From Thermoflexus hugenholtzii JAD2 (lineage in GTDB: Bacteria > Chloroflexota > Chloroflexia > Chloroflexales > Roseiflexaceae): DNA of 46,626 nucleotides. The DNA lies in NCBI GenBank assembly GCA_945881915.1, contig CAMCVW010000026.1, forward strand, positions 1 to 46,626, given 5' to 3'. Position numbers and translations under genes: made by a program. This document shows, piece after piece, positions 1 through 46,626 of the stretch. The notes below the pieces were generated by a model. That model was not told the DNA's origin. It ran no database searches and was given only the letters and a program-made list of their open reading frames with translations. Positions within the stretch are counted from its first letter, which is position 1. Every line of letters begins with the position of its first letter.

Positions 1-175
1 GGACGTAAGAACCGCTGAAAGCATCTAAGTGGGAAATACCTCCCAAGATTAATGTACTCACTGAGAAAGTCAGGTAAGGCCCCCAGAAGATTACTGGGAT
101 AAGCGGCTGGAGCTGGAAGCATGGTGACATGTGGAGGCGACCAGTGCGCCTGGCTGAGGGCTTCCCTGATGGAAG
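1..175 (+). rRNA. rrl: 23S ribosomal RNA, 3' end (partial)
   Basis: The window opens inside a large-subunit rRNA gene. The stretch from GGACGTAAGAACCGCTGAAA through the GGGATAAG segment and the GAGGCGACCAGTGC stretch matches the conserved 3' terminal domain of bacterial 23S rRNA. The exact 3' end is set by the end of recognisable conservation and may be off by about ten bases. A spacer of about 60 bases separates it from the 5S gene. The 16S gene and most of 23S lie left of the window. Confidence 0.93.
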
Positions 176-234
176 ATCTGGTACGTGTTCGACGTGCAAC
201 GTGCTCAACTCATTCATATCCAACTCTGAACCAT

Positions 235-349
235 TGGCGTGCACGAAGCGGAGTGGACCCACCCCGTCCCATCCCGAACCGGGTCGTGAAACACTCCAGC
301 GCTGAAGGTACTGCAAGGTTGCCTTGTGGGAGACTAGGTCTGTGCGCCA
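235..349 (+). rRNA. rrf: 5S ribosomal RNA (copy 1, in rRNA operon)
   Basis: About 115 bases with the conserved 5S core (CCACCCCGTCCCATCCCGAA, then the GGTACTGC and GGGAGACTAGGTC segments). The 5' TGGCGTGC and 3' GTGCGCCA ends pair to form helix I. It follows the 23S gene directly, as in a standard operon. It differs from the second 5S copy (2203-2317) at only a few positions, and both are the same length. Confidence 0.96.
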
Positions 350-356
350 TCCATTG

Positions 357-395
357 AACCACCCCCTGATTCGTATGAATCAGGGGGTGGTTTGT
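357..395 (+). terminator. Rho-independent terminator of the rRNA operon
   Basis: A perfect 16-bp stem (357-372 with 377-392), rich in C/G, with a 4-base GTAT loop, followed by TTTGTTT. It sits 8 bases after the 5S gene. Confidence 0.9.
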
Positions 396-443
396 TTGCA
401 GCGGGTTGGGTTGTCAGGCCTGTTCGTTGCTAAAGGATATATT

Positions 444-473
444 GAGCGGGTCTTTTTGCAAAAAGCCCCGCTC
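444..473. repeat. 30-bp palindrome, copy A
   Basis: Inverted repeat of the form GAGCGGG..CTTTTTGCAAAAAG..CCCGCTC with no unpaired loop and one mismatched centre-flanking pair. Followed by CGAACCT, as is copy B. Confidence 0.85.
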
Positions 474-488
474 GAACCTCCCCGTCTT

Positions 489-540
489 GGCATGCGGACT
501 CGCGCTGGATCCGCCATCCAGATAATCCTGTCGGCATGCC
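489..540. repeat. 52-bp element with inverted GGCATGC ends, copy 1
   Basis: Starts GGCATGCGGAC and ends GTCGGCATGCC, its imperfect inverse (one mismatch). The interior differs from copy 2 at 1019-1070, but the length is identical. An internal CTGGAT/ATCCAG pair (506-521) could make a second small hairpin. Confidence 0.6.
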
Positions 541-584
541 AACTTGTATCAGATGCAATAATATCTGCCGAATGTAGGGAGCCG

Positions 585-760
585 TATCGGAATGTGAATG
601 CGAGGTTCAAATTATTCGGTTCGCTGCGTCTTGCACACGATTCCATTGGCACTGACGCGGTGTGTCAATGCCATGACGGGAGCATACTAACCGTAAATAG
701 CTCGTACAGACCATGTAATGACGGGCTGATGGATGGGCCACCTCCACCGTCATGGCATGC
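585..760 (+). repeat. About 175-bp direct repeat unit, copy 1
   Basis: Begins TATCGGAATGTG and ends CCGTCATGGCATGC. It is highly similar to 849-1026, with a near-identical stretch around CACGATTCCATTGGCACTGA. Inside each copy, TGCCATGACGG (669-679 here) is the exact inverse of CCGTCATGGCA (747-757), so each unit can fold into a long-range hairpin. Confidence 0.85.
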
Positions 761-808
761 AATTTTCATCGGCGCACCAATCGACGTACCGTATTGAGAA
801 GTGATATA

Positions 809-838
809 GAGCGGGGCTTTTTGCAAAAAGCCCCGCTC
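809..838. repeat. 30-bp perfect palindrome, copy B
   Basis: Perfect self-complementary 30-mer, GAGCGGGGCTTTTT at the left arm and its exact inverse at the right, no loop. It lies just before the second direct repeat unit and is followed by CGAACCT like copy A. Confidence 0.9.
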
Positions 839-848
839 GAACCTTTGC

Positions 849-1026
849 CATATCGGAATGTGTATGCGGGGTTCAAATAATATGGTTCGCTGTGTGTTGC
901 ACACGATTCCATTGGCACTGACGCGGTGCGTCAATGCCATGACGGAAGCATTCTAAACGTAAATAGCTCGTACAGACCATGGAATGAGGGCTGATGGATG
1001 GGCCACATCCCCCGTCATGGCATGCC
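849..1026 (+). repeat. About 175-bp direct repeat unit, copy 2
   Basis: Second copy of the unit at 585-760, with scattered substitutions and a few one- or two-base indels. The internal inverted pair is kept intact: TGCCATGACGG at 935-945 and CCGTCATGGCA at 1012-1022. Its right end overlaps the start of the second 52-bp element. Confidence 0.85.
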
Positions 1027-1070
1027 GACAACCGATCCATGTGAATTGAGATGGTATTTGTCGGCATGCC
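1019..1070. repeat. 52-bp element with inverted GGCATGCC ends, copy 2
   Basis: GGCATGCCGACAA at the left is the exact inverse of TTGTCGGCATGCC at the right, a 13-bp stem around a 26-base loop. Same total length as copy 1 at 489-540 despite an unrelated interior. Confidence 0.7.
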
Positions 1071-1216
1071 GTCGTGTTCAAGGTGCAAAGATTGTTCTCA
1101 TGATGTAGGGTACAACGGAGCAGAACTGCATTGCCTTGTATTGAGGAAGATTGTGCATCTGCGTTCGAGGTTGTGAATTGTAGGGCGAGGGTTACCTCGT
1201 CCCTGGAGGTGTATGC

Positions 1217-1256
1217 GGGCGAGGTCGTCATGCCCCGCGCAGCGGGGTACTCGCCC
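1217..1256. repeat. Nested hairpin (outer GGGCGAG/CTCGCCC, inner CCCCGC/GCGGGG)
   Basis: Outer arms 1217-1223 and 1250-1256, inner arms 1233-1238 and 1242-1247. There is no T-run after it, so it does not look like a simple terminator. It lies 137 bases upstream of the cupin gene and could sit in its leader or be unrelated. Confidence 0.55.
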
Positions 1257-1288
1257 TTGTCGGTTACTCGAGGTTATGATTGTGTCAA

Positions 1289-1320
1289 TGAGCGGGGCTT
1301 ATTGCAATAAGCCCCGCTCA
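1289..1320. repeat. 32-bp perfect palindrome, copy C
   Basis: Same outer GAGCGGGGCTT/AAGCCCCGCTC arms as copy B, but the centre is TTATTGCAATAA where copy B has TTTTTGCAAAAA. Both changed bases are compensated, so the palindrome is preserved. It ends about 70 bases before the cupin start. Confidence 0.9.
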
Positions 1321-1348
1321 TAACGGTATGTATTCCTCGCAACTCAGG

Positions 1349-1354
1349 TACAAT
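1349..1354 (+). promoter_or_regulatory. Possible -10 box of the cupin gene
   Basis: TACAAT lies 38 bases before the cupin ATG. No good -35 hexamer is visible at the right distance, so the call rests on the -10 alone. Confidence 0.3.
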
Positions 1355-1392
1355 CTACGCGTTGGTGACGAAAAGCGAAACTGGAGCATGAT

Positions 1393-1773
1393 ATGCAGCC
1401 ATATGTACTGAATGAAAACGACGGTAAGACTGTCGAATACGGTATCCCATTTTTGATTAAGCTGGGTGAGTGTGCGCATGGCCGCGGCATTGCAATGGTG
1501 CAGTATACGGCACGGCACGGTGAAGAGCCGCCCGAGCACGTGCATCTATCCGAAGATGAAGTTTTCTATGTGATTAGCGGGCGGTTGACATTTGTGTGTG
1601 GGGAACAATTCTTCCCAACGGAGACAGGCGGAACGATGGTTTTGCCGGCAGGGTTACCGCACACGTATCGCGTTGCTGACGCTGAAGAAGCTGTGCTCCT
1701 TGCAATCACATACCCGGTGCAGAAGGTTGCACATGGTTGGGGTGGGTTTGTTGCAGACATGGAACAGCTCTAA
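1393..1773 (+). CDS. Small cupin-domain protein
   Basis: A 126-residue single-domain cupin. The two metal-binding cupin motifs are visible: an EHVH...E segment around residues 38-46 followed by a short beta hairpin with FYVISGRL, and PAGLPHTYRV around residues 87-96. Such proteins fold as a small beta barrel and may be dioxygenases, isomerases or ligand-binding proteins; the substrate cannot be told from sequence. The ATG at 1393 has a GGAG about six bases upstream. It is followed after 33 bases by the DUF1801-type gene on the same strand, so the two may be cotranscribed. No signal peptide, so it is cytoplasmic. Confidence 0.88.
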   Translation: MQPYVLNENDGKTVEYGIPFLIKLGECAHGRGIAMVQYTARHGEEPPEHVHLSEDEVFYVISGRLTFVCGEQFFPTETGGTMVLPAGLPHTYRVADAEEAVLLAITYPVQKVAHGWGGFVADMEQL

Positions 1774-1806
1774 CAACCTAGTGTCGTACAGAAGGATCGA
1801 CAGCAT

Positions 1807-2154
1807 ATGCGTATAGCAAAAGTAGATGCCTATATCTTGGCCCAGCCCGAACCCAAACGATCGACGCTCATTACCATGCGCGACATGATGCACGCGTTTG
1901 TTCCAGGGACGGTAGAAGTAATCGGTCACGGAGTCCCGTACTTCACGCTACGCGGCAAGAAATACGGTGGAATAGCAGCCTGCAAAAAGCACATGCTGTA
2001 CTTTACGCAAAGCAGTGCAGTGATACTCCAGTCTGCAGATGTGTTGCAGGGATTCACACACGGCAATGCGTCTGTGCAGTTCCCCATCGATGCACCGCTC
2101 GCGCGAAACGTGCTCGAACGACTGATTGCGCTCAGAATAGGTGAAATAGGGTAG
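1807..2154 (+). CDS. DUF1801 / YdhG-like protein
   Basis: 115 residues resembling the YdhG/DUF1801 fold: a VDAYILAQPEPKRSTL start, then PGTVEVIGHGVPYFTLRGKKYGGIAA and a KKHMLYF segment, which is the family pattern (predicted helices around a central sheet). Bacillus members have been described as frataxin-like iron chaperones, but many relatives are uncharacterised, so only a family-level name is justified. The ATG has a weak upstream GGATCG. It lies 33 bases after the cupin gene and is followed by the independent promoter of the 5S-tRNA unit. Confidence 0.75.
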   Translation: MRIAKVDAYILAQPEPKRSTLITMRDMMHAFVPGTVEVIGHGVPYFTLRGKKYGGIAACKKHMLYFTQSSAVILQSADVLQGFTHGNASVQFPIDAPLARNVLERLIALRIGEIG

Positions 2155-2160
2155 CCGGAA

Positions 2161-2189
2161 TGGACTTCGTGCTGGTTATCGGGTATACT
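2161..2189 (+). promoter_or_regulatory. Promoter of the second 5S-tRNA-fMet unit
   Basis: TGGACT at 2161-2166 and TATACT at 2184-2189 with a 17-base spacer, ending 13 bases before the 5S sequence. Position and spacing fit a sigma-70-type promoter that starts transcription just ahead of the RNA. Confidence 0.6.
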
Positions 2190-2202
2190 GCAATTCTTGC
2201 AT

Positions 2203-2317
2203 TGGCGTGCATGAAGCGGAGTGGACCCACCCCGTCCCATCTCGAACCGGGTCGTGAAACATTCCAGCGCTGAAGGTACTGCAAGGTTGCCTTGTGGGAG
2301 ACTAGGTCTGTGCGCCA
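2203..2317 (+). rRNA. rrf: 5S ribosomal RNA (copy 2, detached from 16S/23S)
   Basis: About 115 bases, nearly identical to copy 1 (235-349); the visible differences include CATGAAG for CACGAAG, ATCTCGAAC for ATCCCGAAC and CATTCC for CACTCC. Helix I ends pair in the same way. There is no 23S gene before it: a protein gene ends 48 bases upstream. It is followed after 12 bases by an initiator tRNA gene. Confidence 0.95.
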
Positions 2318-2329
2318 GTACATACATTC

Positions 2330-2404
<75 letters not shown>

Positions 2405-2406
2405 AA

Positions 2407-2438
2407 AATCCCCTACTTTCGTACGAAAGTAGGGGATT
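2407..2438. terminator. Bidirectional hairpin terminator between tRNA-fMet and apbE
   Basis: Stem 2407-2420 with 2425-2438 and a GTAC loop. On the minus strand it runs into five Ts, so it ends the apbE operon well; on the plus strand the T-run is weak, but it lies 2 bases after the tRNA. Confidence 0.85.
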
Positions 2439-2456
2439 GTCATTTCATCTTCACGA

Positions 2457-3368
2457 CTATGCTTCCTTCCAGAGATAGTCATCCCAGCGTGGGTCCGTGG
2501 TTGTTGTCCCATCTGTGCGATGCATCAGGCAGGCGTGGTTGGGAAGCCCTGCGAGCCAGCGCGTACCATCGGCGTACCCAAGGATGACCAGGGTCCGGGC
2601 TGCAACATCTGCCTCAAGCAGGCTCGGCGCAATCACGCTTGCACGGACGACATCGCTCTCCGACGGCGATTCTGTGCGCGGATCGATGATGTGGTGCGCT
2701 CGTGTGCCGTCTTGTTGCTTCCAGGAACGTTTGTCGATGCCACTCGTTGCGATTGCGCAATCGCGGAGGGCAAGCATGGGTGTTTCGGCGTAACCCGAAA
2801 GAGGTTCGATTCCTATCGGCCAGGCTCCGTATTCTGCTGGAATCCCGCGAAAGCAAATGTCCCCAGCGGCATCAATTGCTACCGCAGGGTATTCCCAGAG
2901 CTGTTGAATCGCCATCTGCGCTGCCCAACTTTTGGCCACGCCAGCGAGGTCGAGCGTGACACCACGAGGAATCAACACTCGTGCCTGCGTGGAATCGATT
3001 TGGACGCGTTCCCAGCCAGATTGATGATTCGAAGTGGGTGTGTTTTCGGCTGTGAGAGCACTGTGTGTTTTGTTGTAGCCATGGGCTTCGAGCGCCGGAC
3101 GAATGGTGGGATCGATGAGTCCATTGGTATGCTGGTAGGCCCAGGCGGCAGCCAATAGCACATCCCACAGAACCGGGCTAACTGCCTGCCAAACGTCGGG
3201 CTTGCGTGAAAGGAGGTTCAGCTCACTCTGCGGCTCAAATCGACTGAGGGTGTGTTCCCACTGGATAAAGCTTTCAGCGACCATGGTTGCTGCACTTGTT
3301 GCGTCGGTAGTGGTGTCAATGAGGACCTTCATCTGACACCCCATTGCGCGGAACGGGTAATGAAACAT
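2457..3368 (-). CDS. apbE: FAD:protein FMN transferase (ApbE family)
   Basis: 303 residues. ApbE attaches FMN from FAD to a Thr or Ser of target proteins, usually membrane redox proteins. Visible family landmarks are FRAMGCQM near the N-terminus, DLAGVAKSWAAQMA mid-protein, AIDAAGDICFRG (flavin-binding glycine-rich turn), HHIIDPRTESP and the late EADVAARTLVILG segment with the acidic metal ligand. No clear lipobox, so it may act in the cytoplasm or be inefficiently exported. It is the last gene of a four-gene minus-strand cluster, starting 3 bases after the stop of the haem membrane protein, which suggests translational coupling. No protein carrying the usual flavinylation motif (S/T-G-A-S/T in an FMN-binding domain) is visible in the cluster. 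Confidence 0.92.
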   Translation of the reverse strand: MFHYPFRAMGCQMKVLIDTTTDATSAATMVAESFIQWEHTLSRFEPQSELNLLSRKPDVWQAVSPVLWDVLLAAAWAYQHTNGLIDPTIRPALEAHGYNKTHSALTAENTPTSNHQSGWERVQIDSTQARVLIPRGVTLDLAGVAKSWAAQMAIQQLWEYPAVAIDAAGDICFRGIPAEYGAWPIGIEPLSGYAETPMLALRDCAIATSGIDKRSWKQQDGTRAHHIIDPRTESPSESDVVRASVIAPSLLEADVAARTLVILGYADGTRWLAGLPNHACLMHRTDGTTTTDPRWDDYLWKEA

Positions 3369-3371
3369 GTG

Positions 3372-4031
3372 TTATGCCGTGACGTCTGATTTGAGTGTGT
3401 TGCGGAAAATCACTCGATACGCAGTAAGAAATATCGTACTGCTAATGGTCAAAATGTACATCACCGAAATCGTACTAACCCGTGTATCACTGCCGGCCAT
3501 TATTCCATGTGCTGCTCCTGCGAAAAATGTGAAGAATGCAGCACCGTGAATCCAGCGCCATGCTTTGCCTACTTTCGTCCGCCACTCTGCACTCACCGTG
3601 ACGACGATGACGAGCGGGAAGGCAATTTGTCCGAGTGCAACTGCAAATGGTACGTATGGTCCCGTGGCAGATGGTACGAAGAGGCTTTGCCAGGTGTAGC
3701 CAATATATCCGTCGAGGAGTAATACCACAATATGGATAGTCATCATGATGGTACTTGCCAACGATGCCTGCCGATGGATGTCGTTCGCTTCAAAGACTCC
3801 TGGCCATTGCTGAGCTTGGCGACCAGTAATCATCAGGCCTGCAATCGTTGCAATCCAGCTGAGAATGTATGCGACCAGCCCTGTGCTCCGCGAAAGGTAC
3901 CATCCGGTGTGAATTCCTGACAAAGATTGGGCGATATCACGACCGACAAAAATAACTGTCAGCAAGCCCACGAGGGTCCCGATAAGGATTCCGCCCCCTC
4001 GGGCGAGGAACATGCGGAGTGAAGAATTCAT
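3372..4031 (-). CDS. Ferric-reductase-like haem transmembrane protein
   Basis: 219 residues with about six hydrophobic segments. It resembles the ferric reductase-like transmembrane domain family (MsrQ/YedZ and NOX relatives), which bind b haem between conserved His residues; candidates here are the His of DIHRQAS, MTIHIVV, WIHGAAFF and AAHGIMAG. It would move electrons across or within the membrane, but there is no attached flavodoxin-reductase domain. The ATG has a GAAAGGA ribosome-binding site. It is third in a four-gene operon (PepSY-like, small anchored protein, this gene, apbE), which suggests a flavin/haem electron-transfer complex. Electron donor and acceptor are unknown. Confidence 0.82.
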   Translation of the reverse strand: MNSSLRMFLARGGGILIGTLVGLLTVIFVGRDIAQSLSGIHTGWYLSRSTGLVAYILSWIATIAGLMITGRQAQQWPGVFEANDIHRQASLASTIMMTIHIVVLLLDGYIGYTWQSLFVPSATGPYVPFAVALGQIAFPLVIVVTVSAEWRTKVGKAWRWIHGAAFFTFFAGAAHGIMAGSDTRVSTISVMYILTISSTIFLTAYRVIFRNTLKSDVTA

Positions 4032-4061
4032 GGATGCGTCCTTTCGGCGGCTCGGAATGGT

Positions 4062-4352
4062 CTAGTTGGATGAGCGCGTCAGCAATACTGCACGGGTGAC
4101 TTGACGCAACGGTGCGCTCGTCGCCTCCCGATTGGTGTTTGCCGGTGCTTGGGCAGATACTCCGCGATTAGCGCTCTGTGGTGCAGGGAGTTCAACGATG
4201 ACGAGTTCTAACGGTGGTGTTTCGGGTTGTCGCGGACCTTCGGTCTGGCGAACGATACTCGCCCAACCAAACACACTCACGACCATCGCTCCACCGAGCA
4301 TGAGCCAGACGCTGTGTTGTCTGCGTGGGATTTTTGGGGTTAGATTAGCCAT
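4062..4352 (-). CDS. Small single-pass membrane protein of the ApbE cluster
   Basis: 96 residues: a basic N-terminus (KIPRRQ), one hydrophobic helix (about residues 16-33) and a Pro-rich, otherwise low-complexity tail. The topology suggests an inner-membrane anchor with an outside tail, or a small accessory subunit. I do not recognise the family. It lies 24 bases after the PepSY-like gene and 30 bases before the haem protein gene, all on the minus strand. No strong ribosome-binding site is seen, so translation may depend on coupling. Confidence 0.65.
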   Translation of the reverse strand: MANLTPKIPRRQHSVWLMLGGAMVVSVFGWASIVRQTEGPRQPETPPLELVIVELPAPQSANRGVSAQAPANTNREATSAPLRQVTRAVLLTRSSN

Positions 4353-4376
4353 CAGTATAATCCATTCTAGCGTGTA

Positions 4377-4904
4377 TTAGTCTTCGTGGTCTGATTCGTT
4401 CTGCTCATCGTGCTCTTGCTCATTGTGGCGCTTCGGTTGCGTCCGCTGAACCAAAACGATTGTGCCATCGCGCGCACTCACAAAAACAATGCCGGGTTGG
4501 TATGGTATCGACCAGACGGTTTGCCCCTCGAGGTCGACCAGTTCGGGGTCTGCCGTGGGTGCTAACGAGCCAACGATAGTGCGTGCAGACTCCAACGCCT
4601 GCTGACTGGTAATCTCTGTTGCGGGTGCGGCAGATTCCGAGACTACAGATTGTTGTTGTGAGGGAGCAGACTGAAGCGTGAGTTCTTGTTCGAGCATGGT
4701 GATGCGGTTGCCAGCCTCGGTCAACCGAATATTGGCGGTGTCGAGTGCGTTTGCGTACTGAGTAACGGCAGCTGCGTTTGCTTGCGCGAGCGGGATGGTC
4801 GGGATGTTATCGGACTGCCAAAAGAGCAACCCACCTGCAATAGACATAACGGATATTGTCCAAAAGAAGGCGCTGAGTGCTGCGCGTCGTTCCTGTTGTT
4901 CCAT
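4377..4904 (-). CDS. Membrane-anchored PepSY-like protein
   Basis: 175 residues from the ATG at 4904, chosen over an upstream Met because GAAAGG precedes it at the right spacing. It has an N-terminal transmembrane helix (about residues 11-31), a predicted coiled coil (about 45-75), a low-complexity linker, and a C-terminal segment, SQQALESARTIVGS..DLEGQTVWSIPY..IVFVSARDGTIVLVQ, with the pattern of a PepSY domain. The tail is His/Glu/Asp rich (HNEQEHDEQNESDHED), which could bind metal. First gene of the ApbE cluster. PepSY domains often occur beside haem/flavin membrane reductases, which fits the neighbours. The PepSY call is by pattern only. Confidence 0.68.
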   Translation of the reverse strand: MEQQERRAALSAFFWTISVMSIAGGLLFWQSDNIPTIPLAQANAAAVTQYANALDTANIRLTEAGNRITMLEQELTLQSAPSQQQSVVSESAAPATEITSQQALESARTIVGSLAPTADPELVDLEGQTVWSIPYQPGIVFVSARDGTIVLVQRTQPKRHNEQEHDEQNESDHED

Positions 4905-5027
4905 GGTGCATTCCTTTCGTGGGGTATACATTCACCACCCATAGCGTATCAAAATGCAGACGGTGATTCCTCAATATGGGGTGCGCGTAGCATCAAGGTT
5001 TCGTCAAGAGAAGCAGTGCGGTAGCCG

Positions 5028-5033
5028 TATAAT
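5028..5033 (+). promoter_or_regulatory. -10 box for the RNA methyltransferase gene
   Basis: A consensus TATAAT 24 bases before the ATG at 5058. The -35 region is poor. Confidence 0.5.
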
Positions 5034-5057
5034 GGACTGATAGCAGAAAGAATAATA

Positions 5058-6062
5058 ATGTACGTGCTGGAATATGCGACGTGGCCGGGATTAATCGGAA
5101 CGCTGTGCGACGAACTTGATGGCCTGCAATTGCAGTATGTGGTCGATGCAAACACCGCGACGGTAGACGCGTATGACCCATGGCGCTTGTCCCAAAAAAT
5201 CCGCTGTGCGCAGAACGCATTTGTGCGTTTGTCGTACGATGTTCCACGTCCCAAAGCGCTATTGGGTCAACAATACTGGGATGAAATAGTCGCGACAGCC
5301 CGTGACATCGTCGGGCGTGGCGAGTATCAAACGGTGATGTTGGATGCTGCGGGAGCGGACTCGAGTGTGATGCAGCGGATCATTCAGTTGTTGGGGACCA
5401 CCCTTGGTCTGTCTGTGGTTGCCGACGAAGCGGATTTGCTGATGCGCATTCGCAACCGAGCCGGATTTTGGGAGGTGTTGTTCCGAATCACACCGCGCCC
5501 CCTCGGGACGCGCGCGTGGCGTGTGTGCAACTATCCCGGGGCGTTGAATGCGGTCGTCGCCGCTGCGATGGTGCGCTTTGGTGGTATATATGCGGAAGAT
5601 CGGATTTTGAATCTGGCTTGCGGCTCGGGGACGATTCTCATTGAACGGCTGGCTCGTGGACCGGCTGCCAAAGCAATCGGGTGCGACACCAATGCTGAGG
5701 CGCTGGCGTGCGCACGACAAAACGTCGCAGCTGCAGGAAACACGAGACAGATTGTATTAGAGTCGTGGGACGCGACCCAGACCCCATTGCCGGAGGCGAG
5801 TGTCGACTTGATCTACATTGATTTGCCGTTTGGGCAACTCATCGGGACGCACCATACCAACTTGACGTTGTACCCAGCGATGCTGTATGAAGCGAGTCGG
5901 TTGCTTGCACCAGGCGGGCGCATGGTCGTCATCACGCACGAGATTCGTCTGTTGCGGTCGGTGCTGGAAGAGATCGTTACCCTTCAGACGACTGATGAAG
6001 TGCAAATTTCGGTCGGCGGAATGTCGCCTCTGATGGTACTCATCGAACCGGCACGTCGATAG
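5058..6062 (+). CDS. TrmN/THUMP-type RNA methyltransferase-like protein
   Basis: 334 residues. The C-terminal half is a Rossmann-type methyltransferase: LNLACGSGTILIERLA (SAM motif I, about residues 193-208), GCDTNAEALACARQN (motif II) and IDLPFGQL (motif IV, matching the D/N-L/P-P-F/Y-G active site of guanine-N2 RNA methyltransferases such as TrmN/Trm14 and RlmL). The N-terminal half has the length of a THUMP region but is divergent. The likely substrate is a guanosine in tRNA or rRNA; which one cannot be told. ATG 5058 is preceded by AGAAAG and a TATAAT. The gene is followed by a hairpin terminator and is convergent with mnmG. Confidence 0.8.
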   Translation: MYVLEYATWPGLIGTLCDELDGLQLQYVVDANTATVDAYDPWRLSQKIRCAQNAFVRLSYDVPRPKALLGQQYWDEIVATARDIVGRGEYQTVMLDAAGADSSVMQRIIQLLGTTLGLSVVADEADLLMRIRNRAGFWEVLFRITPRPLGTRAWRVCNYPGALNAVVAAAMVRFGGIYAEDRILNLACGSGTILIERLARGPAAKAIGCDTNAEALACARQNVAAAGNTRQIVLESWDATQTPLPEASVDLIYIDLPFGQLIGTHHTNLTLYPAMLYEASRLLAPGGRMVVITHEIRLLRSVLEEIVTLQTTDEVQISVGGMSPLMVLIEPARR

Positions 6063-6092
6063 CGCTGTATGCAAAAATCAGGCGAACCAACG

Positions 6093-6123
6093 GACGGCAC
6101 CCAATCGGGTGTCGTCTGTTTTG
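6093..6123 (+). terminator. Terminator of the RNA methyltransferase gene
   Basis: GACGGCACCC (6093-6102) pairs with GGGTGTCGTC (6107-6116) around a 4-base loop, one G-T pair, followed by TGTTTT. The next 150 bases up to the mnmG stop show no gene or clear structure. Confidence 0.7.
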
Positions 6124-6271
6124 GATGCAGCCCAGTGGAGTGTCTTGGGGAGTGTGTGCGTGCTGCTGAGGCGGCCTTGCCGGTTGGGGGACCAAGACCC
6201 CGTCTGCTGTGAGTTGACATGCCGCAGGCGTGATATAGATGGGGGATGAGTCTTTTTCCCAGATGGCCGAA

Positions 6272-8329
6272 TCATGCAGATGCAGGAGCGGGGTGATTCC
6301 GACGCTCGATAGCGAGGATGACGACCGAAATGTCCGCTGGCGTGATACCTGCTAATCGCGTTGCTTGGCCGATTGTGACGGGTTGGAAGCGCGTCAGAAC
6401 GAGAACAGCTTCGTTGCGGAGGCCACGGATGGTGGTGTAATCGAGGGTGGGGGGAATTCGATGGTGTTCCATTTTTGCGACGCGTTCGATTTGGCGCTGT
6501 TGTTTGACGAGATAGCCGTCGTATTTGACCTCGATTTCGAGTGTTTGGATTGTTGAGTCGTCGAGGACAGGGAGGCCGAGTGCGCGTTGGAGTTGCGCGT
6601 AGGTCGCTTCGGGGCGGGCCAGGATGTCGGCAGCCGTGACCTCGCGTGAGAGCGGTTGCAATTGCTCAGCACTGAGGGCTGCGTTGACAATGGTCGATGG
6701 GAACACGCGCTGGCCGCGCAACGCAGCAGCGTGGTGGGCGATGTGATCGGCACGTTGAGCCACCGCGGAAGCACGCTGTGCCGAGATGAGCCCCAGGTTG
6801 GCGGCGATGGGTGACAACCGCAGGTCTGCATTGTCGGTGCGCAGTAGCAGACGATGCTCAGCACGTGATGTGAACATGCGATAGGGTTCGTGGATGTCAC
6901 GGGTGACCAGGTCGTCGATAAGCACGCCGATGTACGCCTGATCGCGTTGCAGGATGAATGCGTCTTGGCGACGGACGGCACGGACGGCGTTGATGCCGGC
7001 CATGATTCCTTGTGCGGCGGCTTCTTCGTAGCCGGTGGTACCGTTGATTTGACCCGCCAAGAAGAGCATGGGTAGCCGCTTTGCTTCGAGCGACGCGCGG
7101 ATTTCGCCGTTCGCAACGGCGTCATATTCGATGGCGTAGCCGATGCGCATGAGTTCGGCTTTTCGGAGCGCGGGGATAGCGCGAATCATGTGCCACTGAA
7201 CGTCTTCGGGCAGGGATGTGTTGCAGCCTTGCAGGTACATTTCGTTACTCTGCCAGCCTTCGGGCTCGAGGTACAAGAGGTGGCGGTCTTTGTCGGCAAA
7301 ACGGACAATTTTGTCTTCGATCGATGGGCAATAGCGCGGGCCGGTACCCTCGATGACGCCGCTAAACATCGGCGCACGATGCAAATTGGCTCGGATGATT
7401 GCGTGGAATTCAGGTGTGGTGTGGATTTGGTAGCAGGGGAGCTGGGGGCGCCATGAAGAATCCGTGGGTGTAGGATAGCGCGGATTCGGCCGACCATGGA
7501 CCCAGTTTTGGGCACCGGGAACGCCGGCGGGGAGGTGCCCGTCATCATCCGTCAGCCATGTGCCGTTGGTGCAGTAGTGATGACCAAAAAAAGCGGCTGT
7601 TGGGCTACCGTGTTGCGGTTCGCTGTGGGTGAAGTCGACACTGCGGGCGTCGATGCGTGGTGGTGTGCCCGTTTTGAGCCGCGTAATCCCGAATCCAAGG
7701 CTGGCGATATCGTCAGCGAGTGCCATTGACGGTGATTCGCCTGCTCGACCTGCGGGCCAAATGGCTGGCCCCGTGATGGCACGTCCACGAAGAAACGTGC
7801 CACTGGTGAGGACGACGGAACGGGAGGCGTAGATACGTTGGGTATGTGTGACGACATGGAAGCGTGGTTCAGAAGGATCGATTGACGGGACGAGCGGAAT
7901 AATCCGTTCGACCATTGCTTGGCGGATGTCGAGATGAGGAAGCGCTTCAAGGTACTCCTTCATGACGCTCGCGTACAGGCGTTTGTCGCACTGGGCACGG
8001 AGTGCTTGCACGGCAGGACCTTTGGATTCGTTCAGGAGACGCATTTGGATAAACGTGCGGTCGGTGATACGACCGATAACGCCGCCGAGAGCATCTATTT
8101 CGCGCACGAGGTGGCCTTTGGCTGGGCCTCCGACTGATGGATTACACGAGAGATGGCCGATTTTGTCGAGGTCGATCGTTATCATGAGTGTGGCGGCACC
8201 CATGCGAGCGGCTGCTGCGGCAGCTTCACAGCCTGCGTGCCCGGCGCCGATGACAATGACATCATACACAAGAGGGTGTAGCGTTGGTTCGTTCACATGA
8301 TTCTCGTACAGTTTGTAGTAAAATCGCAT
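6272..8329 (-). CDS. mnmG: tRNA uridine-5-carboxymethylaminomethyl modification enzyme MnmG (GidA)
   Basis: MnmG, with MnmE, makes the cmnm5 modification on U34 of tRNAs using FAD. Seen here: the FAD-binding VIVIGAGHAGCEAAAAA near the N-terminus, SCNPSVGGPAKGH, the central GYEEAAAQGIMAG, and the C-terminal tRNA-binding helical domain with the usual YDGY--RQ segment. From the ATG at 8329 it is 685 residues. A GTG at 8296 would give 674, closer to usual starts just ahead of the FAD motif, and neither has a strong ribosome-binding site. An open frame continues upstream to 8623 but that part is not family-like and overlaps the divergent lipoprotein gene. mnmE is not in the window. Confidence 0.93.
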   Translation of the reverse strand: MRFYYKLYENHVNEPTLHPLVYDVIVIGAGHAGCEAAAAAARMGAATLMITIDLDKIGHLSCNPSVGGPAKGHLVREIDALGGVIGRITDRTFIQMRLLNESKGPAVQALRAQCDKRLYASVMKEYLEALPHLDIRQAMVERIIPLVPSIDPSEPRFHVVTHTQRIYASRSVVLTSGTFLRGRAITGPAIWPAGRAGESPSMALADDIASLGFGITRLKTGTPPRIDARSVDFTHSEPQHGSPTAAFFGHHYCTNGTWLTDDDGHLPAGVPGAQNWVHGRPNPRYPTPTDSSWRPQLPCYQIHTTPEFHAIIRANLHRAPMFSGVIEGTGPRYCPSIEDKIVRFADKDRHLLYLEPEGWQSNEMYLQGCNTSLPEDVQWHMIRAIPALRKAELMRIGYAIEYDAVANGEIRASLEAKRLPMLFLAGQINGTTGYEEAAAQGIMAGINAVRAVRRQDAFILQRDQAYIGVLIDDLVTRDIHEPYRMFTSRAEHRLLLRTDNADLRLSPIAANLGLISAQRASAVAQRADHIAHHAAALRGQRVFPSTIVNAALSAEQLQPLSREVTAADILARPEATYAQLQRALGLPVLDDSTIQTLEIEVKYDGYLVKQQRQIERVAKMEHHRIPPTLDYTTIRGLRNEAVLVLTRFQPVTIGQATRLAGITPADISVVILAIERRNHPAPASA

Positions 8330-8413
8330 TCCATGATTGGATAGCGGAATAAAAGTAGCAATTGTGGCTAAATTGTACCATGTGGCGCAGTGTTTGCGTG
8401 CTAAAATACTGCT

Positions 8414-8974
8414 ATGAAAGGTATCGTTCGCATCGGAATAGCATTGATTGTCATAGCGGTGTTGGCAGCGTGTGCTGCCAGCCCCACACAGCCATTGGCT
8501 GTGACAGATGATGTCCTGACCGGCGGCGGTAACAGTCCCGAAGCAACCGTTGAAAGCTTTTTGAATGACCTCAACAAGGCCATCAAAGACCCGACCATCA
8601 ATCGAACCGACGTACGCGATCAATGGGCAGACACGTTATCGAACTATTTTGTTCCGGTTGAACGAACAACGCAGCGCATTGCGATACGCAGTTCGCTCGA
8701 CAATATCGCGAACGGGGTAGCGCAGCTGAGTGCGGACCAATCAGTGTTGTTTGATATTCAATTCGAGCCAGCGCGCCGTGTGAATGATGTCGACGACATT
8801 GTGTACATCGAAGTTCCCAACGCAACTATCGATATGATGATTACGCAGAATTCGAATCGCGGCAACACAACCATCTGGAAGCAAAACGAATCACTCGGCT
8901 ATTTAATTGGCAGTGACGAAAATATTTTTCCGGTGATGCGTGTGGGCTCACGCTGGTATCTCACCGAAAATTAG
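8414..8974 (+). CDS. Predicted lipoprotein of unknown function
   Basis: 186 residues with a clear lipoprotein signal peptide: KGIVRIG basic start, hydrophobic core and the lipobox LAAC at about residues 17-20. The mature part starts with a Gly/Asn-rich linker, then ATVESFLNDLNKAIKD and a mixed alpha/beta domain typical of small secreted lipoproteins that resemble SnoaL/NTF2-like folds, though I cannot confirm this. No recognisable catalytic motif. A TAAAAT lies only 6 bases before the ATG and no ribosome-binding site is visible, so the message may be leaderless. It ends 13 bases before the glycosyltransferase gene, suggesting joint transcription. Confidence 0.8.
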   Translation: MKGIVRIGIALIVIAVLAACAASPTQPLAVTDDVLTGGGNSPEATVESFLNDLNKAIKDPTINRTDVRDQWADTLSNYFVPVERTTQRIAIRSSLDNIANGVAQLSADQSVLFDIQFEPARRVNDVDDIVYIEVPNATIDMMITQNSNRGNTTIWKQNESLGYLIGSDENIFPVMRVGSRWYLTEN

Positions 8975-8987
8975 CGGAGGAGCACCT

Positions 8988-11387
8988 ATGGCTGGTGAGC
9001 CAAATCAAAAAGAAAACGGGAACGGCCAGATACTATTTGGCGGATTTATTGCATCCATCCGCAGTTGGTGGTACCGGCGGCGGCGTCCGCAGTTCGGCTC
9101 CGGAGCACCGCATGTATCGAAGGGTACGAATGATTCGGTCCCTACCGCACAACTTGCTCTCGGCTTTGAAGATTCTGTGCCAGCTGATTCCATGGAACCT
9201 GAATCGATTGCACGCAGTCATACTCCTGCGTTTCCCGCAACACAAAAACCTGAGTTTCGCCTCGATGGATTGGCACGAATACCCGATTTACAGCAATTGA
9301 GCGCCATGCAGTTGCCTTCGTTGACCCGCACATTTGTTGTCGACGGCATGAGCTGGGCATTAGCTGTCGTGTTGCTCTTGGTCATCGCGGTCCGTCTCTG
9401 GGGATATAACACTCTCCAAAGCGAAATGTATGGCGATATCGAAATAGTCCAGACGTATACACGCAATGTCTTGGCTGGCAATTGGCCATGGTACTTTACG
9501 CTGAGCTCGGGGCCGTTGTATCACTATCTGATTGCTCCCATCCTGTATGTGCTCGGTGACGGGTATGACCAGATCAAAATAGCATCCATCACGGTGAGCT
9601 TCGTCATTCTGGGATTTGTGTATACATTTGCCAGACGCTTTGAAGGCAGACTCTACGGATTATTTGCGTTGATTTTCGCCGGCACTGGTTCGTGGTTGCT
9701 GATTTTTTCTCGGTTGGGTAATTCGCAACTCTTTGTTCCTCTCGTGACGATTTCGACCGTGTACTTCCTCTATCGGTACATTCAGACCCGAAACGATGTG
9801 TGGTTGTATGCCTCTGCATTGGCTGCGACCTTCGGACTGTATTCGTATCCGCAGTCGTTTGTGGTAGCGCCGGTCATGTGGTTGACGGCAATTGCGCTGC
9901 GGTTGACGGGAGTTATCAAAAATCGGACGGAACTCATCAAATATACCGTGGGCTTAGCAGTTGGTAGCATTCCTTTTCTCTGGATGCTTATCACTGATCC
10001 AACGCAGGTGACGGGGAATTACATAACCGAAAAAATCGCCGGCGGCGACAATGTTACTGCCAATATCCCGATTATTCTCACACGTGGCATCGGAGCGTAC
10101 TTCACTGCGGGTGACCCGGGATTCCGCGGGAACGCCGCAGGGTTGCCTCACATCGATATTTTTAGCAGTGGATTGCTCATCGTTGGTTTATTTGCACTTG
10201 CGCGTAAAGCACGCCGCCGAATGGCTCCGTTGTTTGTTATTCCTTTGGTGTTGTTGCACGTACCGTCGTTGTTAGTGTTGCGGTACCCAGAGCAAGTCCC
10301 GTCAGCCTCACGGAGTATCGGCGCAGCACCATTTGTGTACCTCATCGTTGCATTAGGCTTGTATGAAGTCTATCTGTTCCTCAAGGCGCGGCTGCCACAA
10401 GCCGCCGGGCTCGTCGTTGCATTCGTAATCATTCTCTCGGTGCAGTCCAATGTTGACCGCTACTTTGTAAAATATGTTACTGGGATGCCATACAAAGATG
10501 TTCCAATAGGCAGGGAGTTGGTTCGACTCGTTGACTCGTTATCACACGATACAACGGTCTATGTGGCAGGCTGCTGTTGGCGAGACACTTCACCAGAGCC
10601 GTTCTTTTCGCAGCTACAACTAAAAAACCCTGCGCGCTTACAACGGTTTGACCCGGTCGATACGTTGACCTGCGAGGCGCTCGCTGCCATTCAATCTCCC
10701 GCCGTGATTGTCTGGTCGTTCGACACTGAATTGCCATCACCGAATGTGGTCGGTTGCGCGGACGAGTTCCGACCTATGCTCCATGCCACCAAAGAGGGAA
10801 TACCGCTCTTTTATAGTGCTGCATTGAAGGGCAGGGCAGATCCAAATTACGTAGATCCGACGCTGAGTATGCCGGCAGAAGTGGGCGATCAACAGTTGGT
10901 AGAACCAGACGTCGCCCCTCTAGACATAGCTCCTGTGGTGGAACAGCCGATACCGGTGACAAGTGTTGCATCTACGATTACAGGAAGTCTGATGGTCAAA
11001 GGAGTGAATGCCGACGTGACGGCTTCGGCAATCGACACCGGTTCTATCCCGGATCTGTTTGACGGTAATTCAGGCTCGCTGATTCGTGGAGCAAATCAAA
11101 ATCCATTCACGGTGGGAGTCGTCTTTGCTGCTGCCATCCCGACCAAGGTACTCACCTTCAAATTGGCAGGGATGCACAACTTCGTGGCAATACTCAAGGT
11201 GACAACCGCCGCGGGCGTAGAATCATTTGAGCAGACATTCCCCGTAGCGGACTCCGACCAGGTGGTCACGTTTGATTTGCAAAAAAGTACTGCGATGACT
11301 GCTTTTCAAATTTCGTTCTTCGAACAGGACGTTCCTGATGATGTATCGGTCAATATTCACCTCCGCGAAATCATAATCGGCGAGTAA
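8988..11387 (+). CDS. GT39/PMT-like membrane glycosyltransferase with C-terminal sandwich domain
   Basis: 799 residues from the ATG at 8988, which has a strong GGAGGAGCACCT site; a longer reading frame has no such support. A hydrophilic N-terminal region of about 115 residues is followed by many membrane helices. The acidic motif EMYGDIE in the first external loop (about residues 146-152) and LSSGPLYHYLIAP fit the ArnT/PMT/GT39-type fold, which takes sugar from a polyprenyl-phosphate donor on the outer face of the membrane. After the last helix (about residue 470) comes an outside region, and the last 130 residues look like a beta-sandwich of discoidin or carbohydrate-binding type. Acceptor unknown; possibly cell-surface glycan or the partner lipoprotein. 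Confidence 0.82.
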   Translation: MAGEPNQKENGNGQILFGGFIASIRSWWYRRRRPQFGSGAPHVSKGTNDSVPTAQLALGFEDSVPADSMEPESIARSHTPAFPATQKPEFRLDGLARIPDLQQLSAMQLPSLTRTFVVDGMSWALAVVLLLVIAVRLWGYNTLQSEMYGDIEIVQTYTRNVLAGNWPWYFTLSSGPLYHYLIAPILYVLGDGYDQIKIASITVSFVILGFVYTFARRFEGRLYGLFALIFAGTGSWLLIFSRLGNSQLFVPLVTISTVYFLYRYIQTRNDVWLYASALAATFGLYSYPQSFVVAPVMWLTAIALRLTGVIKNRTELIKYTVGLAVGSIPFLWMLITDPTQVTGNYITEKIAGGDNVTANIPIILTRGIGAYFTAGDPGFRGNAAGLPHIDIFSSGLLIVGLFALARKARRRMAPLFVIPLVLLHVPSLLVLRYPEQVPSASRSIGAAPFVYLIVALGLYEVYLFLKARLPQAAGLVVAFVIILSVQSNVDRYFVKYVTGMPYKDVPIGRELVRLVDSLSHDTTVYVAGCCWRDTSPEPFFSQLQLKNPARLQRFDPVDTLTCEALAAIQSPAVIVWSFDTELPSPNVVGCADEFRPMLHATKEGIPLFYSAALKGRADPNYVDPTLSMPAEVGDQQLVEPDVAPLDIAPVVEQPIPVTSVASTITGSLMVKGVNADVTASAIDTGSIPDLFDGNSGSLIRGANQNPFTVGVVFAAAIPTKVLTFKLAGMHNFVAILKVTTAAGVESFEQTFPVADSDQVVTFDLQKSTAMTAFQISFFEQDVPDDVSVNIHLREIIIGE

Positions 11388-11393
11388 CAGTTA

Positions 11394-11436
11394 AAACAGC
11401 ACCCCCGCAGCCAGGAAGGCTGCGGGGGTGCTGTTT
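11394..11436. terminator. Bidirectional terminator between glycosyltransferase and aldehyde dehydrogenase genes
   Basis: A 19-bp stem (11394-11412 with 11418-11436), very G/C rich, with A/T-run ends on both sides, between two convergent genes. Confidence 0.9.
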
Positions 11437-11444
11437 CATGTCGC

Positions 11445-12989
11445 CTAACGGACTTCTGGGATCAATGTATAGTCGGGGAAGTTCCCGACTAAGCGTTCAC
11501 CGGGTTGGCCAACGGTGACAGAGTGCACCAAATATTTGCCACCCACAAAGCAACCCTTCCACGAGTTCCCGATGCCACCGAAGGTCTCGTCGCGGTCTCC
11601 GCGGGAGCGAATTTTGTTGTGACCGACTTTGTATGAACGCAAATCGCCCGAAATCTCTTTGGCCACGCGATCATCGTCCGTTGCCAAAGACGACACGAGT
11701 GAGCCGTTCGAAATGTTCATCTCGGCGACTAATTCCTCCACACGGTCGACGATGACGACCGTATCGAGAGGCCCAAATGGCTCGTTGTGATGTAATTTCG
11801 CTGCCCGGGGGACATTGAGTATGGAATTAGGGCCAAAGTATGCAGACGTGTCTTGACCTGGCAAAAAGAGTGACTCGTCGATGCTGGCTTCGAATAATCC
11901 CAATGCCCCGAGCGAGATAGCTTCGCTCTTCATCACGCGCAGCTCTTCGACTTTGCGAGAGTTGATGAGTGGGCCGAAGTCGAGTGCTGGGAGTGGGTCG
12001 TCTGCATGGTCAACCAAAGTCGGGTTCCCATATTTGATGGACTTGAGTACAGGGATGTACATTTCGAGAAATTTCGGAAAAAGCTGGCGTTGAACGGCAA
12101 AGCGCACATAGGCTGTGCAGCGTTGTTTGCCGTAGTCGTAACCCTTTTTGATTTGTGACGCTAAATCATCCCAGTTGGAATACTCCCAAATGCCATAGAC
12201 GTTGACGCCTTCCATCTCGAGCATATACCGTTTGTCGCGGTCATACAGCGAGGCAGCAATGTCGCGTCCGTTGCTCTTGCCACCGACGAATGCCAGACAA
12301 TCGACATCGTGGTTGCGCACCAGTGCTTCGCTCAGTTGCCCTCCAGAGCCGCTGACCAACGAGACCGGGAGCCCACAGCGGCGAGCTAGTGCCAGTGACA
12401 CCGTGAGGGCGTACAGGCCGCCGTCAGTGGGTGTTTTGGCGATGACCGCATTGCCCGCCAGTACTTGCACGAGCATGGAGTGGACCAGGACCGATAACGG
12501 GTAGTTCCACGAAGCGATGTTCGAAATGACGCCCAGCGGAGTGCGCCCAGCCATCTGAGAATCAATTTGCTCAACGTACCATTCGACGCCGCTGATACAG
12601 CGGTCGACGTCAGTCATGGCGGTTGCGTATGGCTTGCCAATTTCCCACATCAACAGACGTCCAATCAGGTCGCGATGTTGTTTGAGCGCGGCAAGTGTGT
12701 CGTTGACTTTTTGTTTGCGCTGATCAAGCGATACTTTTGACCATGACTTAAATTCGACTGCGCAATACTTGACCGCGCGTTTGGCTTCGTCGAGGTCTAT
12801 CATCGGGAGACTGCCTAAAGGGGTACCATCGATCGGGGAACTGATGGCTTTGCCGTTACCGGGATGCCCCCATGCTCCCTCGATGAGGTTCAGCACCCGT
12901 CCATCACTGCTGAATGCTTCAGGAACCAGGGCCTTGGTTTGTGCGATGACGTTGTTCCACTCGACTGTCGGTGAGATGATTTTGGTCAC
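11445..12989 (-). CDS. Aldehyde dehydrogenase family protein
   Basis: 514 residues, NAD(P)-dependent aldehyde dehydrogenase fold. The conserved NIASWNYPLSV segment (cofactor domain), the KTPTDGG region, the general-base Glu in MLEMEGVN and the catalytic Cys in GKQRCTAYVRF are visible. The Cys context departs from the usual GQ-C pattern, but GKQRC is common in a subset. The start is GTG at 12989, preceded by GAAAGGA. It lies downstream of an SDR gene on the same strand but with a terminator in between, so it is probably a separate unit. Aldehyde substrate unknown. Confidence 0.9.
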   Translation of the reverse strand: MTKIISPTVEWNNVIAQTKALVPEAFSSDGRVLNLIEGAWGHPGNGKAISSPIDGTPLGSLPMIDLDEAKRAVKYCAVEFKSWSKVSLDQRKQKVNDTLAALKQHRDLIGRLLMWEIGKPYATAMTDVDRCISGVEWYVEQIDSQMAGRTPLGVISNIASWNYPLSVLVHSMLVQVLAGNAVIAKTPTDGGLYALTVSLALARRCGLPVSLVSGSGGQLSEALVRNHDVDCLAFVGGKSNGRDIAASLYDRDKRYMLEMEGVNVYGIWEYSNWDDLASQIKKGYDYGKQRCTAYVRFAVQRQLFPKFLEMYIPVLKSIKYGNPTLVDHADDPLPALDFGPLINSRKVEELRVMKSEAISLGALGLFEASIDESLFLPGQDTSAYFGPNSILNVPRAAKLHHNEPFGPLDTVVIVDRVEELVAEMNISNGSLVSSLATDDDRVAKEISGDLRSYKVGHNKIRSRGDRDETFGGIGNSWKGCFVGGKYLVHSVTVGQPGERLVGNFPDYTLIPEVR

Positions 12990-13057
12990 GACAGGATTCC
13001 TTTCAATACCATGCTCTAATATCGGTACGCATTATTGCGGTTTTTGGATGTAGAAAA

Positions 13058-13084
13058 GTCCCGTGTGCATGGTGCACACGGGAC
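13058..13084 (-). terminator. Terminator of the SDR gene
   Basis: 12-bp stem GTCCCGTGTGCA (13058-13069) with 13073-13084 and a 3-base loop; on the minus strand it is followed by TTTT. Confidence 0.85.
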
Positions 13085-13108
13085 GTGTCACTGCCGCGCT
13101 GAAAAAGG

Positions 13109-13924
13109 TTATTTGAGGAGGCTTGCCAGTTGCTTCTGGATCATGGTTGCTGCACCTTCGGGAAGAAAACGGCCCCACCAGTACATTAACTTGGCATCTG
13201 AACCAGCAAAGGCATGGAACGGATTTCCTTCGAATGCGCCAACGATGAGTTTGCCCGCGATATCAGCTGGCGTCGTCTTGACCGTCATCCCGCCTTGTTT
13301 TGTCATCGCGTCGACTTCTGCCTGGGTACTTGCACCAGAGTTGACCGATATGTTCGTCGCAATTGCTCCCGGGAAGAGCACGTTCACACCGACGTTCGTC
13401 CCGGACAACTCCGCACGCAGTCCTTCACTAAAAAGTTTGATGGCTGCTTTTGACGCACAATAGATGGTTTGTCCAGGAACTGGGAGGTACCCTCCCATGC
13501 TCGATATATTGAGAATTTGCGCTTGGGATCTCTTCATCAGGTGAGGGAGAAATTCTTTGACCATATGAACAGTGCCAAAGAAGTTGACATTCATGACCCG
13601 ATGAATCTCGTCGTAACTGAGATCATTGACTTTGCGAAACTTATGGATTATCCCCGCCACGTTGATGAGTCCGTCGACCGCTCCATGCAGCGCGATGACT
13701 GTCTGAGGCAGTGCGGCGACCTGTTCGAGGTTCGTTACATCGACCAGATGCGTGCTTATCTGGGTTCCCTGTAGACCTGCCAGTGCAACCGTATCGTCGA
13801 GGGATTTTTGATTGATGTCGACAGCAGCGATTTTTGCGCCGCGGCGAGCGAGTTCTAGGGTCGTTTCACGGCCCATGCCGTTCCCGGCGCCGGTGACGAC
13901 GATGACTTTTTGATTGACGTTCAT
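13109..13924 (-). CDS. Short-chain dehydrogenase/reductase
   Basis: 271 residues from the ATG at 13924, which has GAAAGG upstream; an earlier in-frame Met adds nothing family-like. Classical SDR: the NAD(P)-binding TGAGNGMGRE at residues 11-20, the NISSMGG serine motif and the catalytic YCASKAAIKLF (Tyr-x-x-x-Lys). The Asp in AAVDINQ after the second strand favours NAD over NADP. It oxidises or reduces an alcohol/ketone; the substrate is not given by sequence. Lies upstream of the aldehyde dehydrogenase on the same strand, so the two could act on the same pathway, but a terminator separates them. Confidence 0.9.
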   Translation of the reverse strand: MNVNQKVIVVTGAGNGMGRETTLELARRGAKIAAVDINQKSLDDTVALAGLQGTQISTHLVDVTNLEQVAALPQTVIALHGAVDGLINVAGIIHKFRKVNDLSYDEIHRVMNVNFFGTVHMVKEFLPHLMKRSQAQILNISSMGGYLPVPGQTIYCASKAAIKLFSEGLRAELSGTNVGVNVLFPGAIATNISVNSGASTQAEVDAMTKQGGMTVKTTPADIAGKLIVGAFEGNPFHAFAGSDAKLMYWWGRFLPEGAATMIQKQLASLLK

Positions 13925-14096
13925 GGTGTCGGACCTTTCAGGTGGCTGCATGTGCTGTAGCTACCATTGTGAAGAAATGAAACAATCGACTGTGTGTTTC
14001 TTCTGTGTGAATCATAGCGTAGGCTGAGCGCTGTAAAGTTAAGGAATTGTGAATATTATTCCTCATCTGAGCGAGATGGAATTCTGCATAGAAAAA

Positions 14097-14120
14097 CCGG
14101 GTCGTCGGCTGACGACCCGG
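14097..14120 (-). terminator. Terminator of accC
   Basis: CCGGGTCGTC stem with GACGACCCGG, 4-base loop; five Ts follow on the minus strand. It begins 17 bases after the accC stop. Confidence 0.92.
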
Positions 14121-14136
14121 CTCAAGCAGAGGAGAG

Positions 14137-15498
14137 TTAGGCTTTGCTGGCCATCCATTTGGACATTATTTCGGCCACATAGCGGGTAGACATTTCGCCT
14201 TCGACAAAGACGTCGTCTTCGAGTAACACGAGTTGGAATGGGATGGTAGTTTTGACGCCATGAATGACAGTCTCGGTCAATGCACGCTTCATGCGGGCGA
14301 TTGCTTCTTCACGGTTGGGTGCCCAGACGAGCATTTTGGCGAGCAGGGAGTCGTAATTGCCTGGAACCATGTAGCCGGGGTAGAGGTGCGAATCGACCCG
14401 CACACCGGGGCCACCGGGTGGAAGGTAATACTGAATTTCGCCCACTGACGGCATGAAGTCGCGTTCGGGGTCTTCGGCGTTGACGCGGCATTCGATGGCA
14501 TGACCACGAATCTGCACGTCACTCTGCTGGACCGTCAGATGTTCGCCCGATGCAATGCGTAACTGCCAACGCACCAGGTCAATCCCTGTGACGAGCTCGG
14601 TGACCGGATGTTCGACTTGGATGCGGGTGTTCATCTCGATGAAGTAGAAGTTGCCTTCGGGATCGAGTAAGAACTCCATGGTGCCTGCATTGACATAGTT
14701 GATTGCGCGGACACCTTTGAGTGCAGCTTCACCCATGCGGGCACGCAGTTCTGGACTGACCGCGGGTGAAGGTGCTTCTTCGACGATTTTCTGGTGGCGT
14801 CGTTGCGAAGAGCAGTCACGTTCACCGAGGTGAATGGAGTGCCCATGGCTATCAGCGAGGACTTGAATTTCGACGTGGCGGACTTTGGGAAGGTACTTCT
14901 CGAGGAGAAGAGCGCCGTTGCCAAAGGCCGCTTCTGCTTCACTTTTGGCGGTCAAGTAGTAACGGTTGAGCTCGGCTTCGTCGTTTGCAACACGCATGCC
15001 ACGACCGCCACCGCCGCCGGCCGGTTTGAGCAACACAGGATAGCCCATGCTGTTGGCCAATTCAACGGCTTCTTCGAGGGATTGCAATTCGCCGTCAGAC
15101 CCAGGAACAATGGGAACGCCGGCAGCACGCATGGTGTTGCGGCCTTCGATTTTGTCACCCATGAGGCGGATTGCGTCGGGGCTCGGTCCTATAAAGGTGA
15201 TACCGTACTTCGCACAGATTTCGGCAAAGTAAGCGTTCTCGGACAAGAAGCCGTAGCCAGGATGGATTGCTTCGCAACCGGTAATGAGAGCGGCCGAAAT
15301 GAGCGCAGATTGATTGAGATACGACTTTGGAGACGGCGCAGGCCCGATGCAGACAGCTTCATCGGCGGTACGAACGGCCAACGAATATCGGTCTGCTTCA
15401 CTATAGGCAACGACGGCGCGAATCCCCAATTCGTGACACGCACGGACAATACGCACTGCAATCTCACCACGGTTCGCGATCAAAATCTTACTGAACAT
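14137..15498 (-). CDS. accC: Acetyl-CoA carboxylase biotin carboxylase subunit
   Basis: 453 residues, the usual length. AccC carboxylates biotin on its carrier protein with ATP and bicarbonate, the first step of malonyl-CoA synthesis. Seen: KILIANRGEIAVRIVRAC at the start, LKPAGGGGGRGMRV (ATP-grasp glycine loop), HVEIQVLAD, RDCSSQRRHQKIVEEAP, and MNTRIQVEHPVTE near the active site. The ATG is preceded by AGAGGC. accB is not next to it: the upstream minus-strand gene is an unrelated nucleotidyltransferase-like protein. Related pyruvate or propionyl-CoA carboxylase subunits share these motifs, but the 453-residue stand-alone length favours AccC. Confidence 0.93.
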   Translation of the reverse strand: MFSKILIANRGEIAVRIVRACHELGIRAVVAYSEADRYSLAVRTADEAVCIGPAPSPKSYLNQSALISAALITGCEAIHPGYGFLSENAYFAEICAKYGITFIGPSPDAIRLMGDKIEGRNTMRAAGVPIVPGSDGELQSLEEAVELANSMGYPVLLKPAGGGGGRGMRVANDEAELNRYYLTAKSEAEAAFGNGALLLEKYLPKVRHVEIQVLADSHGHSIHLGERDCSSQRRHQKIVEEAPSPAVSPELRARMGEAALKGVRAINYVNAGTMEFLLDPEGNFYFIEMNTRIQVEHPVTELVTGIDLVRWQLRIASGEHLTVQQSDVQIRGHAIECRVNAEDPERDFMPSVGEIQYYLPPGGPGVRVDSHLYPGYMVPGNYDSLLAKMLVWAPNREEAIARMKRALTETVIHGVKTTIPFQLVLLEDDVFVEGEMSTRYVAEIMSKWMASKA

Positions 15499-15536
15499 AG
15501 GCCTCTGTCTCTTAACAAACCCCAGTCTTATGCGGG

Positions 15537-15545
15537 ATTATACCA
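15537..15545 (-). promoter_or_regulatory. Extended -10 promoter element of accC
   Basis: Minus strand reads TGGTATAAT, an extended -10 motif, about 40 bases before the accC ATG. The -35 region is weak, as is usual for extended -10 promoters. Confidence 0.5.
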
Positions 15546-15580
15546 TAGCCGATATACAGGCGTGGGTGTGTGCCCGTCGT

Positions 15581-16306
15581 TCAGCGCTCGACTTCTTCGG
15601 GGAGTTCGTACCAGCGCATCTTATCGCCGATGAGTGCACGTGACTTGAAGCCGAGTGTTTTGGGTGCAGCAGAAAGGAACAACGTGAGTGCCTGTACTTC
15701 GTGCGCGACCGTGGCGGCGTCGTCTGCATGATGTTCTTGTGCATATACGACACAGCGATCGAGGTTCATGGTGAAGGTACGCCACAGCCCCCAGTCTGCC
15801 CCGCACAGGGCGGCGATACGGGTACGCGTCGCAGCTTGGGTGGGATTCGTGCCGATGCGGAGGGAACTCAGTAGGGTACAGCCATCGTATGCGTCTTTTG
15901 GATTGAGCTCAAAAATCTGTAGTTTGGTCAGAAGGAGGTCCGCAACGGGCACGGTGTACGGGTCTGTGCCAATCGTCAGAGGGATATTGTGGCACATCGA
16001 AAAGTTGCCCACAAAGACGTCGATTTGGCGCTGTGTTCGGGAGTCATGGAAGAGTAGGCGAGAATCACCATTGAGGAGGTTGAATTCTTTGTCGGGTACA
16101 TACCCTGCTGCTGCGAGTACCGCACTGACGCGCGACTGTGTCTTGGCAGGGATGAACGCGTCGATGTCGCGGTAGCTTCGTCCCGGATTCATCCGCTCGG
16201 GACAATGCAAGGCCACGGCCACCCCGCCGAGAAGTCGAATGTCGAGCTTTTGGGCACGTGCGATGTCGACCAAGTGCTGCGCTGACGCGATGATATCTGC
16301 GTTCAT
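15581..16306 (-). CDS. Nucleotidyltransferase-fold protein
   Basis: 241 residues. The N-terminal part reads IRLLGGVAVALHCPE then SYRDIDAFIPAK, the G-G...D-x-D pattern of DNA polymerase beta-like nucleotidyltransferases, as in minimal nucleotidyltransferases and toxin-like AbiEii relatives. A further acidic position (IDVFVG) supplies the third metal ligand. The C-terminal half is unrecognised. There is no antitoxin- or HEPN-like small partner gene beside it, so a toxin role is not supported; substrate unknown. ATG preceded by AAGGAAG. It starts 23 bases after the terminator of the upstream permease. Confidence 0.65.
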   Translation of the reverse strand: MNADIIASAQHLVDIARAQKLDIRLLGGVAVALHCPERMNPGRSYRDIDAFIPAKTQSRVSAVLAAAGYVPDKEFNLLNGDSRLLFHDSRTQRQIDVFVGNFSMCHNIPLTIGTDPYTVPVADLLLTKLQIFELNPKDAYDGCTLLSSLRIGTNPTQAATRTRIAALCGADWGLWRTFTMNLDRCVVYAQEHHADDAATVAHEVQALTLFLSAAPKTLGFKSRALIGDKMRWYELPEEVER

Positions 16307-16329
16307 GTACTTCCTTTTGAGAGAGAAAA

Positions 16330-16352
16330 CGCCCAGGGGCGACCCCTGGGCG
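16330..16352 (-). terminator. Terminator of the APC permease gene
   Basis: CGCCCAGGGG (16330-16339) pairs with CCCCTGGGCG (16343-16352), 3-base loop, followed on the minus strand by TTTTCTC. Confidence 0.88.
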
Positions 16353-16368
16353 TGCGCGGAGCGGGTGA

Positions 16369-18042
16369 TTATTCGGCAGGGATTTCTTTCTGGAGCATGG
16401 CCAGATCGATGCCCTTGCTCTTGCGGTACGCCTTCATTCCAACGTAGATCAACAGTGCGACACCGTACAGGCTGCCCATAAAGATCAACGACGTGGTGTT
16501 TTTGAGACCAGCTTCATTGATACTATAGCCAATACCGTACATGGCGTCGGGGTCGAGCAACCATTCATAGAGCATGTAGCCCAAGAATGCCGTCGAAACG
16601 AAGCCAGCCACGCTGATGAGTGGCATACCCAGCACGTTCAGCTTGGCAATCGGGGAGGCTGCGTAGAGTTCTTTTTTGGTGTACGGCAGAATCATGGCGG
16701 CGATTGACGTCCCAAAGAACGTCACCGCAATGACCAGCGTGGCAGCCAAGGTCAGACTCTGGAACCCGAAGTAATTGAATGCATACAGGTACGAAATCCC
16801 GATGCTAGGAATGAACATCAGCATCAAGGCCCAGATTGGTGTGCGGGTGCGTTCGTTCACCTTGGCGACGGCCTCAGGGAGCAAGCGGTCGAAGGCTGCA
16901 GCGAAAATCACACGGGTCGATGACAAGAACATGGTGCCGGCCCAGCCGAAGAACCACATACTCATCGAGACGATGATGCCCAGCTGCACCAGTGGGTTCG
17001 TACTCATGAACGAAGCCAACAGGGCGGGGTACGGCCAGACAGGGAATGCCGGTGCGACGGTGCCATAGCCCCAGGTGTAATTCCAGTAGGCTGCATTGGC
17101 CTGCATGAAGAATTGCCAGCTGATGGAATGGTCGATGGCGAAGAATACCGCGATCAACAGGGCTACCGTGGCAAGTACGGCATATGCCATGCCAGCGAAG
17201 TTGCGCTTGAAGTCGTCGGCGCCTTTGACTTCGCCGTACAACGTGGCGCCCCAGTTCGGGTAGAGCAAGAAGTAGGCGATGACCGGAATCAGCAAGCCGA
17301 TGTCCTTCAAGGTGCCACCAAACAAGACATTGGTCGACAAATCCTTGCCCAAGGCGACGGTGGCGTCATAGACGTCCGGACCGGTGCCATAGAGAGTGGC
17401 GCTGTTGGCGATGAAGGCTGCTTTGAAGGCTTCGTGATCGCCCGAAAAGAGCAATGCGATAACGCCAATCAAGCCAGCGTTGCCGATCCAGAAGGACCAC
17501 TTCTGGAAGGTGGCGTAGCGTTTCATACCGGTGATGATGATGATGGTCACAAACAACAGGGCAATCATCGTCGCGATGAAGTTGTAGGTAGGTTCTCCAT
17601 TGAAGAGCATCGCCAATTCGCGATTTCCCAAAAGGGACAGCACGGGCACGATGATCATACGGCGCAATGCGTCACCGTACAATGGCGTCCACAGCCAGAG
17701 GATGAACCACCAGCCGGTGACCGACAGGACAAACCCGATGCCGCTCCCCAAAATACGACTCTGCCAGACGTAGTCGCCACCGGCACGGGGCATCACGGCA
17801 ATGAGGCCAGCGTAGACGGCGACTTCTGCCATGATGAGTATGCTAAAGGTTATCAGCGCGGTGACCATGCCACCGCTGAAGAAGTACATCTGGCTGACAG
17901 ACGTCATTCCCAGCGTGACCAGATTGATCGAAAAGAATGCATAGATGAATGCATCGAATACCGACCACGAACGGACGAGCCCGGTGGCTTTGCGCAGGAA
18001 AAGGGCTGCATCACCGCTACTGCTCGACTGCTTATTGCTCAT
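16369..18042 (-). CDS. APC-family amino acid/polyamine permease
   Basis: 557 residues with about 12-14 hydrophobic segments, consistent with the amino acid-polyamine-organocation family (LeuT fold). The first helix reads SWSVFDAFIYAFFSINLVTLG, the second region ends with MPRAGGDYVWQSRILG, the typical PR-x-GGxY segment, and later SSTRVIFAAAFDRLLPEAVAKVNERTRTPIWAL matches the R-x-x-x-A-x-x-R-D-x-x-LP cytoplasmic loop of the family. Substrate unknown. ATG preceded by GGAGACG. It starts 37 bases after the metallophosphoesterase gene on the same strand; the pair may be cotranscribed. Confidence 0.9.
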   Translation of the reverse strand: MSNKQSSSSGDAALFLRKATGLVRSWSVFDAFIYAFFSINLVTLGMTSVSQMYFFSGGMVTALITFSILIMAEVAVYAGLIAVMPRAGGDYVWQSRILGSGIGFVLSVTGWWFILWLWTPLYGDALRRMIIVPVLSLLGNRELAMLFNGEPTYNFIATMIALLFVTIIIITGMKRYATFQKWSFWIGNAGLIGVIALLFSGDHEAFKAAFIANSATLYGTGPDVYDATVALGKDLSTNVLFGGTLKDIGLLIPVIAYFLLYPNWGATLYGEVKGADDFKRNFAGMAYAVLATVALLIAVFFAIDHSISWQFFMQANAAYWNYTWGYGTVAPAFPVWPYPALLASFMSTNPLVQLGIIVSMSMWFFGWAGTMFLSSTRVIFAAAFDRLLPEAVAKVNERTRTPIWALMLMFIPSIGISYLYAFNYFGFQSLTLAATLVIAVTFFGTSIAAMILPYTKKELYAASPIAKLNVLGMPLISVAGFVSTAFLGYMLYEWLLDPDAMYGIGYSINEAGLKNTTSLIFMGSLYGVALLIYVGMKAYRKSKGIDLAMLQKEIPAE

Positions 18043-18079
18043 CGATTGCGTCTCCTCTGTGTGCGAATCTGTCTATTCA

Positions 18080-19051
18080 CTACCCCGATGTCAGGGTGTA
18101 GCTTCGAATGTGGGTCTTGGCGCGGAACAAACCGCCCTTTGGATTGGGATCGAGGTCGATGAGTGCCCCTTGGAGCACGCCTTGCTCGTACAGACTGCCT
18201 GCATTGATGCTCAAGGTACGGCCGATGCGTGCGGTCCCTTTGCCCTCATGGATATGCCCATGCAGCGACAACAGCGGCTGAAATTCTTCGATCATCCGCC
18301 GTACCGCAGTACTCCCAGCGGGGACCATCGAATGCCCTGCGTTGACCACATGTAACTCGGCGTCCAACTCTGAGACTTCGTCGAGGTTGGATGCATGCGG
18401 TGGGCAGTGGAAGTTGAAAATCGCCTTCTCGGCATCAAACCCTGCGGGAATCATGGCGTGGAGGTAATCGTACAGGCGGTCTTCGGGGAGTTCTCGATCG
18501 GTGTGCCATGGCGTCACGTTGGCCCAGCCGGACGAAATGAGCGAGAAGCCTTCGCCGATCTCGATGTGCTGACCCTCGGCCATGGTGATAGCGCTTGAAC
18601 GGATGAGCATGTCATCGATATCGAACGGATCATCGTTGCCGGGCGATACATAGCAACGAATACCGGTACCTGCAAGTCGTTCTTCGGCGAGTGCTAACCA
18701 GCGCTCCAGCGAGAGGTGCATCTGCCGATGAAATTCGCGATCAACGAGCGACGGGTCTGTACGAAAATCCTCGAGCTGCTGCGTACTCAGACGAAAAGGA
18801 TAATAGCCACGACTGGCTACTTTGCGCTCCATGTCGAGCACTGCCGCTTCGTCTTCGAGAATGAATTCCTGCTGTAACAATGTCGCGTGGAAGCTCCCAT
18901 TGGCCTGCTGGCTAATGGGGACGAGCGCTTTGCCGGTCATGTCGCCGCCGAGAATCAACAACGAGACATCATAGAATTTGGCAGCATTCAGGAACTTGCG
19001 CCAGCAGATGTCTGAGCCATGGATGTCGGTCGCAAAAAACAGACGTGTCAC
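18080..19051 (-). CDS. Calcineurin-like metallophosphoesterase
   Basis: 323 residues with all five metallophosphoesterase blocks: ATDIHGSD at the N-terminus, LILGGDMTGK, SPGNDDPFD, an FHCPPH segment and LHGHIHEGKG. These ligate a two-metal centre that hydrolyses phosphomono- or diesters. The GN-D-D in place of the usual GNHD is seen in a subset. The start is GTG at 19051 with GGGAGT upstream. No signal peptide, so cytoplasmic. It is divergent from the debranching-like gene and followed by the permease after 37 bases. Natural substrate unknown. Confidence 0.88.
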   Translation of the reverse strand: MTRLFFATDIHGSDICWRKFLNAAKFYDVSLLILGGDMTGKALVPISQQANGSFHATLLQQEFILEDEAAVLDMERKVASRGYYPFRLSTQQLEDFRTDPSLVDREFHRQMHLSLERWLALAEERLAGTGIRCYVSPGNDDPFDIDDMLIRSSAITMAEGQHIEIGEGFSLISSGWANVTPWHTDRELPEDRLYDYLHAMIPAGFDAEKAIFNFHCPPHASNLDEVSELDAELHVVNAGHSMVPAGSTAVRRMIEEFQPLLSLHGHIHEGKGTARIGRTLSINAGSLYEQGVLQGALIDLDPNPKGGLFRAKTHIRSYTLTSG

Positions 19052-19185
19052 AGGGACTCCCTATCAAAATTTAATCTGTGCTTAACACAAACTATACCAT
19101 ATCTTTACGAAAAGGCGGTACAGCCAATTCGAACTGGCAATGCGAGCAGTTGCCGGCGTATACTGGTGCGCAGAGGAGGGTACCA

Positions 19186-21186
19186 ATGACGCAGATGCAA
19201 TTTGTTATAGATGGAGTGGATTGGCAGGGCGAACGACCGGCAGACACGCCGACGTTCTTGTCCAGCCCGCATGGGTATTTGGTAGCCAGTATCAGTGGGG
19301 CGCAGGTTTCGTATGGGGCCGAGCATCTGGTGGGCAAAATGGGTGGCTTGTGGTTCCACCCGTTGCGTATTGGGGCGGGGTGGCAGCTGTGGGTCGATGG
19401 GCACGTCTGTGACGATGCGCAGTTCTGTCGGGTGACTGAGTCAACGATTGAGCGAACATTCGTGCGTGCCGGATATTCCGTATTGGTCATTGAGCAGATG
19501 GATGCGGAGGTCGCTGCGTTCATGGTCAGCATCGAACTCTGCGCTCGATCGGCGGAATCGTGCACGTACGCAATCGAAATCAAGATAGACACCGCCATCG
19601 AGGGGTGTTGGTTTGGCGGCTTGCTGCCTGGCCAGACGGTCACCACAATGGATGCAGAGCGCGTTGTGGGCGTGCACGCCAGTGGAGGCGATATCAGCGG
19701 CGGAGTCGCAGTAGCGGCTGAGCCCGCGCTGTTGTGGCAGCGCAAAAATGGAATGCTGAGCGGCACCGGCGACATGACATGCACCGGCAGCACGCCCACC
19801 GCGCAGACATGGGCCCTCGTGTGTGACCGCAATGTTCCAGCGACGGCTGATGTATATTCGTCGCTCCCGCGCGTCCTGCAAGCGGCGTCCCGCCGCGCAC
19901 CACAGACGATTGCCCGGCCCACGTTGTTTTATCATCATGATGCGGATCTGGAAGCCTACTGGCGCGTTGCACGACAGAATTTGACGCAATTGGATGCACA
20001 GTACCCTGGGATGCCGCGCTATCCATTGGCAGGAATTCCTGAATATCCGCAGTTTTTTGGGTGTGATACGACCTATTCCATACCGGGTTTATTAGCTGCA
20101 GGATTGGCTGATTTGGCTTGCAGTGCACTCGACGGGTTGGCAGAACGGGCGCAGGCTGCCTGCGGACGTGTGCCCCACGAAATCACCACGAATGGGCGGG
20201 TGTACCACCCAGGTAATGCCCAAGAGACGCCGCAATTTGCCGTTGCGTGTTGGCAGTATGTGCTCTGGACCGGGGATATGGTCGCAGCGCAACGCTGGTA
20301 CAGCGTCTGTGCTGAGGGAATGCAACACGTCGCAGGCGTGTTGCGCGGTGATCAATGGCCGTACGGGGACGGTATGGTCGAGCGTCATGGGATGGGGCCA
20401 TTCAAGCTCGACAGCGTGTGTTATATCTTGCAGGCGTTGGCGGCACTGATTGACTGGGCGCAGGCACTCGGTATGGCAGCCGAATCGGCATACTGGTCAG
20501 ATTGTCGCTTGCGCTTGGCTGCACGATTTGAGCACGGCTGGTGGATATCCGATTCCGGCTTGTACGCCGATTCGTTGCAGCGGGATGGGACACCGCAGCT
20601 AGATTATCATTGGACGGCAATTGTTCCCGTTCAGACGGGCGTCGCTCTGCGCGAACGGCAACAGATTGTCTATGCACAAGTCAAAGAAAAGCTCACTAAT
20701 GAGTGGGGATTGGTACACACCGGAGGTATCGAGCAGAGCGTGTGGACGTTACCGACGGGTCTGTTGGCATTGGCGGCGTTCGGGCAGGGCGATGAGGCGT
20801 ATGCAATTACGCTGCTCAAAAACATCGGTGTTACGGCACGGCATGGGAGCATAGGCCTCATGAAGGAGCTGATTCCTGAGGGGTTGTGCTTTGTGCAGCT
20901 GTGGTCGGCGGCATTGTACTGCCAGAGCATTGTGGAAGGGTTGCTGGGATTTCGTCCAGATATGCCGACACGAACGATTTCCCTGACACCGAACCTCGAA
21001 CCCGGAGCGGGTGCATTCCGGATGGAAGGATTGGTGTGTGGTGATCACACCCTCGATGTACGCGTGCACCAGACGCACATCCACGTCGTCCATCGAACCG
21101 GGAGCGGACCTTTGCACTGGCGCGTCGCTGACCGTATCCAGGGAACGACACAGCCAGGGGAAAGCGCGGATTTTTACGGTGTGTGA
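19186..21186 (+). CDS. Glycogen-debranching-like (alpha/alpha)6 glycosidase
   Basis: 666 residues from the ATG at 19186 with a strong GAGGAGGG site; the open frame starts earlier, but that part is not family-like. The first 280 residues form a beta-rich domain, and the rest is a helical toroid like the C-terminal catalytic domain of glycogen debranching and related amylo-1,6-glucosidases. Landmarks: YPQFFGCDTTYSIPGLL (catalytic acidic region), GRVPHEITTNG, YHWTAIVPVQTGVA and KELIPEGLCFVQLWSAAL. Likely cytoplasmic, acting on an oligosaccharide; precise substrate unknown. It stands alone, divergent from the phosphoesterase gene, with no sugar transporter or regulator next to it. Confidence 0.78.
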   Translation: MTQMQFVIDGVDWQGERPADTPTFLSSPHGYLVASISGAQVSYGAEHLVGKMGGLWFHPLRIGAGWQLWVDGHVCDDAQFCRVTESTIERTFVRAGYSVLVIEQMDAEVAAFMVSIELCARSAESCTYAIEIKIDTAIEGCWFGGLLPGQTVTTMDAERVVGVHASGGDISGGVAVAAEPALLWQRKNGMLSGTGDMTCTGSTPTAQTWALVCDRNVPATADVYSSLPRVLQAASRRAPQTIARPTLFYHHDADLEAYWRVARQNLTQLDAQYPGMPRYPLAGIPEYPQFFGCDTTYSIPGLLAAGLADLACSALDGLAERAQAACGRVPHEITTNGRVYHPGNAQETPQFAVACWQYVLWTGDMVAAQRWYSVCAEGMQHVAGVLRGDQWPYGDGMVERHGMGPFKLDSVCYILQALAALIDWAQALGMAAESAYWSDCRLRLAARFEHGWWISDSGLYADSLQRDGTPQLDYHWTAIVPVQTGVALRERQQIVYAQVKEKLTNEWGLVHTGGIEQSVWTLPTGLLALAAFGQGDEAYAITLLKNIGVTARHGSIGLMKELIPEGLCFVQLWSAALYCQSIVEGLLGFRPDMPTRTISLTPNLEPGAGAFRMEGLVCGDHTLDVRVHQTHIHVVHRTGSGPLHWRVADRIQGTTQPGESADFYGV

Positions 21187-21310
21187 CAACAGAAAATTTG
21201 CGTATGCAATGCTAAGCGCACTATGCGAGGCTTTTTGCTTGTCTCAGTCTGACATCAATCAACCCGTTCACCAGCCGTGATGGGTGTCGTGTGCATATGC
21301 AGACGAATGA

Positions 21311-21348
21311 AACGCCACCACTCCCGCCTCGGCTGAACTGGTGGCGTT
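21311..21348 (-). terminator. Terminator of the M20 peptidase / small membrane protein unit
   Basis: AACGCCACCA (21311-21320) pairs with TGGTGGCGTT (21339-21348) around an 18-base loop; on the minus strand it is followed by TCATTC, so the T-run is weak. It may work in both directions. Confidence 0.6.
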
Positions 21349-21363
21349 GGTATTGAGCGGTGA

Positions 21364-21546
21364 CTACTGGTCTTTGCGCATTTTTTGGCGTAAGAATCTG
21401 CCAGCCAGCATGGATACAAGGGCGATGACCAGACATCCCCAGGCGAGTACCGTAACGGTACCCTGAGCGTATTGAATCAACAGGGCGAGTGACACAAAGA
21501 CCAGACCGATAACATTGAGGATGATGCGCAGGCGTCGCGGTTCCAT
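21364..21546 (-). CDS. Small membrane protein, two helices
   Basis: 60 residues: basic start MEPRRLR, two hydrophobic segments (about residues 8-24 and 30-48) joined by a short turn, then a basic end RFLRQKMRKDQ. This is an N-in/C-in hairpin by the positive-inside rule. Unknown function. Its ATG immediately follows the stop of the M20 peptidase gene, which argues that it is a real, coupled gene. Confidence 0.65.
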   Translation of the reverse strand: MEPRRLRIILNVIGLVFVSLALLIQYAQGTVTVLAWGCLVIALVSMLAGRFLRQKMRKDQ

Positions 21547-22917
21547 TTAGGCACCCAGCTTGGATAAGAAGCGGATACAGCTGCGGATGGCAGTGTAGTA
21601 ATACGGCAGATGGAATTTTTCGTTAGGGGCATGCACATTATCATCGGCTAACCCGAACCCGAGCATCACACTCGGTGCATGCAGCTTGGTGTCGAACAAC
21701 GCTGCCACGGGGATAGAACCGCCACCGCGTACGAATTCGACGGGAGCGCTGAATTCCGCGCCGTAGGCTTGTGCGGCGATCTGGAGTACTGGTGCGTCGA
21801 GCGGCAACAAGAGCGGTTCGCCGCCGTTGAGCCACACGACATCCATGGTGACCCCATCGGGGGCGAGTGCGAGGACGCGTTTTTTGAGGAGTTCGTAGAC
21901 TTTGACTGATTCCTGACCCGGCGCCAGCCGCAAGCTGACTTTGGCTTTGGCCTCAGCAGGGATGACGGTTTTGCTGCCTTCACCGATAAAGCCGCCGATG
22001 ATGCCATGGACCTCGAGTGTCGGTCGTGAGGTCATGCGTTCCATGGCGGAATACTGCTGTTCGCCAGGGAAGGACTGCAATCCTGCTGCTGCCAGCATGG
22101 CAGGACCGCGTTCGACTGATTGGCGGTCGAGGATGGCTTTGTCGGTTGGGGTCAATGGACGGAGCATCTCGTACAGCCCAGGCAGGTTGATGTGACCGTC
22201 TCGCCCTTTGAGGTCTGCGAGCACCCAGGCGAGTGCCTGGAGCGGGTTGGGGGCGATGCCGCCGTAGCCACCGGAGTGCAGGTCACCCTTTGCGCCATGG
22301 GCGGTTATTTCGACATAAGTCATGCCGCGCAGCGAGTGTGTGATGGTGGGGATGTCTTTGTCCACCATCCCGGTGTCGAGGATGAGGACATAGTCACAGG
22401 CGAGTTCAGCGGGATGAGTGGAGACATACGCAGAGATCGATTCGCTCCCTGATTCTTCTTCGCCTTCGAGCAAAATTTTGATATTGAGATGCAACCCATC
22501 CGTGGCAAGCAAGGATTCGAGTGCTTTGAGTGCTGCCAACATTGGCCCCTTGTCGTCCACTGCGCCACGCGCATAGAGGCTGTCACCGACCAGTGTCGGT
22601 TCGAAGGGGGCCGTGTTCCAGAGTTCGATGGGGTCGATGGGCTGCACATCGAAGTGACCGTAGACCAAGACGGTCGGTTTTTTGGGGTCGATGATACGTT
22701 CGGCATAGACGAGCGGGAGTGCGACGCCCTCGACGACTCGTGCATTCCCAAAACCGATAGTCGTCTTGAGATGATTGGCGAGCCATTCGGCGGCCCGGCG
22801 TACGTCGGGATGGTGCACCGACATGCCGCTGATACTGGGGATGCGGATGAGTTCCTTCAGGTGTTCGAGGTGCTGGGCTTGCTTGCCAGCGGCGTAGGCG
22901 AGAGCTTTGTCTGACAT
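21547..22917 (-). CDS. M20-family dipeptidase-like metallopeptidase
   Basis: 456 residues from the ATG at 22917, chosen because GAAAGG lies upstream and MSDKALAYAAG starts the family-like region. Zinc-ligand motifs are in order: VYGHFDVQP, ARGAVDDKGPMLAAL and EGEEESGSESI (general base and ligand). The HEG-like dimerisation domain and the late FVRGGGSIPVA segment are also visible. The length fits the CNDP/PepV-like dipeptidase branch, which cuts di- and small peptides. Cytoplasmic. The small membrane protein gene follows without a gap; mutL lies upstream on the same strand after 70 bases. Confidence 0.9.
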   Translation of the reverse strand: MSDKALAYAAGKQAQHLEHLKELIRIPSISGMSVHHPDVRRAAEWLANHLKTTIGFGNARVVEGVALPLVYAERIIDPKKPTVLVYGHFDVQPIDPIELWNTAPFEPTLVGDSLYARGAVDDKGPMLAALKALESLLATDGLHLNIKILLEGEEESGSESISAYVSTHPAELACDYVLILDTGMVDKDIPTITHSLRGMTYVEITAHGAKGDLHSGGYGGIAPNPLQALAWVLADLKGRDGHINLPGLYEMLRPLTPTDKAILDRQSVERGPAMLAAAGLQSFPGEQQYSAMERMTSRPTLEVHGIIGGFIGEGSKTVIPAEAKAKVSLRLAPGQESVKVYELLKKRVLALAPDGVTMDVVWLNGGEPLLLPLDAPVLQIAAQAYGAEFSAPVEFVRGGGSIPVAALFDTKLHAPSVMLGFGLADDNVHAPNEKFHLPYYYTAIRSCIRFLSKLGA

Positions 22918-22987
22918 GTGGGAAATCCTTTCGGGATGGATTGTATGTGCGTGCCAGATGCACGTCATGACGATGAGCGAGTGGAGA

Positions 22988-24895
22988 TTAGGTAATCCTA
23001 CCAAACTGACGGGCAAATAAATCGAGCCGCATGCTCACTATGGTCGGTCGACCATGCGGGCAGGTGCGTGGATTCGTACAGGCGTGCAATTGCTGGAGGA
23101 GTGCCGATTGTTCTGCGAGCGACAGCCGTTGACCTGCGCGAATCGACGTATGGCATGCGAGTGTAATCAACATTCTGTCACGCCAGTCTCCGGGGAGCGT
23201 CCCGTCAGTATCCCGTAGTGCAGCTGCGATTTGGAGTAAGGCAGCCTCGGTTTTGGGTGCAGCAACGGTTGCAGGAATGGTGTGGACGAGAATGTCGGCT
23301 GCATCTTCACCGAGGCGGAATCCCCAACCGAGTAATTCATCACGGTGCTGCAGCAACAACAGGATATCCTGCGGAACGAATGCTACTCTGAGTGGAATCA
23401 GCAGCGGCTGGACTTCGATTTTGCCAATGGCAGCCTGTGCCATCAGCCGTTCGTAATTGATGCGCTCGTGCGCAGCGTGCTGATCGATGATGTAGAGCTC
23501 GTGTTGGGGCGATTCACACAGGATGTAGAGCCCCGCCAATTGCCCGATTATCTGCAACTCGGGCAGCGGACCGGTCTGTTGTTGGCGTGTCTCGGCGACG
23601 ACCGTGGCAATTGCCTGCCCTGCAGCCTGCGCATCCACCGGGGTGCGCTGACCGGTATGGAATCCCTGTTGTTGCGGCATCGGTACTGGTTCAGGGAACA
23701 AATCGTCGTCGTCACGGCGAGCCGTGGGGCGATAACCGCTACCGGCAGTGCGCGTAGGTGCACTCCCCGACCGATCGAGATCGGTGAGGTAGCCCATGCG
23801 CTGTTCACGGGCAGTCGCAGGCGGAGGTGGTTCAGGTGTTGTGCCGTCTGGTGTCGGTGTTGCGTCTGGCAATGCAACCGTCCAGCCTTGGACCGTTGGA
23901 CTCGCCTGAATGACGGTACGAAGGGCATCGGCGACGTGACTCCGCACATATTCGGGGTCACGGAACTTGACTTCTGTTTTGGCGGGATGCACATTCACAT
24001 CGACCGTGCCCGGATCGACGGTCAGTGCCAACATGAGGATAGGGAATCTCCCCTTCATCAACACCGTGTGGTAGGCGTCATCAAACATGCCCGCCATCGC
24101 GCCACGGGCAGCAATGCTCCGTCCATTCACACTGATGTGCATCGCCTCTCGCGTATTGCGATGGGCGGTCGCATCTGACGCATAGCCGTGTAGCCCAATG
24201 CGATACGGACCACTTCCTGCGTCGTACTGAACGGGCAACAAATGCTGGACGACGTCTACACCATACACCGCCAGGGCAACGGCTCGAACATCAGCACTGC
24301 CATCCGTCTGGAGGCGTGTTTTGCCATCGACAACAAGTCGGAATCGAATCGCTGGGTATGCGAGCGCATAGTGTGTCATCACTGCAGCGATGGCTGCGGC
24401 TTCGGCACCGGCAGAGCGCAAAAACTGTCGTCGCACGGGGAGGTTATAAAACAAATTGCGAATCACAAAGGTGGTGCCAACTGGGGCTCCGACACTGCGT
24501 TTGTCCTGGATTTCACTCCCGGCGATACGCAATTCGACCGCACTGCTTGCATCGCGGTGCCGACTCGTACAGCTGACCTGCGCGACCGCGGCAATGGAGG
24601 GGAGTGCCTCGCCGCGGAATCCGAGGGTCATTATATTGAAGAGATCTTCGGCGTTGATTAGCTTTGATGTGGCGTGTCGTGCGAATGCGGTTTCGATTTG
24701 GTCTGCAGGGATGCCCGTGCCGTTGTCACGGATGATGAGTTCTTGGACACCGCCGCCTTGTAATTCGACGGTTATTTCGGTGGCATCTGCATCAATGGCG
24801 TTTTCGAGGAGTTCTTTGACGACCGAAGCGGGGCGCTCGACAACCTCGCCGGCGGCGATTTGCGCAGCTATTGCAGGTGGCAGAATTCGTATCAT
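22988..24895 (-). CDS. mutL: DNA mismatch repair protein MutL
   Basis: 635 residues. N-terminal GHKL ATPase: LLENAIDADAT, DNGTGIPADQ, ATSKL and GFRGEALPSIA, then the FVIRNLFYNLPVRRQFL and VNVHPAKTEVKF segments. A Pro-rich linker (about residues 335-440) leads to the C-terminal dimerisation/endonuclease domain. The DQHAAHERINYE motif at 471-482 (DQHA-x2-E-x4-E), ACHTSIRAGQ and the CPHGRP tail indicate the nicking endonuclease type, expected in organisms without MutH. mutS is not in the window. ATG at 24895; divergent from the YitT-family gene with a 67-base gap. Confidence 0.96.
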   Translation of the reverse strand: MIRILPPAIAAQIAAGEVVERPASVVKELLENAIDADATEITVELQGGGVQELIIRDNGTGIPADQIETAFARHATSKLINAEDLFNIMTLGFRGEALPSIAAVAQVSCTSRHRDASSAVELRIAGSEIQDKRSVGAPVGTTFVIRNLFYNLPVRRQFLRSAGAEAAAIAAVMTHYALAYPAIRFRLVVDGKTRLQTDGSADVRAVALAVYGVDVVQHLLPVQYDAGSGPYRIGLHGYASDATAHRNTREAMHISVNGRSIAARGAMAGMFDDAYHTVLMKGRFPILMLALTVDPGTVDVNVHPAKTEVKFRDPEYVRSHVADALRTVIQASPTVQGWTVALPDATPTPDGTTPEPPPPATAREQRMGYLTDLDRSGSAPTRTAGSGYRPTARRDDDDLFPEPVPMPQQQGFHTGQRTPVDAQAAGQAIATVVAETRQQQTGPLPELQIIGQLAGLYILCESPQHELYIIDQHAAHERINYERLMAQAAIGKIEVQPLLIPLRVAFVPQDILLLLQHRDELLGWGFRLGEDAADILVHTIPATVAAPKTEAALLQIAAALRDTDGTLPGDWRDRMLITLACHTSIRAGQRLSLAEQSALLQQLHACTNPRTCPHGRPTIVSMRLDLFARQFGRIT

Positions 24896-24962
24896 GAGCG
24901 CCTCTGTAGCTTTTCTGTATTATAGTACCAACCACCACGGCATACCTCACAACAGAAAGACC

Positions 24963-25850
24963 ATGACGATGCGGAACTGGCTGAAAAGTGCATGGAGTGT
25001 CGTCTGGCCCATCTTGCGTGATTATGGCTTGATGTCAGTCGGAGCTGTCGTGATTGCAGGTGCGACGCGGATGTTTCTCATTCCCAACGATGTTGTCTCG
25101 GGAGGAGTCACGGGGATTTCGTTCATCCTGAGTGCAATATTGCCAGTACCGATCCCAATTGGGGTGCTCATGCTCGCCATAAATACGCCAATTTTGCTTA
25201 TTTCTATGCGCTATCTCGGCGGCTGGCGGTTTGCCTTCCGTACCCTCTACACGATTACCTTGATGTCTTTGACAATCGATTATGCTGCCCCGTACGTTCC
25301 TACGGTCACCAACGATCCGTTACTCTATTGTCTGTATGGCGGCGTGTTGGCGGGGATCGGTGGCGGGCTGATATTCCGAGCGCGGAGCTCTGGGGGCGGC
25401 TTCGATATGATTGCGCGCCTGCTGGAATTACGTTGGGGGATTCCTCCTGGTCGGAGCTCGCTCTATCTCAATGCAATGGTCTTTGTAGGAGCAATGGCCC
25501 TGTTTGGTCCCGAGAAAATCATGTACGCGCTGCTCGTCAGCTTTGTTGCTTCACAAGCTGTTGACGCACTGCTGAATATCGGTGCGGGGATGAACCAGGT
25601 TTGGGTCATCACGGCAAACCCTTCTGAAGTCGGCGCCCGCATCATGCAGTCGATGAATCGTGGGGTTACGGTGGTCAATGCGCGCGGGGCATATACGGGC
25701 GCTGAACGGGCAATGTTACTCTGTGTGATGACACGCGCCGAAGTGCCCACATTGACGGCACTGGTTGCAGATGCAGACGCGACAGCTTTTGTGGTGGTGG
25801 GAGAGGCAGTGTCGGTTTTTGGCAAAGGATTCCGCGCGTTGCCGCACTAG
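24963..25850 (+). CDS. YitT-family membrane protein (DUF2179 C-terminal domain)
   Basis: 295 residues from the ATG at 24963, with AGAAAG upstream; the earlier open frame is antisense to mutL. About five or six membrane helices: GLMSVGAVVIAGATRMFLIPNDVVSGGVTGIS (the family's N-terminal signature), GGVLAGIGGGLIFRARSSGGGFDMIA in the centre and the later helix. The last 85 residues (VWVITANPSEVGARIMQSMNRGVTVVNARGAYTG) are the soluble DUF2179 domain. Function is not established for the family; a transporter role is guessed. It ends 4 bases inside the 3' end of the convergent dehydratase gene. Confidence 0.88.
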   Translation: MTMRNWLKSAWSVVWPILRDYGLMSVGAVVIAGATRMFLIPNDVVSGGVTGISFILSAILPVPIPIGVLMLAINTPILLISMRYLGGWRFAFRTLYTITLMSLTIDYAAPYVPTVTNDPLLYCLYGGVLAGIGGGLIFRARSSGGGFDMIARLLELRWGIPPGRSSLYLNAMVFVGAMALFGPEKIMYALLVSFVASQAVDALLNIGAGMNQVWVITANPSEVGARIMQSMNRGVTVVNARGAYTGAERAMLLCVMTRAEVPTLTALVADADATAFVVVGEAVSVFGKGFRALPH

Positions 25851-26821
25851 AGCAGTGCAAATACATCCTGCAGTCGCTTGACACCAATTCCTGCCCCACA
25901 CGCGACCACCCCGACGACGTGCCCACGCAGTGCGCTTCCGAGTTTTTCACATGCCGCCAACGCAACCCCCGCTGCACCTTCGATGAGGTGATGCTCGGCA
26001 TCGATATAGGTGGCCATGGCACGTGCGATGTGTCGTTCGCTCACCAATATTGTGCTGTCTACCATCTGACAATAGGGTTCGAACGTCAGGGAGTCAGCTT
26101 CGATACCACCTGCAGTACCATCCGATAGGGTATCGTCACTGTCGAGTTCAACGATGCTGCCAGCACGCACCGACTCTATCATGACCGCAGATTGGATTGG
26201 TTGCGCACCAATGACGCGAATATGTGGGTTATAGGATTTGATGACCGCAGCGATGCCGGCAATCAATCCCCCGCCACCCACCGAGACGATGACCGTAGAC
26301 AAAAGGGGAATTTGCTTGATCATTTCGAGTGCGAGCGTGCCTTGACCTGCCATTATCACGGGATCGTTATAGGGTGAAATGTATGGCAATCCGTTTTGAT
26401 CAGCAAACGTACGCGCTTCTGCCTCGCTGATGACGCTGTCTTGACCGACATGGCGTACATCGGCACCTAAGCGACGCATGGCTGCGACTTTGGTCGCAGA
26501 TGCATGCTCCGGCACAAAAATAGTCGCTTTGCATCCTGCGATCTGACTCGCATAGGCGACTCCAGCCCCATGATTGCCTGAAGAGGCGGACACAACCCCA
26601 TTGCGCCTGAGGTCTGGACTGAGCGACAAGACTGCATTGAGTGCGCCGCGCAATTTGAATGATCCCGTATGCTGGAGATATTCTTGTTTGACCCATACAT
26701 CTGCATCGCAGGCACTACTCAACCACCCATTGCGTCGTGAAGGTGTCGCCGCCAAATATGAGCCAATTCGCTGTGCTGCCTGATGGCTCGCTGCAGCCTG
26801 CATCGCTGGTGTATCGCCCAT
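25847..26821 (-). CDS. PLP-dependent serine/threonine dehydratase-like protein
   Basis: 324 residues, fold-type II PLP enzyme. GSFKLRGALNA holds the Schiff-base Lys, SASSGNHGAGVAYA binds the phosphate-side oxygens, VSVGGGGLIAGIA is the Gly-rich phosphate loop, and VACGAGIG is near the C-terminus. Substrates of this family are serine or threonine, deaminated to a ketoacid and ammonia; serine racemases look alike, so the reaction is not certain. There is no ACT-type C-terminal regulatory domain, which argues for the catabolic, short type. A promoter lies upstream at 26849-26876. It overlaps the YitT-family gene end by 4 bases. Confidence 0.88.
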   Translation of the reverse strand: MGDTPAMQAAASHQAAQRIGSYLAATPSRRNGWLSSACDADVWVKQEYLQHTGSFKLRGALNAVLSLSPDLRRNGVVSASSGNHGAGVAYASQIAGCKATIFVPEHASATKVAAMRRLGADVRHVGQDSVISEAEARTFADQNGLPYISPYNDPVIMAGQGTLALEMIKQIPLLSTVIVSVGGGGLIAGIAAVIKSYNPHIRVIGAQPIQSAVMIESVRAGSIVELDSDDTLSDGTAGGIEADSLTFEPYCQMVDSTILVSERHIARAMATYIDAEHHLIEGAAGVALAACEKLGSALRGHVVGVVACGAGIGVKRLQDVFALL

Positions 26822-26848
26822 GTGATCCTCTTTTCGTTCTGTAGCTAT

Positions 26849-26876
26849 ATTATATCGGCAAGCGGAATGCGACCAA
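26849..26876 (-). promoter_or_regulatory. Promoter of the Ser/Thr dehydratase gene
   Basis: Minus-strand TTGGTC (26871-26876), 16-base spacer and TATAAT (26849-26854), about 28 bases before the ATG. AGAGGATC just before the start is the ribosome-binding site. Confidence 0.6.
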
Positions 26877-26933
26877 TGATACGAAATCTACGAACGACAG
26901 ATCATTCGTTACGAGTATTCGCTGCGTCCTCGT

Positions 26934-26963
26934 TTGCTACTCCAAACCATGCCGTGTTACCAT
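26934..26963 (+). promoter_or_regulatory. Possible promoter of the lysA-type gene
   Basis: TTGCTA (26934-26939), 18-base spacer, TACCAT (26958-26963). The predicted start of transcription would fall on or very near the ATG at 26970, implying a leaderless message. No ribosome-binding site is visible before that ATG. Confidence 0.35.
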
Positions 26964-26969
26964 CTGCGC

Positions 26970-28229
26970 ATGCATAATAAATCACTGGCCATCGCTCCTG
27001 CAGATATTCAACGTGCAGTCGAGCAATTCAAAACGCCGTTTCACCTCTATGACGAAGCAGGCATTCGCAACGCGATACGACGCCTCAATGCGGCATTTGG
27101 ATGGGCACCGGACTTTCGCAATTATTTCGCAGTAAAAGCAACACCAACGCCCGAAATTCTCAAGCTCGTGGTCAGTGAAGGGTGTGGGCTCGACTGTAGT
27201 TCGTTCACGGAATTACTGCTCGCCGCCCGTATGCAGCTCCGTGGTGACCAAATCATGTTCACGTCCAATAACACGCCACTCGACGAATACCGGTTTGCAC
27301 TCAAGCTCGATGCGCGTATCAACTTTGACGACATCGGCCACCTCGACTGGCTCGAGGAGCAAGACGTCGCACTCCCACCGTTGGTCTCGTTCCGGTACAA
27401 TCCCGGCGCAGATCGCGAAGGGAATACCATTATCGGACGACCAGCCGAGGCGAAATTCGGAGCGACACGTGCCCAACTTCACCACGGGTATGCCGCCGCC
27501 CAGCGACGTGGGATTACACGATTTGGTCTGCATACGATGATTGCTTCCAACGAACGAAACGCCGACTACTTTGTGACCACAGCAGATATGCTGTTTGCGC
27601 TCGCTGCAGAGCTTCATCAATTGCTGGGGATTGAGTTTGAATACATCAATCTGGGTGGCGGCATCGGCATTCCGTATCGCCCCGAAGAAGAGGCAGTCGA
27701 TATCGAACGCATCGGGGCGGGAGTTCAGCGCGCGTACGCCGAACACATCCTTGCCTCCGGGATGCGCCCACCGCGGATCGTGCTCGAGTGCGGCAGGGTG
27801 ATAACGGGCCCATACGGGATGCTGGTAACGCGTGTGCGCCATGCCAAGAGCACGTATCGGAATTACATTGGCGTCGATGCCTCGATGGCAGACCTGATGC
27901 GTCCCGGAATCTATGGTGCATACCATCACATTACTGTGCTTGGTGCGCAGCCACAACCGACAGATGGGTCATACGATGTCGTCGGTTCACTCTGCGAAAA
28001 TAACGACAAATTCGCCGTCAATCGACAACTCCCTGCTGCCAATACGGGTGATGTTTTGGTCATCCACGACACCGGGGCGCACGGTCGCGCAATGGGCTTC
28101 AATTACAACGGTAAATTGCGCTGTGGGGAAGTTTTACGACGCACCGATGGAAAACTCCAGCTCATTCGCCGTGCCGAAACTGTCGATGACCTCTTTGCCA
28201 CGTTTGTTGAGTCTGACTCCGAGGCATAA
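26970..28229 (+). CDS. lysA: Diaminopimelate decarboxylase-like PLP enzyme
   Basis: 419 residues from the ATG at 26970, the usual length for LysA. Fold-type III: FAVKATPTPEILKL carries the PLP Lys; GCGLDCSSFTEL, FGLHTMIASN, YINLGGGIGIPY and the C-terminal VGSLCENNDKFA (active-site Cys) follow in order. LysA makes lysine from meso-diaminopimelate; carboxynorspermidine decarboxylase and related enzymes are alternatives, and the LHTMIAS and NNDKFA variants make the exact substrate uncertain. No other lysine genes are near. The gene ends with a bidirectional terminator at 28232-28264. Confidence 0.8.
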   Translation: MHNKSLAIAPADIQRAVEQFKTPFHLYDEAGIRNAIRRLNAAFGWAPDFRNYFAVKATPTPEILKLVVSEGCGLDCSSFTELLLAARMQLRGDQIMFTSNNTPLDEYRFALKLDARINFDDIGHLDWLEEQDVALPPLVSFRYNPGADREGNTIIGRPAEAKFGATRAQLHHGYAAAQRRGITRFGLHTMIASNERNADYFVTTADMLFALAAELHQLLGIEFEYINLGGGIGIPYRPEEEAVDIERIGAGVQRAYAEHILASGMRPPRIVLECGRVITGPYGMLVTRVRHAKSTYRNYIGVDASMADLMRPGIYGAYHHITVLGAQPQPTDGSYDVVGSLCENNDKFAVNRQLPAANTGDVLVIHDTGAHGRAMGFNYNGKLRCGEVLRRTDGKLQLIRRAETVDDLFATFVESDSEA

Positions 28230-28231
28230 CG

Positions 28232-28264
28232 AAAACGCCCGTTCATACGTCTGAAGGGCGTTTT
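28232..28264. terminator. Bidirectional terminator between lysA and the hydrolase gene
   Basis: AAAACGCCC (28232-28240) pairs with GGGCGTTTT (28256-28264), stem extended by TTC/GAA with one bulged base; A and T runs on both ends serve the convergent genes. Confidence 0.85.
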
Positions 28265-28271
28265 GGCGGGG

Positions 28272-29039
28272 TCATGGCTGTTGCATCCAGCTAATCAATG
28301 CGTCATTGAACTGCTTTGGCTGCTCAATGTTGCTGAGGTGTCCACACTCTTGCAAGATGACTAATTGACTATTGGGCAATTCTTTTGCGAGTGCAATGCT
28401 CTCGTGCACCGGCATGATAGGGTCATCCGTCGCCCCAACAATCAATGTCGGGATGGTCATTTTGGCGAGTATGTCGCGACCATCCTGGCGATCACGAATC
28501 ATCTCGAGTGCGTTGGCAACGGTATCGGCTGCTGCTTCGAGCGCCATCGTGTGTACGTATCGTCTGATGCCTGCACCGACATGTGACGACAATAATCGCG
28601 GCATCAACTGCTCAGCGATGGGTTCTATGCCTTCGGTCCGAGCAATATGTGCATTGCGTGTACGGGCGGCTGCCGTCGCATCATCATCTGCGCTTGCACG
28701 TGCATTACATAACGCAATTCGATTGAATCGTTGCGGTGCCAAGCGGTACATTGCTAATGCCATGTATGTCCCCATCGAACACCCAGCCATGGCGACGCTG
28801 TCGAGATCGAGTTGGTCGAGGATATCAAGGATGCCGTGCGCAGCTTGTTCGATAGTCGGGACGACTGATTCCACTGGATGCCATTCTGACCGTCCAAAAC
28901 CAGCGTAATCGACCGCAATGATTTGATAGCGGTGTCCGAGTACCGCAATTTGAGGTTCCCACATTCGATGATGGAGTGGGAATGCATGGAGTAATAGCAA
29001 AGGTGCGCCTTCGCCATAGAGGTGATATGCAGCAGCCAT
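28272..29039 (-). CDS. Alpha/beta-hydrolase fold protein
   Basis: 255 residues from the ATG at 29039, which has AAGGAG upstream. Landmarks: [17 protein letters not shown] (oxyanion-hole His-x-x-P-like loop), [11 protein letters not shown], nucleophile elbow [13 protein letters not shown] (G-x-S-x-G), [16 protein letters not shown] (catalytic Asp) and [13 protein letters not shown] (catalytic His). A lid of four helices lies between. It resembles the 3-oxoadipate enol-lactonase and general esterase type, but the substrate is not determined. Divergent from the response regulator gene. Confidence 0.88.
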
Positions 29040-29193
29040 GAGTTCTCCTTTTGTTGAAGCTAAGCGTACCACACCATTCATGCAATTCCCATCTCGTGCG
29101 GGTATACTCCAAACAATGAATGAGAACGAGTTTGTACTTTTTGGAACTATTTCGATTCGTTCAACGTCCATTCCGAAGTCAATGGAGGTTTGT

Positions 29194-29892
29194 ATGTCGC
29201 AACAACGTATATTGGTCGTTGAGGACGAGGCTGAAATAGCAGGCTATTTGCGTCGTGGTTTGAGTTTTGAGGGATATGCAGTTGAAACAGCTGCTGATGG
29301 TCAAGCTGCCCTGATTGCGGCACGAGAACGCCCACCAGATGTCATTGTGCTTGACGTCATGCTTCCAAAAATAGATGGCTTTGAAGTAGCCAAGCGCATC
29401 CGTACCGCGTCGGATGTGCCAATAATTATGTTGACCGCCCGTGATGCAGTTCCTGACCGCGTCCAAGGGCTCGAAGTAGGCGCCGACGATTACCTCGTCA
29501 AGCCCTTTGCGTTTGAGGAACTGCTCGCCCGTGTCAAAGCACAACTCCGGCGGGTGCATGGTCGGAATACCGGTAATGTCTTGCGCTACGGTCCCTTGCA
29601 GATGGATGTTGCAGCTCACGAAACCACCATTGGCAGTCGTCGGGTCGATTTGACCGCCAAAGAATATGAACTCTTAGAACTGTTTATCCGGCATCCACAG
29701 CAGGTGTTAACAAGAGATATCATCTACGACCGGGTGTGGGGATACGATTTTGGTGGCGAGAGCAACATCATCGAAGTCTATGTGCGCTACCTTCGCCAAA
29801 AGCTCGAAACAAACGGCGAAGCGCGGTTGATACATACGGTTCGTGGCGTAGGGTATATCCTCCGTGAAGAGAACGACCACGAAACAACCTAG
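29194..29892 (+). CDS. OmpR-family response regulator, no kinase gene beside it
   Basis: 232 residues from the ATG at 29194 (GGAGG upstream). N-terminal receiver: acidic pair VVEDEAE, phosphorylated Asp in VIVLDVMLP (about residue 52), Thr of IMLTARD and Lys of LVKPF. The C-terminal winged helix has the [25 protein letters not shown] and [23 protein letters not shown] signature of OmpR/PhoB-type DNA-binding domains, close to MprA/TcrA-like regulators. The gene downstream is convergent, so there is no cotranscribed histidine kinase. The pst operon lies 1.8 kb away; a PhoB-like role is possible but unproven. Confidence 0.92.
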
Positions 29893-29900
29893 CTGATAAC

Positions 29901-30359
29901 TTATTTTTCGCGATTCCGGCGCTGCAGTAATGCAGCGCTTTTTCGTTGCACCCAGAGTGGCGGAACTGCGTAGAATGCTCGTTCTGCGTCGGTGACACTT
30001 TCATCAATGGGCTCGATAGTCCAGACGTGGTTGACGCGGAGGAATTGCGTCCCATAGCGTTGCGGACGACCTTTGGCGATGAGCCAGCGATCCCAACAGG
30101 CTGCCGCTATTGACCAAGCACGTTGCTCGCCACGATGTGCAGCTGTGCGAGCAAAATAGAGTGCAGTTGCGAATTCATCGATCGAGACACCGTGCATCAG
30201 CACCAGCGCCGCATAATAGAAGTCCCCGGCGGTCTGTAGTCCACCAGCCACTGCGATGTCGCAGACGCGTCCACAGCGAATCTGGCGCCGCTGGGCTTCG
30301 TCGTCAGCGAGCTGTTCGTCGCCGAGGCGTTCGAGTTCTGCTGAGTACGAATCGTCCAT
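29901..30359 (-). CDS. DUF6624-like protein of unknown function
   Basis: 152 residues from the ATG at 30359. The segment from FYYAALVLMHGVSIDEFATALYFARTAAHRGEQRAWSIAAACWDRWLIAKGRPQRYGTQFLR to the end matches the pattern I associate with DUF6624-type proteins (aromatic/helical N-terminal part, DR-L, G-PQ-YGTQ, then DAERAFYAVPPL). No catalytic role is established. The 3' end is only 8 bases from the stop of the convergent response regulator, whose hairpin terminator lies inside this coding sequence. Confidence 0.65.
   Translation of the reverse strand: MDDSYSAELERLGDEQLADDEAQRRQIRCGRVCDIAVAGGLQTAGDFYYAALVLMHGVSIDEFATALYFARTAAHRGEQRAWSIAAACWDRWLIAKGRPQRYGTQFLRVNHVWTIEPIDESVTDAERAFYAVPPLWVQRKSAALLQRRNREK
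29919..29943 (+). terminator. Response regulator terminator, embedded in the convergent gene
   Basis: GCGCTGCA (29919-29926) pairs with TGCAGCGC (29931-29938) around GTAA, followed by five Ts on the plus strand. Confidence 0.85.
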
Positions 30360-30432
30360 GTATTCATCCTGTTGTGTACATCGATTGTAGTATAGCCAAA
30401 ACCGCACATGGAGGTTATTTGGGTGTATGCGA

Positions 30433-31566
30433 TTACTGGACCCCGGAGCGAATGTTGCTCGACGAAATATCGCGCCGGAATGTCTGTTCATCTAGTACCA
30501 TAAAGAGCGACTGCCAGCCGGATGGAATATCCTGGCGTCGTACTTGTAGGAACACGCCGTTTGCATCAGTGCGCCCGACTACCAAAAAACGGCATCCATG
30601 TGTAGCGATAACGGATAAGGCTTCCGTCACGCCACCGGCGCCATAGTATTTGGCGTCAAGGAGTCTGATTGCGGTGTCGTACCCGAGTACAAATGTCGAT
30701 TCAGGGTAGAGGATGGCTTTGTCTACGAAGCGAGGTGCACGACTCAGCAGGAGCGGGTGATCGCCACTGAATTGTTGACTACGAGATAAAATGGATGTGT
30801 ATGGCAGGATTGGTTTGTCGGCATTCACGACACTCAACTCATAAAAGCCAGGTTGGTAGGTGTACGCCATTGCTGTGGTGAGGAGCGTTCGGTGGCCCGA
30901 ATGGAGGGGATTAAATGATCCCGATAGAATCGTCGCAGCACGCACCTGCTGTGTGACAAAGTGCTGCTGTCCGATTGCGCGGATGCACTCTGACTCACCA
31001 CTCAGAAAACGCGAAAGGACATCGTGTACCGAATGTTCTGTCACGATGAGCGTTTCAGTCTGGTCGAGTTGAAGTGAAATGGTGGGCAGTAACCCACGAT
31101 TCAGGGCCATTGCCTGAATGAGTAATTCTGCCACCATGTGTTCTTCGCCGGCCCGATCACGTAACCCTTTTGTGAGGGTGAGACCATAGACGTGTACGCC
31201 AGATCGATCCGCGAGTGCCACCCAACACCCGTGATCTCCGCGCTTACGTCGATCAGTTGCAATGGTGGCAGTGCAGCCAATCCCGTTGTTGGTCGTACCG
31301 GGGTGTAAATCACATGCGCGTCTGTACGCAGCCCACGCCATTGCGATAGCGGTGTCGCGACTGACAAAATGTGTTGGCTCGTAACCGAGCAGGGATTTCA
31401 TCGACTGCGGTGCATAGCGATCCGTTGCCTCGAGGATGGTTCGTGACGAACCAGCCACCGCATGGAGATGCCATAGCGCGGCACTGCCGGCTCCGGCAAA
31501 TTCTAGTACAGAGGGCATTGGGGTATCGTGGATACGTGTTATCAGGTCACGTAGATGAGCGTGCAT
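30433..31566 (-). CDS. CinA-like / HxGH nucleotidyltransferase fusion
   Basis: 377 residues from the ATG at 31566, with GAAAGAG upstream. The first 160 residues resemble the CinA C-terminal (PncC) fold: EFAGAGSAALWHLHAVAGSS replaces the ESCTGG catalytic loop, and GIGCTATIATDRRKRGDHGC matches the later region. From residue about 215 SGSFNPLHSGHRTLL is the HxGH motif of adenylyltransferases, and SSSNIRSG near the C-terminus is the ISSTxIR-type motif. PncC deamidates NMN and NadD/NadM-like enzymes adenylate NaMN or NMN, so a role in pyridine nucleotide salvage is plausible. Altered catalytic residues in the first domain mean it may be inactive or bind only. Divergent from pstS. Confidence 0.72.
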   Translation of the reverse strand: MHAHLRDLITRIHDTPMPSVLEFAGAGSAALWHLHAVAGSSRTILEATDRYAPQSMKSLLGYEPTHFVSRDTAIAMAWAAYRRACDLHPGTTNNGIGCTATIATDRRKRGDHGCWVALADRSGVHVYGLTLTKGLRDRAGEEHMVAELLIQAMALNRGLLPTISLQLDQTETLIVTEHSVHDVLSRFLSGESECIRAIGQQHFVTQQVRAATILSGSFNPLHSGHRTLLTTAMAYTYQPGFYELSVVNADKPILPYTSILSRSQQFSGDHPLLLSRAPRFVDKAILYPESTFVLGYDTAIRLLDAKYYGAGGVTEALSVIATHGCRFLVVGRTDANGVFLQVRRQDIPSGWQSLFMVLDEQTFRRDISSSNIRSGVQ

Positions 31567-31625
31567 GGCGACTCTTTCGTATTGAACGAAGTATACCAGT
31601 TTGTCCGCGAAAAAATGACAACGAC

Positions 31626-31664
31626 TTAACACAGTATTAACGAAAAACCTGCGATTGGATAACA
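31626..31664 (+). promoter_or_regulatory. PhoP-box-like direct repeats upstream of pstS
   Basis: TTAACA (31626-31631), five bases, TTAACG (31637-31642): an 11-base period, the arrangement seen in PhoP boxes of Firmicutes. A third, weaker copy ATAACA is in phase two turns on (31659-31664). A TACCAT at 31674-31679 could be the -10. Whether this phylum uses the same operator is an inference. Confidence 0.5.
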
Positions 31665-31737
31665 GACGCTCGGTACCATAGAAATGTCCGAATCTCCTGT
31701 ACGTTTGCAATTCATGTCAGAGCGAAAGGGTGTACAA

Positions 31738-33135
31738 ATGACTGCTACGAATCGTACCATCAAAGCAATGATGTTGAGCCTGGCCCTTGTCAGTGCTCTT
31801 CTGCTGGCTGCATGTGGGAGCCCTGCTGCTCCTGTAGCAGAGGCAACCAAGCCTCCAGAAGTTGCCGCCGAAGCAACTGCCGTTCCCGAAGCAACCGCAG
31901 TTCCAGAAGCAACTGCCGTTCCTGAAGCAACTGCCACGACTGAGCCAACCAAAGCTCCAGAAGCAACTGCTACCACCGCGGTTGAAGCAACGGCAACGGT
32001 AGAAGCCACTGCAACCATGGCCGCTACGGCGACGTTGGCTGCAACACAGGCTGCTACTGCAACCAAGGTTGCCATGACGGCACCGACAGCCACCACCGCA
32101 CCTGCTGTTGCATCCACCGAGTGGGCGCCACGTCAGTTGACCGCCACGCTGTCAGGTTCCGGCGCCAGCTTCCCAAATCCTTTGTACCAAGTGTGGATCT
32201 CGGTGTACTCCAAGAACGTTGTCCCTGGTGTACAATTGAGCTATTCGAGCGTCGGTTCGGGTCAAGGTCAGAAGGACTTTATAGCTTACCTGACAGACTT
32301 CGGTGGCACCGACAGCGCTATCAAATCAGCTGACGTCGCGTCAAAGGCACCTGACGCAATCCATCTGCCGATGGTGTTGGGTGGCGTGATGCCGATGGTC
32401 AATATCGCCGGCATCAAGACCTCACTGAAGTTCACTCCAGAGACATTGGCTGGTATCTATCTCGGTGCCATCACCAACTGGACTGACCCACGTATCGCCA
32501 AAGACAACGAAGGCGTCGCATTCCCAGACCTCGAAATCACCCCAGTCTATCGTTCAGACAGTTCGGGTACCACCTCGATTTGGACCGATTACCTCAGCAA
32601 GGTCAGCACGGACTGGAAGGCCAAGGTTGGAGCAGGTAGCGCCGTCAGCTTCCCAGCAGGTATCGGAGCATCAGGCAATGCAGGCGTCTCTGCCACCGTC
32701 CTCAACACCAATGGTGCTGTCGGCTATGTCGAAGTCGGGTATGCACTCGCCGCTGGCTTCCCACTGCCATTCGTCAAGAACGCCGCAGGTAACTTCATCA
32801 AGCCCGAAACAGCCAACGTCAGCTCTGCAGCAAACGGTTTGAATATTTCGAGTGACCCAAAGAAGCTCGCAACGTCAATCACCAACAGCGCTGCAGCAGA
32901 TGCCTACCCCATCGCAGCATTCACCTATGTGTTGGTTCGTCAGACCACCTACACGGACGTCGTCAAGGCTCAGGCTTTGTCAGACTACCTCTACTGGGGT
33001 TTGACCACCGGTCAAGGTGCAACGGTTCGCTTGGGATACGCCCCACTGCCAGAAGCAATGCGTAAGGCATCGATGACGGCCCTGATGACCATGCGCGTCG
33101 CTGGTCAGCCGGTCCTCGAAGCTCCTGTAAAATAA
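31738..33135 (+). CDS. pstS: Phosphate-binding lipoprotein PstS
   Basis: 465 residues from the ATG at 31738 (GAAAGGG upstream). Signal peptide with lipobox LLAAC at about residues 22-26. Residues 35-115 are a Thr/Ala/Glu/Pro-rich linker made of degenerate ATAVPE-type repeats that would tether the domain to the membrane. The binding domain follows: LSGSGASFPNPLYQVWISVY, the SSVGSGQGQKDF phosphate loop, FGGTDSAI and PVYRSDSSGTTSIWTDYL (second phosphate-contact loop). It captures phosphate outside the cell for the PstCAB transporter. First gene of a five-gene operon, with a hairpin between it and pstC. Confidence 0.95.
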   Translation: MTATNRTIKAMMLSLALVSALLLAACGSPAAPVAEATKPPEVAAEATAVPEATAVPEATAVPEATATTEPTKAPEATATTAVEATATVEATATMAATATLAATQAATATKVAMTAPTATTAPAVASTEWAPRQLTATLSGSGASFPNPLYQVWISVYSKNVVPGVQLSYSSVGSGQGQKDFIAYLTDFGGTDSAIKSADVASKAPDAIHLPMVLGGVMPMVNIAGIKTSLKFTPETLAGIYLGAITNWTDPRIAKDNEGVAFPDLEITPVYRSDSSGTTSIWTDYLSKVSTDWKAKVGAGSAVSFPAGIGASGNAGVSATVLNTNGAVGYVEVGYALAAGFPLPFVKNAAGNFIKPETANVSSAANGLNISSDPKKLATSITNSAAADAYPIAAFTYVLVRQTTYTDVVKAQALSDYLYWGLTTGQGATVRLGYAPLPEAMRKASMTALMTMRVAGQPVLEAPVK

Positions 33136-33153
33136 CCTAACGCGGTAAATCTC

Positions 33154-33183
33154 CGGCCGTGCGGATCTTGATTCGCACGGCCG
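33154..33183 (+). promoter_or_regulatory. Intercistronic hairpin between pstS and pstC
   Basis: CGGCCGTGCG pairs with CGCACGGCCG around a 10-base loop, without a T-run. It lies 18 bases after the pstS stop and 20 bases before the pstC start. Such a hairpin commonly stabilises the upstream message or slows readthrough, which would keep the binding protein in excess over the permease. Confidence 0.6.
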
Positions 33184-33203
33184 ATTATGACATTGAGGAA
33201 CAC

Positions 33204-34190
33204 ATGGCACAGCAACTGACACCACCGCAGTGGAGTACTGGCAAATCGCCGATGCGACACGGCGATGTTCCTTTTCGAGCAGGGACCGTCGCCCTGGCAA
33301 GTGCAGTGGTACTCCTCGTGTTCGCCGTCGCAGGAATGCTCTATGTCTCGTCGCAGGAAGCGCGCACGGCTTTTGGCTGGGATTTGCTATTTGGTACGGT
33401 CTGGAACCCTATTGAAACCGAATTGAGCCCCATGAGCTTCGGAGGGTGGCCGGCGGTACGAGGTACGTTACTCTCTGCACTGATTGCGTTAATCATCGCA
33501 GCGCCGTTGGCGATTGGGATTGGTATTTTCTTAGCGGAGTTATGTCCGCTTTCGTTGCGAACCCCGCTCTCATTCCTGGTCGAGTTACTCGCTGCGGTTC
33601 CGTCCGTCATTTATGGCGTATGGGGCGTTTTCGTCTTTATCCCGTTCTTTAATTCTGCATTTGCAAATCCCATCAGTACCACAATCGGCTCATACATCCC
33701 GTGGTTTGCCGGCCCGATATCGACCGGACGTGGTCTGCTTGTGACCGGTGTCATTTTAGCTTTGATGATTCTGCCGACGATTGCATCGCTGACTCGTGAT
33801 GTGCTCGGTTTGGTTCCAAATACACAGCGTGAAGCCATGTTGGCTATCGGTGCTACCCGTTGGGAAACCATCTGGCTCGCAGTTATTCCATATTCGCGTG
33901 CTGGTATCATCGGAGCAATCATGCTCGGTCTCGGCCGAGCGCTGGGTGAGACGATGGCCGCTACCATGCTTGTCGGCAATTCACAACGGATTTCAGAATC
34001 GCTGTTTGCACCTGCGACGACTGCTGCTTCACTGGTGGCAAACGAACTCACAAATTCGGTGAGTTCCCTCCACGAAAGCGCGTTGATCTCGGTCGCATTC
34101 GCATTGTTTGGCATCACGCTGTTTCTTAACTTTGGTGCGCGACTCCTCATTTGGTACGTCGAACGCAGCACGCGTGGAGGGCGATCATAA
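33204..34190 (+). CDS. pstC: Phosphate ABC transporter permease PstC
   Basis: 328 residues from the ATG at 33204 (GAGGAA upstream). About six membrane helices; the permease signature sits in the segment from DVLGLVPNTQREAMLAIGATRWETIWLAVIPYSRAGI, the EAA loop that contacts PstB. FLAELCP and AAVPSVIYGVWGVF are typical PstC landmarks. Together with PstA it forms the channel for phosphate driven by PstB. It ends in TAA at 34188-34190, overlapping the pstA ATG by one base. Confidence 0.95.
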   Translation: MAQQLTPPQWSTGKSPMRHGDVPFRAGTVALASAVVLLVFAVAGMLYVSSQEARTAFGWDLLFGTVWNPIETELSPMSFGGWPAVRGTLLSALIALIIAAPLAIGIGIFLAELCPLSLRTPLSFLVELLAAVPSVIYGVWGVFVFIPFFNSAFANPISTTIGSYIPWFAGPISTGRGLLVTGVILALMILPTIASLTRDVLGLVPNTQREAMLAIGATRWETIWLAVIPYSRAGIIGAIMLGLGRALGETMAATMLVGNSQRISESLFAPATTAASLVANELTNSVSSLHESALISVAFALFGITLFLNFGARLLIWYVERSTRGGRS

Positions 34191-35173
34191 TGGACAAATA
34201 CAATTATCGGCGGCGAAAAATAACTGATCAGATTATGCGTAATTTAACCGCTGTTGCTACGGGCTGTGCAGTTATTCCACTTATTGCCATCATTGGCTAC
34301 GTGCTGACTATTGGCGCAGGAGCGATGAGCTGGTCTTTCTTTACAGATGTATATCAGCCGCCGAGCAATGCAGTCGTATCGGAAATAACTGGCGAAGAAC
34401 CAGCGTATGATCCGAACGATCCGTTTGCTGGTATCGCCGATGCGCCTTCTGAAGACCCAAATGCTCCCGTTGATCCTGCAGATAATGTCTATAATGCTGC
34501 ACCACGTGGTGGTGTATTGCATGGTATTCTCGGTACGCTCATGATTGCTGGGATTGGACTTTTGCTGGCGCTGCCCATCGGGATTTTTGCCGGTATATAC
34601 CTGAGCGAATACCGCGATGAACGGTACGCGACGATTGTGCGATTTTGCTGCGATGTGCTCAGTGGCTCACCTTCGATTGTCGCAGGTGTCACAATCTATG
34701 TATTGGTAGTTTTGCAGACCAAACAATTTTCGGCATTCGCCGGTAGTATTGCTCTGGCAATCTTGATGATACCCATCGTGACCCGCACCACCGAGGAAAT
34801 GCTGAAACTCGTTCCCGAGACGATGCGCGAAGCTGCCCGCGGACTTGGTGCGCCGACCTGGTATTCGACATTCACCGTCGTCCTTCCCGCTGCCTTGCCA
34901 GGGATCGTGACCGGCGTGATGCTGGCATTTGCACGCGGTGCAGGCGAGACTGCGCCGCTTATTTTGACCGTGCTCGGAAGCAACATAATCAGTACCGATA
35001 TCTTCAAGCCCATGGCGGCACTGCCATTACTCACGTATCGGTACACCGAATCACCATATCCTGGCGAAAACACGCAGGCCTGGGGTGCAGCGTTTGTACT
35101 CATGATGCTGGTGTTGATAATGAATATTCTCGTGCGTGTCGCTACCCGACGGACTGGAGGGAACTCTCGATGA
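34190..35173 (+). CDS. pstA: Phosphate ABC transporter permease PstA
   Basis: 327 residues. Membrane helices flank an external loop of about 70 residues (about 50-110) rich in Asp, Pro and Asn, longer than in typical PstA. Later GIFAGIYLSEYRDERYATIVRFCCDVLSGSPSIVAGV and LKLVPETMREAARGLGAPTWYSTFTVVLPAALPGI (EAA loop) identify PstA. It starts one base before the end of pstC and its last codons overlap the pstB start (ATGA), so the genes are translationally coupled. No ribosome-binding site is needed beyond GGAGGG before the ATG. Confidence 0.93.
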   Translation: MDKYNYRRRKITDQIMRNLTAVATGCAVIPLIAIIGYVLTIGAGAMSWSFFTDVYQPPSNAVVSEITGEEPAYDPNDPFAGIADAPSEDPNAPVDPADNVYNAAPRGGVLHGILGTLMIAGIGLLLALPIGIFAGIYLSEYRDERYATIVRFCCDVLSGSPSIVAGVTIYVLVVLQTKQFSAFAGSIALAILMIPIVTRTTEEMLKLVPETMREAARGLGAPTWYSTFTVVLPAALPGIVTGVMLAFARGAGETAPLILTVLGSNIISTDIFKPMAALPLLTYRYTESPYPGENTQAWGAAFVLMMLVLIMNILVRVATRRTGGNSR

Positions 35174-35949
35174 GTGCACTCGTTTTGACAGATCTCAAAC
35201 CGTTCTATGGAAAAAGACAAGCCGTCAAACCTGTCTCGATGGAATTGGCACGTAACCAAATCACTGCCATCATAGGTCCATCTGGATGTGGTAAATCGAC
35301 AGTGTTGCGTTGTCTGAATCGTATGCACGAAACTATCCCCGGTGCATATGCCACGGGCAAGGTCATGTTGGGTGGCCAAGATATCTATGCACCGGACGTT
35401 GATGCGACGATGATTCGCATCCGCGTCGGCATGGTTTTTCAACAACCGGTTGCATTACGGACGCGGAATGTCTACGAAAACGTCGCGGTCGGACTCCGCC
35501 TGCAGGGATTATCGAACCGTAAAGAACTCGATGCCGCTGTCGAAAAGGCACTCCGCTCTGCAGTTTTGTGGGACGAGGTAAAAGACGTTCTCAACAAGCC
35601 AGGAACTGCTCTCTCAGGTGGCCAACAGCAGCGGCTTTCGATTGCTCGTGCTCTGGCAATCGAGCCCGAAGTGTTATTGCTCGATGAGCCTGCTTCGGCA
35701 CTCGATCCGATCGCAACTGCGAGTATTGAAGAGTTGTTGGTTATGCTCAAGACTCGCCTGAGTATCGTAATTGTGACGCATAGTATGCAGCAGGCGGCGC
35801 GAATTTCGGACGAGACCGCGGTGTTCATGGTCGATGCAAGCCAAGGCCAAGGAATCGGAGAATTGGTCGAAAAGGGCGAAACGACCCAGGTGTTTACGCA
35901 ACCCAATGACCCTCGGACAGAATCGTATATCAGTGGCCGAGTCGGCTAA
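35170..35949 (+). CDS. pstB: Phosphate ABC transporter ATPase PstB (first copy)
   Basis: 259 residues. Walker [10 protein letters not shown] (36-44), Q-loop QQP at about 91, signature LSGGQQQRL (148-156), Walker B VLLLDEP (168-174) followed by ASALDP, and the switch His in VTHSMQQ. The [21 protein letters not shown] and DPRTESYISGRVG end are PstB hallmarks. GMVFQQPVALRTRN departs from the usual Q-x-PNPFP segment, which the second copy keeps more closely. It hydrolyses ATP to power PstCA. Start overlaps the pstA stop by four bases. Confidence 0.95.
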   Translation: MSALVLTDLKPFYGKRQAVKPVSMELARNQITAIIGPSGCGKSTVLRCLNRMHETIPGAYATGKVMLGGQDIYAPDVDATMIRIRVGMVFQQPVALRTRNVYENVAVGLRLQGLSNRKELDAAVEKALRSAVLWDEVKDVLNKPGTALSGGQQQRLSIARALAIEPEVLLLDEPASALDPIATASIEELLVMLKTRLSIVIVTHSMQQAARISDETAVFMVDASQGQGIGELVEKGETTQVFTQPNDPRTESYISGRVG

Positions 35950-35958
35950 GGAACACAT

Positions 35959-36822
35959 ATGGAACGTGCAATGACTCTGACGCGTGGGATTGGATTTGGT
36001 GAATTGGTTGCGCAACGCGCCAAAACTGGCCAACTCGCGGTCGCCACCGAAAACAAAATCGAAATGCAGAAATTTGGATTTCATTATGGTTCGTTCAAAG
36101 CTGTCCATGATGTGACAATGGTGATGCCATCGAACCGTGTCACTGCCATTATTGGCCCATCAGGGTGTGGGAAATCGACGCTTCTGCGCTCAATCAACCG
36201 AATGCACGATGCAACCACAGGTGCGCGTGCAGAAGGGCAACTCCGCCTCGATGGAAGCAATGTGTACGATGCAGATGTCGATTCAGTACTCCTGCGGCGA
36301 CGGGTTGGGATGGTTTTTCAACGTCCCAATCCTTTTCAACTCAGTATCTTTGAAAATGTTGCCTACGGGTTGCGAGTTCTGGGAATACGGAATCGTAAAA
36401 CGCTTGCAGAGCGTGTAGAACAGTCGTTGCGGCGTGCAGCGCTGTGGGATGAGGTCAAAGACCGACTCCACAGCTCCTATGGCACTGCTTTGTCTGGTGG
36501 CCAGCAACAGCGTCTCTGTATTGCTCGGACGATTGCCACCAATCCCGAGGTTATCCTCATGGACGAGCCATGTTCCGCACTCGACCCCATTGCATCCCTC
36601 AAAATCGAAGATCTCATCTATGATTTGCGCGAACAGTTTACCATTGTCATCGTGACGCACAACATGCAGCAGGCGGCGCGTGTTTCGGATATCACCGCAT
36701 TTATGCTCATGAACCGCGAAAAACACTATGGTGAATTGGTCGAATCGGGGCCGACAGATAAACTGTTCACTGCGCCGACTGACAAGCGCACCGAGGACTA
36801 CATAAGCGGGCAATTCGGGTAA
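35959..36822 (+). CDS. pstB: Phosphate ABC transporter ATPase PstB (second copy)
   Basis: 287 residues: Walker A at 66-74, FQRPNPFQ loop close to the PstB consensus, [22 protein letters not shown] and [13 protein letters not shown]. The C-terminal [14 protein letters not shown] is typical. It carries an N-terminal extension of about 33 residues ([19 protein letters not shown]) that the first copy lacks. It starts 9 bases after the first pstB. Two ATPase genes may form homo- or heterodimers on PstCA, or one may be a phosphate-sensing variant. No phoU follows; the operon ends with a strong terminator. Confidence 0.93.
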
Positions 36823-36830
36823 AGATGCAA

Positions 36831-36865
36831 AAAGCCCCCTCTCAGCACTGCTGAGAGGGGGCTTT
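36831..36865. terminator. Bidirectional terminator between pst operon and htpG
   Basis: 15-bp stem (36831-36845 with 36851-36865), C/G rich, 5-base loop, TTT on both flanks, between convergent genes. Confidence 0.93.
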
Positions 36866-36876
36866 CTTTTGTTGAT

Positions 36877-38712
36877 CTATTCCAATGGGGCCGAAACCGC
36901 TGCCTGCATCAGTGTTTCGATGCGCTTGACCATTGCGGCAGGTTCGAGTGCACTCCCGTCGAGGAGTTGTGCACTCGCGTAGAGCTGTTCGATGACCGCC
37001 GCCGCGACGCTATCCTCAGGATTGTGCACCAGGCGATTTGCAACACCTGCAATAATTGGATTCGCTTGATTGAATTCGAGTTTGCGTGTCGGTGCGCTGG
37101 TGTCGCGATCGATCATACGGCGCATCCGTTCCATGTCGCTGTTTGCCGTCGCCATAAGACGCAACGGATGGTTGCGGAGGACACTCGATGCTTGGACGGA
37201 TTCAATGCGCGTGCCAAGAATTCGCTTGAATCCTTCGACCACTGCCAGGAGTTGCTCGTCGCTCAGCACGCTGGTCTGTGCGCTGTCTTCGCCCGGCAGC
37301 ACTACATCGGAATCATCGAGGTTGCGGAGCTTTTTCCCCTGAACTTCGCGGACATGCTGGATCATGAATGGATCAACCATATCAGTCAACAGGAGCGCTT
37401 CGATACCGCGAGCGTGCACCGCGTCGAGATGCGGACTCTGTTGTGCACTTGCAAGGTCATTTGCGTGGACATAATATATTTCGGTCTGGTCGGGCTTCAT
37501 ACGCGCAATGTATTCATCGAGTGTACTGAGGTCCGTGCCGACCGTGGTGTGGAATCGCAGGAGGGGCAAAATTTCGTCTTTGGCAGATGGATCGACGGCA
37601 ATACCTTCTTTGAAGAAGATTCCGAATTCGTTCCAGAAGGAAGCAAATGTATTTGCATCCGACTGTGCGAGGTCGTTGATTTCTTTTATGACTCGGCTGG
37701 TCAGGGTCTTTTTGATGCGGACCATCGTAGCGGATCCCTGCACCATCTCGCGTGAGACGTTGAGCGGGAGGTCCTCGCTATCGACGACACCTTCCATGAA
37801 GCGAAGCCAGGTGGGCAGGGCTTCTTTTGTTTCGGCTTGGATGAGGACGCGGCGAGAGTAGAGGGCAACGTTCCCTTCGATACGTCGCTCAATCATGCCG
37901 CGTTCGCGCTTTGCAGGAATGAACAACAGCGCATGCAAGTCAATCGGTGCATCGGTCGAGATGTGGACGGTTGCGAGTGGGGCGTCCATTTCGTATGTCA
38001 GTTGCTGGTAGAAGTCAGTGTATTGGCCGTCTTCGACGTTGCGTGGAGCAACGCGCCAGAGTGCCTGCGTGTCGTTGACGACATCATCGCCGATAGTAAT
38101 GGGTACGGGGACGTAGCGCGAGTGTTTTTGGATGATTTGTTTGAGCTTCCAGTCATTGGCAAACTCTTTGGCATCGTCTTTTAAGTGCAATGTGATAGTC
38201 GTACCGCGCGTATCGCGGGTCGCAGGACGAATCACAAAGGTGTCGTTGCCGTCGCACTCCCACTCAGCAGCTTCGGCATCGAGGAGATACGACTGCGATA
38301 CGACAGTGACCCGATCAGCAACAACGAAAGCAGAATAAAAGCCGACACCGAATTGACCTACCAGATCTCCGCGTTGTCCTGCTTCGAGCGTTTCGAGCAT
38401 GGCTTTGGTACCAGATTTCGCGATGGTACCGAGGTTTTCGGCAAGTTCGTCACGCGTCATACCGGAGCCGGTGTCACTGATGGTGATGGTGTTGGCATCG
38501 GCGTCGACTCGTATGGAGATGCCCGGTTCGAGGTCTGGGTCTCGGACATCAGCACTGGTTAGTTGCACAAAGCGGACGCGGTTGATTGCATCGGCAGCGT
38601 TGGACAGCAATTCACGCAAGAAAATCTCACGGTCGGAATACAACGAGTGGGTCAGAATGTGCAGGAGCTGGCGCATTTCGGCGCGGAACGGAACGGCATT
38701 ATCGTGAGACAT
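36877..38712 (-). CDS. htpG: Molecular chaperone HtpG (Hsp90)
   Basis: 611 residues from the ATG at 38712, which has AGGAGG upstream; an upstream Met is weaker. N-terminal GHKL ATPase: REIFLRELLSNAADAINRVRF, DTGSGMTRDELAENLGTIAKSGT and VGQFGVGFYSAFVVAD. The middle domain has KEALPTWLRFMEGVVDSEDLPLNVSRE, containing the catalytic Arg loop, and the C-terminal dimerisation domain ends near LLDGSALEPAAMVKRIETLMQ. It is an ATP-driven chaperone. Located 79 bases after the enolase-superfamily gene on the same strand, it may be cotranscribed or have its own promoter in that gap. Confidence 0.96.
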   Translation of the reverse strand: MSHDNAVPFRAEMRQLLHILTHSLYSDREIFLRELLSNAADAINRVRFVQLTSADVRDPDLEPGISIRVDADANTITISDTGSGMTRDELAENLGTIAKSGTKAMLETLEAGQRGDLVGQFGVGFYSAFVVADRVTVVSQSYLLDAEAAEWECDGNDTFVIRPATRDTRGTTITLHLKDDAKEFANDWKLKQIIQKHSRYVPVPITIGDDVVNDTQALWRVAPRNVEDGQYTDFYQQLTYEMDAPLATVHISTDAPIDLHALLFIPAKRERGMIERRIEGNVALYSRRVLIQAETKEALPTWLRFMEGVVDSEDLPLNVSREMVQGSATMVRIKKTLTSRVIKEINDLAQSDANTFASFWNEFGIFFKEGIAVDPSAKDEILPLLRFHTTVGTDLSTLDEYIARMKPDQTEIYYVHANDLASAQQSPHLDAVHARGIEALLLTDMVDPFMIQHVREVQGKKLRNLDDSDVVLPGEDSAQTSVLSDEQLLAVVEGFKRILGTRIESVQASSVLRNHPLRLMATANSDMERMRRMIDRDTSAPTRKLEFNQANPIIAGVANRLVHNPEDSVAAAVIEQLYASAQLLDGSALEPAAMVKRIETLMQAAVSAPLE

Positions 38713-38791
38713 ACAATCCTCCTGAAAGAGTGCTCTTCTGTATAGTAGTACGCAAAACGACACAATGGTGCAAGAATTGTATTAAAGCGGA

Positions 38792-40027
38792 TTAGTCAAG
38801 GTCAAATACATCGCTGCTGCTGCCCGGTTCGTATGGTGTAAGGTAGACGCCATCCTGGACGATGGCAGGATGCACAAAATGTTGGCGTAGGTGTGGTATG
38901 TACTCGAGAAATAGTCGATCATGTCCCATACCAATGTGATTAAAGAGCACTAAATGCTGGTGAACTTGACCCATATCGCCGACGTGCGGGGCAACAGGGA
39001 GCCCGAATTGTCGTGCCATGAGACTAATCGTCAGGAATTCGCTGACACCACCTACGCGGACACAGTCCGCCTGGACAAAGTGCAGAGCCTGGAGTTGCAG
39101 ATAGTTTTTGAAGACGACCGCATTGGGCAGATGTTCTCCGGCTGCAATATGGAGTGGAGCGATTTGCCCTGCGAGGGTCTGGTGTCCGACGATGTCGTCC
39201 GGATGGAGTGGTTCTTCGATCCAGAAGGGATTAATTTCGCGGAATGCTTCGCACATGGTCAGTGCCTGTGGCAGACTCCACTGTTGATTCGCATCCAGCA
39301 TCAGCGTTGCATCGGCACCTAATTCGGCACGGACGGCTGCGGCACGGCGCAGATCATAGTTGGGGTCACGTGCACCGACTTTGAGTTTGACGGCCCCGAA
39401 TCCTGCCGCACGGGCGCGTTTTGCGTTTTCGCGTACTTGGAACTCGTCGTAATGGAACCATCCGACTGAGGTGTCATAGCCAGGGTATCCATCACGAAGA
39501 ACTGCCATACGAGCGGATCGACTCGCGTGGGCGTTCGACAGTATGGTGGTGGCTTGCGCAGGGGTCAGAATGTTTTCGAGTGACGAAAAATCAAGCGTAG
39601 CCACGAGTGCAGAGGGTGATAGGTCAAGGAGGAGTTGCCAGAGCGGAATACGCCGATGTTTCGCCCAGAGGTCGAAACAAGCATTGGTAATTGCTGCAAG
39701 CGCGAGATGCACGACACCTTTGTGTGGTCCGAGCCAACGATACTGGTGATGGTTGGCAATCGACGTATACATTGTGCCGTACGATGCCATGAGTTCTTCG
39801 ATGTCACGTCCAACCAGAGTCGTTGCGAGGGCCTCGATGGCTGCGCACACGAGGGCGTTGCCGCCACCGAGGGTAAAAGCAAAACCGACACCACGCAATG
39901 GTGTGTCGGTTTCGAGGAGGCATATTGCGTAGGCGTACTGAGGATTCGTGTGAATTGCGTCAGCACCTTCGCCGGGAGCCAAAGAATAGATGCGGTCGAC
40001 AGTTCTGATAGCACGGATTGTTGTCAT
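38792..40027 (-). CDS. L-fuconate dehydratase-like enolase superfamily enzyme
   Basis: 411 residues. The N-terminal cap domain contains HTNPQYAYAICLLETD and RWLGPHKGVVHLA-AA, which match L-fuconate dehydratases. The barrel holds the KLKVG catalytic Lys pair, metal ligands LMLDANQ, WIEEP and AGEH, and the C-terminal His in PHVGDM. FucD removes water from L-fuconate to give 2-keto-3-deoxy-L-fuconate. Other acid-sugar dehydratases (rhamnonate, galactarate) are related, but the overall pattern is closest to FucD. It lies 44 bases after the aldehyde oxidoreductase gene on the same strand, so they are probably cotranscribed. Confidence 0.83.
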   Translation of the reverse strand: MTTIRAIRTVDRIYSLAPGEGADAIHTNPQYAYAICLLETDTPLRGVGFAFTLGGGNALVCAAIEALATTLVGRDIEELMASYGTMYTSIANHHQYRWLGPHKGVVHLALAAITNACFDLWAKHRRIPLWQLLLDLSPSALVATLDFSSLENILTPAQATTILSNAHASRSARMAVLRDGYPGYDTSVGWFHYDEFQVRENAKRARAAGFGAVKLKVGARDPNYDLRRAAAVRAELGADATLMLDANQQWSLPQALTMCEAFREINPFWIEEPLHPDDIVGHQTLAGQIAPLHIAAGEHLPNAVVFKNYLQLQALHFVQADCVRVGGVSEFLTISLMARQFGLPVAPHVGDMGQVHQHLVLFNHIGMGHDRLFLEYIPHLRQHFVHPAIVQDGVYLTPYEPGSSSDVFDLD

Positions 40028-40071
40028 GGCAAACTACTCACATCGGACAATATAGCCCATTGTAACAGTCA

Positions 40072-43000
40072 TCATGTGTCTTCGCGTGGGGGTTTGTTGG
40101 GCTGAGGAAGCTCTGCCTTGAGGAGCTCTTCGATGCTCAAGCGTTTCACTATGCTGATACGGGACGCAGGTTTCGGCGCATCGATAGGGACGGTTTGCTC
40201 TGCTGTTGGTTTGGCTGGTTCCGTCGGGAAGACGAAATCATCGGGAGAAGGTTGCGGTATGCTGAGTGCTGTATCGGTGTTTGGATTGGGGATATACTGC
40301 TTTACTGATGGTGCAGGGAGGCGTGTCTGCGGTTGCGGTACAGACTGCTCATTGATGAGCAGTGAATCATCTGTTTGCTGAGTATCTACGGCCGATACGT
40401 CCTGGAACATGTTGCTCGTTTCCAGAGTTTTCTGCGATTGAGGGGCAGCAACGTGTTGGTCGTGTAACTCTGGAGTCAGCGAGCTTGTCGGCACGTCATC
40501 AATTTTTGATGCTGCACCTTCGAGAACCGGCAAACTATCACCTTCCAGGGAGTGCTCGTCGAGTTCGTTTGGTGCAGTCAACAACGATTCGTGGAATGTT
40601 GAGGCGATGGGAGTTGGATTGCCGCGCTTCCCCGTAGTGTTGGATTTTTTCTTTGGAGCCTTCAGAGCGTTCACGGTCGGGGAAGAAACATCAGTGTCTG
40701 CTTCTGTGTGTTCAGAAGTATGTAGTGACTGCGTTAGGCTGACGTCGGCTGTATTAGTCTCGGCAGCGACGGCCTGTGGCAGCTCGATGGTCGTATTTGC
40801 AGCACCCGTTCCGTCGAGAACATCTGAAGCACGAGCAGGAGTACTAGTAGCGCTGGTGTCGTCAGTCAACGAAGTATGAATTTCCGATGGGGGAATGGGA
40901 ACAGCTATTTGGGATGTCGATCCCTCCGTAGATGTCGCGATCGACTGCGTTGGTGATTCTGGCTGTGCGTCAGTCACAGACTCTAGGTGAACGGGCGGTG
41001 CAATCTCGGAATGCTCCACCCGCACAGCTGGGGAATCTACAACAGCAGATTGCTCTTGAAAGGGCAATGTGGGTGTATCAACGGCGAGAAATTCGGGATG
41101 GTCGGCAGATGCAGAGGCTTCGAGGGGGTGTTCACCCGCTGCAATGTCCAGCGCTGCATCCACAGGGGCGAAAGCATCGGGAGCAATAACGAGGGCAACG
41201 GGGATGAGCGGTTTTGGCGTTACCGGCAGGTGTTCGATAGCCCATTCGAGGTGGAACTCGTAGAGCGTTCCCGGTCGTGGCGTCCCTGACTCATCCCAGC
41301 CCATCATCTCGTAGTAGAGGGCTATTTCGGCATCGAAGGCGACTTTGTCGAGGAATACCCCGGCTTTGTCACCATTGTCAATCGGTTCTGTGAAGAATCG
41401 TTCGGGTAACGTATCGGTGTTTGCTCCGATGCCTTCGCGGCGATTGTAGAGTTGCATCAAGTGGGTACGACGTTCACCAAAACGGAGGAGTTCGTGCGAC
41501 GATGTCTCCCAACCGGTGACAGCTGCCAGCATATCGGTCATCATCTGAAGACTGAGCACGCGCGTCGGTGCAATGGCGAATATACAGAAAGCGAGCGCAT
41601 CTGCGGCCGACCATATGGTATGGAGCGCTTTGTAGTTACGAACTTTTTGGGGACCGAGGTATTCCATGGGGATGCGTTCGATGATTCCCAACGTACGGGA
41701 ATAGTCGAGTGAGTGATCCCACCCTACTTGGGTATCGAAATCCCAATCGTGTTCACAGATATCGTAGCGAGGCCCAATCGGTGCGGTGGCATAGCCCAGA
41801 GCCAGGTTGCTTTGGCTCCTTGGTTCGAATGGAACCAGTTCGACGCCTTTGACGTGCATTGCATAGCGTTCAGAGCCATTACCGATGCGTTCTGCAGCGC
41901 GTTGTGATCCCTCAGCAAGGATGTTCCCAAATCCAGAGCGTTTGACGATGAGTTCGATCATCGCGAGCGTTGCATCGGTATTCCCAAATCGCAGTGCAAT
42001 GCCATCGAGCATATGCTTTGGGATGAGTCCCTGTTCGTTTGCTTCCATCGCAAAAGAAAGGGTGAATCCCAGTGAGACAGGGTCTAGACCGTATTGGTTG
42101 CACAGATTGTTGTAGCGCATGACTGCTCGAGGATGCTGGGTGCCAATGTTGGGACCCATAGTACCGCTGACCTCTTGATGCAAGCCGCCTGCGCGGATGT
42201 CGAGGTCTGCTTCGTGATTGTGATAGATTTTGATGCAGTCATTGGGACACCCTGGGCATTTGGCAGTAGATTGGAAGTATGGCATCCAGGTAGATGCTTT
42301 GTAGTTTTCGAGATACTCGAACGAGGCAGTACGGTAGTTTTCGGTATTGAGTGCAGCGTCGAGCCCATGCGTGTGTACCCACACGGCGAAACCCGGCAAA
42401 TCTTTTTGCCACATTGACAACGTGTTTTTCTTCATGTCGGCTGCAAAACGTGCGTTCAAAGTTGCGACTCGTTCGGGGTCGGCCATCGGCGGCAGGCTTC
42501 CACCAATGAGAATAATGGCTTTGAGATTTTTTGAGCCCATTACTGCACCGACACCATGGCGTTGTGCTTGGTGCGTCCGACTGCTGACAATACTGGCGTA
42601 CCGGACCTTCTGTTCCCCTGCAGGTCCGATAGTGGCCACATCGGTCGTGCGATCGAACTCGTTCGCTATGAGATCAGTGGTTTGGCCGACCGTCTTGCCC
42701 CACAGGTGTGACGCATCTACGAAGCGTACGGCACCGTCTTCGATAATCATGCTGACAGGATGATCTGCACGGCCGTGCAATACAATCGCGTCGTAGCCCG
42801 ATTTTTTGAGAGAAACTGCCCACGGGCCTTCACTGCGCGTCTCGCCTATTCCATTGCTCAGAGGTGATTTGGTTGTGACGACGTAGCGCACGAGACCCGC
42901 TGCCGGGTACCCGGCGACAACACTGTTGCTGAACACGAGAATGTTCTCGGGAGAAAGAGGATCTATTTTGGGTGCGGTATCACGCAGCAAAAAATACGTG

Positions 43001-43116
43001 CCCAACAACCCCCCACCGCCGTAGATGCGATAGAAGTTGTCTTCGGGGTATTCGACCGATGTTGTCTGGGTATCTAGGTAGACATGTAAGATAGCGCCAT
43101 GAAAACCAAACGCCAT
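40072..43116 (-). CDS. Aldehyde:ferredoxin oxidoreductase with long C-terminal tail
   Basis: 1014 residues. Residues 1 to about 633 are a tungsten-pterin aldehyde ferredoxin oxidoreductase: GGGGLLGTYFLL, GVGAVMGSKNLKAII (pterin domain), CPGCPNDC with Cys at about 287, 290 and 294, and a fourth cluster ligand at about 511 (ALAFC). The enzyme oxidises aldehydes to acids and reduces ferredoxin. Residues about 634-1014 are a Pro/Thr/Ser/Glu/Asp-rich, likely disordered tail unlike typical members (near 600 residues), ending in a basic helical motif (SRISIVKRLSIEELLKAELP). ATG preceded by GGGAGAG. First gene of a probable operon with the FucD-like gene. Confidence 0.88.
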   Translation of the reverse strand: MAFGFHGAILHVYLDTQTTSVEYPEDNFYRIYGGGGLLGTYFLLRDTAPKIDPLSPENILVFSNSVVAGYPAAGLVRYVVTTKSPLSNGIGETRSEGPWAVSLKKSGYDAIVLHGRADHPVSMIIEDGAVRFVDASHLWGKTVGQTTDLIANEFDRTTDVATIGPAGEQKVRYASIVSSRTHQAQRHGVGAVMGSKNLKAIILIGGSLPPMADPERVATLNARFAADMKKNTLSMWQKDLPGFAVWVHTHGLDAALNTENYRTASFEYLENYKASTWMPYFQSTAKCPGCPNDCIKIYHNHEADLDIRAGGLHQEVSGTMGPNIGTQHPRAVMRYNNLCNQYGLDPVSLGFTLSFAMEANEQGLIPKHMLDGIALRFGNTDATLAMIELIVKRSGFGNILAEGSQRAAERIGNGSERYAMHVKGVELVPFEPRSQSNLALGYATAPIGPRYDICEHDWDFDTQVGWDHSLDYSRTLGIIERIPMEYLGPQKVRNYKALHTIWSAADALAFCIFAIAPTRVLSLQMMTDMLAAVTGWETSSHELLRFGERRTHLMQLYNRREGIGANTDTLPERFFTEPIDNGDKAGVFLDKVAFDAEIALYYEMMGWDESGTPRPGTLYEFHLEWAIEHLPVTPKPLIPVALVIAPDAFAPVDAALDIAAGEHPLEASASADHPEFLAVDTPTLPFQEQSAVVDSPAVRVEHSEIAPPVHLESVTDAQPESPTQSIATSTEGSTSQIAVPIPPSEIHTSLTDDTSATSTPARASDVLDGTGAANTTIELPQAVAAETNTADVSLTQSLHTSEHTEADTDVSSPTVNALKAPKKKSNTTGKRGNPTPIASTFHESLLTAPNELDEHSLEGDSLPVLEGAASKIDDVPTSSLTPELHDQHVAAPQSQKTLETSNMFQDVSAVDTQQTDDSLLINEQSVPQPQTRLPAPSVKQYIPNPNTDTALSIPQPSPDDFVFPTEPAKPTAEQTVPIDAPKPASRISIVKRLSIEELLKAELPQPNKPPREDT

Positions 43117-43452
43117 TGCTTCTCTCCCTGTACTGCCGTTCAGTTACAATATAAACTGTGTAAACATGTATATATTATATATGAAAAAAAGATTCTATAA
43201 TGGGCATGTAACAGGTATGTATGAACATTTCGTGTTCAAAAAAATGTCCAAACATCTATGGATGGCGTGCATTGTTTGTTCTGCGTAGAGCAAATATTAA
43301 AATTAATACACTTAGCTGCAGTATACAACAACAATTCGATGGATTGTAAGCGACACGATGAATCACATAATAAGCATCAGGATGCTTTAGACTGTACGAT
43401 TCATATTTATACCATTGTCTTTTTTCATGTGTGTATTTAACATAAAATATCT
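43117..43452. other. AT-rich intergenic island between AOR and purK genes
   Basis: About 335 bases clearly richer in A/T than the flanking genes, with runs such as TATATATTATATATG near 43168-43185. A 60-codon open frame at 43258-43440 has no ribosome-binding site, family match or fitting composition, and is not called. The left end must hold the AOR promoter, but no single -10/-35 pair stands out. Confidence 0.6.
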
Positions 43453-43485
43453 ATAAAAAATTCGGTTACTACGTAGAGTAACGAA
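43453..43485 (-). terminator. Terminator of purK
   Basis: Minus strand: TTCGTTACT pairs with AGTAACCGAA (one bulge) around a TACGTA centre, then TTTTTT. It begins 17 bases after the purK stop. Confidence 0.8.
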
Positions 43486-43502
43486 GGAGCGACTGTTTTT
43501 GA

Positions 43503-44618
43503 TTATACGTACGTTCCAGGTAAATTGGTACACGCTTCAACAAGGACCGAGCAATCGGAGTTGTGTGGAGCCACGACGGTGAGATGGCCTACTTTCCGAC
43601 CAGGTCGTGGCGTTTTGTGGTACCGATGGATGGCGACTCCTGCTGGTACGGCGGAATCTTCGGGTTCATTGCCGATGAGATTGAGCATAACTGCAACGCC
43701 TCGCATGATGGGTTCGCGGACTGCGAGTCCCGTAACAGCGCGGACGTGATTTTCGAACTGTGATGTACTCGACCCTTCGATACTCCAGTGTCCAGAATTG
43801 TGCACACGCGGTGCAAATTCGTTGATGACGAGAGTGGGACCATGGGGAGTATCGATTACGAAACACTCAATCGTCAGTATTCCCACATACGCGAATGCCG
43901 AGAGGATGCGGCTTGACATCAGGTGTGCATTTGCCTCCAGTGCTGCGGTGCTACACGGAGCCGGTGCTGTAGAACGTCGTAGAATACCGTCACGATGCAT
44001 GTTTTGGACCAATGGATAGCGGATGATGGTCCCAAACTGGTCGCGTGCAGCGATAATTGACACCTCGTAGGTGAACGGAACGTAGCCTTCGAGGATTAAT
44101 TCGTGGCCAATATAGTGGGCGCGGGCAGCATCGAGCTCTGCAGTGGAGTGGATAGTCTGTTGCCCTTTACCGTCGTAGCCCATTCGCCGCGTTTTGAGGA
44201 TGGCGGGGAGACCTACTGCCGCCACCGCATCCGCCGAAGAAAGCGCGTCGGAAAGTGCGATGAATGGAGCAGTGGCGTAGCCGAGCTGAGTAGCAAATTC
44301 TTTTTCGAGGAGGCGGTCTTGGCAGATGCGTAGGGCCATTGCACCAGGTGCGACAGGTTTGCGTGCGGCGAGGAATGCAACGCAGGCCACGGGGACGTTT
44401 TCGAATTCATAGGTAATCACATCGACGGCATCCGCGAATGCTTGCAATGCGGTGAAGTCATCATAGGTAGCACAGTGATGTACGGCGCAGAGTCGTGCCG
44501 GTGCGTGCGGGTCTGGTTCATAGATGTGGCACGAGATGCCGAGCGGGATAGCTGCAAGAGCCAGCATTTGGGCGAGTTGACCGCCTCCGAGGATTCCCAG
44601 AATAGGCTGCGTCGGCAT
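43503..44618 (-). CDS. purK: 5-(carboxyamino)imidazole ribonucleotide synthase PurK
   Basis: 371 residues. ATP-grasp enzyme of purine synthesis: makes N5-CAIR from AIR, ATP and bicarbonate. Visible: ILGGGQLAQMLALAA at the N-terminus, VITYEFENVP, ILKTRRMGYDGKGQ (ATP-binding loop), LILEGYVPFTYEVSII, INEFAPRVHNSGHWSIEG (metal and substrate loop). ATG preceded by AAGGAA. purE, its usual partner, is not within view; it would be expected elsewhere. Flanked by a terminator on one side and the divergent GH99-like gene on the other. Confidence 0.95.
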   Translation of the reverse strand: MPTQPILGILGGGQLAQMLALAAIPLGISCHIYEPDPHAPARLCAVHHCATYDDFTALQAFADAVDVITYEFENVPVACVAFLAARKPVAPGAMALRICQDRLLEKEFATQLGYATAPFIALSDALSSADAVAAVGLPAILKTRRMGYDGKGQQTIHSTAELDAARAHYIGHELILEGYVPFTYEVSIIAARDQFGTIIRYPLVQNMHRDGILRRSTAPAPCSTAALEANAHLMSSRILSAFAYVGILTIECFVIDTPHGPTLVINEFAPRVHNSGHWSIEGSSTSQFENHVRAVTGLAVREPIMRGVAVMLNLIGNEPEDSAVPAGVAIHRYHKTPRPGRKVGHLTVVAPHNSDCSVLVEACTNLPGTYV

Positions 44619-44646
44619 AGTGTTTCCTTTGGTCGGTAGTACCGGT

Positions 44647-44652
44647 ATTATA
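44647..44652 (-). promoter_or_regulatory. Consensus -10 box for purK
   Basis: Minus-strand TATAAT 28 bases before the purK ATG. The -35 is weak. Confidence 0.45.
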
Positions 44653-44701
44653 GAACAGTGTGTAGAATCAGCTGTTTTTTACGAATCAGGAGCATATAGA
44701 T

Positions 44702-46429
44702 ATGTCTCGTTTGTTGACCTTCGCGGTGTTGAGTGCGTTGGCGTTTACGCTCGTTCCCAGTGCCGTGCCAATCCAGGCTTCTGCGCAAAAAAAGGTATTT
44801 GCATACTACTACAGTTGGTGGAATCGGTTGAGTTGGGATCCGAGTCGCATGAGTGATCGACCGCCGGAGCTCTACGATAGCAAATCCGAAGCGGTAATTC
44901 GCCGGCAGATAGAGCAAGCCAAAGATGCAGGAATTGACGGGTTTTTCTGTACCTGGCGGTATAGTTGTGCCAAGGTACTCAGTGTGGCAGAGTCGGTGGG
45001 TGGATTTTCGATTGCCTTCAGCGTTGACCCGGTCGGCGATCCAACCTTGGGCACCAACGCCAGTATCCGCAAAAACATGCGCGAGATGATGGGGTACATG
45101 GCCAGTCCTGCGTACCTGAAAATCGACAAAAAACCCGTGTTTGTCTTTTGGAACGACACCATCCTCCCAGGCCGGGTCGGTACCAAGAGTGCATGGCAGC
45201 AATTGCGAGATGATGTCGATCCCGATCGTGGGCAGTATTGGTTGGGTGGTGGGGTAAACTTCGGGTTGTTAGATGTATTTGATGCGTTGCACTTCTATGA
45301 CATTACATGGGAAGCCTCTTCAGGCAAGGCGATGGCCTCATATAACCGCAAACTGAACGACTATAACGCCAGTCATGGGACGAACAAGCCTTCGGTTGCT
45401 ACGGTGATGCCGGGGTATGACGATATGCGCTACCGGGGTGGTCACCAAAAAGCCCGCGACGATGGGAATTATTATCGGAGTGGGTGGGATGTGGCACGCG
45501 CGTACGACGCCTCGTTTGCGGTGATTACGAGTTGGAATGAATGGTTTGAGGGGAGTTCTATTGAACCCAGTAACAACTTCGGATCGGTCTATTTGGATAT
45601 CACGCGTGAAAAGATCGCCGCATTCAATGACCCAACTCCTGTCGTTGCACCAGGCTTTGCAGACACGGCGATGAAGGCGCTGTGGCAGCGCAGTGACCTG
45701 GCTATCGAGCAAGGGCGCACGGTGCGGTCGTGGATATGGGGGCCGCGCATGGGTGATGGCATGCTGGAAGCCTACAACGGCGGGGAGCGACTCGTGCAAT
45801 ACTTCGATAAATCACGGATGGAGATAAACGACCCCTCCGCGAGTCGAAGTTCCGCATGGTTTGTCACCAATGGACTGCTGGTCAATGAACTGATGACCGG
45901 GCGACTGCAGTCTGGGGAATCTTCTTTTGTGCTGCGAGCTCCGTCCGAGGAAGTGCTCGCCGGCGACCCAGCGGTTGTGAACGGCGATTCACCACGCTAC
46001 GCGACGTTGGCGGTAGTGGCGACCTATCAGCCGCCCAAAAACAATGAAAAACTGACGTTACAGATGCGACGCGATGGATCGTTGATGACCATTGTGCCTC
46101 CGGCTGAGGTCTTCAATACGCGTTACATCGCCGAAACAGGGCATAACATTCCTGATGTCTTTGATACATTTTTGGGTCAATCGGGTCTGGTATTCACGGG
46201 CAGTGGATACGCGGTGGGACCGGTATTTGATTGGGTATTTACCTTTGGGTACCCGATTACCGATGCGTACTGGATAAAAACAAACATCGTCGGGGTGTCA
46301 CGGTGGACCTTGATGCAAGCGTTCGAACGGCGGATTTTGACGTACACCCCGACGAATCCTGCCGGATTCCAGGTCGAAATGGGCAACGTCGGCCAGCATT
46401 ATTTTGTATGGCGATACGGGAAGAAGTAG
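44702..46429 (+). CDS. Secreted GH99-like (WbsX-type) protein with Chloroflexota C-terminal module
   Basis: 575 residues. Signal peptide MSRLLTFAVLSALAFTLVP..ASAQ. Residues about 30-310 resemble endo-alpha-mannosidase/GH99-like domains: KKVFAYYYSWWNRLSWD, AGIDGFFCTW, KKPVFVFWND, VATVMPGYDDMRYRGG and FAVITSWNEWFEGSSIEP. Acidic residues in the last motif fit a glycan-processing site; substrate unknown. Residues about 330-575 are a separate module (ERLVQYFDKSRMEIND, WFVTNGLLVNELMTGRL, and FERRILTYTPTNPAGFQVEMGN at the end) that I recall from other Chloroflexota proteins; its role is unknown. ATG preceded by AGGAG. Divergent from purK. Confidence 0.75.
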   Translation: MSRLLTFAVLSALAFTLVPSAVPIQASAQKKVFAYYYSWWNRLSWDPSRMSDRPPELYDSKSEAVIRRQIEQAKDAGIDGFFCTWRYSCAKVLSVAESVGGFSIAFSVDPVGDPTLGTNASIRKNMREMMGYMASPAYLKIDKKPVFVFWNDTILPGRVGTKSAWQQLRDDVDPDRGQYWLGGGVNFGLLDVFDALHFYDITWEASSGKAMASYNRKLNDYNASHGTNKPSVATVMPGYDDMRYRGGHQKARDDGNYYRSGWDVARAYDASFAVITSWNEWFEGSSIEPSNNFGSVYLDITREKIAAFNDPTPVVAPGFADTAMKALWQRSDLAIEQGRTVRSWIWGPRMGDGMLEAYNGGERLVQYFDKSRMEINDPSASRSSAWFVTNGLLVNELMTGRLQSGESSFVLRAPSEEVLAGDPAVVNGDSPRYATLAVVATYQPPKNNEKLTLQMRRDGSLMTIVPPAEVFNTRYIAETGHNIPDVFDTFLGQSGLVFTGSGYAVGPVFDWVFTFGYPITDAYWIKTNIVGVSRWTLMQAFERRILTYTPTNPAGFQVEMGNVGQHYFVWRYGKK

Positions 46430-46432
46430 GTA

Positions 46433-46474
46433 GGAATTATGAATGAGGAATTATGAATGAGGAATTATGAATGA
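46433..46474 (+). repeat. 14-bp tandem repeat (3 copies)
   Basis: Three exact copies of GGAATTATGAATGA (46433-46446, 46447-46460, 46461-46474), then GGAA of a fourth. It starts four bases after the stop of the GH99-like gene. In-frame ATGs recur, but no reading frame is implied. Confidence 0.92.
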
Positions 46475-46530
46475 GGAAGATAATGTCTCTAGACGTGGTG
46501 TAAATTCGCCGGATTGACACAATGGTCACT

Positions 46531-46571
46531 CTGTGGTTTCGTTGAAGTGCAAACCAAACGAAAGGCCACAG
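46531..46571 (+). promoter_or_regulatory. Hairpin covering the ribosome-binding site of the last gene
   Basis: CTGTGG (46531-46536) and TTTCGTT (46537-46543) pair with AACGAAA (46557-46563) and CCACAG (46566-46571), interrupted by GG. The GAAAGG ribosome-binding site lies in the right arm, just before the ATG at 46573. Such hairpins are common before transposase genes, where they block translation from readthrough messages. Confidence 0.55.
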
Positions 46572-46572
46572 A

Positions 46573-46626
46573 ATGACCAACACGAATGTATCACTGTTCG
46601 ATGACCTGCGCAACATGCTCGAGCAA
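46573..46626 (+). CDS. Start of an unknown gene, possibly an IS transposase (partial)
   Basis: Eighteen codons, MTNTNVSLFDDLRNMLEQ, run off the right edge. GAAAGG lies eight bases before the ATG. The VSLFDDLRNML start recalls N-termini of IS4-type transposases found in Chloroflexota, but 18 residues are far too few to be sure. The upstream hairpin and the tandem repeat make an insertion-sequence end plausible. The terminal inverted repeats cannot be checked without the sequence to the right. Confidence 0.35.
   Translation, partial: MTNTNVSLFDDLRNMLEQ

Follow-up and report, generated by a model that had tools for sequence, protein, structure and literature searches.

What could a long, apparently unfolded extension do for the catalytic subunit of an aldehyde ferredoxin oxidoreductase (AOR)? 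This question is raised by a 46,626-nucleotide stretch of DNA (the window) from the Roseiflexaceae genus UBA965, whose MAG names mostly indicate freshwater sites, and in which an AOR-family reading frame continues far beyond its catalytic core. The reading that we favor, with a probability of roughly 0.55, is that this extension is a disordered C-terminal arm, gained once and recently, whose four or five short motifs dock the AOR to one or more partners. In the next paragraphs we describe the core and its genomic setting, the tail and its distribution, and the explanations that compete with a docking function.

The catalytic core and its genomic setting

The AOR gene and its immediate neighbors are arranged as follows.

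40072..43116, minus strand: AOR-family protein, whole open reading frame, 1014 aa, stop codon at 40072-40074 (reading frame, Pfam, AF2)
41218..43116, minus strand: catalytic AOR core, residues 1-633 (Pfam, phmmer against 1aor, conservation over 49 sequences, Foldseek)
38792..40027, minus strand: downstream neighbor (FucD), an enzyme of the enolase superfamily, nearest to human ENOSF1 and to L-fuconate dehydratases of solved structure
43503..44618, minus strand: upstream neighbor, PurK

The AOR is encoded in a single frame of 1014 codons with no interruption, and the two Pfam domains found in it, AFOR_N (residues 8-204; 211 bits, cut-off 29.8) and AFOR_C (residues 241-622; 299 bits, cut-off 27), score above their curated cut-offs and end before residue 633. 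An earlier first-pass annotation had placed the end of the catalytic part near this residue, where family members stop, and the boundary holds: AFOR_C ends at 622, and 47 of the 51 AOR loci of the subfamily that were inspected terminate at the core end or at most 11 residues past it, the other four belonging to the tailed clade.

AF2 models the core with confidence, and this model matches 1aor in Foldseek with an E-value of 1.5e-50 and a TMt of 0.94, a value also given for 9mqx. The ligands of the [4Fe-4S] cluster, C287, C290, C294 and C511, align with those of 1aor (phmmer); in the alignment of 49 sequences the first three are invariant and C511 is conserved in at least 90%. Core residue E315 is aligned to E313 of Pyrococcus AOR, while H448 of that enzyme is paired with Y451, an invariant H456 following five residues further on; E313 and H448 are the second-shell Glu and His of the Pyrococcus enzyme. 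By its sequence, the core is an AOR/WOR-family oxidoreductase, for which tungsten-type aldehyde oxidation is predicted. With Pyrococcus furiosus AOR (1aor) and with 9mqx_D, a chain of a bifurcating aldehyde oxidoreductase, it has in common both Pfam domains, the fold, the four Fe-S cysteines and the E313 equivalent, whereas it differs from them in the overall identity of only ~30%, the tyrosine aligned with H448 (despite the invariant H456 nearby), the 381-residue tail and the lack of an adjoining polyferredoxin gene. Core residues 451-457 (window 41746-41766) read YDICEHD, the signature of a wide AOR subfamily that, per record titles, includes Chloroflexota, Spirochaetes, Bacteroidia, WS1 and others, and of which no characterized member was identified in this analysis.

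PurK, AOR and FucD all lie on the minus strand, and the FucD-like gene begins 44 bases past the AOR stop; judging from spacing and strand, AOR and the FucD-like gene are probably co-transcribed. The same gene order is common to tailed and tail-less UBA965, where contigs reach, and as it is kept in the tail-less species, the tail occupies what is in those species a short AOR-FucD junction. Genes for polyferredoxin and FAD subunits of the AorABC type are not found beside the AOR; PF13247 has a single match in this genome, in an open frame of 989 codons on a different contig. Lactaldehyde arises from an aldolase branch of the L-fuconate pathway and is a plausible substrate of the AOR.

Several further features of the surroundings were recorded. 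At 44702-46429 (plus strand), a protein with weak WbsX and glycosyl hydrolase 99 matches is conserved beside PurK in UBA965, and just past this last gene, at 46432-46478, a 14-bp unit is present in 3.4 copies with no mismatch. A 425-aa frame at 30433-31710 (minus strand), with no Pfam or NCBIfam match, overlaps the first bases of the opposite-strand PstS frame. In other records, a MAG titled 'Singulisphaera sp. GP187' contains a UBA965-type AOR adjoined by PurK, FucD, HtpG and pst genes, and because of this neighborhood its title is probably wrong; three related AORs (L072, L075, L076) have ABC-transporter genes and one cyclase-like gene in their vicinity, a context unlike that of UBA965.

Composition, motifs and selection in the tail

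The tail, C-terminal to the core, comprises residues 634-1014 (381 aa); it is rich in Pro, Ala, Ser, Thr, Asp and Glu and contains one Tyr, no Trp and no Cys. In the full-length AF2 model, pLDDT is below 50 over nearly all of residues 635-1014, and a short helix is placed at 995-1002. Because of its composition, its repeats and this model, and not because of the charge-hydropathy measure, by which it lies near the disorder boundary and not past it, the tail is predicted to be disordered and to have no fold, with helices at motifs only. The disordered tail of about 380 residues that had been proposed from the letters alone is thus borne out. The C-terminal block (C-block) of a relative, L058, modeled alone, yielded separate helices at M1, M2 and M5 and one more between, with a pTM of 0.18, which corresponds to no fold; the M2 helix was the most confident block. 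Neither the tail nor the C-block has a relative in Pfam or among PDB sequences, and the motifs found no match there; a Pfam match of the tail to PBP_N (E 1.1) was taken as chance. The parts of the tail are the following, the motifs having been read from the alignment.

40639..41217, minus strand: variable disordered linker, residues 634-826, with an EPAAVV-type hexapeptide array in relatives that is absent in this species
40570..40626, minus strand: motif M1, RGNxTPIxSxxxESLLTxP, residues 831-849, degenerate in L034
40444..40479, minus strand: motif M2, L[TS]PELHDxHxxA, residues 880-891, helix in the L058 C-block model
40282..40338, minus strand: motif M3, PQPQTRLPAP[AS]VKxYxPxP, residues 927-945
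40225..40245, minus strand: motif M4, P[DE]DF[VI]FP, residues 958-964
40105..40176, minus strand: motif M5, PKPA[TS]RxxIxKRLSI[QE]ELLxAE[ML]P, residues 981-1004, containing the predicted helix 995-1002

Between this protein and its tailed relatives, identity amounts to 86% in the core and mostly to ~70% in the motifs (M1 is degraded in L034); outside the motifs, it falls to 15-21% in the C-block and to ~24% over the aligned positions of the linker. As M1-M5 were chosen by eye from the very alignment used for scoring, the contrast between motifs and spacers is partly built in, a weakness of which the codon test is free. In codon counts, the C-block (M2 to the end) gives a dN/dS of 0.14-0.19 in three pairs with a dS of 1.0-1.2; one further pair gives 0.18 at a dS of 3.0, which is unreliable, and the remaining pairs are saturated. 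These ratios indicate that the tail frame is translated and that its protein sequence is under purifying selection. As far as sequence comparison can tell, four or five short motifs of the tail are preserved by natural selection.

This result also bears on the description of the tail's end as an amphipathic basic tip, for which conservation of the last 35 residues was to be compared with that of the linker. The tip corresponds to M5, which is conserved and includes a short predicted helix, but conservation is not confined to it, and its amphipathic character is unremarkable, the best hydrophobic moment over 11 residues being reached by 89% of shuffles.

The linker of the relatives is built of tandem 18-bp units encoding EPAAVV-type hexapeptides (16.6 copies in L003, 11.4 in L005), and linker length and repeat number differ freely among them; in this species no such 18-bp unit is present. 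Elsewhere in the window, PstS (31684-33135, plus strand) has an N-terminal linker of 18-bp tandem units (repeats at 31868-32015), read as EATAVP, which precedes a domain starting at about residue 150 and whose repeat style is like that of the relatives' AOR tails.

Distribution and history of the tail

Core and tail are joined in one frame in four MAGs (the one described here, G001/L058, G008/L060 and G006/L065). In a fifth, G007, the core and the rest of the tail are found on separate contigs, both ending in the common hexapeptide repeat, as expected of a short-read assembly broken at a repeat. The tailed sequences therefore number five only, of which L058 and L065 are very close to each other. 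The concern that no orthologue would carry the tail is accordingly removed, since three further UBA965 MAGs have it in the same frame and a fourth has it split at the repeat. Five of the ten AOR-bearing UBA965 genomes possess the tail, the AORs of the other five stopping right after the core; in one more genome, G004 (72% complete), a whole-genome search gave no AOR match.

In the core tree, the five tailed proteins form a single branch with a support of 100/100. Because of this branch, and because the other inspected AORs end 0-11 residues past the core, a single gain of the tail within one genus is the simplest history suggested by the sequences. Absence of the tail elsewhere was judged from the lengths of the 51 AOR loci and from profile searches of genome samples that cover part of the family: a C-block profile retrieved the five known tails only from 26 genomes of the family and nothing convincing from a phylum sample of 400 Chloroflexota genomes (one match, in G106, with 16.9 bits and an E-value of 0.008). 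Searches of the genus, the family and the phylum sample gave no copy of the C-block standing on its own. A role as a general sorting tag was considered and rejected, as no second protein of the genus has the motifs and the weak extra matches were a methyltransferase-like frame and spurious frames. Being confined to AOR tails and having no Pfam or PDB relative, the C-block is not a sorting tag common to several proteins, nor is it a known domain that was recruited.

A proposed docking arm and its competitors

The noncatalytic region of RNase E is characterized by intrinsic disorder, AEPV-rich composition, tandem repeats and embedded microdomains, and the repeats have been proposed as progenitors of the microdomains (PMC4435900). 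The tail displays a comparable layout, with predicted disorder and conserved short motifs among variable spacers, and has in common with the C-terminal region of RNase E in gamma-Proteobacteria the disorder, the Ala/Glu/Pro/Val-rich tandem repeats and the microdomains behind a conserved catalytic core; RNase E is, however, another enzyme to which no sequence relationship is claimed, and the parallel is one of analogy only. Because spaced conserved motifs on a disordered, repeat-rich arm reproduce this layout, a docking arm is favored, with a protein as the likeliest partner. The linker would supply reach, M2 and M5 would turn helical on contact, and M3 and M4 would act as Pro-rich or aromatic contacts; together, the motifs would bind one or several folded proteins and keep them near the active site or Fe-S exit, thereby raising the local concentration of partners; the C-terminal tail of RNase E plays such a part in the degradosome.

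Our guess at the first candidate partners is the co-encoded L-fuconate-dehydratase-like enzyme or an electron acceptor. Half of the AOR-bearing genomes of the genus have no tail and, as far as their contigs show it, the same gene order, so that the core reaction can do without the arm and the dehydratase is unproven as a partner. Tethering by a long flexible arm, which the first-pass annotation had suggested, is in part upheld: identities of ~70% in motifs versus ~20% in spacers, the low dN/dS, one origin and the lack of a predicted fold are consistent with an arm bearing contact points, and two of the tether targets then named, membrane and compartment, found no support (see below).

The main rival to a docking arm is fold-back or self-association, an improbable but serious alternative in which the motifs contact the AOR core of their own chain or of the other chain in a dimer and regulate, stabilize or oligomerize the enzyme with no other partner. 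Assemblies of several kinds are known in the AOR family, and filament formation of the Aromatoleum AOR is driven by a C-terminal helix of 20 residues in AorA (PMC10413684); furthermore, two of the core positions altered in the tailed clade only (Q555 and E620) lie near the C-terminus. However, these clade-specific changes number just five, and the full-length AF2 model contains no confident docking of the tail on the core, though weak docking could go undetected with tail alignments of only four sequences. The Aromatoleum aromaticum AorABC complex resembles the UBA965 AOR in having a C-terminal element, which is there needed for higher assembly, but this element sits on the ferredoxin subunit AorA and not on the catalytic subunit (PMC10413684).

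Somewhat less probable again is that the arm, by way of an adaptor, brings the enzyme to the membrane, to the photosynthetic apparatus or to a cell pole. Reaction-centre L/M genes are present in nine of the 11 genus genomes, UBA965 has been described among the aerobic anoxygenic phototrophs of a lake (PMC10103773), and M5 is basic and partly helical by prediction. Against such a localization, the reaction-centre genes also occur in tail-less sister species, the tail has no apparent transmembrane segment, and most shuffles match M5 in hydrophobic moment; the latter two points also speak against the membrane as a direct tether target.

That the tail is non-functional read-through or repeat expansion agrees with the free variation of linker length and repeat number and with the loss of the repeat in this species, and may hold for the linker sequence; for the C-block it is refuted by the dN/dS values obtained at a dS of at least 1.0 and by motif identities far above those of the spacers, and as an account of the tail it is very improbable. 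Even less credit is due to a role as cargo tag, be it for an encapsulin or for a microcompartment. Several encapsulin cargos are marked by disordered termini with short motifs (PMC8346489), but profiles PF04454 (Linocin-type encapsulin) and PF00936 (BMC shell), the two shell families covered, had no match in the 11 genomes of the genus while control searches were positive, and the compartment as a tether target is thereby largely refuted. Finally, a frameshift, an assembly error or an artificial joining of two genes, for which the separate contigs of G007 might be cited, is refuted by the one-frame tails of four MAGs, by purifying selection, by the position of the G007 break inside the repeat and by the lack of a stand-alone C-block in the genus, family and phylum samples.

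Returning to the docking arm, we regard it as a speculative and rather doubtful extension that the tail makes the catalytic AOR subunit itself the scaffold of a multi-enzyme or electron-transfer assembly in an aerobic phototroph, for example one that joins the breakdown of L-fuconate and the oxidation of aldehydes to an electron acceptor. The literature searched, with few subscription papers among it, contained no described counterpart of a tail on the catalytic AOR subunit; passages of PMC12096430 and PMC8346489 concern the AorA subunit and encapsulin families, respectively, and not such a tail. If the docking reading holds, UBA965 would offer a clean example from nature of a metabolic enzyme that has acquired a multivalent docking arm, in which the tail-less sisters with the same gene order allow a direct comparison of the states before and after the gain. 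The tail motifs would be ready-made baits for the electron partner of the AOR, and the locus draws attention to a predicted tungsten-type AOR in lake phototrophs that have been described as aerobic.
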